53,488 nucleotides of DNA from Lachnospiraceae bacterium. Its GTDB lineage: Bacteria > Bacillota > Clostridia > Lachnospirales > Lachnospiraceae. The stretch is taken from the NCBI GenBank assembly GCA_017535945.1, contig JAFXTJ010000095.1:1-53488 (forward strand), written 5' to 3'. Shown here one piece after another: positions 1-53,488 of this stretch. Numbering within the stretch: position 1 is the stretch's first letter; every line of letters starts with the position of its first letter. The translations under genes and the position numbers were made by a program. The notes below the pieces were generated by a model. That model did no database searches and had not been told where the DNA came from. It was given only the letters and a program-made list of their open reading frames with translations.

Positions 1-2160
1 ATCTCCTGTTCTTCCCTCGGAAACAGCGGTCAATTCCACGCTTCGTTTTTCCTCAGTTCCCGGATCCAGATTAAGTGTCTTTCCCGTGAGGTTCTCCTCT
101 CCGTTCATGATCCGGACTCTGTATGGCTCATCATCGGTATACACCCGGATCGTGGAATCATATCCGTTAACTCTGCTGTTGTCGATCTTGAATCCGCCGC
201 TCGTGCTGACATTGGTCCAGACAATACCTTCATAATACTTGTCTTTAATCTGTCCGGTCTGTTCGCAGAGCACTGTGATAGGTGTACTACCGGTCAATTT
301 AACACTGACCGTCAACTCCGTGTCGCTTTCCAACATCAGTTCCTGATCCAGTGGTACCCTATAGAATCCTGTGTGTGAGGTCTGCCTTGATCCTGTAACG
401 GTTCTTACGCCATCTGTCACAGAGACTTCCACCGTCAGATCAGCGTTGGCAGTTTCGATACCTACGGCTTTGACAGTTTCATCACCACTTACCGGGAAAC
501 GCTGAATTATTGTGGCGGAGTTAGAGTTATAGGGAACAGATCCGGAAGGATAAGGATTACGCGCATAAGAGTAGCAGTTGTCATAAATAGAGAAATCTGC
601 ATCATACGCCACGGCAATACCGCTGAGAAGACCGGCGTCATAGTAGGAGAGCCAAAAATAGCCGTCCATGCCATACCCATTCAATCCCCAACTGTTCCGA
701 ATAAGCCACGCGCCGTCCCCCTCCGGCTGATACGCCTCTTTAAAATTCTCCCTTGGGAAGTTATCATTCCAGCCTACGGCGAGAACTGCATGATTCGTTG
801 CTGAAACGTTCCCGTAGTATGAATTGTATGTTGAACTATAAAACACTTTGTTCTTTTGATAATTAAATGAAACGGCCACCCCGCCGTGCTCTCTGATCGC
901 CTTTTTCATCCCGGAGCGATCTTTCGTCGAGATCACATATGCCGCACTCACTCCTGCGTAATCCGAGTCAATGGAAAGACGCTCATCCAGAGGTGTATTG
1001 GGGCCATTGGTGTAAGGTGCATCGGATTCCTTTACGGGTCCCACCATGTTAGCCATGGCCCGGTATGCGATTATCGAATTCCCACCATTATCAAGGTAAA
1101 ATTCTGCTTTATCTGTAGGTGTGAATGATACCTGATCGTCATCATGCAGATCCTTTGGATCGTCATACATATGAGAGGTATAGTAGGCCAGCTGCAACTC
1201 CGAGAGATCGATCTCATCCTTATCAACCGTACCGTCCATGATCAGATCCGTCTCCACAGCACCAAGAGAAGCAAACGCCCAGCAGGTATTATAGGGATTC
1301 TGATTACGAACCGCCGGCAACATGCCAGTCTCAAAAAGGTTGTAAGATGTCGGTTCCTCACCGTTCCCGTCCCGATTGGGTGAGAAGGAATGGATCTGAT
1401 ATACCGAAGCCGTTCTTTGATCTCCTATGATCGGAACCTCATATGGCAGATCATCCGGGATATATCCGCCGGTGGGGCCATCCTCTTCATGTTCTACAGA
1501 GACTGAGAACTCAGGTTTTTCCACGCCTTCGGCAATCTCAACACTCTCAGCAAAAACGGGGGTAAACCGGTAACTGCCCAGATACTCGTCATAATCATCC
1601 AGGCATTCCCAAGTCTCAACCGCAAGCTCTCCACTCTTGCTGCCGGCAACTTCTTCCGCAATGATCTCACCGTTTTCGTCCGTGCGGAAGAATACTGTGC
1701 CGCCATATTCCACGAACAATGTAGCCGGCATCTCTTCCAGCAGTCTCTGCAATGCGGGTTTGTATTCTGTCGTCAACGAAGCCGGTTCCGGCGGCAGGAT
1801 CTTCGTGATCACGGAATCGTCGTATTCCCGGCTGTTCTCTGCGGAAGGATCCCTGTCCGGAATCCCGGATGCCTCCCCGACCGTCTCATCTGCCACAGTA
1901 ACAGATTCTCCGACCACGGGATCATCCTCTTCCGTGACGGAGTGTTCCGTAACCGCAGTTTCATCCTCCTCGCCGGAGACTTCTTCCGCTGCGTCAGAGT
2001 CCTCCGATCCTTCCGCGCCGGATACAGTTTCCGCATTCTCCGGGATAACTGATTCCTCTGCTCCGGTCACAGACACAGCAAGAACCGGATCTGTCATCCC
2101 GCTGATCAGACTAAGGATCAATATGAGTGCAAGCGCACGCTTTTTCATACCTTTGTTCAT
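1..2160 (-). CDS. Secreted papain-like (C1A) cysteine protease, C-terminus cut by window edge
   Basis: The frame is open from an ATG at 2160 to the left edge (720 codons), so the protein is partial. Residues 1-30 form a signal peptide (MNKGMKKRALALILILSL...). An acidic Ser/Glu/Val-rich stretch follows to about residue 100. The catalytic domain shows Cys293 in NTCWAFAS, His457 in NHAVLAVGW and Asn489 in IRNSWG, the papain triad in the right order. After about residue 510 comes a beta-rich region resembling the lectin-like domain found behind C1 proteases in Firmicutes; surface-binding modules may follow beyond the edge. The start codon directly follows the stop of the AAA-like gene, and a GGAG lies inside that gene's end, so translation is probably coupled. 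The likely role is an extracellular or wall-associated peptidase. The family call is firm; the substrate is unknown. Confidence 0.88.
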   Translation of the reverse strand, partial: MNKGMKKRALALILILSLISGMTDPVLAVSVTGAEESVIPENAETVSGAEGSEDSDAAEEVSGEEDETAVTEHSVTEEDDPVVGESVTVADETVGEASGIPDRDPSAENSREYDDSVITKILPPEPASLTTEYKPALQRLLEEMPATLFVEYGGTVFFRTDENGEIIAEEVAGSKSGELAVETWECLDDYDEYLGSYRFTPVFAESVEIAEGVEKPEFSVSVEHEEDGPTGGYIPDDLPYEVPIIGDQRTASVYQIHSFSPNRDGNGEEPTSYNLFETGMLPAVRNQNPYNTCWAFASLGAVETDLIMDGTVDKDEIDLSELQLAYYTSHMYDDPKDLHDDDQVSFTPTDKAEFYLDNGGNSIIAYRAMANMVGPVKESDAPYTNGPNTPLDERLSIDSDYAGVSAAYVISTKDRSGMKKAIREHGGVAVSFNYQKNKVFYSSTYNSYYGNVSATNHAVLAVGWNDNFPRENFKEAYQPEGDGAWLIRNSWGLNGYGMDGYFWLSYYDAGLLSGIAVAYDADFSIYDNCYSYARNPYPSGSVPYNSNSATIIQRFPVSGDETVKAVGIETANADLTVEVSVTDGVRTVTGSRQTSHTGFYRVPLDQELMLESDTELTVSVKLTGSTPITVLCEQTGQIKDKYYEGIVWTNVSTSGGFKIDNSRVNGYDSTIRVYTDDEPYRVRIMNGEENLTGKTLNLDPGTEEKRSVELTAVSEGRTGD

Positions 2161-3735
2161 TTATTTCTCCAACCGCTCAATCCTGCACGTATGCGTCTTG
2201 TCATCCTCATCGTAATTGATCCCGACAAACAGCAATTCTCCACTGTAATGCGCAAGAGAATCAAAATACCGTTTCTCTTTTATCTGATCGATGGCGCTCT
2301 CCGCTGTTTTGTTCCGTTTCAGTTCGATGATCATGGCAGGCAGATCAGGAACATAGGGAATAAAGACCACGTCCGCAAAACCTTTCCCTGCCGTCATCTC
2401 CCTCACGATCGTGTATTTGTTCAACGCATAGATATATGCAAGATAAATGGCGCTCTGCAGTGCATCCTCATTGTTGTAGCTGCGGTTGGTCGTCACATGG
2501 ACGTGACTCTCATCCAATGCCCTGGCTACCGCTTCTTCATGACCCGCAAGGGTATCTGCCAGTAATTGTCTGGATTCCTTGATGATCCTGTCCGTGACGG
2601 CATAATCCCGGTTGTCTTCGATCGCATTGAACCATTCGTTCCGGATCTCGTAGTTCGGGATCCTGCAGGTTTCCTCCTCCAGGTCATAAGCAAGATAACC
2701 CGCATGGATCAGATAGGTGAACAGGTCATTCTTATTTGCAAAGGAATCCATGGTGTTCATATACCGCGTAACATTGACCGGTACGCTTTCTCCGGCCAGC
2801 ATACGGATCACATCTTCCCTGATCCCGTCAAAATCCTGTTCGATCCGGTCCGCGATCGCCCGGTAGGTACTTGTCTTCCCCCAGTAATTGGCGAACCTGT
2901 TATTCAGGACTGCCTGGATAACGGACTCCGGATTATAGATCTCACAGCCATGCTGGCGATATCCGTCATACCAGCGTCTGCATTTCCCGTAATCCACCCC
3001 CCGTTCCGCGCACAGACGATGCACCTCATTCTCCGTGAAGCCGATAAACTCTGCCAGCCTGCCGGCATCCAGGATCGTATACTCGCGGAAGTTGTTCAGC
3101 TTGGACTGCACCTTATCCCGCACCACCGGCAGGATCCCGGTGAGGTACGCCAGCGCGATGGCGGGCCGCAATGTATCACTCTTGAATAGACCGTTCAGAA
3201 AACTCAGATACTCATCGAAGAGTTCCGGATCTGCCTGTTCCCGCACCAGCACATCATACTCATCAATGATGATCATGAACTCCGCGCCGGTCGCGGCATG
3301 CGCCTTCAGGATGCTTCTGGCAAGCGTATCATCCTCTTCCAGGTTTACCTGAGGATATTCTTCGCTGATCTCCTCTTTGATATATCCTGTCAGTTTTTTC
3401 AGCATCTGCTTCTTGTCCGCAGCATCCTGATACTCACTGTTCATGTCGATCTTGATGACATCGTACCGGTTCAGCTTTTCCTCAAAACAGGGCTCCTGCG
3501 CGATCTTGTAAGGAGTGAACAACGCTCTCGAATCACAGCCCCCGGAGTAATAAGCACATAGCATATTCCCGGCGATCGTTTTACCAAAGCGCCGGGGACG
3601 GGATACGCAGACATAATTCTCTCCATGATCGATCAGACGGCTGATCTCAGCGATCATCATCGTCTTGTCGACATAGATCTCGCCTGCCAGTGTCCGTCTG
3701 AAATTCTCATATCCGGGATTGAGATAAATTCCCAT
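2161..3735 (-). CDS. AAA-ATPase-like protein with C-terminal PD-(D/E)XK nuclease-fold domain
   Basis: This 524-aa protein has the two-domain layout of the AAA-ATPase-like plus PDDEXK_9 family, which is often multicopy in gut and rumen anaerobes. The N-terminus holds the family P-loop variant RPRRFGKT (residues 46-53), and a Walker-B-like IIIDEYD follows further on. The C-terminus keeps the nuclease-fold signature: Asp455 in FADVVFIP, then Glu471 and Lys473 in IIELKRNK. The biological role of the family is not established; proposals include mobile-element or defence functions. It starts 10 bases after the receiver-protein gene, with a GAGGAG ribosome binding site, and ends exactly where the papain-like protease starts. 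It therefore looks like the tail of the signalling operon. No frameshift is seen. Confidence 0.85.
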   Translation of the reverse strand: MGIYLNPGYENFRRTLAGEIYVDKTMMIAEISRLIDHGENYVCVSRPRRFGKTIAGNMLCAYYSGGCDSRALFTPYKIAQEPCFEEKLNRYDVIKIDMNSEYQDAADKKQMLKKLTGYIKEEISEEYPQVNLEEDDTLARSILKAHAATGAEFMIIIDEYDVLVREQADPELFDEYLSFLNGLFKSDTLRPAIALAYLTGILPVVRDKVQSKLNNFREYTILDAGRLAEFIGFTENEVHRLCAERGVDYGKCRRWYDGYRQHGCEIYNPESVIQAVLNNRFANYWGKTSTYRAIADRIEQDFDGIREDVIRMLAGESVPVNVTRYMNTMDSFANKNDLFTYLIHAGYLAYDLEEETCRIPNYEIRNEWFNAIEDNRDYAVTDRIIKESRQLLADTLAGHEEAVARALDESHVHVTTNRSYNNEDALQSAIYLAYIYALNKYTIVREMTAGKGFADVVFIPYVPDLPAMIIELKRNKTAESAIDQIKEKRYFDSLAHYSGELLFVGINYDEDDKTHTCRIERLEK

Positions 3736-3745
3736 CCGCCTCTCC

Positions 3746-4501
3746 TCAGATCTTCTGCTTCTGGAAGAACAGCTCCAGTTTCTTTAACAGCCCTTCCTGG
3801 TCGATCGTCTTTAACAGGTAATCCGCGGGCTTTAAGGCCAGCACCTTCATGATGCTTTCCTTATCGCCCTTGCCGGTCAGGAACATGACCGGGATGCGGC
3901 TGGTCTCGACCTCGCTCTTTAACATCTCGAGGACCTGCGGTCCCGGCGTCACCGGCATCTCGTAGTCCAGCAGGATCAGATCCGCCTTGTTGCGGGCCAG
4001 GTACTGGATCGCCTGGAGGCCCGAGGCCGCCATGGAGACACGGTACTTGGGCTGCAGCCAGTCGCGGATCGTGAGCATGTAGGTCGAATCGTCATCCACG
4101 ACCAGGATGTTCTTCTTGCGTGCCTCATACTGCTCATCGTCCACATAGCGCCTGGCGACCTCGAGGATCTGCGGCAGATCCATCGGACGGTCGAACCACT
4201 TGAGCACGTAGGTGTCCGGGAAGTACTGATACACGTAGTCCTTTTCAATCTTGGTGGCGATGAGGAGCAGACGCTTCTCCGTATCGATGCACTGGTCCTT
4301 TAAGAACACCAGCATCTGCCGGATTTCCTCCACGGACTCGTCCGTCAGCAGGATGAAGAGTTCCGTGCCCTCCGCCTTGACCTCCAGCTCCTCGATGGCA
4401 GGCGAGGAAAACCAGACAGGGATCCCTTGTTCCTGCAGCTTGGAGATGAGACCTTTCACGGTGAAGGTCTCCGCTCTGGCGATCACCGTTACATTTTTCA
4501 T
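3746..4501 (-). CDS. Stand-alone response regulator: pseudo-receiver plus receiver domain
   Basis: This is a 251-aa two-domain protein. Residues about 1-120 look like a degenerate receiver: a beta/alpha pattern with a KWFDRP motif near 101-106 but no clear phosphoacceptor. Residues 131-250 are a full receiver, with the acidic pair in VVDDD (135-138 region), phosphoacceptor Asp179 in LILLDYEMP, Thr209 in FLTGKG and Lys231 in DYLLKTI. There is no DNA-binding or enzymatic output domain, so it probably acts by protein contact or as a phosphate sink. It lies 13 bases after the kinase-DegV gene and fits as the last acceptor of the phosphorelay encoded just upstream. Confidence 0.88.
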   Translation of the reverse strand: MKNVTVIARAETFTVKGLISKLQEQGIPVWFSSPAIEELEVKAEGTELFILLTDESVEEIRQMLVFLKDQCIDTEKRLLLIATKIEKDYVYQYFPDTYVLKWFDRPMDLPQILEVARRYVDDEQYEARKKNILVVDDDSTYMLTIRDWLQPKYRVSMAASGLQAIQYLARNKADLILLDYEMPVTPGPQVLEMLKSEVETSRIPVMFLTGKGDKESIMKVLALKPADYLLKTIDQEGLLKKLELFFQKQKI

Positions 4502-4514
4502 TTCTTTTCCTCCG

Positions 4515-7184
4515 TTACGATTTTGTCAGATATACAAATGTCAGTGCATCCTTGCCCCACACGAGCGAGGTCGCAGCCGATGACTGCAGGATGCGGACCT
4601 CTTCAAAATCAACTCTCTTGCGGATGAGGAGTTCGATCTTTTTCGCCTCATCGGGCAGGAGATTGGGTGCCAGCACATACAGGCGGGATCTGTCGATACT
4701 GCCGCCGGCGAGCGCCTTACGCACAAACACCGGCAGGTACTGGTGCCTCGGCCCCGTGACGAAGCCGCGCACACGCATGCCGCCGATCACCGGGGTGAAC
4801 AGAGGCCGCAGCATGAAGCTCCGGCAGAAATTGTGGAAGCGCTGGCTGATCCTGCCGGACGAATAGAGCCTGTCCGTGGTATCCGCCAGGATCGTCATGC
4901 GCACATGATCCCTGGCGCCGTTCAGCGCGTGTACCAGTTTCTCCGGTGTGATATTCTCCGCGCCGGCCATTCTGGCAGCGATGAGCACCATCATGCCGAT
5001 GCCGCCGGACACAAGGCCCGTGTCGTACACCGTCACATTGTCAAAGGAGTGCGCCGCCTCCGTCGCATTGCGGTAGGAATCCTCTCCCGCCGCCGAAGTG
5101 GTCAGATGGAAGACATGGTCCGCGCGCACCAGATTGTCGGCGAAGAAGCTCTCGTAATCCTGCACGGTCGGCGCTGCGGAGCGGATCGCCTCCTGCGGTC
5201 CCTTGGTGAAGAACGACATGATCTCGCCGGTGCTCACCTCCGCGCGGTCGATGAAATCCCCTTCTTTGGTGTGGATCCGGTAAGGCAGGATCTCGATATG
5301 ATGCATGGACAGCAGCTGGTCCGGGATATCGCAGTCGGAATCCGCCGTGATGATCAGATTCTCCTTGCGCTTGTAGGCATCAAACACCTGCTCGCCGCCC
5401 TGCATGTTCTCGATGCCGGTGAGCGTGACCAGATGCTGCGGGAGTCTGGCGAGCACCGCGCTCTCGAGCTGCGCGCCCGTGACAGGCTTCAGCAGATAGC
5501 CGTCGAAGCCGCTCCTGCGGTAGAGTGCCTGGTTCTCTGAACCCGCGTTGGCCGTGAGGACGATGATCGGCGTCTCCCGGTTCATGCCGCCCATCTGCGC
5601 GCGGACCGCCTGCAGCGTCTCGATGCCGTCCATCTCCGCCATCAGATGATCCATCAGGATCACGTCATAGTGGCGGTTCTGGGTCAGTTCCAGACAGGCC
5701 CTGCCGCTGGAAGCCTTATCGATATGCACCTTGGTGGCCTGCAGGAGTTTCGCCGCCACGGAGCGGTTGAGTTCGTTGTCATCCACGATGAGCACGTTGG
5801 CGCCGGGCGCCTCAAAGCTCTGCCGGTAGATTTCCTTGGTGCTCTTCTCTTTTCCGACATCGAGCTTCAGATGGCCCAGCGGTTCATCCTGGGCGATGTC
5901 CTGCGGGATCCGCACGCGGAAGGTGCTCCCCTTGGTGTAGACGCTGTCCACGGTGATCTCTCCGCCCATCAGTTCCACCAGCTGTTTCACGATGGAGAGT
6001 CCCAGACCCGTGCCCTCAATATAATGGTTTCTGTCCTCATCCACACGGCGGAACACGTCAAACAGCATGGGCAGCGATTCCTTCTTGATGCCGATGCCGG
6101 TATCCGCGACGCTGCAGATGAGATCGACCTTTTTGATATCCGTCGTGGATCTCCTGCACTCCACGGTCAGCGTGACGGAACCCTCCTTGGTATATTTCAC
6201 CGCGTTGTTCAGCAGATTGATCAGGATCTGCTTGATACGGATATCGTCGCCGATGAGGCTCCGGGGCATCATCTCATCTACATCCACATGAAATTTCAGT
6301 CCCTTTTCCTTGGCGGGATTCCAGATCATGTTGACCACGTCCTTGAGGACCTCGCTCACGAAATAGGGATTGGGCACGAGCTCCATCCGGCCGGATTCCA
6401 TCTTGGACATGTCCAGGATGTCATTAATGAGGGCTAAGAGCATCTGGCCGGCGCCCTGGATGCTCCGGGCATCCTCCGCCACCTCCACGGTCACCGCCTC
6501 GCGCATGATCATCTCGTTGAGGCCGATGATCGTGTTGACGGGGGTACGGATCTCATGGCTCATATTGGAGAAGAACCGGTTCTGCGCCCGGTTGATCTCT
6601 TCGATCTCACGGCGCTGTTCCTTGGCGATCTTCTGCTCCCTGATGTAGATATTGGTCTCAAAGATGACCATCAGGCTGATAAAGAAGCCTACGATGATGG
6701 TGGAGGCCAGAGAATCGGTGTAGGCCATCCTGGCGGTATGCGGTATCACGAGAGCCGGGAAATACCACTGTATCGCGTAACAGGCGATCAGGATCAGACC
6801 GCCTGCCGCAAGGAAGAAGATCCTGCGTCTGCCCCTGAGGACGAGACTGACATAAATCGCCGCAAAGAGGAACCACATCGGCGTCCCGCCGTACATGCCG
6901 CCGGAAGACAGAAAAATCGCCGGCAGCATGATAAAGATCAGCATGAAAGCGATCAGGGTCGCGCCCGTCTGGATCCGGTGAAAATGGATCGTCAGATAGA
7001 ACAGGACGAAAAAGATTCCCAGTCCGATGAAGATCAGCAGGATATCGGTCATGCTCTCTCCCATAAAGGTCGAGAGGATGGACATGAGGAACAGCGCCCC
7101 CAGACCGAAGAGACCTGTAACGCCAAAGGAACGCTCCTGCAGGTCGAGCTGATGATCAAATAAAGAGGCTATCCACTTCTTCAT
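4515..7184 (-). CDS. Membrane hybrid histidine kinase with receiver and C-terminal DegV (EDD-fold) domain
   Basis: The protein has 889 aa. Residues 20-180 contain about six hydrophobic segments. The HisKA helix carries His210 in SHEIRTP. The ATPase domain shows the N box (LINLLNNAVKYT), DTGIGI and GTGLGLSIVKQL. The receiver (463-580) has Asp468/469, phosphoacceptor Asp512 and Lys566. From about 609 to the end it matches the DegV protein at 12654-13529 segment by segment: ITADSDCDIP against VVTDSNSGI, an ILPYRI strand, VTVYDTG against VEVIDN, and SSGRIS...LRPLF against RGGRIT...IRPVL. DegV (FakB) proteins bind fatty acids. Here TSQPSP is replaced by SAAPTV and the C-terminal GCHIGPG histidine is absent, so the ligand may differ. 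It overlaps the upstream kinase by 4 bases (ATGA). The domain order is clear; the sensing role is inferred. Confidence 0.93.
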   Translation of the reverse strand: MKKWIASLFDHQLDLQERSFGVTGLFGLGALFLMSILSTFMGESMTDILLIFIGLGIFFVLFYLTIHFHRIQTGATLIAFMLIFIMLPAIFLSSGGMYGGTPMWFLFAAIYVSLVLRGRRRIFFLAAGGLILIACYAIQWYFPALVIPHTARMAYTDSLASTIIVGFFISLMVIFETNIYIREQKIAKEQRREIEEINRAQNRFFSNMSHEIRTPVNTIIGLNEMIMREAVTVEVAEDARSIQGAGQMLLALINDILDMSKMESGRMELVPNPYFVSEVLKDVVNMIWNPAKEKGLKFHVDVDEMMPRSLIGDDIRIKQILINLLNNAVKYTKEGSVTLTVECRRSTTDIKKVDLICSVADTGIGIKKESLPMLFDVFRRVDEDRNHYIEGTGLGLSIVKQLVELMGGEITVDSVYTKGSTFRVRIPQDIAQDEPLGHLKLDVGKEKSTKEIYRQSFEAPGANVLIVDDNELNRSVAAKLLQATKVHIDKASSGRACLELTQNRHYDVILMDHLMAEMDGIETLQAVRAQMGGMNRETPIIVLTANAGSENQALYRRSGFDGYLLKPVTGAQLESAVLARLPQHLVTLTGIENMQGGEQVFDAYKRKENLIITADSDCDIPDQLLSMHHIEILPYRIHTKEGDFIDRAEVSTGEIMSFFTKGPQEAIRSAAPTVQDYESFFADNLVRADHVFHLTTSAAGEDSYRNATEAAHSFDNVTVYDTGLVSGGIGMMVLIAARMAGAENITPEKLVHALNGARDHVRMTILADTTDRLYSSGRISQRFHNFCRSFMLRPLFTPVIGGMRVRGFVTGPRHQYLPVFVRKALAGGSIDRSRLYVLAPNLLPDEAKKIELLIRKRVDFEEVRILQSSAATSLVWGKDALTFVYLTKS

Positions 7185-9637
7185 ATCGCATCCCCCTCTT
7201 CTTCCGCTCTTGCCTGCAGTCTCTGGATACAGTCGGTATAGACCGCACAGAGTTCCAGATGCTCCTTCTGGATCCGCTTGCCGTTGCCGTCCGCGATCGC
7301 CTGCTCCAGACGCCTGGCCTGGCGGGAGAGTTCCTCCTCGCCCATAATGCCGGCGCCGTCCCTGAGTGCCCTGAGTCTCGTGAGATACGGGCCCATGGTC
7401 TGTGTCGCATAGGCGGATTTGAACACGCGGAGATTATGCGGCATCTCTCCGATAAAGATCGCCCTGAGACGTCTGTAGAATGCCTCGTCTCCCAGACAGT
7501 GCGCGATCCCGAGCGCCTCGCCGGACTGCGCCAGGGCGAGTTGTTCCGAACCGGCGCCGTTCTCCGCCTTTTCCAGGCGGACAGAGGCGGGCGGCAGGAT
7601 GCTTGTGAGCACGCGTTCCAGCTCCCTCGTATCCACCGGCTTGGCGAGGAATCCGTCGAAGCCCTCCTCGAGGAACATCTCTCTGGCGCCGCTGACGGCA
7701 TTGGCGGTCAATGCCACGATCTTGGTATCCTTGCCTCTGACCTTGGCGGACTGCCGAATAAGCTTCATCGCCTCGATCCCGTCCATCTCCGGCATCATGT
7801 GATCCATGAAGACCAGATCGTAATCGCCCTTTTCGTACAGATCAAGAGATTGTCTGCCGGAGAGTGCGGTCTTGACGCGCATCCCGTAGCCGGAGAAGAT
7901 CCCGTTGGCGACGAACAGGTTCATCTCCTCGTCGTCCACGACGAGGACTTTGAGTCCCGGGAAGGAGACACGGTACTCCGTGCGGACCGGATCGATCTCC
8001 ATCTCGATCCTGAGCGCGTTGAGGATCCTGGCGACCGGGAATCCGTAGAGAGGCTTGCGCAGGATCGTGATGCCCTTGCTCTCCTTCGGCATGTATTTCT
8101 GATCCGCGACGACGATCACCTCGGACGATCTCGCCAGCTGTGCGAAGTAGGCGGGATCCTCCTCGTATTCCTCCTTCGCCGTGAAGATGTGCGTCGGAGA
8201 GTTCTCCTCCACGATCTGTCTCAGATCGCCGAGATTGCCGGCACGTTTCACCGGCATATGCAGTCCCCGTACCATGTGTGTGATCATGGATTCATAGAAA
8301 TCGCGCACCAGCGGCACGCCGAATTTCTCACTGCGCAGATAGCAGGCGACCTCGAGACGGTCGGCGTTGGCGATGCTCATGCACGGCGTATCGTCGATGA
8401 CAGCCTGCGGGATGGAGATCCGGACCGTCGTGCCCTGTCCGAGCGTTGAGGTCATCGTGACAAAGCCGCCCATGGCGTGGGCGAAGCCGTATACGATGGA
8501 GAGACCCAGACCGATACCGCCCGCGTTGCGTGTCCTGCCGGAATCCGACTGATAGAAGCCGTGCGAGATCTTGCTCAGCTCCTCCGGCGGGATCCCGCAG
8601 CCCGTATCCGACACCTCGATGCGCAGATTGATGCCGTAGGTGCGCTCATCCGCGGTGATGCGGACATAGATGCCGCCCTCCTTGGTGAACTTGTAGGCAT
8701 TGTCGATGAGATGCCACAGCATCTTCTTGATCCTGCGCGGGTCGCCCTTCAGCTTGGTGGGGACCGCCGCATCCACATCCACGATGAGATCCACGCGGTC
8801 CGCGAAAGAGGAATCCGACATCTGGAACATCGTGATGACATCATTGAAGACCGAATGGATACTGTAGGTCTCCGAGGAGAGGATCAGCCGTCCCGTATCG
8901 ATCTCGGTGTAGTCAAGGATATCGCCCACCTGTTCGGAGAGGCGGTTGCCGGCCCGGAAGATGGAGGTCATCTCCTCGCTGGGTGTGCCCTCCTTCTCAA
9001 TGAGGATCGAGGAGAGACCCGTGACGGCATTGATCGGTGTACGCAGCTCATGGGAGACATTCGCCATGAAATCCTCGGTCCTGCGGTTGACCTCCGTCAG
9101 CTGCGAGACGAGACGCTCCTGGATCTCCCCGGTCCTCTGTCTGCCGCTGATGGTGGAGCGTGCGAACCGCGCGGACAGGATCACGATCATGACATGCAGC
9201 AGGATCTTGGAGAGGGTCAATGTGTCCGTCAGCACGCTGAATCCGTAGTGGACGATGATCTGATAGGCCAGCGTCAGAAAATAGACAATCTGTCCCGCGT
9301 CGAAGACAACATAGTCATCCGACAGCGAGAACAAAAGGAACACAAAGCAGATGATCAGAGAGATATCGAAAAGACTCGATTCATGCACGCCCTGATAAAA
9401 GGTGACGGCATAATACAGCAGCGCCATCGCATAGATCCTGCCGTGTTCGTCGAACGGCTGCCGCAGATGGACCCACCAGGCAAAGATCGCGCTCATGATG
9501 AGGAACGGGATCGCCCAGGTCTCCCACCCCACGATGATGTTCTCGATGATGAGACCGATCGTGAAGGCGCTGTAGGAAAGCGCCAGCAGAAAGATCACAT
9601 ACCGGTTTCTGTCACGTCTTCCTTCTTCAGGCGTCAT
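7181..9637 (-). CDS. Membrane hybrid histidine kinase with degenerate Hpt-like C-terminus
   Basis: The protein has 818 aa. About five to six membrane segments lie in residues 12-160. HisKA follows with His196 in SHELRTPINA. The ATPase domain shows HLIDNAYKFT, DTGCGIP and GGIGLGLSIVYGF. A receiver-like segment without the usual acidic residues spans about 425-540. A true receiver spans 562-680, with phosphoacceptor Asp612 in LVFMDHMMPEMDG and Lys666. The last 120 residues resemble an Hpt bundle, but the motif expected as HALK.SA reads RALRDGAG, so Arg756 replaces the phosphorylatable His. The upstream gene in the operon supplies an intact Hpt (His209). It overlaps both neighbours by 4 bases (ATGA), which implies coupled translation. 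The sensed signal is unknown. Confidence 0.92.
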   Translation of the reverse strand: MTPEEGRRDRNRYVIFLLALSYSAFTIGLIIENIIVGWETWAIPFLIMSAIFAWWVHLRQPFDEHGRIYAMALLYYAVTFYQGVHESSLFDISLIICFVFLLFSLSDDYVVFDAGQIVYFLTLAYQIIVHYGFSVLTDTLTLSKILLHVMIVILSARFARSTISGRQRTGEIQERLVSQLTEVNRRTEDFMANVSHELRTPINAVTGLSSILIEKEGTPSEEMTSIFRAGNRLSEQVGDILDYTEIDTGRLILSSETYSIHSVFNDVITMFQMSDSSFADRVDLIVDVDAAVPTKLKGDPRRIKKMLWHLIDNAYKFTKEGGIYVRITADERTYGINLRIEVSDTGCGIPPEELSKISHGFYQSDSGRTRNAGGIGLGLSIVYGFAHAMGGFVTMTSTLGQGTTVRISIPQAVIDDTPCMSIANADRLEVACYLRSEKFGVPLVRDFYESMITHMVRGLHMPVKRAGNLGDLRQIVEENSPTHIFTAKEEYEEDPAYFAQLARSSEVIVVADQKYMPKESKGITILRKPLYGFPVARILNALRIEMEIDPVRTEYRVSFPGLKVLVVDDEEMNLFVANGIFSGYGMRVKTALSGRQSLDLYEKGDYDLVFMDHMMPEMDGIEAMKLIRQSAKVRGKDTKIVALTANAVSGAREMFLEEGFDGFLAKPVDTRELERVLTSILPPASVRLEKAENGAGSEQLALAQSGEALGIAHCLGDEAFYRRLRAIFIGEMPHNLRVFKSAYATQTMGPYLTRLRALRDGAGIMGEEELSRQARRLEQAIADGNGKRIQKEHLELCAVYTDCIQRLQARAEEEGDAI

Positions 9638-10668
9638 ACGTTCTTTACCTCGTTTCTGATCGTATCCCAGTCGATCGCGGACAGTGCGCTCCGGATCCTC
9701 TTGAACCGTTCCCTGTCCTCTTCTCCCAGACGGTACTCATCCATGGATTTCAACACCATCTCCACCAGATCGTAGTCCATCTGATCCGCGAACTCCCCGA
9801 TGGAATGATAGGCGTCGGCGATCGTGGCCGCGTCCGCTTCGGGCCGCTCATCCGCCGCGCCGTCCGCGGGAGCGGCGAATATCGGTGCCAGCGCGTCCTC
9901 GAATCCCCGGTAGACCTGCAGCAGGGATCCGGTGTTCTCGCGTATGCTGACGAAATTGCCGCGGTTTCCGGCCTCCTCCAGATCCGCTGCCTGTCCGGAC
10001 AGGAGCAGCGCACCGATGATCCGCGCGCTGGATTTCAGCGCGTGGACCTTGATGGTATAGTTCTTCCAGTCCTCCTCCTCGAAGTAATGCTCGATCTCAT
10101 CCGCCTTGGGACGGATGGACTCGTAAAAGATCTTCAGGGCCGAGAGATAGTTTTCCTCGGAACCGCAGTTGGCGATACCGGTCTCCGGATTGAGCCCGGG
10201 GATCCTGCCGATGCCGGAGAGGGTCCTGTCCTCCGTCTCCTCGGTATTGCGCGTCAATGCCGCATCTTCGACAAATTTCTCTGCTTTCTCCGGATCCGCC
10301 AGGGTATCAAGTGTCTCATAGAGTCCGGCGGCATCCACCGGTTTCTCGAGGAAGCAGACAAACCCGTCCTCCCGGTAGGTCTTCGCACCGGGATCGCGGA
10401 TATCCCCCAGCAGAAAATACAGAGGGTCCGGATTCCCGCCGGGCGGGATGGATTTCCTGAGTTCCGCGAGGACTTCCCTGCCGAAATGTCTGGTCATCCG
10501 GTCATCGATGAAGATGCAGTCAAACCGCATCCCTCTGACGACAGCCGCCGCATTGGGGACAGACGCCGCATCCTTCACGACGAAGCCCTTGCGCAGCAGC
10601 AGCTCCGACAGGTATTCCCTTTCCAGATGGTCGTCATCCACGACCAGAGCGGTCTGAAATCTCTGCAT
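9634..10668 (-). CDS. Receiver-Hpt phosphotransfer protein
   Basis: I place the start at the ATG at 10668 (MQRFQTALVV), which has a GGGAG six bases upstream; a longer reading would overlap the topoisomerase gene. The 344-aa product has a receiver at 1-125 (Asp11-13 acidic cluster, phosphoacceptor Asp55 in CIFIDDRM, Lys109 in FLEKPVD). An Hpt domain at about 165-270 has the site His209 in KVHALKSSARIIG. The C-terminal 70 residues are acidic and helical with no recognised domain. This looks like the first gene of a phosphorelay operon: it can take phosphate from the two downstream hybrid kinases and pass it to a receiver. It lies 10 bases after the topoisomerase stop. Confidence 0.9.
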   Translation of the reverse strand: MQRFQTALVVDDDHLEREYLSELLLRKGFVVKDAASVPNAAAVVRGMRFDCIFIDDRMTRHFGREVLAELRKSIPPGGNPDPLYFLLGDIRDPGAKTYREDGFVCFLEKPVDAAGLYETLDTLADPEKAEKFVEDAALTRNTEETEDRTLSGIGRIPGLNPETGIANCGSEENYLSALKIFYESIRPKADEIEHYFEEEDWKNYTIKVHALKSSARIIGALLLSGQAADLEEAGNRGNFVSIRENTGSLLQVYRGFEDALAPIFAAPADGAADERPEADAATIADAYHSIGEFADQMDYDLVEMVLKSMDEYRLGEEDRERFKRIRSALSAIDWDTIRNEVKNV

Positions 10669-10678
10669 GCTCTCTCCC

Positions 10679-12616
10679 TTATACATCCAGTACCGCGTCC
10701 ACCGCGTGGGCACGGATATAATCCCTGCGGGGCGGCACATCCGTCCCCATGAGCAGTTCCGTCATCTCCGATGCCATCCTGGCGTCCTCGATCGTGACGG
10801 ACTTCATGAGCCTCCTCGCCGGATCGAGCGTCGTCTCCCAGAGCTGGTCCGGATCCATCTCGCCCAGGCCCTTGTACCGCTGCAGGATGAAATTGCCCTT
10901 GTGCGTCTTGCGGTATCTCGCCAGTGCCTCGTCATCATAGAGGTACTGCCCTTCCCCCTTGGAGGGGATCGCCTTGTAGAGCGGGGGCATGGCGATGTAG
11001 ATATGCCCCTCGTAGATCAGATCCGGCATGAAGCGGTAGAACAGCGTCAGCAACAGCGTCGCGATATGCGCGCCGTCCACGTCCGCGTCCGCCATGATGA
11101 TGATCTTGTCATAGCGCAGCTTTTTGATATCGAAATCGTTGCCGTAACCTTCAGAAAAGCCGCAGCCGAAGGCGTTGATCATGGTCTTGATCTCGGCATT
11201 CGCGAGCACCTTATCGATGGAGGCCTTCTCCACATTGAGGATCTTGCCGCGGATCGGGAGGATCGCCTGGAATTCGCGGTCCCTGGCCATCTTGGCGCTG
11301 CCGCCGGCGGAATCACCCTCAACGATGAAGATCTCGCATTTGGAGGCGTCACGGCTGATGCAGTTGGCGAGCTTTCCGTTGGAGTCAAACGAATACTTCT
11401 GCTTCGTGAGCATATTCGTCTTGGCTTTTTCCTCGCTCTTGCGGATCTTGGCCGCTTTCTCCGCGCAGCCGATGACGGCCTTAAGGGTCTCGAGATTCCT
11501 GTCGAAGAAGCGGACAATCTCGTCGCCCGTCACCTTGGAGACGATCTTGGAGGCATCCTGATTGTCGAGCTTCGTCTTGGTCTGTCCCTCAAAGCGCGGA
11601 TCCGGATGCTTGATGGAGATGACCGCCGTGAGGCCGTTGCGGACATCGGCGCCGGTGAAATTGGCGTCCTTTTCCTTAAGCGATCCCAGCTGTCTCGCGT
11701 AGTTGTTGATCACAGTGGTGAGCACGGTCTTGAAACCGGTCAGATGGGTGCCGCCCTCCGCGTTGTAGATGTTGTTGCAGAAGCCCAGCACCTCCTCGCG
11801 GAATTCATTGATATACTGGAAGGCGCATACCACCTCGATCCCTTCGCTGACGCCCTGGAACGAGATGATGTCCGTCACGGTCTCATGTCCCTTGTTGAGC
11901 GCGCGCACAAAGCCGACGATCCCCTCCGGCTCATGGAAGACCTGTGTTTCCTCGGTCCCGGGGCGCTTGTCCTCATAATAGATGGTCAGCTCCGGATTGA
12001 GATAGGCCGTCTCATGGAGACGGGATTTGATGTCGTCCTCCTTGAACCTCGTCTTCTCAAAGATCGTATCGTCCGGCAGGAAATTGACCCAGGTTCCGGT
12101 TCCTTTGGCATCCCCGATCGGAGTGAGGAGGCCCATGACCAGATCCGTGGTGGGATTGCCCCGCTCATAGGTATCCTGGTACAGGTGCCCGTTTCGCTTG
12201 ATACGCACGGTCATCCTGGAGGAGAGCGCGTTCACCACGGAAGAGCCCACGCCGTGTAGACCGCCGCTGGTCTTGTAGGAGCTGTTGTCGAATTTGCCGC
12301 CCGCGTGCAGCGTCGTGTAGACGATACGCTCGGCGGACACGCCCTTTGCATGGCGTTCCACCGGCACACCGCGGCCGTTGTCCTCCACGGTGGCGGAACC
12401 GTCCGCTTCCAGTGTCACGCGGATCTCATTGCAGCATCCCGCCAGATGCTCGTCCACCGCGTTGTCCACGATCTCGTAGACGAGGTGGTTCAAGCCTCTC
12501 GTCGTGACCGAGCCGATATACATCCCCGGACGCACGCGGACCGCTTCGAGTCCCTCCAGTACCGTGATGCTCGAAGCGTCGTAGCGCCCTTCCGTGCTGT
12601 TTACCAGATTACCCAT
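10679..12616 (-). CDS. Type IIA DNA topoisomerase subunit B (GyrB/ParE family)
   Basis: This 645-aa ATPase subunit of gyrase or topoisomerase IV has the GHKL ATPase motifs: Glu48/Asn52 in YEIVDNAVDE, EDNGRGVPV and YKTSGGLHGVGSSVVNALS. The QTKTK loop is followed by the TOPRIM signatures EIFIVEGDSAGGSAK and ADADVDGAHI, and a C-terminal tail with QRYKGLGEMD. The length fits Gram-positive GyrB/ParE. It is not beside dnaA, recF or gyrA, nor beside a parC, so the context does not choose between a second GyrB and ParE. RGLNHLVYEIVDN and YKTSGGLHGVG look slightly ParE-like. It is transcribed with the DegV gene upstream (37-base gap). Confidence 0.93.
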   Translation of the reverse strand: MGNLVNSTEGRYDASSITVLEGLEAVRVRPGMYIGSVTTRGLNHLVYEIVDNAVDEHLAGCCNEIRVTLEADGSATVEDNGRGVPVERHAKGVSAERIVYTTLHAGGKFDNSSYKTSGGLHGVGSSVVNALSSRMTVRIKRNGHLYQDTYERGNPTTDLVMGLLTPIGDAKGTGTWVNFLPDDTIFEKTRFKEDDIKSRLHETAYLNPELTIYYEDKRPGTEETQVFHEPEGIVGFVRALNKGHETVTDIISFQGVSEGIEVVCAFQYINEFREEVLGFCNNIYNAEGGTHLTGFKTVLTTVINNYARQLGSLKEKDANFTGADVRNGLTAVISIKHPDPRFEGQTKTKLDNQDASKIVSKVTGDEIVRFFDRNLETLKAVIGCAEKAAKIRKSEEKAKTNMLTKQKYSFDSNGKLANCISRDASKCEIFIVEGDSAGGSAKMARDREFQAILPIRGKILNVEKASIDKVLANAEIKTMINAFGCGFSEGYGNDFDIKKLRYDKIIIMADADVDGAHIATLLLTLFYRFMPDLIYEGHIYIAMPPLYKAIPSKGEGQYLYDDEALARYRKTHKGNFILQRYKGLGEMDPDQLWETTLDPARRLMKSVTIEDARMASEMTELLMGTDVPPRRDYIRAHAVDAVLDV

Positions 12617-12653
12617 TCCTCTTCATTCCCTTTGTGCATGAACAACAGTTGCC

Positions 12654-13529
12654 TCAGTTCTCCCCGTAGTGCTGCTTCTTCGTCGCGGTGACCGCAATGG
12701 CCCCCGGACCGATATGGCAGCCGACCGACAATGAGAGCGGATCATAATGGATCTCCCCCGCCCACGGAAATGCCTCCCGCACTTCGTCACGAAACGGCAG
12801 AAAAGCCTCCTCGTCGCGCGAATATGCCATATCGATATCCACATCATGCAGGCCGATGCCGCCGAAGCGGTTTTCGATATCGTCCCGGATCGCCCGGATC
12901 ATCAGCTTTCTGCCCTGCGCGGCGGTCCTCGCCTTGGCAAAGGCATCCAGCTTATCCCCCTGGATCTGCAGGACGGGACGGATCTTTAACAGTGTACCGA
13001 CGGCAGCCGCCGCAGGGGTGATCCTGCCGCCGCGCTTCAGATAGGAGAGCGTATCGAGCATGATGTAGATGGTGCTCTCTCCGCCTGTCGCTTCGAGGCG
13101 CTGCCTGATCTCCGCCGCTTCCGCGCCGTCCGCCGCAAGTGCCAGCGCATCCAGGCAGGAGCGTCTGAGGGTCACGGAGATCCTTCTGTTATCGATGACC
13201 TCCACCCTGCCGCCGTAGTCCTCCGCGAGCAGTTTTGCGCTCTGACAGCTCCCGGAAAGCCCGCTGCTCATCGGGATGTGCACCAGGCTGTCATATTCTC
13301 CGAGCACGCGGTCCCACAGTGCCGTTACATCCGCGGGCGACGGCTGCGATGTGCTCACGGGGAGTCCTCCCTCGATCATCGGATAGAACTCCTCCTGTGT
13401 GATATTGATCCCCTCAAAATAGTCCCCGTCTCCGATGCGGAAAGGCATCGGCAGTACAAAGACCCCGAGTTCGGCGGCTTCCTGCTGCGTGATCCCGCTG
13501 TTGGAATCCGTGACTACGGCTGTTCTCAT
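12654..13529 (-). CDS. DegV family fatty-acid-binding protein (FakB-like)
   Basis: The start is set at the ATG at 13529 (MRTAVVTDSN), with GAGGGGAG just upstream, giving 291 aa. DegV/FakB proteins hold a fatty acid while FakA phosphorylates it. All family marks are present: VTDSNSGI at 6-13, TSQPSP at 60-65, SSGLSGSCQSA from 88, the LKRGGRI turn (164-170) and the C-terminal GCHIGPG with His272. The gene sits directly after recG, close to the fakA-type gene at 15679-17361, so it is a natural partner for that kinase. It has its own predicted promoter inside the recG end and probably leads into the topoisomerase gene. The family is certain; the specific fatty acid is not known. Confidence 0.93.
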   Translation of the reverse strand: MRTAVVTDSNSGITQQEAAELGVFVLPMPFRIGDGDYFEGINITQEEFYPMIEGGLPVSTSQPSPADVTALWDRVLGEYDSLVHIPMSSGLSGSCQSAKLLAEDYGGRVEVIDNRRISVTLRRSCLDALALAADGAEAAEIRQRLEATGGESTIYIMLDTLSYLKRGGRITPAAAAVGTLLKIRPVLQIQGDKLDAFAKARTAAQGRKLMIRAIRDDIENRFGGIGLHDVDIDMAYSRDEEAFLPFRDEVREAFPWAGEIHYDPLSLSVGCHIGPGAIAVTATKKQHYGEN

Positions 13530-13588
13530 TGTTCTCCCCTCATAACGCCAAAATGGGCGGATTCCCCCACCTTGCATACTTACTCAAT

Positions 13589-13617
13589 CTTATATACTAC
13601 CACTAAATCGTTGTAAA
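13589..13617 (-). promoter_or_regulatory. Predicted sigma-A promoter for the DegV gene
   Basis: On the minus strand TTTACA (13617-13612) and TATAAG (13594-13589) are separated by exactly 17 bases. The element overlaps the last codons of recG and would start transcription about 53 bases before the DegV start codon. It is predicted from hexamers and spacing only. Confidence 0.5.
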
Positions 13618-15675
13618 ATCAATGTGGCTTTGGCGCTGCACGAGTTCCGCGAGCGCTGCGTGATCCTCCGATGACAGGCCGGGATCCTCCGCAAGGACCC
13701 TGTCCGCGTCCTCGGCGGCGAGACGGACGAGATCCGCATCCCCGTAGATATCCGCCACACGGAATGCAAAAGCCCCGCTCTGCCGCACACCGAAGAGATC
13801 GCCGGGGCCCCTGAGCTTCAGATCCTCATCGGCGATCGCAAAGCCGTCATTGGAATCCTTAAGGATCTCCAGCCGCTTTGCCGCCTCTTCGGCCTGCGAA
13901 GTGTTCACAAAGATGCAATAGGACTGCTCCTCTCCTCTTCCGACACGGCCCCTGAGCTGGTGCAGCGCAGCAAGGCCGAAGCGCTCCGCGTTCTCGATCA
14001 TCATGACGGTCGCATTGGGCACATTGATCCCGACCTCAATGACCGTGGTGGAGACCAGGACATCGGTCTCATGAGCCGCAAAGCGCTCCATCACCGCATC
14101 CTTCTCCTCCGGTTTCATCCGGCCGTGCAGGATCTCCACGCGCACCCGGTCAGGCAGCTCCTCCCGGAGTATCTCCGCGTAATCAAGGACATTCTCCGCG
14201 CCCTCGAGCTCGCCCTCCTCGATCATCGGACAGATCACATAACATTGTCTGCCCTTCTCCACCTCTCCCGCGATGAAGCGGTAGGCGCGTTCCCGGTATT
14301 CCGGCCCCACCAGTGCATTCCTGATCCGCTTCCTGCCGGCCGGCAGTTCATCGAGCAGCGAGATCTGCAGATCTCCGTAGAGGATCATGGCGAGCGTCCG
14401 GGGGATCGGCGTGGCGCTCATGACGAGGATATGCGGGCTGAGACCTTTTGCCGCCAGGGTTTCCCGCTGCCGCACCCCGAACCGGTGCTGCTCGTCTGTG
14501 ATTACGAGGCCCAGCCGGTGATAGGTCACTCCTTCCTGCATCAGGGCGTTGGTGCCGATGATGCAGTTGGCCCGGCCGTCCGCGATCCGCTCCAGTGCCT
14601 CCCGCCTCTCCGCCGCCTTCATGTTCCCGGAGAGGAGCACCGGCTTCAGCGGCAGATCCAGCTGCCCGGACAGCGCGGCAAAGGTCTCCGCGTGCTGCGC
14701 GGCGAGGACCTGCGTCGGCGCCATGAGCGCCGCCTGGTATCCGTTTTCGACCGCAGCCAGCATGGTGAGGAGCGCCAGGATCGTCTTGCCGCTGCCGACA
14801 TCTCCCTGGATCAGGCGGTGCATCCGCATCCCGCTCTTCATGTCGGTGAGGATCTCGGAGAGGACCCGTTCCTGGGCATGGGTGAGTGCGTAGGGGAGTT
14901 TCCGGATCGTCGCGGCTACCGCATCATCCGCTGACAGCGGGATGCCGGTCTCCTCCTCGGAGGATTCCTTCATGAGACGGATTCCCAGCACGAACAGGAA
15001 GAGTTCGTCGTAGGCAAGCCTCCTGCGCGCTTTGGAGCGGGCCTCTTCATTCTCCGGGAAATGGATCGACCGGATCGCTTCCCTGTAAGGGATGAGCCCT
15101 CTGCGCTCCGCTTCGGCAGCCAGCGGATCCGCAAGTCCCTCCGCATAGGAGAGCGCCTCCGTCACCGCACGGATCACCGTGTTGTTCTTCAGACCTTTCA
15201 CGAGGGGATACCGGGGACGCAGGGATTCCTGCAGGGCGGCGTATTCCGCCGGATCGTAGATCCCGGGCTGTTCCATGACAAAGCCCGTCCCCTTGGTGCG
15301 GACGAGGCCGCAGAAAACGACCTCCCTGCCGGCAAAAAGCGTGTTTTTCAGCCAGGGCTGGTTGAACCAGGTGACCGTGAAGCCGCCGGTCTCATCCGCC
15401 GCCTGCCCGGTGAGGATGGCATAGCGGCGCACCCGTTTGAGCGCCGGCTCCCTGATCAGCCGGCAGCATACGGCATAACGGCCGCCGTCCTTAAGCTCCG
15501 CGGCGTGCACCGGCCGCGGGAAGCTGTCGTAAGTCCTGGGATAATAATGAAGAAGCTCCTCCACGGTGCGGATCCCGCACCCGCGGAAGAGCCCGGCTGT
15601 CTTGTCGCCGATGCCTCTGATATCCGTGACGGGAGCCCCGAGGGACTCCGTCACGCTTCGTTTCGTATCAGCCAC
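13603..15675 (-). CDS. recG: ATP-dependent DNA helicase RecG
   Basis: This 690-aa branched-DNA helicase rescues stalled replication forks and processes recombination intermediates. It has the N-terminal wedge/OB part (to about 250), Walker A GDVGSGKT at 291-298, the DEQH box at 394-397, the SATPIPRT motif III, and the C-terminal helicase half with the LRGRVGRG motif. The length is normal for the family. The start codon is GTG at 15675, three bases after the fakA-type stop, so translation is probably coupled. The order asp23-fakA-recG is conserved in Firmicutes. Confidence 0.96.
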   Translation of the reverse strand: MADTKRSVTESLGAPVTDIRGIGDKTAGLFRGCGIRTVEELLHYYPRTYDSFPRPVHAAELKDGGRYAVCCRLIREPALKRVRRYAILTGQAADETGGFTVTWFNQPWLKNTLFAGREVVFCGLVRTKGTGFVMEQPGIYDPAEYAALQESLRPRYPLVKGLKNNTVIRAVTEALSYAEGLADPLAAEAERRGLIPYREAIRSIHFPENEEARSKARRRLAYDELFLFVLGIRLMKESSEEETGIPLSADDAVAATIRKLPYALTHAQERVLSEILTDMKSGMRMHRLIQGDVGSGKTILALLTMLAAVENGYQAALMAPTQVLAAQHAETFAALSGQLDLPLKPVLLSGNMKAAERREALERIADGRANCIIGTNALMQEGVTYHRLGLVITDEQHRFGVRQRETLAAKGLSPHILVMSATPIPRTLAMILYGDLQISLLDELPAGRKRIRNALVGPEYRERAYRFIAGEVEKGRQCYVICPMIEEGELEGAENVLDYAEILREELPDRVRVEILHGRMKPEEKDAVMERFAAHETDVLVSTTVIEVGINVPNATVMMIENAERFGLAALHQLRGRVGRGEEQSYCIFVNTSQAEEAAKRLEILKDSNDGFAIADEDLKLRGPGDLFGVRQSGAFAFRVADIYGDADLVRLAAEDADRVLAEDPGLSSEDHAALAELVQRQSHIDFTTI

Positions 15676-15678
15676 CCG

Positions 15679-17361
15679 TTATTCCGCCGAGACGATATAG
15701 GAATAGACCGGCTGGCCTCCGTACTGCAGTTCCACATCGACTCCCGGGAACCGCTCATTGACGCGGCCAAGGAGCCGCTCCGCTTCCTCCTCCTCCACGT
15801 CCGCGCCGTAGTAGAGGCTCACCAGCTCCTGACCGTCCTGCATCATCTTCTCAAGCATCCCGACGGTCACCTCGATCCGGTCCTTGCCGACATTCAGGAT
15901 CCCACTGTCGCCGATCCCCATGTAATCGCCCTGACGGATCTCGATCCCTTCGATGACCGTGTCGCGCACGGCATAGGTCACCTCGCCGGAGGACACGCCG
16001 CCGATGGCATCCTTCATCATCGCGGCATTCTCCTCGGCGCCGTCGTCCGGGATAAAGTTCACGAGTGCCGCGATCCCCTGCGGTACGGTTTTGGAGGGGA
16101 CCACGACGAGTTTCTTGTCCTCGCACATCTTCGCCGCCTGTTCCGCCGCGAGGATGATGTTCTTGTTGTTCGGCAGAACGATGACCGCGTCCGCGTTGAC
16201 GCGCTCCGTCGCCTGCAGGATGTCGTCCGTGCTCGGGTTCATGGTCTGGCCGCCCTCGATGACCGCGTCGCAGCCGAGGCTCTTAAAGATCTCCGCCATG
16301 CCCTCGCCGGCGCAGACCGCCACGAAGCCGATGGGCTTTTTCTCGGCGGGAACAGCAGGCTCCTCCGGTGCCGCTTCCGCCTCCGGCGAATCAAGCTTGA
16401 GATTTTCCGCGGTCAGGGGTTTTCCCTCATACGGCTCGGTATGGCCCTCCGTACGGATATCCCGCACGCTCACATCGCGCAGGTCGCCGTAAAGGAGTGC
16501 TCTCTGCAGCACAAGACCGGGATCGTCCGTATGGATATGCAGCGAGATCCCGTCGCCCGCATCCGCGACCTGGACATCGCCGCCCACGGAGGTCAGGAAA
16601 CTGCGGATATCGCTCATCTGCTTGCGGTTCAGAGGCTGTCTGAGGATCGCCCGTAGCACCACGCAGTAGGCATGCTTGATCCGGACCTCTTCCTCCTGTT
16701 CCTCCTGCTTGCCGGGCGCCTTGGCGTCAAACGGGATCCCCTTGCCCAGCAGCCCGTCGTAGGCGCCTTTCAGTACTTCGACCAGGCCCTTGCCGCCGGA
16801 GTCCACGACACCGGCTTCCTTGAGGACCGGGAGCATCTCGGGCGTGCGCTCGAGGGTTTCCTCGGCCGCTTCGATGAGCGACCGGCAGATCTCGTCCGCA
16901 TCCGTCTCGCCGGAATTCGCAAGCTGTCTCGCGCGGTCCGCCACGCCCTTGGCGACGGTCAGGATCGTGCCCTCCTTGGGCACCATGACGGCCTTGTAGG
17001 CGGTCTCCACCGCTTTATCAAAGGCATCCGCCATCGTGACGGCGTCGATGCGCTCATGCTTCTTCGCGACCTTGGTGAAGCCGCGCAGCAGCTGCGACAG
17101 GATGACGCCGGAATTGCCGCGCGCGCCGCGTAACGATCCCGATGAGATGGCCTTGCAGATCACCTCCATATCGGCATCCGGCTCCGCTGCCACTTCTCTG
17201 GCCGCCGACATGATGGTGGCCGTCATGTTCGTGCCCGTGTCGCCGTCCGGCACCGGGAACACGTTCAGTTCGTTGATGATCTCCTGGTTTGCCTCGAGAT
17301 TCTTGGCTCCCGCCAGGAACATCCGCGCGAGCGTCGCCGCATCAATGTTTAATCTGCTCAA
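15679..17361 (-). CDS. fakA: DAK2-domain fatty acid kinase (FakA/YloV)
   Basis: This 560-aa soluble kinase phosphorylates FakB(DegV)-bound fatty acids, feeding exogenous or recycled acyl chains into phospholipid synthesis. The N-terminal DAK2 domain (about 8-200) has the nucleotide/metal motif NVFPVPDGDTGTN, with Asp39 and Asp41. A charged Ala/Pro/Glu linker lies at about 210-235, a central domain follows, and the C-terminal FakA part carries EGGQTMNPSTDDI and VLPNNKNI. The start codon is TTG (17361), supported by a GGAGGGAGAGG ribosome binding site; no better ATG exists. It lies 24 bases after the Asp23 gene and ahead of recG. A FakB-like partner is 2 kb downstream. Confidence 0.93.
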   Translation of the reverse strand: MSRLNIDAATLARMFLAGAKNLEANQEIINELNVFPVPDGDTGTNMTATIMSAAREVAAEPDADMEVICKAISSGSLRGARGNSGVILSQLLRGFTKVAKKHERIDAVTMADAFDKAVETAYKAVMVPKEGTILTVAKGVADRARQLANSGETDADEICRSLIEAAEETLERTPEMLPVLKEAGVVDSGGKGLVEVLKGAYDGLLGKGIPFDAKAPGKQEEQEEEVRIKHAYCVVLRAILRQPLNRKQMSDIRSFLTSVGGDVQVADAGDGISLHIHTDDPGLVLQRALLYGDLRDVSVRDIRTEGHTEPYEGKPLTAENLKLDSPEAEAAPEEPAVPAEKKPIGFVAVCAGEGMAEIFKSLGCDAVIEGGQTMNPSTDDILQATERVNADAVIVLPNNKNIILAAEQAAKMCEDKKLVVVPSKTVPQGIAALVNFIPDDGAEENAAMMKDAIGGVSSGEVTYAVRDTVIEGIEIRQGDYMGIGDSGILNVGKDRIEVTVGMLEKMMQDGQELVSLYYGADVEEEEAERLLGRVNERFPGVDVELQYGGQPVYSYIVSAE

Positions 17362-17385
17362 TTTCCTCTCCCTCCGTCTTCCTGT

Positions 17386-17748
17386 TCAGTCGATCACTCG
17401 GACTCCTTCGACATAGATATTGATCTTCTCGATCTCCATGCCGGTAAACTCCTCCACCTTGTAACGCACATTCTCGATCAGATTGTCCGATACGGCCATG
17501 ATGCTCACGCCGTAGGAGACGATCACATGAAAATCCAGACGCAGTTTGTGCGACGGGGTCACCATCACCCGGATCCCCCGGGTCATGTTGTCGCGCTTCA
17601 ACAGCTTCGCCAGGCCCTCCTTGACATTGACGCTGGCCATTCCGACGACGCCGAAGCACTCCGTCGCCACGGCACCCGCGTACTGGGCGATGACCTCTCT
17701 GCTGATGGAGATGCCGCCGATCCTGGTATTCATTGACGATGCTCTCAT
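17386..17748 (-). CDS. Asp23/Gls24 family envelope protein (YloU-like)
   Basis: This 120-aa protein of the Asp23/Gls24 family shows the typical pattern: GGISISREVIAQYAGAVA near the N-terminus, a GVVGMA turn, a long VMVTPSHKLRLDFHVIVSYG strand pair and an INIYVEGV ending. The family is cytoplasmic or membrane-associated and usually sits directly before fakA (yloU-yloV). The start at 17748 has AGGAGG seven bases upstream. It heads the asp23-fakA-recG operon and is divergent from rpmB. The exact function is unsettled; envelope homeostasis is the usual proposal. Confidence 0.92.
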   Translation of the reverse strand: MRASSMNTRIGGISISREVIAQYAGAVATECFGVVGMASVNVKEGLAKLLKRDNMTRGIRVMVTPSHKLRLDFHVIVSYGVSIMAVSDNLIENVRYKVEEFTGMEIEKINIYVEGVRVID

Positions 17749-17831
17749 GCATATCCTCCTTTGTCCGGCCGGTCCGGAAACAATATATCATTATAGGTGC
17801 ATCCCGGCAAAAAAGAAAGTGTGTGTTTCGC

Positions 17832-17860
17832 TTGCATTTTGTCCGGATATCTGTTAAGAT
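17832..17860 (+). promoter_or_regulatory. Predicted sigma-A promoter of rpmB
   Basis: TTGCAT (17832-17837) and TAAGAT (17855-17860) are 17 bases apart. The leader to the rpmB start is about 50 bases and contains AAGGAGG. This is a strong match with the expected position. Confidence 0.65.
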
Positions 17861-17915
17861 ACAGTTTGCTGCGCCGAAAGGCGGCGCGATCCATCAGTTA
17901 CAAGGAGGTTCTATC

Positions 17916-18101
17916 ATGGCGAAATGTGAAGTTTGCGGCAAGGGCGTTCATTTCGGTAACAACGTCAGCCATTCCCACAGACGCTCCAACAAAGCCTGGC
18001 ATGCCAATGTCCAGCGCGTGGCCGTCCTCATCGGCGGCGCCAGGAAGCGGATGAATGTGTGCACGAGCTGTCTGCGTTCCGGTAAGGTGGAGAGAGGTTA
18101 A
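17916..18101 (+). CDS. rpmB: 50S ribosomal protein L28
   Basis: This is a 61-aa ribosomal protein. The start is the ATG at 17916, with AAGGAGG spaced ideally; longer readings begin upstream of the predicted promoter. It is the zinc-binding form, with Cys4/Cys7 and Cys49/Cys52 and the core HFGNNVSHSHRRSNKAW. It is divergent from the asp23-fakA-recG operon, as in many Firmicutes, and is followed by a terminator at 18141-18164. Confidence 0.97.
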   Translation: MAKCEVCGKGVHFGNNVSHSHRRSNKAWHANVQRVAVLIGGARKRMNVCTSCLRSGKVERG

Positions 18102-18134
18102 CACTTCTCTTTCCCTTACCACCCCCTGCATGCC

Positions 18135-18168
18135 AAAGAAAAAGGCGGTCATTCGACCGCTTTTCTTT
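18135..18168. terminator. Bidirectional rho-independent terminator
   Basis: The GCGGTC/GACCGC stem (18145-18150, 18155-18160) with loop ATTC is extended by A/T pairs. It is followed by TTTTCTTT on the plus strand and TTTTTCTTT on the minus strand. It lies between rpmB and the convergent J-domain gene, and overlaps the latter's stop codon. Confidence 0.8.
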
Positions 18169-18730
18169 ATGCTCCGTACTCGCTGGTCAGTTCCGCGTAC
18201 TCCTGGTTGATCATCTGAATGATCTCGTGATCCCCTCCCGCGTTGTCCGGGTGGAAGATCTTGATCAGATCCCTGTAACGCTTCCGCAGGGACCAGGAGT
18301 CACATACCCCGCGGAAGAGGAATTCTCCGCATCCGAGTCTCGCGCGTTCCACAACCTCCCGCTCCGCTTCGAGCATCATCCGGTCCTGCTCCAGCCGCCT
18401 CTTGTCCGCGGCCAGCTGGTCAAAGCCGTTCTTTAATACACTCAGGCGCTTGTCGAAGAGTTCGTTCTCCTGCCTGAGCAGTCTCCTGTCACGCTCCATC
18501 TGGTCGTTGAGACTGCGCATCTCCTCGCGGAACTGCCTGCGCTCGGTCTCAAAACGTTCTGTCATCTCATTGATGTCGCGTTCCTTACCGTCCAGACGCA
18601 CGCTCTCACGGAACAGCCAGCAGCGCAGCTCGTGGAGTTCATCCTCGCTGCCCGAGCCGATGATCTCCTCTTCGCGCTGTTTCAGTTCCTCTTCGGTGAG
18701 CGCTTCAAAATCGATGGTCGAAGTCATCAC
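18167..18730 (-). CDS. Coiled-coil protein with C-terminal J-domain-like segment
   Basis: The product has about 187 aa. Residues 10-130 are highly charged and predicted coiled coil (repeated ERDINEMTERFETERRQ-like heptads). The last 45 residues resemble the end of a DnaJ domain: KRYRDLIKIFHPDNAGGD includes the HPD tripeptide, followed by MINQEYAEL. This suggests recruitment of an Hsp70, but the J-domain is short and the function is unknown. The start is GTG at 18730 (GGAGG seven bases upstream) or ATG at 18727. It overlaps the GerW-like stop by a few bases and is the last gene of a four-gene operon. Confidence 0.8.
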   Translation of the reverse strand: MMTSTIDFEALTEEELKQREEEIIGSGSEDELHELRCWLFRESVRLDGKERDINEMTERFETERRQFREEMRSLNDQMERDRRLLRQENELFDKRLSVLKNGFDQLAADKRRLEQDRMMLEAEREVVERARLGCGEFLFRGVCDSWSLRKRYRDLIKIFHPDNAGGDHEIIQMINQEYAELTSEYGA

Positions 18731-19128
18731 GCATCATCCTCCGGAAAAGCAATATCCAATGCCTCTTCATCCTCCGGCAGTTCCTCCCTGCCCGCAAGGA
18801 AACGGTTGACCAGATCGGGGACCAGGTCGATCGCCTTGGTGACGGCATCCTGATTCTTGACATTGACGACCTTGGTGACACCGTCCTTGATCACCAGCAC
18901 CGCCGCGGGAGAGAGCTTGGCGGAGAAACCGCCGCCACCGCCGCCCTTCTTATCGGACAGGGAGCTGCCTGCGCCCGCGCCCACCGTGACATCCACGAGC
19001 GGCACGATGATCACATCTCCCAGTGTCGTCGCCTGCCCCACCACGGTCTTGGAACTCAGGATCCCGTCCACGCCGTTCATGAGGGACTCCATCACCTCGC
19101 TGAATCCGTTTTCCCGTTTATCAGCCAT
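18727..19128 (-). CDS. GerW/YtfJ family protein
   Basis: This protein of about 133 aa is of the GerW (YtfJ) type: an N-terminal helix (VMESLMNGVDGILSSKTVVG), then GDVIIVPLVDVTVGAGAG, a glycine run (KKGGGGGGFSAKLSP) and a VLVIKDGVTKVVNVKN strand. In Bacillus the homologue affects spore germination; in non-sporulating Clostridia the role is unclear. I prefer the ATG at 19128 because the GGGAGG is only three bases from the preceding GTG. It overlaps the DUF2953 gene upstream by 8 bases, the same partner order as ytfI-ytfJ. Confidence 0.88.
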   Translation of the reverse strand: MADKRENGFSEVMESLMNGVDGILSSKTVVGQATTLGDVIIVPLVDVTVGAGAGSSLSDKKGGGGGGFSAKLSPAAVLVIKDGVTKVVNVKNQDAVTKAIDLVPDLVNRFLAGREELPEDEEALDIAFPEDDA

Positions 19129-20209
19129 CACTGACCTCCCTGCTATCGTCTGCCGGCTTCCTCCTGCCGATCTCCTTGAATCTGTCCATCCGCTTCCTGA
19201 TCGCCCGGATATCCCGGCTGAAATACAACCGCCCGAGTGCCCACAGGATCACGGAGAGCCGGATCCGTCCCCTGATCCGCGCCGTGCCGTAAAGGGTCTC
19301 CTCATCAAATACCGGCACGATCTTCACGCGCTCCTCCAGGATGGGATAGAGCATCGCGACACGCGCGACCATGTCCGCCGTCTTCGCCGGGTCATCCGCC
19401 CCGTATACCACATTTACGCGGCATTTGCGCGGTAAAATATGCCGGATGACGCGCCGCGCCTGATTTAATAACAGTTGTTTCGCGCGGAAGTACGTATTAC
19501 TCGCGGTTGTCGCGCGTACGAATTGTATTTTAGCATAAGTCCCACATATTGTATAGTCTATTTTTTTTACAACAATCTGTGGCTTTTCGGCGATCTTTTT
19601 CAGATTCTCTTCGCTGAGGAATTCCCTGATCCGGTCCCGGATCCCGGCAATCTTCTCCCGCAGGCTCCTCTTCTGCTTCCGCTCTTCCTGCGCGTCGCCG
19701 CTCTCCTCCGCCGCAGGTTCCCCGTCGGCTTCCTCCCGCTCCGGCTCCGGCGCCTCCTCTTTGCGTTCTCCGGGGCGGAGTTCCTCCCAGCCCTCGGCGT
19801 CGGTCTCCGGCGCGGGCTCCCCGGTCTCTCCGGACTCCGCGGGCACGGGTGCCTCCGTTTCCTCGGTCACCTCTTCCTTCTTTTTTCTCCGGTCCGGACG
19901 TTTCGCCCTGCGTTTCTTTTCCCGCCGCGGGATCAGCCGGAAAAACAGCACATACAGTGTAAAGGCCGCATCTCCTTCCGTCGGCCACACGAAACGCGCG
20001 CGCACCAGATGCAGCAGCCAGGTGGCCCTGCCGACCGCATGCGCTCTCTTCCCGAGGTCCTCTGACGGATCCTCCGGCCTGTCAATATCCGCATCCAGGG
20101 AAAACCGTACCGGCACGAAAAGTACGAGCAGCACGATGAGGAGCAGCAGTCCCAGCAGAACGAGAAGCGTGATGCCGATGACCTTGAGAACCGTGAGCAG
20201 GATCAGCAT
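19121..20209 (-). CDS. DUF2953 membrane protein (YtfI-like)
   Basis: The protein has 362 aa. Residues 3-32 form one strongly hydrophobic segment, followed by the FVPVRFSLDAD strand typical of DUF2953. A long acidic Glu/Pro-rich linker (about 100-165) varies in this family. The C-terminal part (about 215-362) has YTICGTYAKIQF, a conserved CRVNVVYGADDPA and the VKIVPVFDEETLYGTARIRGRIR region seen in YtfI proteins. It overlaps both the upstream 121-aa gene (7 bases) and the downstream GerW gene. The function is unknown; pairing with GerW suggests an envelope role. Confidence 0.85.
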   Translation of the reverse strand: MLILLTVLKVIGITLLVLLGLLLLIVLLVLFVPVRFSLDADIDRPEDPSEDLGKRAHAVGRATWLLHLVRARFVWPTEGDAAFTLYVLFFRLIPRREKKRRAKRPDRRKKKEEVTEETEAPVPAESGETGEPAPETDAEGWEELRPGERKEEAPEPEREEADGEPAAEESGDAQEERKQKRSLREKIAGIRDRIREFLSEENLKKIAEKPQIVVKKIDYTICGTYAKIQFVRATTASNTYFRAKQLLLNQARRVIRHILPRKCRVNVVYGADDPAKTADMVARVAMLYPILEERVKIVPVFDEETLYGTARIRGRIRLSVILWALGRLYFSRDIRAIRKRMDRFKEIGRRKPADDSREVSDG

Positions 20210-20568
20210 GATGTCTCCCCCTGACCGTGTTCCCGATCCAGGTATTCCCTGACATACCTGCCGGGTTCGCCGGGCATGCCGGCGCGGATCGCCAGATCGG
20301 AGAAATGCGCGATGATATCATACGCGCCGCGTCTGGTCTTCGACACACCGTAGATGACGATCGGTGTATGATCCGCCGTGAGCCCCAGGAGTACGGAGGG
20401 CACGATCACGAGCTGTTCGTCCGGCCTGCTCCCCGCGAGGATGCAATAACTCATGGGACCCGTCTTGCCGCCGCGGATCCTCGCCATCTCGAGCGCCCTG
20501 TGACGCACTTCGGGGCTGAAGACGCATTTCTTATGAAATTTGCAAAAAAATCTTTTCAACCGCATCAT
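20203..20568 (-). CDS. Unknown 121-aa protein, first gene of the DUF2953-GerW operon
   Basis: I do not recognise this family. The product begins with a basic MMRLKRFFCKFHKK stretch and has no clear membrane segment. It contains GPMSYCILAGSRPDEQ, a hydrophobic VIVPSVLLGL strand, and YDIIAHFSDLAIRAG before a charged tail. It starts at 20568 or at the adjacent ATG at 20565. No Shine-Dalgarno sequence is visible; the predicted promoter places the transcript start almost at the start codon. It overlaps the DUF2953 gene by 7 bases, so it is probably a real first cistron. It is divergent from the HD-GYP-like gene. Confidence 0.65.
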   Translation of the reverse strand: MMRLKRFFCKFHKKCVFSPEVRHRALEMARIRGGKTGPMSYCILAGSRPDEQLVIVPSVLLGLTADHTPIVIYGVSKTRRGAYDIIAHFSDLAIRAGMPGEPGRYVREYLDREHGQGETSC

Positions 20569-20573
20569 TATTC

Positions 20574-20602
20574 TTTATACTGTATATTGATTTTTTCGTC
20601 AA
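20574..20602 (-). promoter_or_regulatory. Predicted sigma-A promoter of the 121-aa/DUF2953/GerW/J-domain operon
   Basis: TTGACG (20602-20597) and TATAAA (20579-20574) are 17 bases apart on the minus strand. The calculated +1 is about 20567, at the start codon, which predicts a leaderless or near-leaderless mRNA. A weaker opposite-strand promoter for the HD-GYP-like gene may overlap (TTTTCA...TATACT). Confidence 0.6.
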
Positions 20603-20628
20603 TCCGAACACAAGGATTTGGGGACTTT

Positions 20629-21696
20629 ATGAAGACTGTTGCCACGATCGAATTAGAGCCCGGCATGGTCACGGGCGAAGATGCCGTCGACTACAACGGC
20701 TATGTGGTCGTCCACGCAGACAAAACTCTCACTTCCATAGATATCAAACGTCTCAACCGCCACCAGATCATGGCGGTGGTCATCAAGGAACGGGTCGATT
20801 TCGCCACGACCCATTATGAGCGGGTCCGTGTGTCCGACGAATTTCAGCGGTTCGAAAAGCAGTATGACAAGTATTTCGCGGTCTATAAGACCCTGCTCAT
20901 GAATTATGTCCTGTATCAGAAGCCCTTCCGGATGGAGGATCTGATGAAGGTGTACGAGAATATCGTGCCCTATGCCGCCACGCCGGAACTGCTCCTGGAC
21001 TATCTCTACAATATGACGCCGTCCGAGGATGACATGACCCACAGGCACTGCCTCAACTCGGCGCTGATCGCCGGCGTCTTCGGCAAATGGCTGGAGCTCT
21101 CCGACACCGATCTCGACATCCTGATCCAGACCGGCTTCGTCTATGACATCGGGAAGCTCAGGATCCCGGACAAGATTCTGTGGAAGACGGGAAAACTCGA
21201 CGATCACGAGCGCAATCTCCTGCGCAAGCATCCCAAGATGGGCTATGACATGGTCTCCAGGCTCGCGGTCAATGTCCATATCCCGCTCGCCACGCTCCAG
21301 CACCACGAGCGCAACGACGGCAGCGGTTACCCGGACAATCTTAAGGCCGACGCGATCGATCCCTTTGCCAAATACATCGCCATCGTGGATACCTATGAAG
21401 CGATGTCGAGCCCGCGCGTCTACCGGGAGTCGATGCATCCGTTCCAGATCATCGCTAATTATGAGCAGAACCGCGGCTACGAGCGCTACGATGCGCAGGC
21501 GCTGCGGACCATCCTCACCAATCTCGCCAATACCCAGATGGGGCTTAAGGTCCGCTTAAGCGGCGAGCGGATCGGCGAGATCGTCTACATCAACGAGCAG
21601 GATCTCACGCATCCCACCGTCAAGCTCCTCGATTATGCCAAGGGGAATCTCATGAACACGGCTCAGGCGGGGTTAGAGGTAGAGGCGATACTCTAA
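20629..21696 (+). CDS. HD-GYP-like domain protein with altered HD motif (Y-D)
   Basis: The start is the ATG at 20629 (MKTVATIELE), giving 355 aa. HD-GYP proteins hydrolyse c-di-GMP. The N-terminal 1-120 region is a family-typical leader. The domain covers about 125-330 and keeps THRHCLNSALIAG, GKLRIPDKIL, KHPKMGYDMV, HHERNDGSGYP (225-235) and the IVDTYEAMSS helix. The central motif expected as HDIGK reads YDIGK: Tyr172 (TAT) replaces the metal-binding His. Phosphodiesterase activity may therefore be lost or changed, leaving a c-di-GMP-responsive or scaffold role. It is monocistronic between divergent and convergent neighbours. Confidence 0.88.
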   Translation: MKTVATIELEPGMVTGEDAVDYNGYVVVHADKTLTSIDIKRLNRHQIMAVVIKERVDFATTHYERVRVSDEFQRFEKQYDKYFAVYKTLLMNYVLYQKPFRMEDLMKVYENIVPYAATPELLLDYLYNMTPSEDDMTHRHCLNSALIAGVFGKWLELSDTDLDILIQTGFVYDIGKLRIPDKILWKTGKLDDHERNLLRKHPKMGYDMVSRLAVNVHIPLATLQHHERNDGSGYPDNLKADAIDPFAKYIAIVDTYEAMSSPRVYRESMHPFQIIANYEQNRGYERYDAQALRTILTNLANTQMGLKVRLSGERIGEIVYINEQDLTHPTVKLLDYAKGNLMNTAQAGLEVEAIL

Positions 21697-21733
21697 GCTC
21701 GACCGATCCATATGCACGCGGGAACCGCGGATC

Positions 21734-23194
21734 TCACTCAACCCCGAAATAGCAGTCGAACACGCGCTTGGCCATCGGCACGGCGTACTCGCCGCCGCCC
21801 CCGGCGCGCTCCACGATGACCGTGACGGCGATCGCGGGATCCTCTGCGGGCGCGAAGCCCGTGAACCACGCGTGGCTCTCCTCCTTCTGGCCGGAATCGA
21901 ATTCCGCGGAACCGGTCTTGCCGGCCGCCTGATAGGACAGGCCGGACAGGCGTCTGCCGGTACCGCCGTTGACGACGAGTACCATCATCTCCTGCAGGAT
22001 CGCCGCTTCCTCTTCACTCATCACGCGGTCGATCTCCTCTCCCGCGTGCTCCTTTACGAGGGTCTTTCCGTCCGCACTGTCCACACTTTTCACCAGATAA
22101 GGCCGGACCATCACGCCGTCATTGGCGATCGCTTGGGTGATCATGTTCAGATGCAGCGGCGACATCGCCGTGGCGCCCTGACCGATCGAGAGCTGGATCA
22201 CATCCCCGTCCGCGGCATCCGGCCCCATGACGGCATTGCTCACGCTCGCCGGGAAATCAACCGGGAGTTTGGATCCGAAGAGCAGCTGTGTGAGCGTCCT
22301 CCCGAAATCTCCGCGGTCCATCTGCATGCCGATATTCGCAAAAGACGAGTTGCAGGATTTCTGGAACGACCCGTAGAAATCGAGACTCCCGTGGCTCTCC
22401 CCGTGGAAGCAGTGGATCGTCTCCTCTCCCGCTTTGAACATGCCGTTACACTGATAATGATACGCGCCGTAGTCCTCCGGGTACTCCCTGATATACTCGA
22501 GCGCCGTCACCAGTTTAAAGGTGGAGCCCGGCGGATAGAGACCCTGTGAGGCCCTGTTGAGCAGTTCCGCATCCTCGTCGTCCGCGATGAGGGAATTCCA
22601 CTCCGCGTCCACATGGTTGGGATCGAAGCCCGGCTTGGAGACCATGGCGAGGATCTCCCCCGTCCTCACATCCGTCACGATGATGGCGCCGCGATAAGCG
22701 GCCAGCGCTTTGGAGGCCACCTCCTGCAGCGGCACGGACAGCGTCGTGGTCACGCTGTTGCCGGGATTTTTCTTCCGTCCCTCATCCGCGTACCGCGCCT
22801 TTTCTGAGAGGGAAATGTCCGAACGGATGAGGTAATAGTTCTCCATCGCCTCGATCCCGGACTTGCCCTTGGTCGCATACCCGACCGCGTGCGCGAAAAG
22901 TTCCCCGTAGGGATAATAGCGCTCCTCGTCCCCGCCTTCCGACACCTCGCTGACAGCCAGCGCATCTCCGTCTCTTGAATAAATGGTCCCGCGCTCGTTC
23001 TGCTCGAGCAGGATCCGTTGCCGATTATTGTAGCTGTTGCTCATCATGGTCTGCCGGTTCACGTAGGCATAGCGGCACAGATAGATGCTCATGGCCGTAA
23101 AGAGCACCGTGAAGATGATCCCCACCACGGCGATCGGCGTGGGGGGACGAAGCGGCTTTCTGCCCCGGATGGGTCTGTCAGTCTTCTTCGTCAT
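21734..23194 (-). CDS. Class B penicillin-binding protein (PbpA-like transpeptidase)
   Basis: The start is placed at the ATG at 23194 (MTKKTDRPIRG), with GAGGAGAG upstream, giving 486 aa. It is a membrane-anchored DD-transpeptidase that cross-links peptidoglycan. One membrane segment lies at 20-42. An N-terminal non-catalytic part holds RGTIYSRDG. The transpeptidase domain has the active site Ser224 in PPGSTFK, the SCN triad 280-282 and KTG 426-428. It is smaller than PBP2/PBP3 and of the type that pairs with a dedicated FtsW/RodA. It overlaps the polymerase gene upstream by 17 bases. Confidence 0.93.
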   Translation of the reverse strand: MTKKTDRPIRGRKPLRPPTPIAVVGIIFTVLFTAMSIYLCRYAYVNRQTMMSNSYNNRQRILLEQNERGTIYSRDGDALAVSEVSEGGDEERYYPYGELFAHAVGYATKGKSGIEAMENYYLIRSDISLSEKARYADEGRKKNPGNSVTTTLSVPLQEVASKALAAYRGAIIVTDVRTGEILAMVSKPGFDPNHVDAEWNSLIADDEDAELLNRASQGLYPPGSTFKLVTALEYIREYPEDYGAYHYQCNGMFKAGEETIHCFHGESHGSLDFYGSFQKSCNSSFANIGMQMDRGDFGRTLTQLLFGSKLPVDFPASVSNAVMGPDAADGDVIQLSIGQGATAMSPLHLNMITQAIANDGVMVRPYLVKSVDSADGKTLVKEHAGEEIDRVMSEEEAAILQEMMVLVVNGGTGRRLSGLSYQAAGKTGSAEFDSGQKEESHAWFTGFAPAEDPAIAVTVIVERAGGGGEYAVPMAKRVFDCYFGVE

Positions 23195-24566
23195 CTTCTC
23201 TCCTCTTCGCTCTCCGCTTCCCGGCACTCTCATGGACCGCCCTGAGGCGTTCCACCGCCTTTTTATGCTCTCCCGCCCGGATGAGCACGATCCCTTCCAC
23301 AAGTCCGAACATGAGGATCGTCGCCAGTACGGAGGAACCGCCGTAGCTCACGAGCGGCAGCGTCACGCCCGTCAGCGGGATGAATTTCGTCCCGCCGCCG
23401 ACCGTCAGGAACACCTGGAACACATAGATGATCCCGAAGCCTGCGCACAGGAGCCTGTAGAAAGGATCCCGGATCCACTCCGCGATCCTAAACACCATCC
23501 ACGCCGTGGAGAGGCAGACCGCGAGCAGCGCCACCGCAAAGACGATCCCCAGTTCCTCGGCGATCGCCGAGAAGATGAAGTCCTGTTCCACAAACGGGAT
23601 CGCCGAAGGATTCCCGCCGTAAAGCCCCAGGCCGAAGGGGCCTCCCACGCTGATCCCGAAGAGGGACTGCGTCACCTGATAGCCCGCGCTGTCAATGGAG
23701 GTCCAGGGATCCAGAAAGACCGCCACGCGCGCGCGCACATGGGCAAAGAGCCGGTAGGCCACGATACAGGAGACGATGCCGATCCCCAGTCCCGCCAGGA
23801 GATATTCGTAACGGTCCCTGGCGATGGTGAGCATCATGAAATAGACCGTGAAGAAGATCAGCGCCGCGCCCAGATCCCTCGAGAAGACCAGGATCAGCAC
23901 ATGCAGCGCAGCGCCCGCGGAGACCAGCAGGATATGCCAGAGTTCCTCGACGCGTGTCAGCGCCGCCGCCACAAAAAACACATAGACGATCTTGATGAAT
24001 TCCGACGGCTGGAAGGTCACCCCGCCGACGGAGTAGTTGATATTGGAGCCGTTGATGGCACGTCCCAGGATGAGGACAAAGGAGAGTGCCGTGATACCGA
24101 CGAGTCCGTAGGCCCACCACAGTTCCGACAGGATCCGGAAGCGCAATACGAGCTCCGGCAGGATCAGAGCGATCACGAGGGATGCCAGCGCGATGATGAA
24201 CTGGCGGATCGCCTTGTTGCCCGAGAGCCTCGTCAGGATCGCCATACTGATCATGAGCAGCAGACACATGTTATTCACGATCAGCAGATTCGCATCGGGA
24301 TAGATCACCCGGTAGAGAATGATGGTCGCGAGGATCACGATGGCCTGGAAGGCAAAGAAGAACAGATATCTCAGGTCGTTGGTCTTTAGGAGCATCTGCA
24401 GGAACAGGAGCCCCTGGATCCCGATCATGAGCAGGATCTGGACCACGTAGAACGGCTTGCGCTTCTTCTCCGTGCGGTAGCGGAAGACCAGATACGAGAA
24501 CACGACATAGAGCACCAGAAGCAGTGCCCCGCCGACTCTCGCAAATTCTGACAGATAGACTCTCAT
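23178..24566 (-). CDS. FtsW/RodA/SpoVE family peptidoglycan glycosyltransferase
   Basis: This is a 462-aa SEDS polymerase with about ten to twelve membrane segments and a basic C-terminal tail. Family marks are present: GGVTFQPSEFIKI, SRDLGAALIF, SAGYQVTQSLFGISVGG, DFIFSAIAEELG and LPLVSYGGSS. It polymerises lipid II glycan and is normally paired with a class B PBP, here the next gene (17-base overlap). The pair resembles the rodA-pbpA unit rather than the dcw cluster ftsW. The start at 24566 is preceded directly by AGGAG. Confidence 0.93.
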   Translation of the reverse strand: MRVYLSEFARVGGALLLVLYVVFSYLVFRYRTEKKRKPFYVVQILLMIGIQGLLFLQMLLKTNDLRYLFFFAFQAIVILATIILYRVIYPDANLLIVNNMCLLLMISMAILTRLSGNKAIRQFIIALASLVIALILPELVLRFRILSELWWAYGLVGITALSFVLILGRAINGSNINYSVGGVTFQPSEFIKIVYVFFVAAALTRVEELWHILLVSAGAALHVLILVFSRDLGAALIFFTVYFMMLTIARDRYEYLLAGLGIGIVSCIVAYRLFAHVRARVAVFLDPWTSIDSAGYQVTQSLFGISVGGPFGLGLYGGNPSAIPFVEQDFIFSAIAEELGIVFAVALLAVCLSTAWMVFRIAEWIRDPFYRLLCAGFGIIYVFQVFLTVGGGTKFIPLTGVTLPLVSYGGSSVLATILMFGLVEGIVLIRAGEHKKAVERLRAVHESAGKRRAKRREDDEED

Positions 24567-24569
24567 CTC

Positions 24570-25415
24570 CTATTCCACACCGTTCCTGAAACGCCCCGTT
24601 GTCGTCTCCCACGGGAGCTCCCCGCTCCCGTCCCGTTCCTCCTGTTCCGTAAACAGCCGCAGGATCCGCGCCGTCTCCGCCGCGTCCTCCGTCGTCAGAT
24701 CGATCCGCATCCGTCCGGTCCCCCACGATGCGATGAGGCCGGCATACCGGTAAAGCGAAGCCGGCACCGCGTTGCGGATCACATTATAACAATACCGGCA
24801 GTCTCCCTGCACGGGGAGGATCCGTCCCTTGCGGTCACGGATCCGGTCCGTGAAGCCCGGTTCCCTGCCTCTCCCCGGACAGCGCCCGTCCGTACGGCGG
24901 ATACAGTTCGCGCTGATCATCATCGGGACCCTGCCGTAGCAGACGATCCCCGTGCGCTCTGCCGCTTCCGCACCTGCCGTCTGCAGCAGCTCCGGGATCT
25001 CATACTGTGACAGCTCCGGAGAGAGCGTCCATTCATCAAAAAGAGACGATGTCTCCCGGTATGCCGCTCCGTTCCATAGCGGGATCGTATGATCCGCCTC
25101 CACGGTCCCTTCATATCCTTCCGCCCGCAGACAGGCAAGTTCCTCGATATTCCGCGCCAGTGCCCCCGCAAACGGGACCGCGGCGCCGCGAAGCGCCTGC
25201 AGCATCTCCTCCGGTCCCGCGATACCCTTTTCTCTTCGCAGAACAAACGGAAGCGCCGCAAAGACCGGGACCCCTGCCCGGGCAGCGTCCAGCGCCATGC
25301 TTCCGCAGTCCGGGGATGATAACGGCATATAGACTCTCGCCGGCTTCACTTCCTGCGACAGCACCGCCCGGAGCTGTTCCCCCGTGCAGACGCTGGCCGT
25401 GATCACCGTGCTCAT
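24570..25415 (-). CDS. U32-family C-terminal-like companion protein
   Basis: The product has 281 aa from the ATG at 25415, which overlaps the U32 stop as ATGA; GGGAG lies nine bases upstream. It resembles the second half of longer Clostridial U32 proteins: repeated short TIM-barrel strands (VYMPLSSPD, VPVFAALPFVLR, IVCYGRVPMMIS), paired cysteines (NCIRR...GRCPG) and CRYCYNVIRNAVPASLY. The likely role is to act with the U32 protein in RNA hydroxylation or peptide-linked chemistry, but no activity can be assigned. Frame and overlap support two coupled genes rather than a broken one. Confidence 0.75.
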   Translation of the reverse strand: MSTVITASVCTGEQLRAVLSQEVKPARVYMPLSSPDCGSMALDAARAGVPVFAALPFVLRREKGIAGPEEMLQALRGAAVPFAGALARNIEELACLRAEGYEGTVEADHTIPLWNGAAYRETSSLFDEWTLSPELSQYEIPELLQTAGAEAAERTGIVCYGRVPMMISANCIRRTDGRCPGRGREPGFTDRIRDRKGRILPVQGDCRYCYNVIRNAVPASLYRYAGLIASWGTGRMRIDLTTEDAAETARILRLFTEQEERDGSGELPWETTTGRFRNGVE

Positions 25416-26707
25416 GAAGCGCGCTCCCATGCGGAGAGGATCCGCTCCGTGAGCCGCCCGCAGGCATCCCGCCGCAGATCGTTCAATACCGACGCCGGGA
25501 CAAATCCGTTCTCCCCGCAGATCACCTCGATCTCCTCCGGGACAAAGCTGCTCCCGCCGAAACGGTCCAGCTGCCTCTTCAGGCTCTCCGCATCCGCCGG
25601 ATGCTTCTCGGCCCGCTGCGTCTCCGGTCCGGTCACCTCCGTCTCCAGCCCTCCGGCAGAAAGCGACAAGCGCACCGGTTCTCCGGTCACCGCACGGAGC
25701 CGCACCTGTACGGGAACACGGGACGGTTCCCCGAGGAATCTCTCCCGCATGCTTTCCGTCACCGACTCATCGCTCCCCGTATATCCGGGTGAATCCCCGG
25801 TGATCATATCTGCACCGTTGTGTGAGAAATAGTATCCCTCACAGAGCTCGCTCCTGAGATACAGTCCACGCAGGGTCTCCATCTCCCGCTTCCCGGGACG
25901 GTACGGTTCTTCCGGTGCCGCGTAGATCCTGTCGATCGCCGCACGGTATACCGCTGTTACTCCCGCCGTGTAGACGGGATCTTTCATCCTGCCCTCGATC
26001 TTTAAGGAATCGATAACGGGGCCTTTGAGGCCGTAAGCCGCTCCGGTACCCGGTGCGATGAGCCGGTCCAGAACCGGCAGGGTGCACATATCCCTGAGAC
26101 TCAGCGGATAGCCGTCGTCATAAGACAGCCTGCAGGCTCCGGCACAGCGTCCGCGGTTGCCGCTCCTGCCGCCCAGCATGGCGGACATCAGGCACATCCC
26201 CGAATAGGAATAGCACATGGCGCCGTGGATAAAAGCCTCCAGCTCCACGCGCTCCCCGGTCCGCTTCTTGATCTCCGCCATCTCCGTGAGGGAAAGCTCC
26301 CTGGCAGGCACCACACGCCGCACGCCGCGCCCGGCCAGCCATGAAACCCCGTAAGCGCCGGTGACGGCCATCTGGGTACTGGCGTGGACCGGCAGGGCGG
26401 GAAACCGCTCCCGGATCAGGGACAGGACGCCCGGGTCCTGTACGATCACGCCGTCCAGCAGCGCGGCATCGAGCGGACGCAGATAGTCGGTCAGCTCATC
26501 AAATTCCCGTTCCTTGATGAGCGTATTGAGCGTCAGATAGATCCTGCAGCCGCGCAGATGCGCGAAGCGGATGGCTTCAATGAGCTCCTCATCCGAGAAA
26601 TTGCCGGCGTAGGCACGGGCATTGAACCGTCTGCCGCCCAGATAGACCGCATCCGCTCCCGCCGCCACCGCGCCGGTCAGTCCTGCGTATTCTCCTGCGG
26701 GAGCCAA
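25412..26707 (-). CDS. Peptidase U32 family protein (TrhP/RlhA-like)
   Basis: The visible part has 431 aa. U32 proteins, formerly called collagenases, include RNA hydroxylation factors TrhP and RlhA. Marks are GADAVYLGG near the N-terminus, the U32 signature LEAFIHGAMCYSYSGMCLMS, GNRGRCAGACR, and SLKIEGRMKDPVYTAGV. The first in-frame start is TTG at 26707, giving (M)APAGEYAG. Codons upstream encode RKPELL, which matches the usual U32 beginning (KPELLAPAG), so the true protein starts earlier; yet no ATG or GTG lies in that frame before a stop near 26805. An ATG at 26763 is in the next frame. A small frameshift or non-standard start is therefore possible. Confidence 0.88.
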   Translation of the reverse strand: MAPAGEYAGLTGAVAAGADAVYLGGRRFNARAYAGNFSDEELIEAIRFAHLRGCRIYLTLNTLIKEREFDELTDYLRPLDAALLDGVIVQDPGVLSLIRERFPALPVHASTQMAVTGAYGVSWLAGRGVRRVVPARELSLTEMAEIKKRTGERVELEAFIHGAMCYSYSGMCLMSAMLGGRSGNRGRCAGACRLSYDDGYPLSLRDMCTLPVLDRLIAPGTGAAYGLKGPVIDSLKIEGRMKDPVYTAGVTAVYRAAIDRIYAAPEEPYRPGKREMETLRGLYLRSELCEGYYFSHNGADMITGDSPGYTGSDESVTESMRERFLGEPSRVPVQVRLRAVTGEPVRLSLSAGGLETEVTGPETQRAEKHPADAESLKRQLDRFGGSSFVPEEIEVICGENGFVPASVLNDLRRDACGRLTERILSAWERAS

Positions 26708-26767
26708 CAGCTCCGGTTTCCTCGCGTCCGTATCGCCGCCTCCGTATGGATCATGTCTTTCATATGC

Positions 26768-26792
26768 AAAAGAGCCGCCGGTCGGCGGCTCT
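26768..26792 (-). terminator. Rho-independent terminator after zapA
   Basis: On the minus strand AGAGCCGCC, loop GACC and GGCGGCTCT are followed by TTTTGC. It directly follows the zapA stop and separates the ruvAB-zapA operon from the U32 genes. Confidence 0.75.
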
Positions 26793-26797
26793 CTGGT

Positions 26798-27211
26798 TCA
26801 TTTCTTGTCGCGGCTTTTCGGCTGCAGGGCCTCCTGAAGCAGCAGCTTCTTGTTGGCCTCATCCAGGTCCGCTTTCAGCGAATCCGCCTTCTTTTCCGTA
26901 TTCTCCTGCTTGATCTGCGTCGCGATCAGTTCGTGTTTGAGATCGTAGAGTTCCTTATCCTTCTCCTCCAACTGCGCCTGCAGCTCTTCGATCTGTCTCT
27001 TGGCCTTGAAATAATCATCCGAAATATTGAGCTGCACCATGATCGACTGCATATCGATGGGCTGATGCCTGAATCCCTCGGTCTGGCTGCACTCGTTCAG
27101 CTTGCTGTTCAGATAGGAGGCTACCTTTTGCAGGTACTCCTCACTCTCGAATCCGCTCAGGGTGATGACCCTGCCGCCGATGATCACTTCGGTATCGGTT
27201 TTTGCCGCCAT
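26798..27211 (-). CDS. zapA: Cell division protein ZapA
   Basis: The start is the ATG at 27211 (MAAKTDTEV), with AAAGGAG upstream, giving 137 aa. ZapA binds and bundles FtsZ. The N-terminal globular part has the family pattern EVIIGGRVITLSGFESEEYLQKVASYLNSK (residues about 7-37). The rest is a charged coiled coil that includes EELQAQLEEKDKEL, longer than the minimal ZapA, as is usual in Clostridia. It follows ruvB by 41 bases and ends at a terminator. Confidence 0.88.
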   Translation of the reverse strand: MAAKTDTEVIIGGRVITLSGFESEEYLQKVASYLNSKLNECSQTEGFRHQPIDMQSIMVQLNISDDYFKAKRQIEELQAQLEEKDKELYDLKHELIATQIKQENTEKKADSLKADLDEANKKLLLQEALQPKSRDKK

Positions 27212-27252
27212 AACTGCTCCTTTGCACGTATGCTCGACCAAACACTACCCGT

Positions 27253-28287
27253 CTATTTTAACTCACCCATAAAGCCTATTTCAAGTCCAAGATGGTGATA
27301 GGCTTCTTCCGTCGCCACCCGTCCCCTCGGTGTCCTGGTAATGAGCCCGTTCTTGATCAGATACGGTTCGTAGACATCCTCGATGGTGCCGGCATCCTCG
27401 CCGATGGCGGCGGCGATGTTGTCCAGCCCGACCGGACCGCCGTTAAAGCGGTGGATCATCGTGAGCAGCAGATTCCGGTCCGTATGATCGAGTCCCAGTT
27501 TGTCCACATCCATGAGATCGAGTGCTGTGACCGCGACCTCTTTCGTGATCACGCCGTCGAAACGCACCTGCGCGAAATCCCGGACACGCTTCAGGATCCG
27601 GTTGGCAATCCGGGGCGTGCCTCGGCTTCTCCGCGCCATCTCATGCGCCCCCTCCTCTTCCACCTGCACATCGAGCACGCGGGCGGACTGCAGGATGATC
27701 GCCTGCAGCTCATCGACCTCGTAATACTCCATGCGGTGCAGCATCCCGAAGCGGTCCCGGAGCGGAGCCGAGAGCATGCCGGCCCGGGTCGTCGCGCCGA
27801 TCAGTGTGAAATGCGGCAGTTCCAGGCGGATGGACCGCGCCGTGGGGCCCTTGCCGATCATGATATCGATGCAGTAATCCTCCATCGCCGGGTAGAGCAC
27901 CTCCTCCACCTGCCTGTTCAGACGGTGGATCTCGTCGATGAAGAGGACATCGCCCTCTTTGAGATTGTTGAGGATCGCCGCCATCTCCCCCGGCTTCTCG
28001 ATCGCCGGGCCGCTGGTGATCCGGATATTGACGCCCATCTCCGCGGCGATGATGCCTGCGAGCGTCGTCTTGCCCAGACCCGGAGGGCCGTAGAACAGGA
28101 GATGATCCAGTGCCTCGCCGCGCTTCTTTGCCGCCGCGATGTAGATGTTCAGGCTCTCCTTGATCTTCTTCTGCCCGATGTAATCCGCGAGGCATTTGGG
28201 CCTCAGCGAATTCTCGATGCGGTGATCCTCGGGCGTCTGCCCGGGTTCCGTTGTCGAAGTGGTGCGGATCGTCCGTTTCTCTGCCAT
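27253..28287 (-). CDS. ruvB: Holliday junction branch migration ATPase RuvB
   Basis: This 344-aa AAA+ motor drives branch migration with RuvA. Walker A GPPGLGKT is at 67-74, Walker B is in [10 protein letters not shown], the arginine-finger region is in [18 protein letters not shown], and a winged-helix C-terminus ends in the usual [16 protein letters not shown]. The start at 28287 has AAAGGAG upstream, one base after the ruvA stop. It is full length and ordinary. Confidence 0.97.
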
Positions 28288-28288
28288 C

Positions 28289-28897
28289 TTACATCAACTC
28301 CTTTAATGCCGCCTTGAGTATCGTCTCCGTATCGGCGCCGCTTTCCGTCCCCAGTACCGCGTAAACGGCGCGCATGGCCTCCTGCCCTCCGTAGCCCAGT
28401 GCCACCAGGGCTTCGATCGCCTCCTTGCCCGGATCGTCCGGAGCGAGTCCTCTTGCCGGAGCCGCCGTCTGCAGGGTGCCGGCCGTGAGTTCGTCGTCCG
28501 AGAAGCGGTCCTTGAGTTCCAGGATGATGCGCTCCGCGATCTTCTTGCCGACGCCCGGCGCCGCTGTGATCGCTTTACTGTCACCGGTCAGGATCGCAAA
28601 ACGCAGCTCATCGGGGCTCATCACCGAGAGGATCGCCTGGCCGCCCTTGGGTCCCAGACCGCTCACGGTCAGCAGTTTCTTAAAGACCGACAGGTCATCC
28701 CGTGACAGGAAGCCGTAGAGCCTGCAGGCGTCCTGCGTGACACTGAAATATGTATAGAGCTTCACCTGCTCGTCCACGCCGGGCATCCGGGAGATCGTGT
28801 CCGCGGATACCGCGATCTCATACCCAACGCCGTTCACGTCGACGACGGCGCTGTCCTCTCCCGTATATTCCAGTATTCCGGAAATAAACGCGATCAT
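28289..28897 (-). CDS. ruvA: Holliday junction DNA-binding protein RuvA
   Basis: This 202-aa protein forms the tetramer that holds the four-way junction. The OB-fold N-terminus ([26 protein letters not shown] region), the helix-hairpin-helix [14 protein letters not shown] and [18 protein letters not shown], and the C-terminal RuvB-binding three-helix domain ([12 protein letters not shown]) are all present. It overlaps the Gx-transporter gene by 4 bases and precedes ruvB directly. Confidence 0.97.
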
Positions 28898-29430
28898 GTC
28901 TCATTCCTCCCGTTCCCAAACAGTCTGTTCATATACGGCAGCACCGCTCCCGCCGCCACACCGATGAAAGCGCCCGTCACGGTCCCCGCGATGATGAGGA
29001 CCGGCGCGTAATACCCCATGCCGGGGAGTCCGGCGATCAGGCAGGCGACCAGCAGCTGCGCGAGATTGTGGCTCAGGCCTCCCGAGATGCTGACCCCCAT
29101 GATCCCGAAATGTCCGGTGCGCTTTACCGCGTTCATCACGAGGAGGCTTGCCAGCGCGCCCGCCGCGCTGAAGAGGATCCCGAAAAGCGAACCGAACAGG
29201 AATCCCGCAATGAGGATCCGGAGCACATTGACCGTCAGTGCCGCCCGCGCCCCGCCTGCCGTCCGGTCCGGCGGCAGATATAACAACAATACCACGGCCA
29301 GATTCGGCAGTCCCAGCTTCATCCCCGGCACGCCGAAGAAAAACGGGAGGCTCGCTTCCACATAGGACAGGATGAGTGCCGCGGCGAGCAGGAGTCCGGC
29401 GAGCGCGACGCCCATGCTCTTACTGCGCAA
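28894..29430 (-). CDS. Gx transporter family membrane protein (Hpre_diP_synt_I type)
   Basis: This 178-aa integral membrane protein has about five to six segments and the conserved MKLGLPNLAVVLLLY and GLSHNLAQLLVA motifs of the family once called heptaprenyl diphosphate synthase component I, now grouped with ECF-type Gx transporters. It sits next to a NusG-II protein, a very common pairing. The start is TTG at 29430, which has GGAGGTG seven bases upstream and overlaps the NusG-II gene by 11 bases; the ATG at 29415 lacks a good site. The substrate is unknown. Confidence 0.85.
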   Translation of the reverse strand: MRSKSMGVALAGLLLAAALILSYVEASLPFFFGVPGMKLGLPNLAVVLLLYLPPDRTAGGARAALTVNVLRILIAGFLFGSLFGILFSAAGALASLLVMNAVKRTGHFGIMGVSISGGLSHNLAQLLVACLIAGLPGMGYYAPVLIIAGTVTGAFIGVAAGAVLPYMNRLFGNGRNET

Positions 29431-29833
29431 CGGTATCCACCTCCGGCTCCTCCCCGCCCGCGATCTCCGCCACGAGTTTATGCGGCAGGCACACGATGCT
29501 CTCGCCTCTTCTTGAAATCCTGCCTCTGCGGATACAGATCCCGTCGGGACAGTCCGCGTCGATCACCGCACAGGTGCCGTCCCGGATCACGATGATATTA
29601 TACTCCGTCTCGCCCGGACGGGCATCCTCATAGACCTCCCCGTCCGCTCTCACGCTGAAGGTAGCGTCGTCAGAAAGTGCTCTCTCGGCAACGAGCCGTC
29701 CGTCCGAGTAGACCCGCACCATTCCGCCGTCTGCCGCCTCCCCGTACATGCGGCAGCCGACGGCGAGGACGATCCCCGCGATCACCGGGAGAAAAAACAG
29801 GATCAGATCCGCCCTCTTCACTGTCCGCGGCAT
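29420..29833 (-). CDS. NusG domain II-containing membrane-anchored protein
   Basis: The start is the ATG at 29833 (MPRTVKRADL), five bases after the pcrA stop, giving 137 aa. One membrane segment lies at about 10-27, followed by an extracytoplasmic beta domain with the NusG_II pattern: CPDGICIRRGRISRRGESIVCLPHK, written here in part (CPDGIC ... CLPHK) with two conserved Cys and a CLPH. Such proteins are paired with Gx transporters or ApbE-like enzymes. The exact role is unknown. Confidence 0.85.
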   Translation of the reverse strand: MPRTVKRADLILFFLPVIAGIVLAVGCRMYGEAADGGMVRVYSDGRLVAERALSDDATFSVRADGEVYEDARPGETEYNIIVIRDGTCAVIDADCPDGICIRRGRISRRGESIVCLPHKLVAEIAGGEEPEVDTVAQ

Positions 29834-29837
29834 CCTG

Positions 29838-32003
29838 CTATATCCTCTCGAGTTTCGCGCGCCAGGTGATCCGTCTCGTCGTATCGAGCCGGTCGAACTG
29901 AATGATGTAACAGGCATCGTCCGTATCCACCTGTGTCACGGTGCCGTCTCCGAACACGGCGTGCCGCACACGGTCACCCGCCGTAAACGCGGCGTCCCGC
30001 GCGCTCCCGGGAGGAAGAAGTTTCCTGTCCCTCTCGATATAGGCGCGCGCCGCCGCAAGCAATTGCTCGTCCGGCTCATGCGTGTATTCCAGCAGGGCCG
30101 GATCGATCTCCAGCAGAAACCGGGACGGATAGCGCGGCAGTCCCTCCGCCCCCCGGCCGCCCGCCTCGGAAAGATACAATCTCTCCTTCGCCCTGGTCAT
30201 GGCGACAAAAGCAAGCCGGCGCTCCTCCTCCATCCCCTCGAGGGTGTGCACCTTCCTCGAGGGAAAGATCCCTTCATTCATTCCCGCGAGGAATACATAG
30301 GAGAATTCCAGCCCCTTGGCGGCATGCACGGTCATGAGCCGCACGCGGTCCGCCTGATCCGACAGGGCATCCGCATTGGTGAAGAGCGCCAGATGCTTCA
30401 GATAATCCTCCGCACCCGCTTCCTCCCCGCAGGTCGTCTCATATTCAAACACCGACTGCTTAAGCTCCGCCAGATTATCGAGTCTGTCCTGCGCCCCCTC
30501 GGTGCGCAGCATCTCCTCGTAGCCGCTCTCGTTGATGAGGCTCGCGAGGATCTCGGAGACAGGCTCCGCGTTGTCCCTGCAGCGCTTGCCGTAACGCTCG
30601 ATCAGTTCGATAAAGGCCTCCGCTTTGGTGTTTTTGAACAGCGGATCGGAGAGCATCTCTCCGAGCGCCTCATAAAGAGAGACCTCATGCTCCGCCGCGT
30701 ATTCCTCCAATGCTTTCATCCGGCGGATCCCGAGGTTGCGCTTGGGCACATTGGCGATCCTGCGGAAAGAGAGATCATCCTGATACACGGCCATCCGGAG
30801 ATAGCTCAGCGCGTCCTTGATCTCCATCCTCGCAAAGAACGGCACGCCGGAGGAGACCGTATACGGGATCTGCTCACGGATCAGTGCTTCCTCCAGCGAA
30901 CGGGAAACATAATGCGCCCGGTAGAGGATCGTCATATCTTTGTAGGATGCGCCCTCCCCCTTCTTCACAAGGATCTCGCCGGTGATCCAGTCGGCCTCCT
31001 CCGCCGCATCCGCCGCAAAATGACACAACACGCTCTCCCCGTCCGGTCTTGTGGCGGCAAGCTGCTTCTCGATCCGGTTTCTGTTCACCGAGATCAGGGA
31101 ATTGGCGGCCGCCAGGATCTGCGGCGTGGAACGGTAATTCTCATTCATCATCACGGTCTTCGTCCCCGGAAAGACACGCGCGAAATCCAGCAGATGTTTC
31201 ACATCCGCACCGCGCCAGGTGTAGATCGTCTGATCCGGATCGCCCACGATGAAGAGATTGTGATGATAGCCGCACAGCGTCTCCATCAGCCGGTATTGCA
31301 GGGAATCGATATCCTGGAACTCATCGATCATGATGTATTCCAGTCGGTTCTGCCACTTGAGCCGGATATCCTCATGTTGAGAGAAGATGTAGAGTGTGAA
31401 GACGATGAGGTCGTTATAGTCGAGGCCGAAGCATTTCTTCTCCTGGTAGAGATAGCCGTAGAACAGGATATCCTCCGGCTCCGTCGCCCGGTCGTATTTC
31501 TCCTTGAGGATCTCGAGGGGCATCGCGACCATGTCGAGATAGTAATCAGGCTCCTTGAAGAGCTTGCGGATCTCGAACATGTCCCGCGCATGCGCATAGG
31601 TCATCTCGCGCAGGCTTAGGTGCCGCTCCTCATAGATGATCTTGAGCATGTCGTCGATATCGCTGTTGTCCAGCACCATGAAGCTCTTCGGATACTGCAC
31701 CGCATGGGAATCCTCCTGAAGCACGCTCACGCAGAACCCGTGAAAGGTGTTGACGTAGCCGGTGTCGTTATCCCCGGTCAGCCGGTGGATCCGCTGCCGC
31801 ATCTCATTGGCGGATTTATTGGTAAAGGTGACGCAGAGGATATGGCCGGGCAGGATCCCGAGTTCCTCCGTCAGATAGGCGAACCGGTGCGACAGCGCTC
31901 TTGTCTTGCCGCTGCCCGCGCCCGCGATGACGCGGACATAGCCCTCCGTGGCCGTGACCGCCTCCAGCTGCGCCTCATTGAGTTGTGAAAGCAGATTTCC
32001 CAT
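29838..32003 (-). CDS. pcrA: ATP-dependent DNA helicase PcrA/UvrD
   Basis: This is a 721-aa superfamily 1A 3'-5' helicase. Walker A AGAGSGKT is at 27-34, followed by TFTNKSANEM, the DEFQD box, VGDPDQTIYTWRGAD, LMTVHAAKGLEF and VAMTRAKERL. A C-terminal Tudor-like tail (DRVRHAVFGDGTV) is typical of PcrA. I choose the ATG at 32003 because homology begins there (NLLSQLNEAQLEAV) and the predicted promoter puts +1 at 32004, which implies a leaderless mRNA; in-frame starts further upstream (ATG 32024, TTG 32039) overlap the promoter hexamers. It heads the pcrA-nusG_II-Gx-ruvA-ruvB-zapA run. Confidence 0.95.
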   Translation of the reverse strand: MGNLLSQLNEAQLEAVTATEGYVRVIAGAGSGKTRALSHRFAYLTEELGILPGHILCVTFTNKSANEMRQRIHRLTGDNDTGYVNTFHGFCVSVLQEDSHAVQYPKSFMVLDNSDIDDMLKIIYEERHLSLREMTYAHARDMFEIRKLFKEPDYYLDMVAMPLEILKEKYDRATEPEDILFYGYLYQEKKCFGLDYNDLIVFTLYIFSQHEDIRLKWQNRLEYIMIDEFQDIDSLQYRLMETLCGYHHNLFIVGDPDQTIYTWRGADVKHLLDFARVFPGTKTVMMNENYRSTPQILAAANSLISVNRNRIEKQLAATRPDGESVLCHFAADAAEEADWITGEILVKKGEGASYKDMTILYRAHYVSRSLEEALIREQIPYTVSSGVPFFARMEIKDALSYLRMAVYQDDLSFRRIANVPKRNLGIRRMKALEEYAAEHEVSLYEALGEMLSDPLFKNTKAEAFIELIERYGKRCRDNAEPVSEILASLINESGYEEMLRTEGAQDRLDNLAELKQSVFEYETTCGEEAGAEDYLKHLALFTNADALSDQADRVRLMTVHAAKGLEFSYVFLAGMNEGIFPSRKVHTLEGMEEERRLAFVAMTRAKERLYLSEAGGRGAEGLPRYPSRFLLEIDPALLEYTHEPDEQLLAAARAYIERDRKLLPPGSARDAAFTAGDRVRHAVFGDGTVTQVDTDDACYIIQFDRLDTTRRITWRAKLERI

Positions 32004-32010
32004 GCGCCCC

Positions 32011-32039
32011 ATTGTACCAAACATTTGTTCGGTTTGCAA
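32011..32039 (-). promoter_or_regulatory. Predicted sigma-A promoter of pcrA, leaderless
   Basis: TTGCAA (32039-32034) and TACAAT (32016-32011) are 17 bases apart. The expected +1 (about 32004) is one base before the ATG at 32003, and no Shine-Dalgarno sequence is visible. It lies right after the GH5 terminator. Confidence 0.65.
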
Positions 32040-32045
32040 GTCATG

Positions 32046-32077
32046 AAAAACCGCGCAGGGATCTTCCCCTGCGCGGT
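32046..32077 (-). terminator. Rho-independent terminator after the GH5 gene
   Basis: On the minus strand an 11-bp stem ACCGCGCAGGG/CCCTGCGCGGT with loop GAAGAT is followed by TTTTT. It isolates the glycoside hydrolase genes from pcrA. Confidence 0.88.
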
Positions 32078-32123
32078 CTGTTTTGTGACCGTCCGCAGAC
32101 TGCGGCAGAGTCTGCCGGATCTC

Positions 32124-33068
32124 TTACAGGTATTTGACCAGCTCGTCCCGCACGCCGTCCATGCGCGCATCGACGATGCCGAAGTCCATCTGTTTATAGC
32201 TCCAGGCCGCACGGCCGATGCCGTACTTCTCAAACGCCGCGTTGATCCCCTTGTAGAATGCGAGCGTATCCTCGGGGCTCGCGACGTCGATCGCGCCGTA
32301 CTCGCCGCAGTTGAGGGAGATACCCTCCTTCTTTGCCTTCTCGATGGCGGAGGCGAACATCTTATCATAGTAATCCGCCGCCAGATCCATATCCGCGTAG
32401 GAGTAGCGGGCTTCCATGTCGAGCATGTCCGCCGCCCAGTACGCACCCTGGTGCGTAAACTTGAAAGGCTCGTAGCAGTGGAAATTGTAGATCATGTTCT
32501 TATCCGCCGGCGGATCGAGATACTGCACGGTGGATACCGCATTGTAATCATAGCTGCCGATCAGGATCTTGGATTCGGGCGCATAGGCGCGGATCCGCTG
32601 CACACAGGTCTTCCAGATCCGGTTCCAGGGCTTGAGATACTCCTCATCCGTGACCTCATTCAGGAGTTCCAGCCACACGTGCTCCGGATCGCCGCCAAAG
32701 CGTTTGGCCATCTCCTCCCAGAGACTGTAGAAATTCTCCTGGTATTTCTCGTTATCAAAGAAGCCGCTCTCCGCCACCTGCTTGTCAAAGGAGTAGCCGA
32801 GCGTCTTATGGATGTCCAGAACGATCCCGAGACCGTTGTCCAGAGCCAGCTTCACCGCACGCTCCACGCGCTCGAAGCCTTCCGGCTTCATGGACATGTC
32901 CTCATTCTGCAGGACATTGTAATCAATGGGCAGACGGACATGATCCAGTCCCCACGAAGCGATCTTTTTATAATCCTCCTCCGTGATAAAGGTGTCCAGC
33001 CGTTCCTTGCTGTAGTCGCACTGGGACATCCATCCCCCCAGATTGATCCCTCTCCTCAGTCCCTTCAT
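32124..33068 (-). CDS. Cytoplasmic GH5-family glycoside hydrolase
   Basis: The start is the ATG at 33068 (MKGLRRGINLGGW), with AAAGGAGAG upstream, giving 314 aa. There is no signal peptide, so it acts on imported oligosaccharides. GH5 marks are present: GINLGGW, HVRLPIDY, IVLDIHK, acid/base Glu138 in LELLNEV, the FHCYEPF strand and nucleophile Glu256 in NCGEYGA. It is close to exo-glucanase/beta-glucosidase-like cellulase families; the precise linkage cannot be read from sequence. It is 85 bases downstream of the sensor-diguanylate cyclase gene and may share its transcript, ending at the strong terminator. Confidence 0.88.
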   Translation of the reverse strand: MKGLRRGINLGGWMSQCDYSKERLDTFITEEDYKKIASWGLDHVRLPIDYNVLQNEDMSMKPEGFERVERAVKLALDNGLGIVLDIHKTLGYSFDKQVAESGFFDNEKYQENFYSLWEEMAKRFGGDPEHVWLELLNEVTDEEYLKPWNRIWKTCVQRIRAYAPESKILIGSYDYNAVSTVQYLDPPADKNMIYNFHCYEPFKFTHQGAYWAADMLDMEARYSYADMDLAADYYDKMFASAIEKAKKEGISLNCGEYGAIDVASPEDTLAFYKGINAAFEKYGIGRAAWSYKQMDFGIVDARMDGVRDELVKYL

Positions 33069-33153
33069 GCTTCTCTCCTTTCGCGTTTTGTTGCAGGTCT
33101 TTGTATCCCTTCCGCGGTGTCCGGCATTCCGCCCCATACCGCCGGCATTCTCA

Positions 33154-35010
33154 TCACAGATGTCTCTTCTTTTTCTTCTTCATTTTGTACATCTGCTCGT
33201 CCGCCTTGCGCACCGCATCCTCGAAATTCATCCCGGGAGTCAGGGTGGTGGAATAGGTGCCGCAGCTGGCGCTCACCTCATAGCCCAGACTCTTTCCCGC
33301 GATGATCAGTTTCTTCCCGATCTCGGCCAGGATCCGGTTCACGGCGCAGGGCCCCGGTATAAAAGCCAACATCTCGTCCCCGCCGAAGCGGACGCACAGG
33401 GAATTCTCCGGGCAGGTCGTCTTCATGGCCACCGCAACGGACGCGATCGCATGATCGCCCGCTTCATGCCCGTACTCGTCGTTGATCATCTTGAGGTGAT
33501 CCAGATCCGCCATCACGACCGTCAGCGGGATCCCGTCATTCTCCGGCTTTTTCTTCATCTCCTCGAAAGCCTCATGGAAGGCCATCCGGTTATACAGTCC
33601 CGTCAGCCCGTCCATCTTGTACATTTCCTCCACCTTGGAGAGAAGGTACTGCTGGTAGCGCATGTTGAGATAGCCGCCCAGACCGGAGTTCACCATGTCG
33701 GTGATGTTGGGGGTCTTGGAATACTCCGTGATGTCATAGGTCTCGAAGAAATAGCAGGCATAGCCCATGACGCGTCCCATGAAATCGAGTGCCTGCACGA
33801 TGAGCGGATACCCGGTATCCAGACGCTCTTCAAGGTGCGGGATCACATCGGACGGAGAAAAAGGCACCGGTTCCTTCACCTCTTCGGTGCCGTTTACGAT
33901 CAGATAATACTTATTGTCCTTGTGCTTTGTCAGGAAGTAATTTGAGCCGGATACGAAGCAGTCACTGTTAACGACGCAGGCGACATGCTCCGTGAATTTG
34001 CACCGGAGCAGGGAGATCGCCTCCCCGACCGACTGCGCCGTGAGCATCGCCGAGGTGATGTCATGGATCTCACGGATGTCATCCTGAAAGCGGTAAAATC
34101 CCGTATTAAAGCGGTTGATCGTAAGCCGGTTGGGGAATTCCAGGGCTCTTTCGCAGCCGCAGGATTCATTGGTGATCACGCGGGGCTCCACATGGTATTC
34201 CGCCGACGCGCTGCCGTTAATGGATGCCACAACCGCCTGTGCCGTGGACCCGGCAAGCTCCGCGATCTCGCAGTTTGCTGTGGTGATGCCGGGAACCGAC
34301 AGGAACGCCTCGTCATAGCCGTCATATCCGGTGACGATCATATCGCCGGGGACATCGACTCCCGCTTCCCGGAGCACATCGCAGGCATTGATCGCCATGA
34401 TATCATTGCAGCAGATCAGTGCCTCCGGCAGTTCCTCCCGCTGCAGCAGACGCCGTACCGCCTCTCTGGCGGGTGACGCCCAGAATTCCCCGTAACTGAT
34501 GCTCTGCTCATCGTAGGGCAGTCCGTATTCCGCAAGCACCCGCCGGAAGGCATCTTCGCGTTCCGCGGAGAAACGGTTGCCCTGTATCCCGGCCAGCAGA
34601 TGGAGTTTCTTCACCCCGTGCTCTTCGATCACATGCCGCACGATCTTCTCAAAAGCAGGCACATAATCAAAATTGATGCTCACCGTTCTCTGATAGGATC
34701 CGTCGACGACGATCACGGGGATGTCCCGCTGGAGCGCTTTCTCGATAAGCGCCCCGGCGATCCGGCGGCTTTTGATCTTCTCATCCATGATCACGAGCGC
34801 GTCGATCCGCTCATAGGGGACATAATCAAAGACGGCGGACTCCGCGGAGGGTTCCTCCTCCGACCAGTAGATGTCCGCGTTCAGGGCATAGACGATCATC
34901 CGGAGACCCTGTTTCTTCAGGCATTCGTTAAAAGACTCAATATAGGCATGTACCTGGGGATCGTATACTCTTGAAGTACAAAGCGCCACGATCCTGTTCG
35001 TTCCCGGCAT
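33154..35010 (-). CDS. Diguanylate cyclase with LacI-type sugar-binding sensor domain
   Basis: The start is the ATG at 35010, with AGGAG seven bases upstream and downstream of the predicted +1 (about 35043), giving 618 aa. Residues 5-285 form a LacI/GalR effector domain (RIVALCTSRVYDP, LICCNDIMAINAC, VTGYDGYDEAF) without any HTH or signal peptide, ending in the SCGCE motif. Residues 310-430 look GAF-like and 440-460 form a linker helix. Residues 465-615 are a GGDEF domain with DGLTGLYNR and RFGGDEM (543-547), Met replacing the usual Phe. No RxxD inhibitory site precedes it. It probably makes c-di-GMP in response to a cytoplasmic sugar. It lies among xylan-degrading genes. Confidence 0.92.
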   Translation of the reverse strand: MPGTNRIVALCTSRVYDPQVHAYIESFNECLKKQGLRMIVYALNADIYWSEEEPSAESAVFDYVPYERIDALVIMDEKIKSRRIAGALIEKALQRDIPVIVVDGSYQRTVSINFDYVPAFEKIVRHVIEEHGVKKLHLLAGIQGNRFSAEREDAFRRVLAEYGLPYDEQSISYGEFWASPAREAVRRLLQREELPEALICCNDIMAINACDVLREAGVDVPGDMIVTGYDGYDEAFLSVPGITTANCEIAELAGSTAQAVVASINGSASAEYHVEPRVITNESCGCERALEFPNRLTINRFNTGFYRFQDDIREIHDITSAMLTAQSVGEAISLLRCKFTEHVACVVNSDCFVSGSNYFLTKHKDNKYYLIVNGTEEVKEPVPFSPSDVIPHLEERLDTGYPLIVQALDFMGRVMGYACYFFETYDITEYSKTPNITDMVNSGLGGYLNMRYQQYLLSKVEEMYKMDGLTGLYNRMAFHEAFEEMKKKPENDGIPLTVVMADLDHLKMINDEYGHEAGDHAIASVAVAMKTTCPENSLCVRFGGDEMLAFIPGPCAVNRILAEIGKKLIIAGKSLGYEVSASCGTYSTTLTPGMNFEDAVRKADEQMYKMKKKKKRHL

Positions 35011-35049
35011 CCGTCCGCTCCTGCTGCTTACCGACACGCAGTCCATATC

Positions 35050-35078
35050 ATTTTAGTGTATGCCTCCCCCAAAGTCAA
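35050..35078 (-). promoter_or_regulatory. Predicted sigma-A promoter of the sensor-GGDEF gene
   Basis: TTGACT (35078-35073) and TAAAAT (35055-35050) are 17 bases apart on the minus strand. The calculated +1 near 35043 gives a leader of about 33 bases that includes AGGAG. Confidence 0.65.
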
Positions 35079-35117
35079 CGCAGGGGAAAGTACAGCGGGG
35101 ACGTACCGCCTGCAGGA

Positions 35118-36587
35118 TCATATAAACTTCCAGGAGAGCACCTCATACCCGCTGCCGGCGTAGGTGAAATACACGTCATGCACCCCGCCGGGCACTGTCA
35201 GGAGGTCAGCCGTCACGGTCACGATCTGATCGCCCGGCGCCTCCACCGGCACATAGGCGAGCACCTCGCCGTCCGCGGCATCGAGACTGACACGGATCCA
35301 GCCGTTCCCCTGCCCGCGCACCTGCATCCCGAGCGCTTTTGCTCCTCTGTCCGCGAAATCCGCGCCGTACACGCTGCTCCAGCTGCCGTCGCCGATCCCG
35401 GTGAGGATCATCTCACCGTAGCCGCAGGCCTCGGAAGCACCGTACGCTCTCGTATCGATCCCGGCGGAATTGCCCATCGTCACCGCGCGGACCTCCGCGT
35501 ACGGATCGAGCGGGCAGATCTGCGGCACACCGCTCCGCGTGCCTTTCGCCGGCGCCGGAGCGCCGTTTTCATCGATCGGCAGACGGTCGATATTGGTGCT
35601 GCGGTAACCGCCGGTAATCTCCATCGCCTCCTCGAGGATCCTGGTATGATAGGCGATATACCACCCGCCCTTGAAATGAAACATGCAATGATGATTGTTG
35701 CCGCCTCTGCCGAAGAAATCCCCGGGATTTTTCAGCACGCCGCGGTCAAGCGTAAAAGGTCCCATCGGCGCATCAGAGACCATCGTGACGATCTCGCCGT
35801 TGTCGAATCCGTACTTCGCGGTCGCTTCCGGCGTCACATTGAAATTGGAACAATAGGAGTAGAAATACTTATCCCCGATCCGGTTGATACCGGAATCCTC
35901 AAAGAGATAAGGGACATGCGGGATCGGCACCGGATCCCCGTCCAGACTGATCATATCATCCGAAAGCCTCGCCATTCGCGCCGTCCCGGGATCCGGCTGA
36001 TGCGCCTCATCCGGGATACCGCCGCCGAAGTAGATATAGGCTTTTCCGTCCTCATCCTGCAGCACCGCGGGATCAAAGAGCCAGGTGACCTCCGCGCAGG
36101 TCGGTGTATCACGCGAGATCAGCGCCCGCCCGATGGGATCGGTGAAAGGTCCCGCCGGATCATCCGCGGTCAGGACCGCGATGCCGTTGCCGCTGTTTGC
36201 AAAATAGAGAAAGAATTTATCCTTGCCGTCGATCGTCTTCCAGGCCGCGGCAGGTGCCCAGGAATTGCCGCCCCATTTGGCGGCGCCGCTCTTCGAGGCG
36301 GCAGCGATGCAGCCGTGATCCGTCCAGTTCACGAGATCCGCCGAGGAGACCACATGGATCTTGTTGATATCGCCGTAGGTATTCTCGCCGATCACGCCCT
36401 TGTCATCCGGCACCGGCGCGTCGCCCGTCATGTAGAGATACACCCTGTCACGGTAAACGAGCGCCCACGGATCCGCGCCGAAGCGCTGTGTCATCACGGG
36501 GTTGTGATTGCCGGGCTTCTTGAGCGGTCTGCAGAGATCAAGTCCCCGAAACAGTTCCGCAGCGTCTTTCCTGTTTTGCTCTCCCAT
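35118..36587 (-). CDS. GH43 family glycosidase with C-terminal CBM6-like domain
   Basis: The start is the ATG at 36587 (MGEQNRKDA), with AAGGAAG upstream, giving 489 aa and no signal peptide. The five-bladed propeller residues are visible: Asp39 in RFGADPWALVY, Asp172 in WLFDPAVLQ and Glu230 in YLFEDSGI. The last 130 residues are beta-rich and CBM6-like (ASEACGYGEMILTG, VYFTYAGSGYEVLSWKF). This layout matches arabinoxylan arabinofuranosidases/xylosidases of the XynD type. It is the fourth gene of the GH120-GH51-LacI-GH43 run. It most likely removes arabinose or xylose from imported oligomers. Confidence 0.88.
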   Translation of the reverse strand: MGEQNRKDAAELFRGLDLCRPLKKPGNHNPVMTQRFGADPWALVYRDRVYLYMTGDAPVPDDKGVIGENTYGDINKIHVVSSADLVNWTDHGCIAAASKSGAAKWGGNSWAPAAAWKTIDGKDKFFLYFANSGNGIAVLTADDPAGPFTDPIGRALISRDTPTCAEVTWLFDPAVLQDEDGKAYIYFGGGIPDEAHQPDPGTARMARLSDDMISLDGDPVPIPHVPYLFEDSGINRIGDKYFYSYCSNFNVTPEATAKYGFDNGEIVTMVSDAPMGPFTLDRGVLKNPGDFFGRGGNNHHCMFHFKGGWYIAYHTRILEEAMEITGGYRSTNIDRLPIDENGAPAPAKGTRSGVPQICPLDPYAEVRAVTMGNSAGIDTRAYGASEACGYGEMILTGIGDGSWSSVYGADFADRGAKALGMQVRGQGNGWIRVSLDAADGEVLAYVPVEAPGDQIVTVTADLLTVPGGVHDVYFTYAGSGYEVLSWKFI

Positions 36588-36645
36588 GGGGGGTCTTCCT
36601 TTCTGTGGATGGATCAGCGGGTGACAGTTGTTCCGCTCACCGGCA

Positions 36646-37683
36646 TCAGCCGATGCTGGAACGCTTGACGAGGTGGCAGGGGAATCTGCGGACATCGGGT
36701 TCTCCCGTGTTTTCCTCCTGCTCTCCCTCGATCCGGTCGATCAGTAACTCCGCGGCACACTGTCCGATCTCGGAAAGCGGCAGCGCCGTGGTGGTCAGCG
36801 GCGGGTTGAAATACGCAGCGATGCTCTCATCGTCAAATCCCGCAACGGAGATTTCCCTCCCGATGCGGATCTTCCGGCTGTTCAGGTAATCATAGACTCC
36901 TCCGGCCATCTTGTCGGAGATCGCGAAGAACGCGCTGGGTTTTCTTGCGCTCAGCGTCTCCGCGCCGAGCCATCCGCTCTCCCTGGTCCACTCGCCGTAG
37001 TAGACGAGGTCCGGATCGAACGGGACACCGTGCTCGAACAGAGCGCGCTGATAACCGATCAGACGCTGCTGCGTGTGGATATTCTCCTGCTTGCCGCCGA
37101 TGAAGCCGATCCGCTCGTGCCCCTTGTTTAACAGGAGCGAAACGATCTCGCAGGCACTCTTCTCATCGTCGATGACAACGGAAGGCACCTTTGCCGAATC
37201 GGAAAACGCGTAGCACATCACCGCGGGGAACGGCAGCATCTCGTCAAAGCAGCGTATGATCCGCGCGTGTCCGGCGAGATAGATCACTCCGTCTACACGT
37301 GCGGAGAGCACATCCTGCAGCACCGGATCCACGATGGAATGATAGGCCTCCTCGCTGTCATACCAGGTGTCTCCCCATCTGGCATAGAGGCGGAGATTGC
37401 GCACCGTCACGCGGTAATCGTGCTCCTCGCTGTACTCCATGATGCTCTCGATGACCGGCGGCGATGTAAACTGTGCGATATCCTCGGCGATGATGGCGAT
37501 GATCCTGGTCCGCTGCATCCTGAGACCCTTGGCTACATAATTGGGCTTGTAGCCGGTCTCCTCGATCGCGGCCAGGATCTTCTCCTGTGTCTCGCGGCTG
37601 GTCTTCGCCTTGCCGTTGATGACATTCGATACCGTCGTGGGAGATACGCCGCAGCGGTCAGCGATCTCTTTGATCGTGACCAT
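36646..37683 (-). CDS. LacI family transcriptional regulator
   Basis: The protein has 345 aa. The HTH at residues 2-25 (TIKEIADRCGVSPTTVSNVING) and the hinge (NYVAKGLRMQRTRIIAIIA) are typical. The effector domain spans 60-335, with NKGHERIGFIGG and AISDKMAGGVYDYL and a SVAGFDDESIA strand. It lies between GH51 (8-base gap) and GH43 and is likely the local arabinoxylan regulator. A repeated 13-bp palindrome near the GH120 promoter, ATTGTTTAACGAT, is the best candidate operator. It is a full-length, ordinary LacI protein. Confidence 0.95.
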   Translation of the reverse strand: MVTIKEIADRCGVSPTTVSNVINGKAKTSRETQEKILAAIEETGYKPNYVAKGLRMQRTRIIAIIAEDIAQFTSPPVIESIMEYSEEHDYRVTVRNLRLYARWGDTWYDSEEAYHSIVDPVLQDVLSARVDGVIYLAGHARIIRCFDEMLPFPAVMCYAFSDSAKVPSVVIDDEKSACEIVSLLLNKGHERIGFIGGKQENIHTQQRLIGYQRALFEHGVPFDPDLVYYGEWTRESGWLGAETLSARKPSAFFAISDKMAGGVYDYLNSRKIRIGREISVAGFDDESIAAYFNPPLTTTALPLSEIGQCAAELLIDRIEGEQEENTGEPDVRRFPCHLVKRSSIG

Positions 37684-37690
37684 CTCTGTG

Positions 37691-39205
37691 TTATTCCTTT
37701 CCTTCCACGCGCAGCATAACGACCGAAGCCCTGGGCAGCTTCACCGCAAGCTTCCGGCCCTCACCGCTGTACCCGTTAAACGCCTCTTCCTTCACCGTAT
37801 CCGGCGTGTCAAAGGTGTTGTGATCATGCACATCGGAGGACGTCACGATGCTCGCCTCCTTTACCGTAACCGCACTGTCGTCTGCAAAAAGGATCTCGAG
37901 ATCCTGCGCATCCGTCAGGGAGAGATTGTTCAGCGTGATCGTCACGACGCCGTCCTTTTCGGAGACGGACTCCGTGAGAACGGGCACCTGCCACTCGCCG
38001 ATGCCGATGGTCTCCGCTCCCGTGAGCGAGCTCTCCAGCAGCTTGGCGCCCTGATGATACCGGTACTGATGCATGACATGCCAGGTAGGCGTCTTCACCA
38101 TCTTTTCGCCCTCGGTGAGGATCACCGCCTGCAGGACATTGACCGTCTGCGCGAGGCAGGCCATCTTCACGCGGTCGCTGTGCTTGTTAAAGATATTGAG
38201 TGTGATGCCGGCCACCAGGGCATCGCGTACCGTGGACTGCTGATAGAGGAAACCGGGATTCGTGCCCTTCTCCACATCAAACCAGTTGCCCCATTCATCC
38301 ACCGCGAAGCCGATCTTCTTCTCCGGATCGAACTGATCGGCGACCGCCTCATGACCGCGGATCATCTGCTCCATGCCGAGCGCCTTGAAGAGCGTCTGAT
38401 ACCATCCCTCCTCCGTGAACTGTGTCGCGGCGCCCTTATCGTCCCACCCGCCGGGGAACACATAATAATGCAGGCTCATCAGATCCATCATCCCGTGGGA
38501 ATTAGCGGGCGCATGATCATAGCAGGTCTCCAGGAGCACTCTGGTCCAGTAGGTATCCTCCGTGCCGGGGCCGCAGGCGACCTTGGCGATCGGTCTGTCC
38601 TTATCATACTGGCGGACATAGGTCTGATAACGACGGTATTCATTGGCATAATGAGCGGGCGTCATATTGCCGCCGCAGCCCCAGTTCTCGTTGCCCACAC
38701 CGAAATAATCCACACGCCAGGGCTCCTCATGGCCGTTCTTCTTGCGCAGCTCCGCCATCGGGGAGACGCCGTTAAAGGTCATGTACTCGACCCACTCGCT
38801 CATCTCCTGCACGGTGCCGCTGCCGAGGTTGCCGTTCACATAGGTCTTGCAGCCGATCTGGCGGCACAGTTCCATATACTCGTGGGTACCGAAGCTGTTA
38901 TCCTCGATCACGCCGCCCCAGTGCGTGTTGACCAGCTTCTTGCGGCCGGATTTCTCGCCGATCCCGTCCTTCCAGTGATACTCATCGGCAAAACAGCCGC
39001 CGGGCCAGCGCAGCACAGGCACTCTGATCTCTTTGAGCGCTTCCACCACATCCGTGCGCATACCGTTGACATTGGGGATATCGGACTTTTCGCCCACATA
39101 CATGCCGTCATAGATGCAGCGCCCCAGATGCTCCGAGAAATGTCCGTAGACCTCGGGTTCGATCCTGCTCTTCTTATTCGCGGTGTCGATCACAAGTCTC
39201 GCCAT
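37691..39205 (-). CDS. abfA: Alpha-L-arabinofuranosidase, GH51
   Basis: This 504-aa cytoplasmic enzyme releases arabinose from arabino-oligosaccharides. Family marks are YGHFSEHLGRCIYDG, RWPGGCFADEYHW, acid/base Glu173 in VGNENWGCGG and nucleophile Glu304 in VDEWGNW. The C-terminal beta domain is complete. There is no signal peptide. The ribosome binding site AGGAG is five bases from the ATG at 39205. It is the second gene of the four-gene run, 66 bases after GH120. Confidence 0.96.
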   Translation of the reverse strand: MARLVIDTANKKSRIEPEVYGHFSEHLGRCIYDGMYVGEKSDIPNVNGMRTDVVEALKEIRVPVLRWPGGCFADEYHWKDGIGEKSGRKKLVNTHWGGVIEDNSFGTHEYMELCRQIGCKTYVNGNLGSGTVQEMSEWVEYMTFNGVSPMAELRKKNGHEEPWRVDYFGVGNENWGCGGNMTPAHYANEYRRYQTYVRQYDKDRPIAKVACGPGTEDTYWTRVLLETCYDHAPANSHGMMDLMSLHYYVFPGGWDDKGAATQFTEEGWYQTLFKALGMEQMIRGHEAVADQFDPEKKIGFAVDEWGNWFDVEKGTNPGFLYQQSTVRDALVAGITLNIFNKHSDRVKMACLAQTVNVLQAVILTEGEKMVKTPTWHVMHQYRYHQGAKLLESSLTGAETIGIGEWQVPVLTESVSEKDGVVTITLNNLSLTDAQDLEILFADDSAVTVKEASIVTSSDVHDHNTFDTPDTVKEEAFNGYSGEGRKLAVKLPRASVVMLRVEGKE

Positions 39206-39271
39206 GATAGCTCCTCTTCCCTTTCTCTGCGTTTCGCAGTCACGCCGCGGCCATCCCGCAGCCCCCGTTCT

Positions 39272-41281
39272 TTACTGTTCGAATTTCCACAATACCTTGG
39301 TCGCCGCCGGCGCCTGCGCGAAAGGTCCGGGCAGAGCCGCGACACCGCGATGGTCACCCAGATAATCGCTGTCAAAGGTGATCGCCGTGCCGTCCGTATT
39401 CTCGAAGCGCTGCTCCGGCTCAAAGGCACAGCCCAGGATGTCGCTCGTGATGATGCGGTCTTTGAAGTCCTTTAGATGCTTGTAGAGATCCGTCTTGATC
39501 GTGTAACGGCCGTTCTTCTCCACCAGCTCCACGCTCACGCGCGCTTTTCGCACGGAGACAGTGAATCCGTCCTTCTCGTGCTTGCTGACGCTCGCGCCGT
39601 TGAAATAGGCGTTGCCGCCGACCCATACGGGCAGATGCCCGAAATGTGCCTCGCCCAGATGCATCATGTCCGGATGCTTCTCGAAATCGAACTGATCGTT
39701 CCAGTCCTCATAGGACGGGAAGATGTCAAACGGCTTCGTCCCGACCGCCTCGTGTTCCGGATGCTGGGCAGGCCGCTTCTTATCATGGATGGGATAGACC
39801 TGCACGAAGATGTTGTTGTAGATGCGGTCGTCGCCGTGCAGGATCGTCATGAAGCCGGCGACCTCGGTACGGTGCCTGATATGGTAAGGTGTGTACCTGG
39901 GCTCTCTCTGGCCGTTGACGATGCTGTCCACACCCGAATTGATGAGGGAGAAGCCGCCGAGGATCAGATTGTGGACGACGCCGATGCCTTCGCTGGGGAT
40001 CGTGATCGACACCGGCGAGAGCAGCAGATTGTTGTCGATGAGGGTCGGGCCGTGGCCCACCTCGACGAAGACATCCGTCGAGAACATCGCGCCCTGCGCC
40101 TGCTTCCTGCCCTCCGGACGGACATTGTCATGCATGAGGTTCCGGCTGACCCGTGCACCCTGGGCCTCCCAGTCAAGCCAGACACCCATGATGCAGTGGT
40201 GGATATGATTGCGCCGGATCGTCACATCGATCGCCGCGTGCAGCTTGATGCCCGCGGTCTCCGCGCCGCCCAGCTGCTGGGAATTGCAGATATGATGGAT
40301 CTCGCAGTCCTCGATCGTGGAGAAGACACCGCCCATGCGGCCCACGATACCGGTCTGCTCGCAGTGATGGACATTGCAGCGGCGGACGATATGATGCCCG
40401 ACACGCTCCTTGAGCCAGCCGTGATACTGGCCGCGGCAGACGGCGTCGCGCTCCATCTGCGTCGGGCTCTTCACATGCTTATGGAAGAAATACTGATCAT
40501 TCTCGGGATCGCAGTATTTGCCCAGGGAGATGCCGCAGCAGCGGCTGCCGTAGACTTCGCAGTCCTCGATGATCCAGGCGCGGGACCAGTGCGGGCCGAT
40601 CATGCCGTCCTGATAGGAGGCCGGCGGCGCCCAGGTGGTCGCTGCCTTGCAGATCGTGAAGCCGCTCACCGTGATACAGTCGATCCCGTTCTCCTCCGGC
40701 ATGAAGCAGTTCCTGCGGACCGCGATCTCGACCTTCTCCTTATTGGGATCCAGACCGCGGAAATTGGCATACAGGACCGTCTCGTCGCCGTCCTGCTCGG
40801 TGAACCACTTGTAGCGGGATTCCTCCTGGTTCCATGCGCATGGATCCGCGGCGCCCTTGATGCAGTCCTTGAGGGAATCCGCCTCGTACATGGCCAGATC
40901 GTTTAAGTAGACGCTGCCGGTGTGGCGGATCGCCGGTGCGAAATACCAGTCCCCGCAAACTCTTTCCACATAGGGGTTATAGGAGCCGAACACGCCGTTG
41001 TTGACACGCGCGGTCCAGACATCACCCTTATACTTCTTCCAGCCCTTCATCTCCTCGGCGCCCGTGATCACGGCAGCCAGAGGCTTCTCGGAACGGTAGA
41101 CGATGCGCCTGTCATCGGTTCCCGCATGACGGGGCACGACATGTTCGCGGTAGATCCCGGGAGCAACGATGACCTCATCTCCGGGCTTTGCGATGCGCGC
41201 GGCATCGTCAATGTGCTTAAACGGCATGTTTTTGGAGCCGTCCCCGTCTTTGGAAGCGCTGGCTGATACGTAGTAGATCAT
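39272..41281 (-). CDS. Beta-xylosidase, GH120 (XylC-like right-handed beta-helix)
   Basis: This 669-aa parallel beta-helix enzyme closely resembles Thermoanaerobacterium XylC. Shared motifs are TTWAPPASYQDGMIGP, WSRAWIIEDCEVYG, AGIKLHAAIDVTIRRNHIHH and GVWLDWEAQGARVSRNLM. By comparison with XylC, Asp370 in WLDWEAQG is the nucleophile and Glu407 in VFVEVGHGP the acid/base. About 14 extra residues lie between them (385-402 region). There is no signal peptide, so it acts on imported xylo-oligomers. The ribosome binding site AAGGAGG is four bases before the ATG. A LacI-type palindrome sits between the predicted promoter and the start. It is the first gene of the GH120-GH51-LacI-GH43 run. Confidence 0.92.
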   Translation of the reverse strand: MIYYVSASASKDGDGSKNMPFKHIDDAARIAKPGDEVIVAPGIYREHVVPRHAGTDDRRIVYRSEKPLAAVITGAEEMKGWKKYKGDVWTARVNNGVFGSYNPYVERVCGDWYFAPAIRHTGSVYLNDLAMYEADSLKDCIKGAADPCAWNQEESRYKWFTEQDGDETVLYANFRGLDPNKEKVEIAVRRNCFMPEENGIDCITVSGFTICKAATTWAPPASYQDGMIGPHWSRAWIIEDCEVYGSRCCGISLGKYCDPENDQYFFHKHVKSPTQMERDAVCRGQYHGWLKERVGHHIVRRCNVHHCEQTGIVGRMGGVFSTIEDCEIHHICNSQQLGGAETAGIKLHAAIDVTIRRNHIHHCIMGVWLDWEAQGARVSRNLMHDNVRPEGRKQAQGAMFSTDVFVEVGHGPTLIDNNLLLSPVSITIPSEGIGVVHNLILGGFSLINSGVDSIVNGQREPRYTPYHIRHRTEVAGFMTILHGDDRIYNNIFVQVYPIHDKKRPAQHPEHEAVGTKPFDIFPSYEDWNDQFDFEKHPDMMHLGEAHFGHLPVWVGGNAYFNGASVSKHEKDGFTVSVRKARVSVELVEKNGRYTIKTDLYKHLKDFKDRIITSDILGCAFEPEQRFENTDGTAITFDSDYLGDHRGVAALPGPFAQAPAATKVLWKFEQ

Positions 41282-41338
41282 ACGTCCTCCTTATCTGATC
41301 CGATTGATCTGAAAAAAGAAATGTTTACCGGTTGGTGT

Positions 41339-41351
41339 ATCGTTAAACAAT
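41339..41351 (-). promoter_or_regulatory. LacI-type operator, site A (GH120)
   Basis: The minus-strand sequence is ATTGTTTAACGAT, an imperfect palindrome around GTT-N-AAC. It lies about 15-25 bases downstream of the predicted GH120 transcription start. Three similar sites occur at 41457, 44554 and 44638. Confidence 0.6.
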
Positions 41352-41372
41352 CACAAACACCCACGCTTTCAT

Positions 41373-41400
41373 ACTATATTACGGCGATCGCGCTTGTCAA
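41373..41400 (-). promoter_or_regulatory. Predicted promoter of the GH120 operon
   Basis: TTGACA (41400-41395) is followed by TATAGT (41378-41373, 16-base spacer), or TAGTAT with an 18-base spacer, on the minus strand. It is placed just upstream of operator site A. Confidence 0.55.
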
Positions 41401-41456
41401 TGTTTATTTTTTGTTGTAACCTGTATATGATTTTGTCATTGTATCTGTATTCGGGC

Positions 41457-41469
41457 ATTGTTTAACGTT
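41457..41469 (+). promoter_or_regulatory. LacI-type operator, site B (DUF5060/DUF4038-like gene)
   Basis: The sequence is ATTGTTTAACGTT, 12 of 13 identical to site A read on the opposite strand. It lies 25 bases before the start codon of the divergent putative hydrolase. The promoter of that gene is not clear; TATGAT at 41426-41431 is a possible -10. Confidence 0.55.
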
Positions 41470-41493
41470 TTTTCGTCAGCGGGAGGAATGCCG

Positions 41494-43047
41494 ATGCAAG
41501 CGATCACCTATCCTGACACCGTCGAACGCTGGGGCGTCCTGGAGATCCGCATCCATGCGGTGCCGTCCGGCAACCCGTTCACGGACTGCCGGCTCTCCGG
41601 TCTCTTCACGGAAGGCGGTGTGACCCGCACAGCGGAGGGCTTCTATGACGGCGGCGACACCTTTGTCATCCGCTATATGCCCGAAGAGGAAGGTCGTCTG
41701 CATTTCGGTCTCGAGGGCGGCCCCGTCTTCGCCGATCTCCTGCCTCTGGAAGGCACCTGTCTCGTGACACCCCCCTCCGGGAACAACCACGGCCCCGTGC
41801 GTGTGCGCGGAACAAGACATTTTTCCTATGCCGACGGCACGCCGTATCTGCCCTTCGGGACGACCTGCTACGCCTGGGTCCATCAGCCGGAGGAGCTGCA
41901 GAGGGAGACGCTCCGTACCCTGCGGGACGCGCCGTTCAACAAGATCCGTTTCTGCATTTTCCCGAAGCACTACGACTACAACTATGCGGAGCCCCTGACC
42001 TATCCCTATGAGGGAACGCCCTGCTCCACCGAAGGGCTCGACCGCAGCACGATGCAGCGTTTCACGGAGGAGAAGGCCGGCAGTCACTGGGACTTCACAC
42101 GGTTCAATCCCGCACATTTCGCCCGAATCGAAAAACGGATCGCGGATCTCGCCGCTCTGGGGATCGAGGCGGATCTCATCCTCTTCCACCCCTATGACCG
42201 CTGGGGCTTTGACGGCATGGGCACGGAATATGACGACCTCTACGTCCGCTACTGCATCAGCCGTTTCGCCGCGTACCGCAATGTCTGGTGGTCGCTTGCC
42301 AATGAATATGACTACATCCGCACCAAAACGGTCGACGACTGGGAACGCATCGCCGGGATCATCTGCCGGGACGACCCGTACGGACATCTGCGCTCGATCC
42401 ACAACGGCCCCGCTTTCTACGACTTTCATAAACAGTGGCCCACGCATCTCTCGCTCCAGGGCACCGACCGCTACCGGAGCGTCGAACGCACGGAGGAACT
42501 GCTCGCCGAATACGGCAGACCGCTCATGTGGGACGAGGTGCTCTACGAAGGCAATATCGATCTGGGCTGGGGCAATATTACCGGCGAGGAGATGACGCGC
42601 CGCTTCTGGGAAGGTGTCCTGCGCGGCGGCTATGCCGGCCACGGCGAGACGCTGCTGGATGCCTGCGATGAACATGTAGACGAGGCCGTCCTGTGGTGGT
42701 CGCACGGCGGACACCTGAAAGGGGAAAGTCCCGCCCGGATCGCGTTCTTAAAGAAGATCCTGGAGGAAGTGCCGGGGCAGGCACTGCGGGCGCTCCCCGG
42801 CTACTGGGATGTGATCGCCGCCGTTCCCGAAGCGGAACCGGACAGCGGCTATACCCTCTTCTACTTCACCTATCTGCGCCCGCTCTTCAGGGATTTTCAT
42901 CTCGATGCGGACAGGCGCTTCGAAGTCGATGTCATCGACACCTGGGAAATGCGCATTGAGCATCGCGGCATATTCGGCGGGGATTTCCGCATCCCGCTTG
43001 GCGGCAGACCCTATATGGCGATCCGGCTGAGGCCGGTGGACAGATAA
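41494..43047 (+). CDS. Putative glycoside hydrolase, DUF5060-DUF4038/DUF5605-like
   Basis: The start is the ATG at 41494 (MQAITYPDTVERW), with GGGAGG seven bases upstream, giving 517 aa and no signal peptide. The N-terminal 1-95 region is a small beta domain of the DUF5060 type (VERWGVLEIRIHA). Residues 100-420 form a TIM barrel of the DUF4038/apiosidase-like kind (YLPFGTTCYAWVHQ, NKIRFCIFPKHYDYNY), with candidate catalytic Glu271 in WWSLANEYDY and Glu348 in MWDEVLYEG. The end matches DUF5605-type tails. It is probably a pentose-specific glycosidase. It is divergent from GH120, shares a LacI-type operator region and precedes the esterase by 46 bases. The activity is not known. Confidence 0.82.
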   Translation: MQAITYPDTVERWGVLEIRIHAVPSGNPFTDCRLSGLFTEGGVTRTAEGFYDGGDTFVIRYMPEEEGRLHFGLEGGPVFADLLPLEGTCLVTPPSGNNHGPVRVRGTRHFSYADGTPYLPFGTTCYAWVHQPEELQRETLRTLRDAPFNKIRFCIFPKHYDYNYAEPLTYPYEGTPCSTEGLDRSTMQRFTEEKAGSHWDFTRFNPAHFARIEKRIADLAALGIEADLILFHPYDRWGFDGMGTEYDDLYVRYCISRFAAYRNVWWSLANEYDYIRTKTVDDWERIAGIICRDDPYGHLRSIHNGPAFYDFHKQWPTHLSLQGTDRYRSVERTEELLAEYGRPLMWDEVLYEGNIDLGWGNITGEEMTRRFWEGVLRGGYAGHGETLLDACDEHVDEAVLWWSHGGHLKGESPARIAFLKKILEEVPGQALRALPGYWDVIAAVPEAEPDSGYTLFYFTYLRPLFRDFHLDADRRFEVDVIDTWEMRIEHRGIFGGDFRIPLGGRPYMAIRLRPVDR

Positions 43048-43093
43048 CCAACCATTTGACACAAGGCAGGAAACTGCCGGAAAAGGAGGAGAC

Positions 43094-44443
43094 ATGTTAC
43101 GAACAACGCATGTGGAAAACGGTGATCTGCGGGGCATGCCCGGGACAGATCCGAGAGTGACGGCCTACCGGGGCATCCCGTTCGCTGCGCCGCCGACCGG
43201 AGAGAACCGCTGGCGCGCGCCGCAGCCCTGTCCGGACTGGGAGGGGGTCCTTGATGCCTACACCTACGGTCCCATCTCCTATCAGGAAACACCCGGACTC
43301 GGCACCGATGTCTACTGCAGGGAATGGCATGTGGATCCGGAGATCCCGATGAGCGAGGACAGCCTCTATCTCAATGTGTGGACACCCGCCAAAACAGCGG
43401 ACGAAAAACTTCCCGTCCTCTTCTGGATCTACGGCGGCGGCTTCCAGTGGGGATATACGGCGGAGATGGAATTCGACGGCGAACGTCTGGCGAGACGCGG
43501 GATCGTCGTCGTGACCGTCGCCTACCGCCTGGGCGTCTTCGGCTTCCTCTGCCATCCGGAGATCACAAAGGGATCGCCCGACGCCCCCGCGAACTTCGGT
43601 CTCCTCGACCAGCAGGCCGCGCTCAGATGGGTACACCGCAACATCGCAGCCTTTGGCGGAGATCCGGAGCGGATCACGATCGCCGGACAGTCCGCCGGCG
43701 GCGGCAGCGTCCTGCAGCAGCTGACCTGCGAGGAGAACGCGGATCTGATAAGCGGTGCCGCGATCATCAGCGGCATGATCCGCAACCCGAACGAGAAACA
43801 GGATATCTTCAAGCCGCTGACCCTCGAGCAGGCCGAGAAAAAGGGCGAGGAATTCTTCGCCTTCCTCGGGGTGAAGAGTCTCGCGGAAGCGCGTGCGATC
43901 GACTCCGCTGCACTCCTCGACGCCTATGACCGCTACGTGGCGGATCACTCGCGGGTCTTCCCGGTCACCGACGGGATCTTCAGCAAGGGCGACGCGCTGG
44001 ACCGCCTTATCGCAGGCGAATGTGCAAAAGTCCCCGTCATGGCCGGCTACACCAAAGACGAGTTTGTCTACGGCGGCGTGAACATCGTGCAGCAGACGGT
44101 GCATAATACCTTAAAGAGCGCACTGGAGAAGGATCCTTCCCGCCGCTTCTACTGCTACTGTTTCGGACCCGATATCCCGGGCTGGGACGATCCGGGCTGC
44201 TTCCATTCCGTGGATCTGTGGTTCTTCTTTGAGACACTGGGCAAGTGCTGGCGTCCCTTCGCCGGCCGTCATTTCGAGCTCGCCCGCACGATGGCTGACG
44301 AATTCGCGGATTTCGTGAAAACGGGATCTCCCAACGGCAAGGGCTGGGCGGATACGGATCTGCCCGAGTGGCGCCCGTTCACCGCGGACGATGCGGTCGA
44401 GATGGCATTCACATCGGAGGGCGCGGTCCTGAGAAAGGTGTGA
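43094..44443 (+). CDS. Type B carboxylesterase family protein
   Basis: This 449-aa alpha/beta hydrolase has the oxyanion-hole motif YGGGF (113-117), nucleophile Ser200 in GQSAGGGS, and DSLYLNVWTP (89-98 region), all standard for the carboxylesterase/lipase B family. The ending is shorter than in eukaryotic relatives. The start at 43094 has AAAAGGAGGAG upstream. It follows the putative hydrolase in the same transcript, which suggests removal of acetyl, feruloyl or similar esters from xylan fragments; the substrate is inferred from context only. There is no signal peptide. Confidence 0.88.
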   Translation: MLRTTHVENGDLRGMPGTDPRVTAYRGIPFAAPPTGENRWRAPQPCPDWEGVLDAYTYGPISYQETPGLGTDVYCREWHVDPEIPMSEDSLYLNVWTPAKTADEKLPVLFWIYGGGFQWGYTAEMEFDGERLARRGIVVVTVAYRLGVFGFLCHPEITKGSPDAPANFGLLDQQAALRWVHRNIAAFGGDPERITIAGQSAGGGSVLQQLTCEENADLISGAAIISGMIRNPNEKQDIFKPLTLEQAEKKGEEFFAFLGVKSLAEARAIDSAALLDAYDRYVADHSRVFPVTDGIFSKGDALDRLIAGECAKVPVMAGYTKDEFVYGGVNIVQQTVHNTLKSALEKDPSRRFYCYCFGPDIPGWDDPGCFHSVDLWFFFETLGKCWRPFAGRHFELARTMADEFADFVKTGSPNGKGWADTDLPEWRPFTADDAVEMAFTSEGAVLRKV

Positions 44444-44474
44444 CCGGGAGTAAAACGATTTATTTCTGAAGAAT

Positions 44475-44514
44475 AAGGAAACGGCTGCGGGACAAGTTCC
44501 GCAACCGTTTCCTT
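44475..44514. terminator. Long inverted repeat / probable terminator between convergent units
   Basis: AAGGAAACGG-CTGCGG and CCGCAA-CCGTTTCCTT form a stem of about 16 bp with an 8-base loop. It could end the esterase transcript on the plus strand. On the minus strand it is followed by T-rich TTATTCTTC and could end the predicted RNA that starts near 44575. Confidence 0.6.
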
Positions 44515-44553
44515 AAAGGAAGTATGATGAAGATTAATTCACAATGTTAGTTT

Positions 44554-44566
44554 ATCGTTACACAAT
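44554..44566 (-). promoter_or_regulatory. LacI-type operator, site C
   Basis: The minus strand reads ATTGTGTAACGAT, one base different from site A. It lies just downstream of the predicted promoter at 44582-44610. Confidence 0.5.
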
Positions 44567-44581
44567 TCAACGACAAACGTA

Positions 44582-44610
44582 ATGCTATCACAGCGAAAAA
44601 CCTCTGTCAA
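44582..44610 (-). promoter_or_regulatory. Predicted sigma-A promoter in the esterase-ROK gap
   Basis: TTGACA (44610-44605) and TAGCAT (44587-44582) are 17 bases apart on the minus strand. No protein-coding gene follows before the esterase end on the opposite strand. Confidence 0.5.
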
Positions 44611-44637
44611 GCCGTCCGGTAAAAAAAGTCAACAAAA

Positions 44638-44650
44638 AACGTAAAACAAT
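44638..44650 (-). promoter_or_regulatory. LacI-type operator, site D (weaker)
   Basis: The minus strand reads ATTGTTTTACGTT, two bases different from site A. It overlaps the end of the ROK gene and lies upstream of the predicted promoter at 44582-44610. Confidence 0.35.
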
Positions 44651-45534
44651 CAAACACCCCGTGAGGCGGCATCGATCGCGAGCCGCACGGCTCCCATGAT
44701 CCCCTGGTCATCATGCAGCGACGCCGGCACGATGTAGGTGTCGAGATCCTCCATTTCGCGCGTATGCAGATATCCCGAGATATTCTTGCGCACCCGCTTG
44801 CGGATCATCGGGAAGAGCTGCTCCTGATGCATGACGCCGCCGCCCAGGATGATGCGCTGCGGGCTCAGGATCATGATCGTATTGGTCAGGGCGCGGGCGA
44901 TGTAATATGCCTCCATCTTCCACACCTCCGGTTTATCCTTTAACGCTTCGGCGGGCTTCCCCCAGCGGTCGGCGATGGCGGGTCCCGAAGCGAGGCCCTC
45001 GAAACAATGTCCGTGATAGGGACATTTCCCCGGATAGGTATCTCCCGGCGCAGGCGTCAGCAGCATATGTCCGGCCTCCGGATGGAGCATGCCGTGCAGG
45101 AGCTGTCCGCCCGCGAGGATCCCGGCGCCGATCCCGGTGCCGATCGTATAATACACCACATCCGTCAGTCCTTTGGAATCCCCGTAGGTCACCTCCCCGA
45201 GCAGGGATGCGTTGACATCGGTATCAAACCCCACAGGCACGCCAAGCGCCTGCGCGGCGGTCTCCGCCACGTCATAGTCCCTCCAGGCAAGCTTCGGCGT
45301 ATCGAGGATCCTGCCCCAGGTGGCGGAATCGCGGTTCACGTCGACAGGGCCGAAGCATCCGATCCCGAGAGCACGGATCCCGCGTCCCCTGAAGAAATCC
45401 AGGACGGCGGACATCGTCTCCTCCGGAGTCGTCGTGGGGATCCTCGTCTGTTCCAGGATCCTGCCGTTCTCATCTCCCAGCGCGCAGACCATTTTGGTCC
45501 CGCCGGCTTCCAGTGCTCCGTAGATCTCCCCCAT
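44650..45534 (-). CDS. ROK family sugar kinase, probable fructokinase
   Basis: The protein has 294 aa. The ATP motif EAGGTKMVCALG (about 9-20) and the ROK zinc region HPEAGHMLL...CPYHGHCFEGLASGPAI are of the ScrK/YdhR-type fructokinase kind, as is YYTIGTGIGAGIL. It phosphorylates a hexose, most likely fructose. It is the last gene of the amylosucrase-HPr-EI-ROK operon. Amylosucrase releases fructose from sucrose, so a fructokinase fits well. The ribosome binding site GGAGG is seven bases from the ATG. There is no clear terminator after it other than T-rich DNA. Confidence 0.88.
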   Translation of the reverse strand: MGEIYGALEAGGTKMVCALGDENGRILEQTRIPTTTPEETMSAVLDFFRGRGIRALGIGCFGPVDVNRDSATWGRILDTPKLAWRDYDVAETAAQALGVPVGFDTDVNASLLGEVTYGDSKGLTDVVYYTIGTGIGAGILAGGQLLHGMLHPEAGHMLLTPAPGDTYPGKCPYHGHCFEGLASGPAIADRWGKPAEALKDKPEVWKMEAYYIARALTNTIMILSPQRIILGGGVMHQEQLFPMIRKRVRKNISGYLHTREMEDLDTYIVPASLHDDQGIMGAVRLAIDAASRGV

Positions 45535-45582
45535 TTGTCTACCTCCTCTGTCTGCCCGTATCCCCGTCCACGAACAGGTAAC

Positions 45583-47199
45583 TTATGTCAGATTCAGATT
45601 TCTCACCTTATCCCTGAGCGGCAGGATGCGCACGGGACTCACGGACAACTCGTCCACGCCCATCCGGAGAAATGTCTCCGTCAGGGACAGATCCGCCGCG
45701 AGTTCGCCGCAGATCCCCGCCCAGATCCCGTGACGGTGCGCCGCCTGTACCGTCATGTCGATCAGTTTTAACAGCGCCGGATGATGCGGATCAAGGAAAG
45801 GTGCGAGCGCCGCGTTCTGTCTGTCCAGCGCACAGGTGTACTGTGTCAGATCGTTCGTGCCGATAGAGAAGAAATCGACAGTCTCCGCCAGTTCATCCGC
45901 AAGCAGTGCCGCAGCCGGCGTCTCGATCATGATCCCCGTCTCATAAGTCCCGGTCTGTATCCCCTCCGCTTTCAGCTCCTGTCCGCATTCTTCGAGGAGC
46001 GCCCTGCACTCCCTGACTTCGCGGACAGAGATGATCATCGGGAACATGATCCCGAGGTTCCCGTAAGCGGAAGCCCGCAGCAGCGCCCTGAGCTGCCGTT
46101 TGAAGAAATCCCGCCTCGTCAGGCAGAGCCGGATCGCGCGCAGGCCCATGGCCGGATTGTCCTCCGGTGTGAGGTCCATGTAATCAACTGTCTTGTCCGC
46201 CCCGATATCACAGGTACGGATGATGACCTGCTTCGGGGCCATCGCTTCGAGCACTTTACGGTAGGCCGCGGACTGCTCCTCCTCGGAGGGCTCCGCACTG
46301 CCGTTCAGATAGAGGAATTCCGAGCGGAAGAGGCCGATGCCTCCCGCGTCATTTGCAAGAACGCTCTCCAGATCCTCAGGGGATCCGATGTTGGCGTAGA
46401 TACGGACCGTATGTCCGTCCGTCGTGATATTGTCCAGTCCTTTCAGCTCCTGAAGCCGCGCAAGATCCCGGTCCGCCGCTTCCTTTTTGTCACGCAGCTT
46501 CTTTGCGGTCTCCGCATCCGGTTCGAGATGAAGGCATCCTCCGTCCCCGTCCAGGATCGCTTCTTTGCCGTCGCATTCCGAAGAAAGGTCTTTACACTGG
46601 ATGATCGTGGGAATCCCGAGGCTGCGCGCCAGGATCGCCGTATGGGAACTGCTGCTGCCTCCTTTTGTCACGATCCCCAGAAGCAGGGATTTATCGAGCC
46701 GCACGGTCTCAGAAGGTGCCAGATCCTCCGCGGCGAGGATCGCGGGCTCTGTCCATTCCTCCTGCTCCCGTCCGGAGAGGTGCTCCAGCATGCGGTTCTT
46801 CAGATCGATGACATCCGCGCTGCGGGCGGCGAAATACGGGTCCTCCATCGCGGCGAACATCGCCGCAGCTTCGTCAAAGGCCTGTACCACGGCATATTCC
46901 GCGAGATGTCCGTCCTCTTTGATACATGAGATACAGGAAGCGATGAGATCCTCGTCATCCAGCATCATCTCATGCGCCTGAAAGATCTCCGCTTCCTCTT
47001 CGCCCGCCTCATTCAGGGCCTTTTCATAGAGATCATGGAGCCCGTCCTGCACAGCGTAGCGCGACTTTTCAAAACGGAGGACTTCCTCCTCCGGATCCGC
47101 CGCCGGCGCGTCGCTTGCCTCATATGCAAAGGGCGCGAAGTAGCGGATCCTGCCGATCGCGATGCCGCCTACCACAGTTGTGCCGGTCAGTGTCTCCAT
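45583..47199 (-). CDS. ptsI: Phosphoenolpyruvate-protein phosphotransferase (PTS Enzyme I)
   Basis: This 538-aa Enzyme I passes phosphate from PEP to HPr. The phosphohistidine His185 is in GGSSSHTAILARSLGIPTI (180-198). The PEP-binding barrel has IGLFRSEFLY, MGLRAIRLCL, GIMIETPAAA and SIGTNDLTQYT with the C-terminal GICGELAAD. It is full length though slightly short at the N-terminus. It follows HPr by 18 bases. No sugar-specific EII genes lie in this window. Confidence 0.96.
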   Translation of the reverse strand: METLTGTTVVGGIAIGRIRYFAPFAYEASDAPAADPEEEVLRFEKSRYAVQDGLHDLYEKALNEAGEEEAEIFQAHEMMLDDEDLIASCISCIKEDGHLAEYAVVQAFDEAAAMFAAMEDPYFAARSADVIDLKNRMLEHLSGREQEEWTEPAILAAEDLAPSETVRLDKSLLLGIVTKGGSSSSHTAILARSLGIPTIIQCKDLSSECDGKEAILDGDGGCLHLEPDAETAKKLRDKKEAADRDLARLQELKGLDNITTDGHTVRIYANIGSPEDLESVLANDAGGIGLFRSEFLYLNGSAEPSEEEQSAAYRKVLEAMAPKQVIIRTCDIGADKTVDYMDLTPEDNPAMGLRAIRLCLTRRDFFKRQLRALLRASAYGNLGIMFPMIISVREVRECRALLEECGQELKAEGIQTGTYETGIMIETPAAALLADELAETVDFFSIGTNDLTQYTCALDRQNAALAPFLDPHHPALLKLIDMTVQAAHRHGIWAGICGELAADLSLTETFLRMGVDELSVSPVRILPLRDKVRNLNLT

Positions 47200-47217
47200 C
47201 TCATCCGCCGTCAGGTC

Positions 47218-47475
47218 TTACATGTTCTCCCTGAAGAAACCTTCCACGACCTTGGCGCAGACGTCCTCGTCCGGACCTTCGACGCGGATCGTGATCTCAT
47301 CGCCCTGTTTGGCGCCCAGCGCCATGACCTTCATCAGGGCACCGGCGGACGCGCTCTGTTCCCCCTTGATGATCGTCACCGTGCTCTCGAAATCCTTGAC
47401 CTTTCTGGCCAGGATCCCGGCCGGACGGGCATGGATCCCGACGGGGTCCTTAAGCGTATAAGTGAATTCCTGCAT
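47218..47475 (-). CDS. ptsH: Phosphocarrier protein HPr, lacking Ser46
   Basis: This is an 85-aa HPr. Catalytic His15 is in GIHARPAG and the fold is complete (VMALGAKQGDEITI from 50). At the regulatory site of Firmicute HPr (Ser46, usually KSIMGVMSLG) this protein reads AGALMKVMALG with Ala46, and the residue numbers align without gaps from His15. Ser41 and Ser43 lie nearby but not in register. Phosphorylation by HPr kinase, and thus classic CcpA co-repression, is not expected through this copy. The start has AAAGGAGG upstream. It sits between the amylosucrase-like gene and ptsI. Confidence 0.95.
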   Translation of the reverse strand: MQEFTYTLKDPVGIHARPAGILARKVKDFESTVTIIKGEQSASAGALMKVMALGAKQGDEITIRVEGPDEDVCAKVVEGFFRENM

Positions 47476-47501
47476 ACCGTACCTCCTTTGCGATGTCCCT
47501 T

Positions 47502-49349
47502 CTACCCAAAGGTAGTGAGCAGCCAGACAAAATCATGTGCGGGCACCGCCACGGCCTTGGCCTCCGTGAAACGGTCCCGGATGAGATCCACATAGGGCTC
47601 CGCCTCGTCGATCCAGGCGATCTCCTCCCCGTCCGAGAAATTGAAGAAAGCGAGGAGCTTCTCTCCCTGATAGTATCTGCCGATCCCCAGTACGTGGTCA
47701 TTCCACGTCTCCACGATCCAGACATCCGCCTCGATGTTGAACACGCGGTGCTGGGCACGCAGCTGCACCAGTTCGCGGATCCGGTCAAAGAGCTTCTGTT
47801 CGACGCTGCCGGGCTCGGTCCGCCGCTCGGCTCTCTCCCAGTTCATAACGCCGCGGTGCAGGAAACGGGCATCAGTCTTCCTCGCCGGATCCTCCATATA
47901 GGAGTCGTCGTTGCACTGGCCGATCTCGTCTCCGCTGTAGAGGACGGGAACCCCGCTCTGCGTCAGGAGCAGCGCATGCAGCATGAGATCCAGGCGGATC
48001 GCGCCGGGGAGTTTGTCCTGCTCGCCCTGCGCCAGTGCACGTTCGATCCCGCACAGAGACGCCGTCGTCCCGCACAGCCGGCCTTCCCTCATCTGAGGGT
48101 CGGCGTCATAGACACCGGCCGCCGAACCGGAATCCGGCCACTTGCCGATGAAATATTCATTCAGGAAATGTCTGTGCGCCGACTCATCAATGCCGAACTG
48201 TTTGAGGAATTCATAGTCCAGCGACCAGTCGATGTCGTCGTGGCTGCGCAGGAAATTGAGATACGTGCTGCTCTTGGGCAGGCTGCTGTCCATCTCCACG
48301 CGATGTCTGAGCAGCCGTACATCCCGCGTGGCAACCGTGTGCCAGATACTGGCCATCGTGGAGACATTGTAGATCATGTCGCATTCCGGCTTGTCCGGCG
48401 TGCCGAAATAAGACGCCGCACCGGCCGGCTCCATCGCGACATCACCGGCTAAGAGCGTCCCGGGGCATACGACGTCAGCGGCGATTCTGAGGATCCGGAG
48501 GATCGTGTGCACCTCCGGCAGATCCCGGCAGCTGGTGCCGAGCTTCTTCCACAGGTAACTCACCGCATCGAGTCGGATCACATCCGCCCCGTAATTACAC
48601 AGGTTGAGCATGGCTGCCGTCATGTCGTTCAGGACGGTGGGATTGCGGTAATTGAGATCCCATTGATAGGGATAGAAGGTGGTCATCACGACCTTACCCT
48701 GCTCCGGGCACCAGGTGAAATTCCCAGGCGCCGCATGCGGGAATACCTGCGGCACGGTCTGATCGTAAAGTCTGGGGATGCTCCAGTCATCGTAGAAGAG
48801 GTAGCGGTCCTGATACTCCTTCTCTCCCGCCTTGGCACGTCTGGCCCACTCATGCTCGTTGCTGGTGTGGTTCATCACGAGGTCCAGACCGATCCGGATC
48901 CCGCGCTCATGACAGTCCTTGGCCAATGTACGGAAATCCTCCATGGTGCCTAACGGCGCGCGCACCTTACCGAAGTCGGAAACGGCATACCCGCCGTCGC
49001 TGTGCGCCACGGGGCTCTCCAGGATCGGCATCAGATGGATGAACTTCACACCGACGGAACGGACATAATCCAGATGCGCGCGGACGCCGGCCAGATCGCC
49101 GCCGAAGCATTCCACATACATCTGCATCCCGACATCCGACGGATCCCGGTAGGTCTGTCTGTCCGAAACAACCAGCCTGTCCCAGGCCTTCATCGAAGGA
49201 TCGCGTTCCGTAAAGGCGCGCTCGAGTACCGTCAGAAAATAAGAAAACGCCTGCCGGTCATCACGATAGAGCTCACTGTACAGCCATTTGAGCTCATCAT
49301 AATAAACCGACAACCGTTCTTTATAAACAGCAAGGGCATCCTCGCTCAT
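47502..49349 (-). CDS. Amylosucrase-like GH13_4 protein with Asp at the acid/base position
   Basis: The protein has 615 aa. Amylosucrase builds alpha-1,4-glucan from sucrose and frees fructose. Similarity runs throughout: SDGGYAVSDFGKV, NHTSNEHEWARRA, FYPYQWDLNYRNP, ADVIRLDAVSYLWKK with nucleophile Asp261, GTSCRDLPEVH, and LRSHDDIDW with Asp371. The acid/base position, normally Glu (GEVVM- or KSEA-like), is Asp303 in LLAGDVAMEP. A helical N-terminus as in amylosucrases is present; there is no signal peptide. It is the first gene of the operon with HPr, EI and ROK kinase and has its own promoter. The fold and subfamily are firm. Activity is uncertain because of Asp303. Confidence 0.88.
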   Translation of the reverse strand: MSEDALAVYKERLSVYYDELKWLYSELYRDDRQAFSYFLTVLERAFTERDPSMKAWDRLVVSDRQTYRDPSDVGMQMYVECFGGDLAGVRAHLDYVRSVGVKFIHLMPILESPVAHSDGGYAVSDFGKVRAPLGTMEDFRTLAKDCHERGIRIGLDLVMNHTSNEHEWARRAKAGEKEYQDRYLFYDDWSIPRLYDQTVPQVFPHAAPGNFTWCPEQGKVVMTTFYPYQWDLNYRNPTVLNDMTAAMLNLCNYGADVIRLDAVSYLWKKLGTSCRDLPEVHTILRILRIAADVVCPGTLLAGDVAMEPAGAASYFGTPDKPECDMIYNVSTMASIWHTVATRDVRLLRHRVEMDSSLPKSSTYLNFLRSHDDIDWSLDYEFLKQFGIDESAHRHFLNEYFIGKWPDSGSAAGVYDADPQMREGRLCGTTASLCGIERALAQGEQDKLPGAIRLDLMLHALLLTQSGVPVLYSGDEIGQCNDDSYMEDPARKTDARFLHRGVMNWERAERRTEPGSVEQKLFDRIRELVQLRAQHRVFNIEADVWIVETWNDHVLGIGRYYQGEKLLAFFNFSDGEEIAWIDEAEPYVDLIRDRFTEAKAVAVPAHDFVWLLTTFG

Positions 49350-49403
49350 ATTACCTGATCTCCATGTTCAAACCTGGTGTTTCTACATCAAAATATCTCT
49401 TTT

Positions 49404-49432
49404 ATTATCGCAGAATACGCCCTGTTTCGCAA
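49404..49432 (-). promoter_or_regulatory. Predicted sigma-A promoter of the sucrose/PTS operon
   Basis: TTGCGA (49432-49427) and GATAAT (49409-49404) are 17 bases apart on the minus strand. The start codon of the amylosucrase-like gene is about 48 bases downstream of the calculated +1. Confidence 0.6.
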
Positions 49433-49456
49433 GGGGATTTGCTGTAATCCGCTGAT

Positions 49457-49486
49457 AAAAAAGGGCTGCTCCGTACAGAGCAGCCC
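49457..49486 (-). terminator. Rho-independent terminator of the ABC transporter operon
   Basis: On the minus strand GGGCTGCTC, loop TGTACG and GAGCAGCCC are followed by TTTTTT. It lies 26 bases after the permease stop. Confidence 0.88.
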
Positions 49487-49511
49487 CCCAGCCTTGCATA
49501 TGTCCGACTCC

Positions 49512-51722
49512 TTACCCCTCCATGTCCTTAAGGAACGCCGGGACCCGGTCGAAGAGGAAGCGGTAGTAGACAACCCTGTTTTCGTCTTCGCCGTACTCCG
49601 AGTACGGGGTGATGCGGGCCTTCTTCGGATGAGCCTCGACCGACCAGTAGCCGGGAGCGTCCACACGGGCATCTTCGTAGATCGAGTAGCTGTCCCAGGC
49701 GGAATAATAGCCGGTCGGATTGGCATTGTCCAGGATCGCACGCATCTCCTGCTCGGAATCAATGATCCGCGTCGTGACGCTGCCGGTCTCTCCGTCTTCC
49801 TCATCCCAGTTCCTGGTGTCGTAGGAAACCTCGATCACGCTGATGTCTCCCGGCTGCAGGAAACCGCCGTACCACAGATCATTGTCATTAAGCCAGTCGA
49901 TCGTGCGTGTGAAATTGTCATACAGCGGATACGAGATCGACAGGACACTCATCCGGTTTCTCTTCTCCGCATTGATATCCACCTCGCCCACCGGCGGCAC
50001 CTGCGATACATAGGAATAGCTGTAGTGGTCGAGCATATCCTGCCGGTACCGTGCGAGGAATTCCGATACCGCGTCCGCGGACCTGAGCTCCGCGTTGCCG
50101 AAGACGGTATCACAGCTTAAGGTCAGTGCTGCGTCGTTGTCCTCCGCCGTCTGCAGGATCTCTTCCGCGGTCACACCCGCATAGAGCCCGTCGATATACT
50201 CCGGGGTCGCGATGATACGGTCCATGAGCGCGGGTTCGATATAACCGGGGATCGAGAGCACACGCGTGACTTCCCGGCCGTTCTTCATGCGCCAGCCGAT
50301 GACCACCCGCTGGCTGTAGTCGTACCGGTCTCCGTAGGTTTCCGTCTCCTCCGCCCATCTCTCCTTGCGGCAGTGATCCTGTCCGATCTCAGCCAGACGG
50401 ATCAGATCCTGCGTATTCTTCAGCCGCATCCTGTCGACGACATAGTCCCTGGAATCGCCGCCCTGCAGGCCGGAGAAATAGACACTGTCATTGAGGAGCC
50501 AGGCGCTTTCCACCTGCTCCGGCTGCGGGACCCACCGGTCATAGCCCAGGAAATCCGTCCGGTAGACGAACAGGATCAGGAGGGCCGCAGCCGCGAGGAT
50601 GGGCATATGATACCATCTGTTGAGCGCCTTGCGGAGATTAAAGGCAAATACGGTCTCCAACACCAGACAGGACACGAACACGATGAGCAGGACCGTCAGG
50701 ATGACGACGGAGAGCTCCCCCTTCCCGCGTCTGCCGAAGATCCAGTAGACGAAGAGAGCGCCGCACAGCGCGAAGAACGGGACGGAAGCACATTTCACCA
50801 CATCCTCCACCGGCTTCCAGATGAGCGCCCTGCCGGCACTTTCCGCTTTGCGGGCGCGGTAGATGAACCAGGATAAGGTGAACGCCGCCGCACAGATGAA
50901 GAGATTCACGAGGCAGCCCGGCAGGCCGGCAGCCTCTCCCTGCGCGGCCAGCGCGGCACCGTACTCTCTGTCGACCGCACTCCATACGCCGGCTTTGAGG
51001 ATCCCGGCGAAATAGTGATACCAGGGCGCCGTGAAGTTCTGCGAGACCCAGCGGTCCAGCCCCAGGCTGTCATAGGTGGCGTAGTAGGCGCTCCGGTGGA
51101 AATAGACCGTGAGCCGGATGAGCTCCTCGATCCCGAAGACGAAAATGTTCATCAAAACCGCCGTCACCACGGTGCCCGCCAGGAGCGAGGCGAATGAGCT
51201 CATCGCGTACACGGCGAGAAACAGCGCCGTTTGGTATACCCAGGAGACGAGCATCTCCGCAAAGAGCCAGCCTGCGGCGCAGCCGTTCAGGGCCGCGAGC
51301 AGGACCGCCACGAGGACACCCGTGAGGGAGGGGATCGCGTAGATCAAGAAGCCGTTCACGAGGATGTTGATAAACCGCGTGCTCCGCTTCTCCGGACGGC
51401 TCTCATAGAAATCGACGGTCTGCTGCTTATAGAGCCAGGCGAAGCCCTGGATCGCGAGCAGGATCGCACCGACGGAGCAGATGACAAACGAGAGGCTCCT
51501 CAGTCCCATCCAGTTGGAGACGATCTGTGCGCCCCTGACGGGGAACGGGATCATCGTATAATCATAGGTCACCGAGCGTTCCCGCTGGATCGCCATCACG
51601 GTGCCGAAGACATCGTAGAGGAAATACATCAGGATCGACAGCGACAGTAACGGCAGGCGCCGCATCGTGATGGCGCGCTGCTCTTTAGCGAATTTAACCA
51701 AGGATGAATTTGCGGATGTCAT
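49512..51722 (-). CDS. ABC transporter permease-like membrane protein
   Basis: The start is the ATG at 51722 (MTSANSSLVKFAK), with GGAGGTG upstream, giving 736 aa. The N-terminal half has about six membrane segments and ends near residue 310. Two to three more follow at about 325-420. The last 300 residues are soluble and probably extracytoplasmic (LFVYRTDFLGYDRWVP onward), with no recognised motif. The arrangement resembles large permeases regulated by YtrA-type GntR proteins in Clostridia (DUF6449-like tail possible). It overlaps the ATPase gene by 29 bases. The substrate is unknown; such systems often concern envelope stress or antimicrobial peptides. Confidence 0.82.
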   Translation of the reverse strand: MTSANSSLVKFAKEQRAITMRRLPLLSLSILMYFLYDVFGTVMAIQRERSVTYDYTMIPFPVRGAQIVSNWMGLRSLSFVICSVGAILLAIQGFAWLYKQQTVDFYESRPEKRSTRFINILVNGFLIYAIPSLTGVLVAVLLAALNGCAAGWLFAEMLVSWVYQTALFLAVYAMSSFASLLAGTVVTAVLMNIFVFGIEELIRLTVYFHRSAYYATYDSLGLDRWVSQNFTAPWYHYFAGILKAGVWSAVDREYGAALAAQGEAAGLPGCLVNLFICAAAFTLSWFIYRARKAESAGRALIWKPVEDVVKCASVPFFALCGALFVYWIFGRRGKGELSVVILTVLLIVFVSCLVLETVFAFNLRKALNRWYHMPILAAAALLILFVYRTDFLGYDRWVPQPEQVESAWLLNDSVYFSGLQGGDSRDYVVDRMRLKNTQDLIRLAEIGQDHCRKERWAEETETYGDRYDYSQRVVIGWRMKNGREVTRVLSIPGYIEPALMDRIIATPEYIDGLYAGVTAEEILQTAEDNDAALTLSCDTVFGNAELRSADAVSEFLARYRQDMLDHYSYSYVSQVPPVGEVDINAEKRNRMSVLSISYPLYDNFTRTIDWLNDNDLWYGGFLQPGDISVIEVSYDTRNWDEEDGETGSVTTRIIDSEQEMRAILDNANPTGYYSAWDSYSIYEDARVDAPGYWSVEAHPKKARITPYSEYGEDENRVVYYRFLFDRVPAFLKDMEG

Positions 51723-52599
51723 ACCCGACCACCTCCGTTTCACTGATAAAGATCTCTTCCAGAGAAAGCTTGAGCACCTCAAAGAATACCGGTGTAACCT
51801 TCCTGAAATGTGCCTCGACTTCCTCGCGCTCCCCGCGGATCGTATAGGTCATGAGTTTTCCGCGCTGCTCCGTGAGGATCACATTGAGCCCTTCGAGCGC
51901 ATGTTCCCTGTCCTCATCCGATGCGAAGACCACCTGCACCTTCTGCAGTCCCAGCTTCATGTCCTCCAGATCCTCGGACAGGAGGACGCCGCCCTGATGC
52001 AGCAGACCCACATGGTCGCAGATGTCCTCGAGCTCCCGCAGGTTGTGGGAGGCGATGACCGGGACCAGGCCACGGTCCGTCATGTCCTGCGCAAAGAGGG
52101 ATTTCACGCTCTGGCGCATCACGGGATCGAGCCCGTCAAAGGTCTCGTCGCAGAGCAGGTACTTCGCGCCCGAGCACAGTCCCAGGATCACCAGAAGCTG
52201 CTTCTTCATGCCCTTGGAGAATTCAGCGACCTTGCGCCGTCCCTCGAGATGGAAGATCTCCGTGAGTTTTGCGAAGCGCTCCGTGTCAAACCGCGGATAG
52301 ACCGCTTCGTAATAACGGCTCATGATGACGGGCGTCGCATTGGGAAAGAAGTACGCATCGTCCGAGAGGAAGAAGATCTGTTCCTTCACCGCCGGATTGT
52401 CGTAGACGGGCCGTTCATCCACGAGGATCGTGCCCGCATCGGGGCGCAGGATCCCGGTGACCATGCGTAAGAGTGTCGATTTCCCGGCGCCGTTGGTGCC
52501 GACCAGGCCGAACACCTCGCCTTCCTTGATGTCGAGTGTGACATCCGCCACGGCTTTGGTATCGCCGAAGCATTTTTCCAGATGACTGATCTCTATCAT
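51694..52599 (-). CDS. ABC transporter ATP-binding protein
   Basis: This 301-aa ATPase has Walker A GTNGAGKST at 34-42, a signature motif of the variant form FSKGMKKQ at about 127-134, and Walker B YLLCDE at 147-152 followed by TFDGLDP. The C-terminal 80 residues extend beyond the core ATPase as in YtrB/BcrA-like exporters. It overlaps the GntR gene by 4 bases (ATGA) and the permease gene by 29 bases, so the three genes form one unit. Confidence 0.95.
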   Translation of the reverse strand: MIEISHLEKCFGDTKAVADVTLDIKEGEVFGLVGTNGAGKSTLLRMVTGILRPDAGTILVDERPVYDNPAVKEQIFFLSDDAYFFPNATPVIMSRYYEAVYPRFDTERFAKLTEIFHLEGRRKVAEFSKGMKKQLLVILGLCSGAKYLLCDETFDGLDPVMRQSVKSLFAQDMTDRGLVPVIASHNLRELEDICDHVGLLHQGGVLLSEDLEDMKLGLQKVQVVFASDEDREHALEGLNVILTEQRGKLMTYTIRGEREEVEAHFRKVTPVFFEVLKLSLEEIFISETEVVGYDIRKFILG

Positions 52600-52964
52600 A
52601 TGTCTCCTCCTATGCGCTTCAGCGCTTCCTCACATAACTGTGCCGCGTCAAAGCCGGCCTCTTTTGCTTCGCGCAGTAATGACGCGATCTCCTCCGCGAG
52701 CTCTCCGCGCCGTTTGTCCTTGAGCACCGCGCTGTCCGCCACGAAGACGCCCCGTCCGCGCACCGTGTAGGCATAGCCCTGACGCTCCAGTTCCGCGTAG
52801 GCCTTCTGCACGGTGTTGGGATTGGTGGAATTCTCCATGGCAAGCGTCCGCACCGATGGCAGCTGTTCTCCGGGCGCCAGGACGTCCATGAGGATCAGAC
52901 GCTTGATGCGCTCCGTGATCTGCTCGTAGATCGGTCGGGCATCCCGCCAGTCGATCAGATTCAT
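52596..52964 (-). CDS. GntR family regulator, YtrA type
   Basis: This protein of about 122 aa has a winged HTH in residues 8-75 (RPIYEQITERIKRLILMDVL, PGEQLPSVRTLAMENSTNP, YTVRGRGVFVA) and a short C-terminal dimerisation helix pair, the small YtrA layout. The start is the ATG at 52964 (MNLIDWRDA); an ATG two codons earlier is possible, and GGCGGGA lies upstream. It is the first gene of its own ABC operon and probably represses it through the palindrome at 52991-53013. Confidence 0.93.
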   Translation of the reverse strand: MNLIDWRDARPIYEQITERIKRLILMDVLAPGEQLPSVRTLAMENSTNPNTVQKAYAELERQGYAYTVRGRGVFVADSAVLKDKRRGELAEEIASLLREAKEAGFDAAQLCEEALKRIGGDI

Positions 52965-52990
52965 AAGCATTCCCGCCTTTCTGTTTGCAA

Positions 52991-53013
52991 CTGTACTAAT
53001 ACAACTAATACAG
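52991..53013. promoter_or_regulatory. Candidate GntR/YtrA operator
   Basis: The arms CTGTA and TACAG stand 13 bases apart. On the minus strand GTATTAG occurs twice, two bases apart, within it. It directly follows the -10 box and covers the expected +1 (about 53007), a typical repressor position. Confidence 0.6.
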
Positions 53014-53042
53014 ATAATATTCCTTGTACGGTGAATTGTCAA
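53014..53042 (-). promoter_or_regulatory. Sigma-A promoter of the GntR-ABC operon
   Basis: TTGACA (53042-53037) and TATTAT (53019-53014) are 17 bases apart, near the consensus. Confidence 0.75.
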
Positions 53043-53080
53043 GCAGGAATCCCGGATGAAGAAAATGGCACAAAAAACAA

Positions 53081-53109
53081 TTGCCATACGGCGGATAAAG
53101 CGCTACAAT
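53081..53109 (+). promoter_or_regulatory. Predicted sigma-A promoter of the PilZ gene
   Basis: TTGCCA (53081-53086) and TACAAT (53104-53109) are 17 bases apart. The calculated +1 is about 53116. Confidence 0.65.
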
Positions 53110-53113
53110 ATTT

Positions 53114-53137
53114 TGATGGTGTGACGTTACACCATCA
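53114..53137 (+). repeat. Perfect inverted repeat at the start of the PilZ transcript
   Basis: TGATGGTGT and ACACCATCA are 9-bp arms around GACGTT, starting at the expected +1. It could be a protein operator or a 5' RNA hairpin. There is no T-run after it, so it is not a terminator. Confidence 0.6.
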
Positions 53138-53163
53138 TCGGAATACAGGATTCAGAGCGATCT

Positions 53164-53487
53164 ATGGAGCAGAGAAAATACGACAGACTCTCATATGACA
53201 TCACCGGCGTGGCCATCCTGCCGGGCGAGATGCAGAAGATCATCGTCAAGGACATCTCCTTGAACGGGATCGCTTTTTCGTTCTGCCACCCCACCAGGAC
53301 CTGCAGAGAAGGCGACATGCTCAAGCTCTTCTTCTACGATAATGCCACGGCGCAGCTGTGTTCCCTGGACTGCCGGATCGCCCGCACCTTTTCCGAGGGA
53401 CAGTATCTGGCGATCGGCGGCACCTTTGAAGCCGAGCAGAAGACCGTAAAGAAAGTCATCGAGATGCTCAAGGCCGAGGGCGGCTGA
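53164..53487 (+). CDS. PilZ domain protein (c-di-GMP receptor)
   Basis: This 107-aa single-domain protein has the binding motif RKYDR (RxxxR, residues 4-8) and the second motif DISLNGIAF (D/N-x-S-x-x-G), together the c-di-GMP-binding signature of PilZ. The rest is a beta-barrel with a C-terminal helix. The start at 53164 has only weak purine-rich sequence upstream. It is monocistronic as far as the window shows. With the GGDEF and HD-GYP-like proteins it indicates active c-di-GMP signalling. Confidence 0.92.
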   Translation: MEQRKYDRLSYDITGVAILPGEMQKIIVKDISLNGIAFSFCHPTRTCREGDMLKLFFYDNATAQLCSLDCRIARTFSEGQYLAIGGTFEAEQKTVKKVIEMLKAEGG

Positions 53488-53488
53488 G

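Follow-up and report, generated by a model that had tools for sequence, protein, structure and literature searches.

Background

The DegV/FakB proteins (PF02645), exemplified by FakB1 and FakB2 of S. aureus, are fatty acid carriers with a characteristic fold and an apolar tunnel. In FakB1, Thr62, Ser95, Ser171 and His270 grip the carboxylate, phosphorylation depends on Arg173, Arg205 is the contact to the membrane and to FakA, whose binding requires it, and the helix bearing Trp180 inserts into the bilayer, according to the available portions of the papers describing them (PMC8892158, PMC9136124). Hybrid histidine kinases such as BarA, TorS and ArcB combine HisKA, HATPase_c and receiver (REC) domains, with or without an Hpt domain. 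Receivers are able to accept phosphate from small acyl phosphates. A substrate-binding fold is used as a regulator in DhaQ, a DhaK-related co-activator that works with a transcription factor on dihydroxyacetone; its fold is related to that of DegV, but DhaQ is not part of a kinase.

Fatty acids are tied to bacterial signalling in RpfC/RpfG, the system of DSF signalling, in which the membrane hybrid kinase RpfC detects DSF through a short N-terminal region (PMC5391125, in the portion available), and in SaeRS, where two-component signalling is lowered by the intracellular fatty acid, a pool that FakA alters. The SaeRS effect is indirect, and the kinase is not said, in the available portion of that paper, to carry a DegV-fold domain (PMC5539427).

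The present analysis concerns a hybrid histidine kinase with a C-terminal DegV domain (hereafter HK-DegV), encoded in a stretch of 53,488 nucleotides from Lachnospiraceae bacterium (GCA_017535945.1, contig JAFXTJ010000095.1), hereafter referred to as the window. A full-text literature search, judged by titles and abstracts and with most subscription papers outside its coverage, returned no description of such a protein; PMC3146951, in the portion available, concerns other proteins. The architecture may well be present already in automatic domain databases.

Methods

Residues of the DegV domains were compared in FakB1 numbering, which was verified for Thr62, Ser95, Ser171, Arg173, Arg205, His270, Ala121, Ala158 and Trp180 against the letters given in the papers. 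The comparison covers 62 fused domains and 44 stand-alone rows, the latter including one duplicate (L045 and L187 being the same). The alignment of the 62 omits L016 (identical to L010), L028, L032 and L068 (wrong cut or internal stop) and L045 (stand-alone). The neighbourhood survey covers 120 DegV frames, of which 107 were left at 90% identity. Hpt domains in the partner kinases were scored by Pfam and inspection of alignment columns, a plain motif search having missed most of them. The kinase counts omit two proteins in which DegV is fused to DAK2 (L195 and L196); one kinase overlooked by the initial motif pattern, L178, is confirmed by Pfam.

Results and Discussion

Domain organisation of the HK-DegV protein

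The gene and its parts are as follows.

4515..7184, minus strand: HK-DegV gene, 889 aa, with membrane part, HisKA, HATPase_c, REC and DegV (Pfam and full-length model)
6615..7184, minus strand: N-terminal membrane part, residues 1-190, about six helices without a long loop (hydropathy and full-length model)
6390..6587, minus strand: HisKA, residues 200-265 (Pfam)
5898..6251, minus strand: HATPase_c, residues 312-429 (Pfam)
5454..5795, minus strand: REC, residues 464-577 (Pfam)
4518..5369, minus strand: DegV domain, residues 606-889 (Pfam 612-887; Pfam and model)

The fusion of a histidine kinase to DegV at 4515..7184 had been proposed in an initial annotation made from the letters alone; Pfam confirms it, with those coordinates and on the minus strand. 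The protein is a hybrid histidine kinase by its composition, with HisKA and its His, HATPase_c and REC with its Asp on a single chain, and both His210 and Asp512 are invariant in 28 of 28 relatives of the same short type (see below). Its top NCBIfam matches are TorS and BarA, far below the cut-offs. It differs from the BarA/TorS/ArcB kinases by the additional C-terminal DegV domain and by an Hpt that is shared by two kinases or carried on a separate protein.

The DegV domain matches PF02645 with an E-value of 9.8e-28 (97.7 bits against a cut-off of 27) over profile positions 4-279 of 280. The initial annotation had also claimed a match along the whole length to the separate DegV protein encoded nearby, which holds at the level of profile and fold, whereas BLASTP aligns only 136 columns at 22% identity (E 0.001). 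In the full-length model (pLDDT 81.5, pTM 0.48) the membrane part (about 190 residues) is helical and the kinase, receiver and DegV parts are each folded, their relative placement being unreliable. A model of the DegV part built with 62 relatives (mean pLDDT 94.3, pTM 0.91) superposes on FakB1 with palmitate (5uto) with TM-scores of 0.85/0.84, and its top solved structures in Foldseek are 4x9x (E 6.1e-24), 2dt8, 1pzx and other DegV/FakB fatty-acid-binding proteins; the comparison with FakB structures that had been suggested as a check thus retrieves the DegV fold. The DhaQ structures 2iu4 (E 5.8e-6) and 2iu6 (E 2.8e-6) are also on the list.

The fold is identical to that of a carrier of acyl-phosphate, and receivers make use of small acyl phosphates. 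Both facts would suit an arrangement in which the domain binds acyl-phosphate made by FakA/FakB, the phosphate of which enters the relay as donor; an active HisKA and HATPase make a second donor needless, and we consider this arrangement very improbable.

Distribution and phylogeny

The HK-DegV type of hybrid kinase is genuine and widely distributed. Nine DegV matches are present in the source genome, five of them in HK-REC-DegV kinases (that of the window and four paralogues), and the same domain order, for which a search in other genomes had been proposed, occurs in dozens of genera and in isolates. With the domain counted only in open frames of at least 685 aa, and among the matches listed, at least 34 of 200 Lachnospiraceae genomes (one per genus) and at least 37 of 61 genomes of the window's own genus have DegV in a long frame, with as many as seven copies in a single genome of that genus; in a class sample of 291 genomes, counted likewise, only two genomes outside the family appear among the matches listed, both from one genus. 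Loci were inspected in 30 of the 34 family genomes, including one (G103) with HATPase and DegV but without HisKA and REC by Pfam and one (G180) in which the kinase is split over two frames. An 862-aa protein with HATPase and DegV and without recognisable HisKA or receiver is encoded at L180:7290-9878.

A scan of named genomes using the window protein alone gave five pattern matches, none of which was confirmed as a relative. With a profile of 22 closer domains, relatives, defined as DegV-domain matches, were found in 450 of 515 stretches, and 80 of these were examined further. Their titles name Lachnospiraceae, Butyrivibrio, two Eubacterium, one Clostridiaceae and one unnamed bacterium, mainly from rumen and gut, and the isolates among them include NC2008, NC2004, XBB2008, V9D3004, Butyrivibrio sp. 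VCD2006 and XPD2002; the fusion is confirmed in isolates including Butyrivibrio sp. VCD2006 and Lachnospiraceae bacterium NC2008. The source genome is a draft of 144 contigs, 81.9% complete, a circumstance in which an assembly chimera or a chance fusion might be suspected; the same fusion in dozens of genera, in isolates and in five orthologous loci rules this out, and we give it practically no weight.

Two architectures were found, a short one (kinase-REC-DegV, about 890 aa), to which the window protein belongs, and a long one (kinase-REC-DegV-linker-Hpt, about 1140 aa). PF02645 is matched in all 28 short-type and all 38 long-type relatives submitted to Pfam. A tree of 107 domains places all 62 fused DegV domains and one further domain, L187, on one side of a branch with support 100/100. 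L187 (1914-5542) is a stand-alone DegV gene without a kinase that overlaps, by 4 bases, a hybrid kinase with its own Hpt of the kind described in the next section as kinase 1; it represents the unit minus its second kinase, and this split suggests that the DegV part can act in trans for kinase 1. In two other proteins of about 600 aa (L195:1869-3674 and L196:2117-3901), each adjoining a gene of about 256 aa, DegV is fused to a FakA-like (DAK2) N-terminal part.

The coupled kinase and the position of the Hpt domain

A second kinase with HisKA and REC (kinase 1) lies directly upstream of 103 of the 111 DegV frames with a complete start (92 of 100 after reduction at 90% identity), and in 69 of those 103 the two genes overlap by 4 bases, as in the window. 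Among the eight exceptions, L095, L151 and L152 are at a contig start, L099, L153, L169 and L179 have a cut or fragmented kinase 1, and L180 has none in reach.

The Hpt domain follows the architecture. By Pfam, it is present in 38 of 38 long-type DegV kinases (sampled from 76 complete ones) and in 0 of 36 of their kinase 1 partners (sampled from 71), as against 0 of 28 short-type DegV kinases and 27 of 29 kinase 1 of short types. The length of kinase 1 varies in step, being 676-714 aa beside the long type and 818-978 aa beside the short type, with one exception in 101 loci. In this exception (L092), kinase 1 has 684 aa and the DegV frame stops shortly ahead of an overlapping Hpt-like frame, close to the end of the contig; the locus was omitted from the Pfam sample of short-type partners, and at 90% identity it is removed as a near-copy of L095, which has an Hpt. 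At that threshold the long and short types number 62 and 29, with no mixed case. Thus, a kinase pair carries one Hpt, in one of two places, and there is strong evidence from these patterns that the two coupled kinases would share one relay. The short-type locus L012 of the window's genome has both an Hpt with its His on kinase 1 and a REC-Hpt protein, so that the rule applies to the kinase pair and not to every nearby gene. It offers a natural experiment on two hybrid kinases sharing a relay and points to the partners.

The window locus and its subfamily

The neighbours of HK-DegV in the window that are relevant here are listed below.

3746..4501, minus strand: response regulator, 251 aa, receiver at residues 132-242, without a recognised output domain (Pfam)
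7181..9637, minus strand: kinase 1, 818 aa, with HisKA, HATPase_c, REC and a weak Hpt; overlaps HK-DegV by 4 bases
9634..10740, minus strand: REC-Hpt protein, 368 aa, with an intact Hpt (HALKSS; Pfam and alignment)
12654..13577, minus strand: separate DegV/FakB-type protein that retains Thr62, Ser95, Arg173, Arg205 and His270 (Pfam, E 8.8e-60)
15679..17361, minus strand: FakA/YloV-type fatty acid kinase protein (Pfam, NCBIfam)

The Hpt of the window's kinase 1 is matched below the cut-off (E 0.00064) and has Arg756 where the His is expected, whereas column inspection finds the His in the other 28 of the 29 short-type partners. Five related genomes have orthologues of the window protein (57-67% identity, within the genus) and share the order REC-Hpt, kinase 1, HK-DegV and 251-aa regulator; kinase 1 reads RLRALR or a close variant at the Hpt His site in each of them. 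A partner Hpt with Arg for His thus goes with a REC-Hpt protein having an intact HALKSS in 6 of 6 loci. Residues 180-367 of the window's REC-Hpt protein share 44% identity with the C-terminal extension found in a long DegV kinase from the same genome. The simpler formulation, that a single Hpt sits on either of the paired kinases, does not hold in the window, in which the REC-Hpt protein is a third place.

DegV, GyrB and RecG are retained upstream in the related loci as far as the stretches extend. A GyrB-type topoisomerase subunit (window 10679-12616) separates the FakB-type DegV gene from the relay genes, an order kept in four of the five related loci, the fifth stretch ending before this gene. 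Immediately downstream of the relay genes is an AAA-ATPase_like/PDDEXK_9 protein (window 2161-3735).

Residues kept and lost in the fused DegV domain

The fused and stand-alone domains differ at the positions that matter in FakB1.

Position 62, Thr or Ser: 56/62 fused, 44/44 stand-alone
Position 95, Ser: 51/62 fused, 44/44 stand-alone
Position 173, Arg: 22/62 fused, 42/44 stand-alone
Position 180, apolar: 9/62 fused, 41/43 stand-alone
Position 180, charged: 32/62 fused, 0/43 stand-alone
Position 205, Arg: 1/62 fused, 38/44 stand-alone
Position 270, His: 1/62 fused, 35/44 stand-alone

His270 is replaced by Asn in 56 of the 62 fused domains, and position 205 is apolar (F, M, I, L or V) in 47. 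Of the inward positions, 181 is apolar in all 62 and 185 in 61, and the tunnel positions 121, 162 and 191 are so in 57, 57 and 61 of the 62. The fused family thus retains the fold, an apolar inside and, mostly, Ser/Thr62 and Ser95, and it has lost both docking surfaces. Among the stand-alone proteins, four distinct rows are without both Arg205 and His270, namely the DAK2-DegV proteins L195 and L196, L187, which is coupled to kinase 1, and L015.

The domain in the window departs further. It has Ser, Glu, Ser and Val in place of the carboxylate network Thr62, Ser95, Ser171 and His270, retains Arg at 173, has Thr in place of Arg205, the residue of FakA and membrane docking, and carries Trp at tunnel position 271. 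The initial annotation had read the usual TSQPSP and C-terminal His as replaced, which the alignment bears out, and had taken this as a hint of a new ligand or mode; the His is indeed gone, but its loss is a trait of the family, and it is the window subfamily that goes beyond it. In the six members of this subfamily the family Asn is replaced by Val, Ile, Met, Thr, Val or Ala, Trp-Gly follows in five of the six, and Ser95 is Glu in four of the six. Simple decay of the window's domain was considered and rejected, since all five orthologues have likewise lost the Asn and four of them also have Trp-Gly there. Between orthologues and the window protein, identity is lowest in DegV (0.40-0.55) and highest in HisKA (0.85-0.95), a pattern expected of a sensor domain.

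These residues bear on what the domain does. It could still be a FakB that hands fatty acid to FakA, the kinase merely localising or regulating lipid incorporation, and a FakA gene 8.5 kb away, a FakB-type gene nearby and the retention of their order with DegV in related loci are what such a role would predict. Arg205 in one of 62, Arg173 in 22 and an apolar position 180 in only nine speak against it, and we hold it to be very improbable; the fused domain as a substrate of FakA was rejected on the loss of Arg205 in 61 of 62. There is good evidence from the alignment that the domain would no longer be a FakA-serving carrier.

A DegV part that binds no ligand and acts as a structural or protein-docking module, for example for kinase 1, the receiver or Hpt, is a stronger competitor, although we think it unlikely. 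The window subfamily, without Asn or His270, often without Ser95 and with Trp at tunnel position 271, agrees with such a module, as does a position 205 that is mostly apolar and would suit a buried contact. Against it stand the apolar tunnel positions, the Ser95 and Ser/Thr62 that are largely retained and the conservation of the very Asn that replaces His. For the window subfamily itself the balance is different: it is likely to bind a different ligand or none and, with most of the polar, head-group contacts lost, may bind nothing, so that the window protein, without Asn and, like many of its subfamily, without Ser95, is a weak case for fatty-acid binding.

A proposed two-kinase phosphorelay with a ligand-binding DegV domain

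The conserved DegV fold within a phosphorelay, together with its apolar tunnel, makes sensing of an acyl-type ligand the leading idea. We consider it somewhat probable that a carrier fold has been turned into a receptor in a two-kinase phosphorelay, its ligand being apolar and probably of acyl type. In such a scheme the two coupled hybrid kinases, HK-DegV among them, would form a single phosphorelay in which DegV has become a fixed regulatory domain that neither serves FakA nor shuttles to the membrane. By binding an apolar ligand, probably of acyl type, in the cytosol, the domain would bias phosphotransfer. Both kinases would phosphorylate their own receivers and converge on one Hpt. This Hpt is C-terminal in the DegV kinase, part of kinase 1 or, in the window subfamily, part of the neighbouring REC-Hpt protein, and from it phosphate would pass to a response regulator, here probably the 251-aa protein. 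At some other loci the Hpt would instead feed REC-GGDEF or HD-GYP proteins, that is, cyclic-di-GMP turnover.

The initial annotation had proposed that an acyl chain or acyl phosphate controls, or is read by, a phosphorelay. That DegV is a conserved part of a relay and that its tunnel is mostly apolar favour the proposal, in which the ligand is putative. The partner kinase and the changing place of the Hpt, neither of which the initial annotation mentioned, are the strongest clues to the working of the unit. Two points count against it: the loss of the membrane-docking face makes the entry of a membrane fatty acid hard to explain, and retention of Ser95 (51) and Thr62 (56) is incomplete among the 62 domains, with His replaced. 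On balance, the data suggest, indirectly, that in many Lachnospiraceae of rumen and gut HK-DegV may sense an intracellular, fat-like molecule. SaeRS sets a precedent for a two-component system controlled by the intracellular fatty acid pool (PMC5539427). Butyrivibrio and other Lachnospiraceae of the rumen encounter toxic unsaturated fatty acids, which makes such lipid-sensing biology plausible.

More tentatively, HK-DegV might represent a new class of intracellular lipid sensor, in which a DegV domain freed from FakA and the membrane binds an acyl ligand and gates a two-kinase relay with partly cyclic-di-GMP output, in up to seven differently tuned copies per genome; the ligand may be a free fatty acid, an acyl-phosphate or a new lipid signal. 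If true, this would be a Gram-positive counterpart of DSF sensing. RpfC, like HK-DegV, is a membrane hybrid kinase, and HD-GYP motifs are present beside kinase 1 in some HK-DegV loci; RpfC has no DegV domain, and the system is likened to HK-DegV as an analogue only. In contrast to the indirect effect of the fatty acid pool on SaeRS (PMC5539427, in the portion available), HK-DegV has the carrier fold itself in the relay, which makes lipid sensing by a phosphorelay directly testable with the purified domain.

Output and neighbouring genes

The 251-aa response regulator is the likely phosphate acceptor in the window, and a relative of it is present in 70 of the 120 loci. Among the other loci in which a gene preceding kinase 1 is in reach, that gene has GGDEF and/or HD-GYP motifs in 16 of the 60 of long type and in 16 of the 27 of short type; the total of 32/87 comes from a motif search with near-copies included and without a chance control. 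Pfam finds REC-GGDEF, REC-GGDEF-REC and REC-GGDEF-REC-HD in three such proteins. No HD-GYP regulator was seen beside the window kinases; one is confirmed by Pfam beside kinase 1 in L164.

Some further genes were observed around related loci. In L013, a protein with a TIR domain and a methyltransferase (483-1802) is encoded upstream of a paralogous relay locus, and a stand-alone DegV that retains the FakB residues (7578-8432) lies downstream of a long-type HK-DegV-Hpt gene at a distance of 156 bases. The genes that come after long-type units include a sodium:alanine symporter at L120:9624-11147, with frames of about 507 aa recurring at that place, and a DUF6976 protein at L083:9910-10875, where frames of about 321 aa recur.
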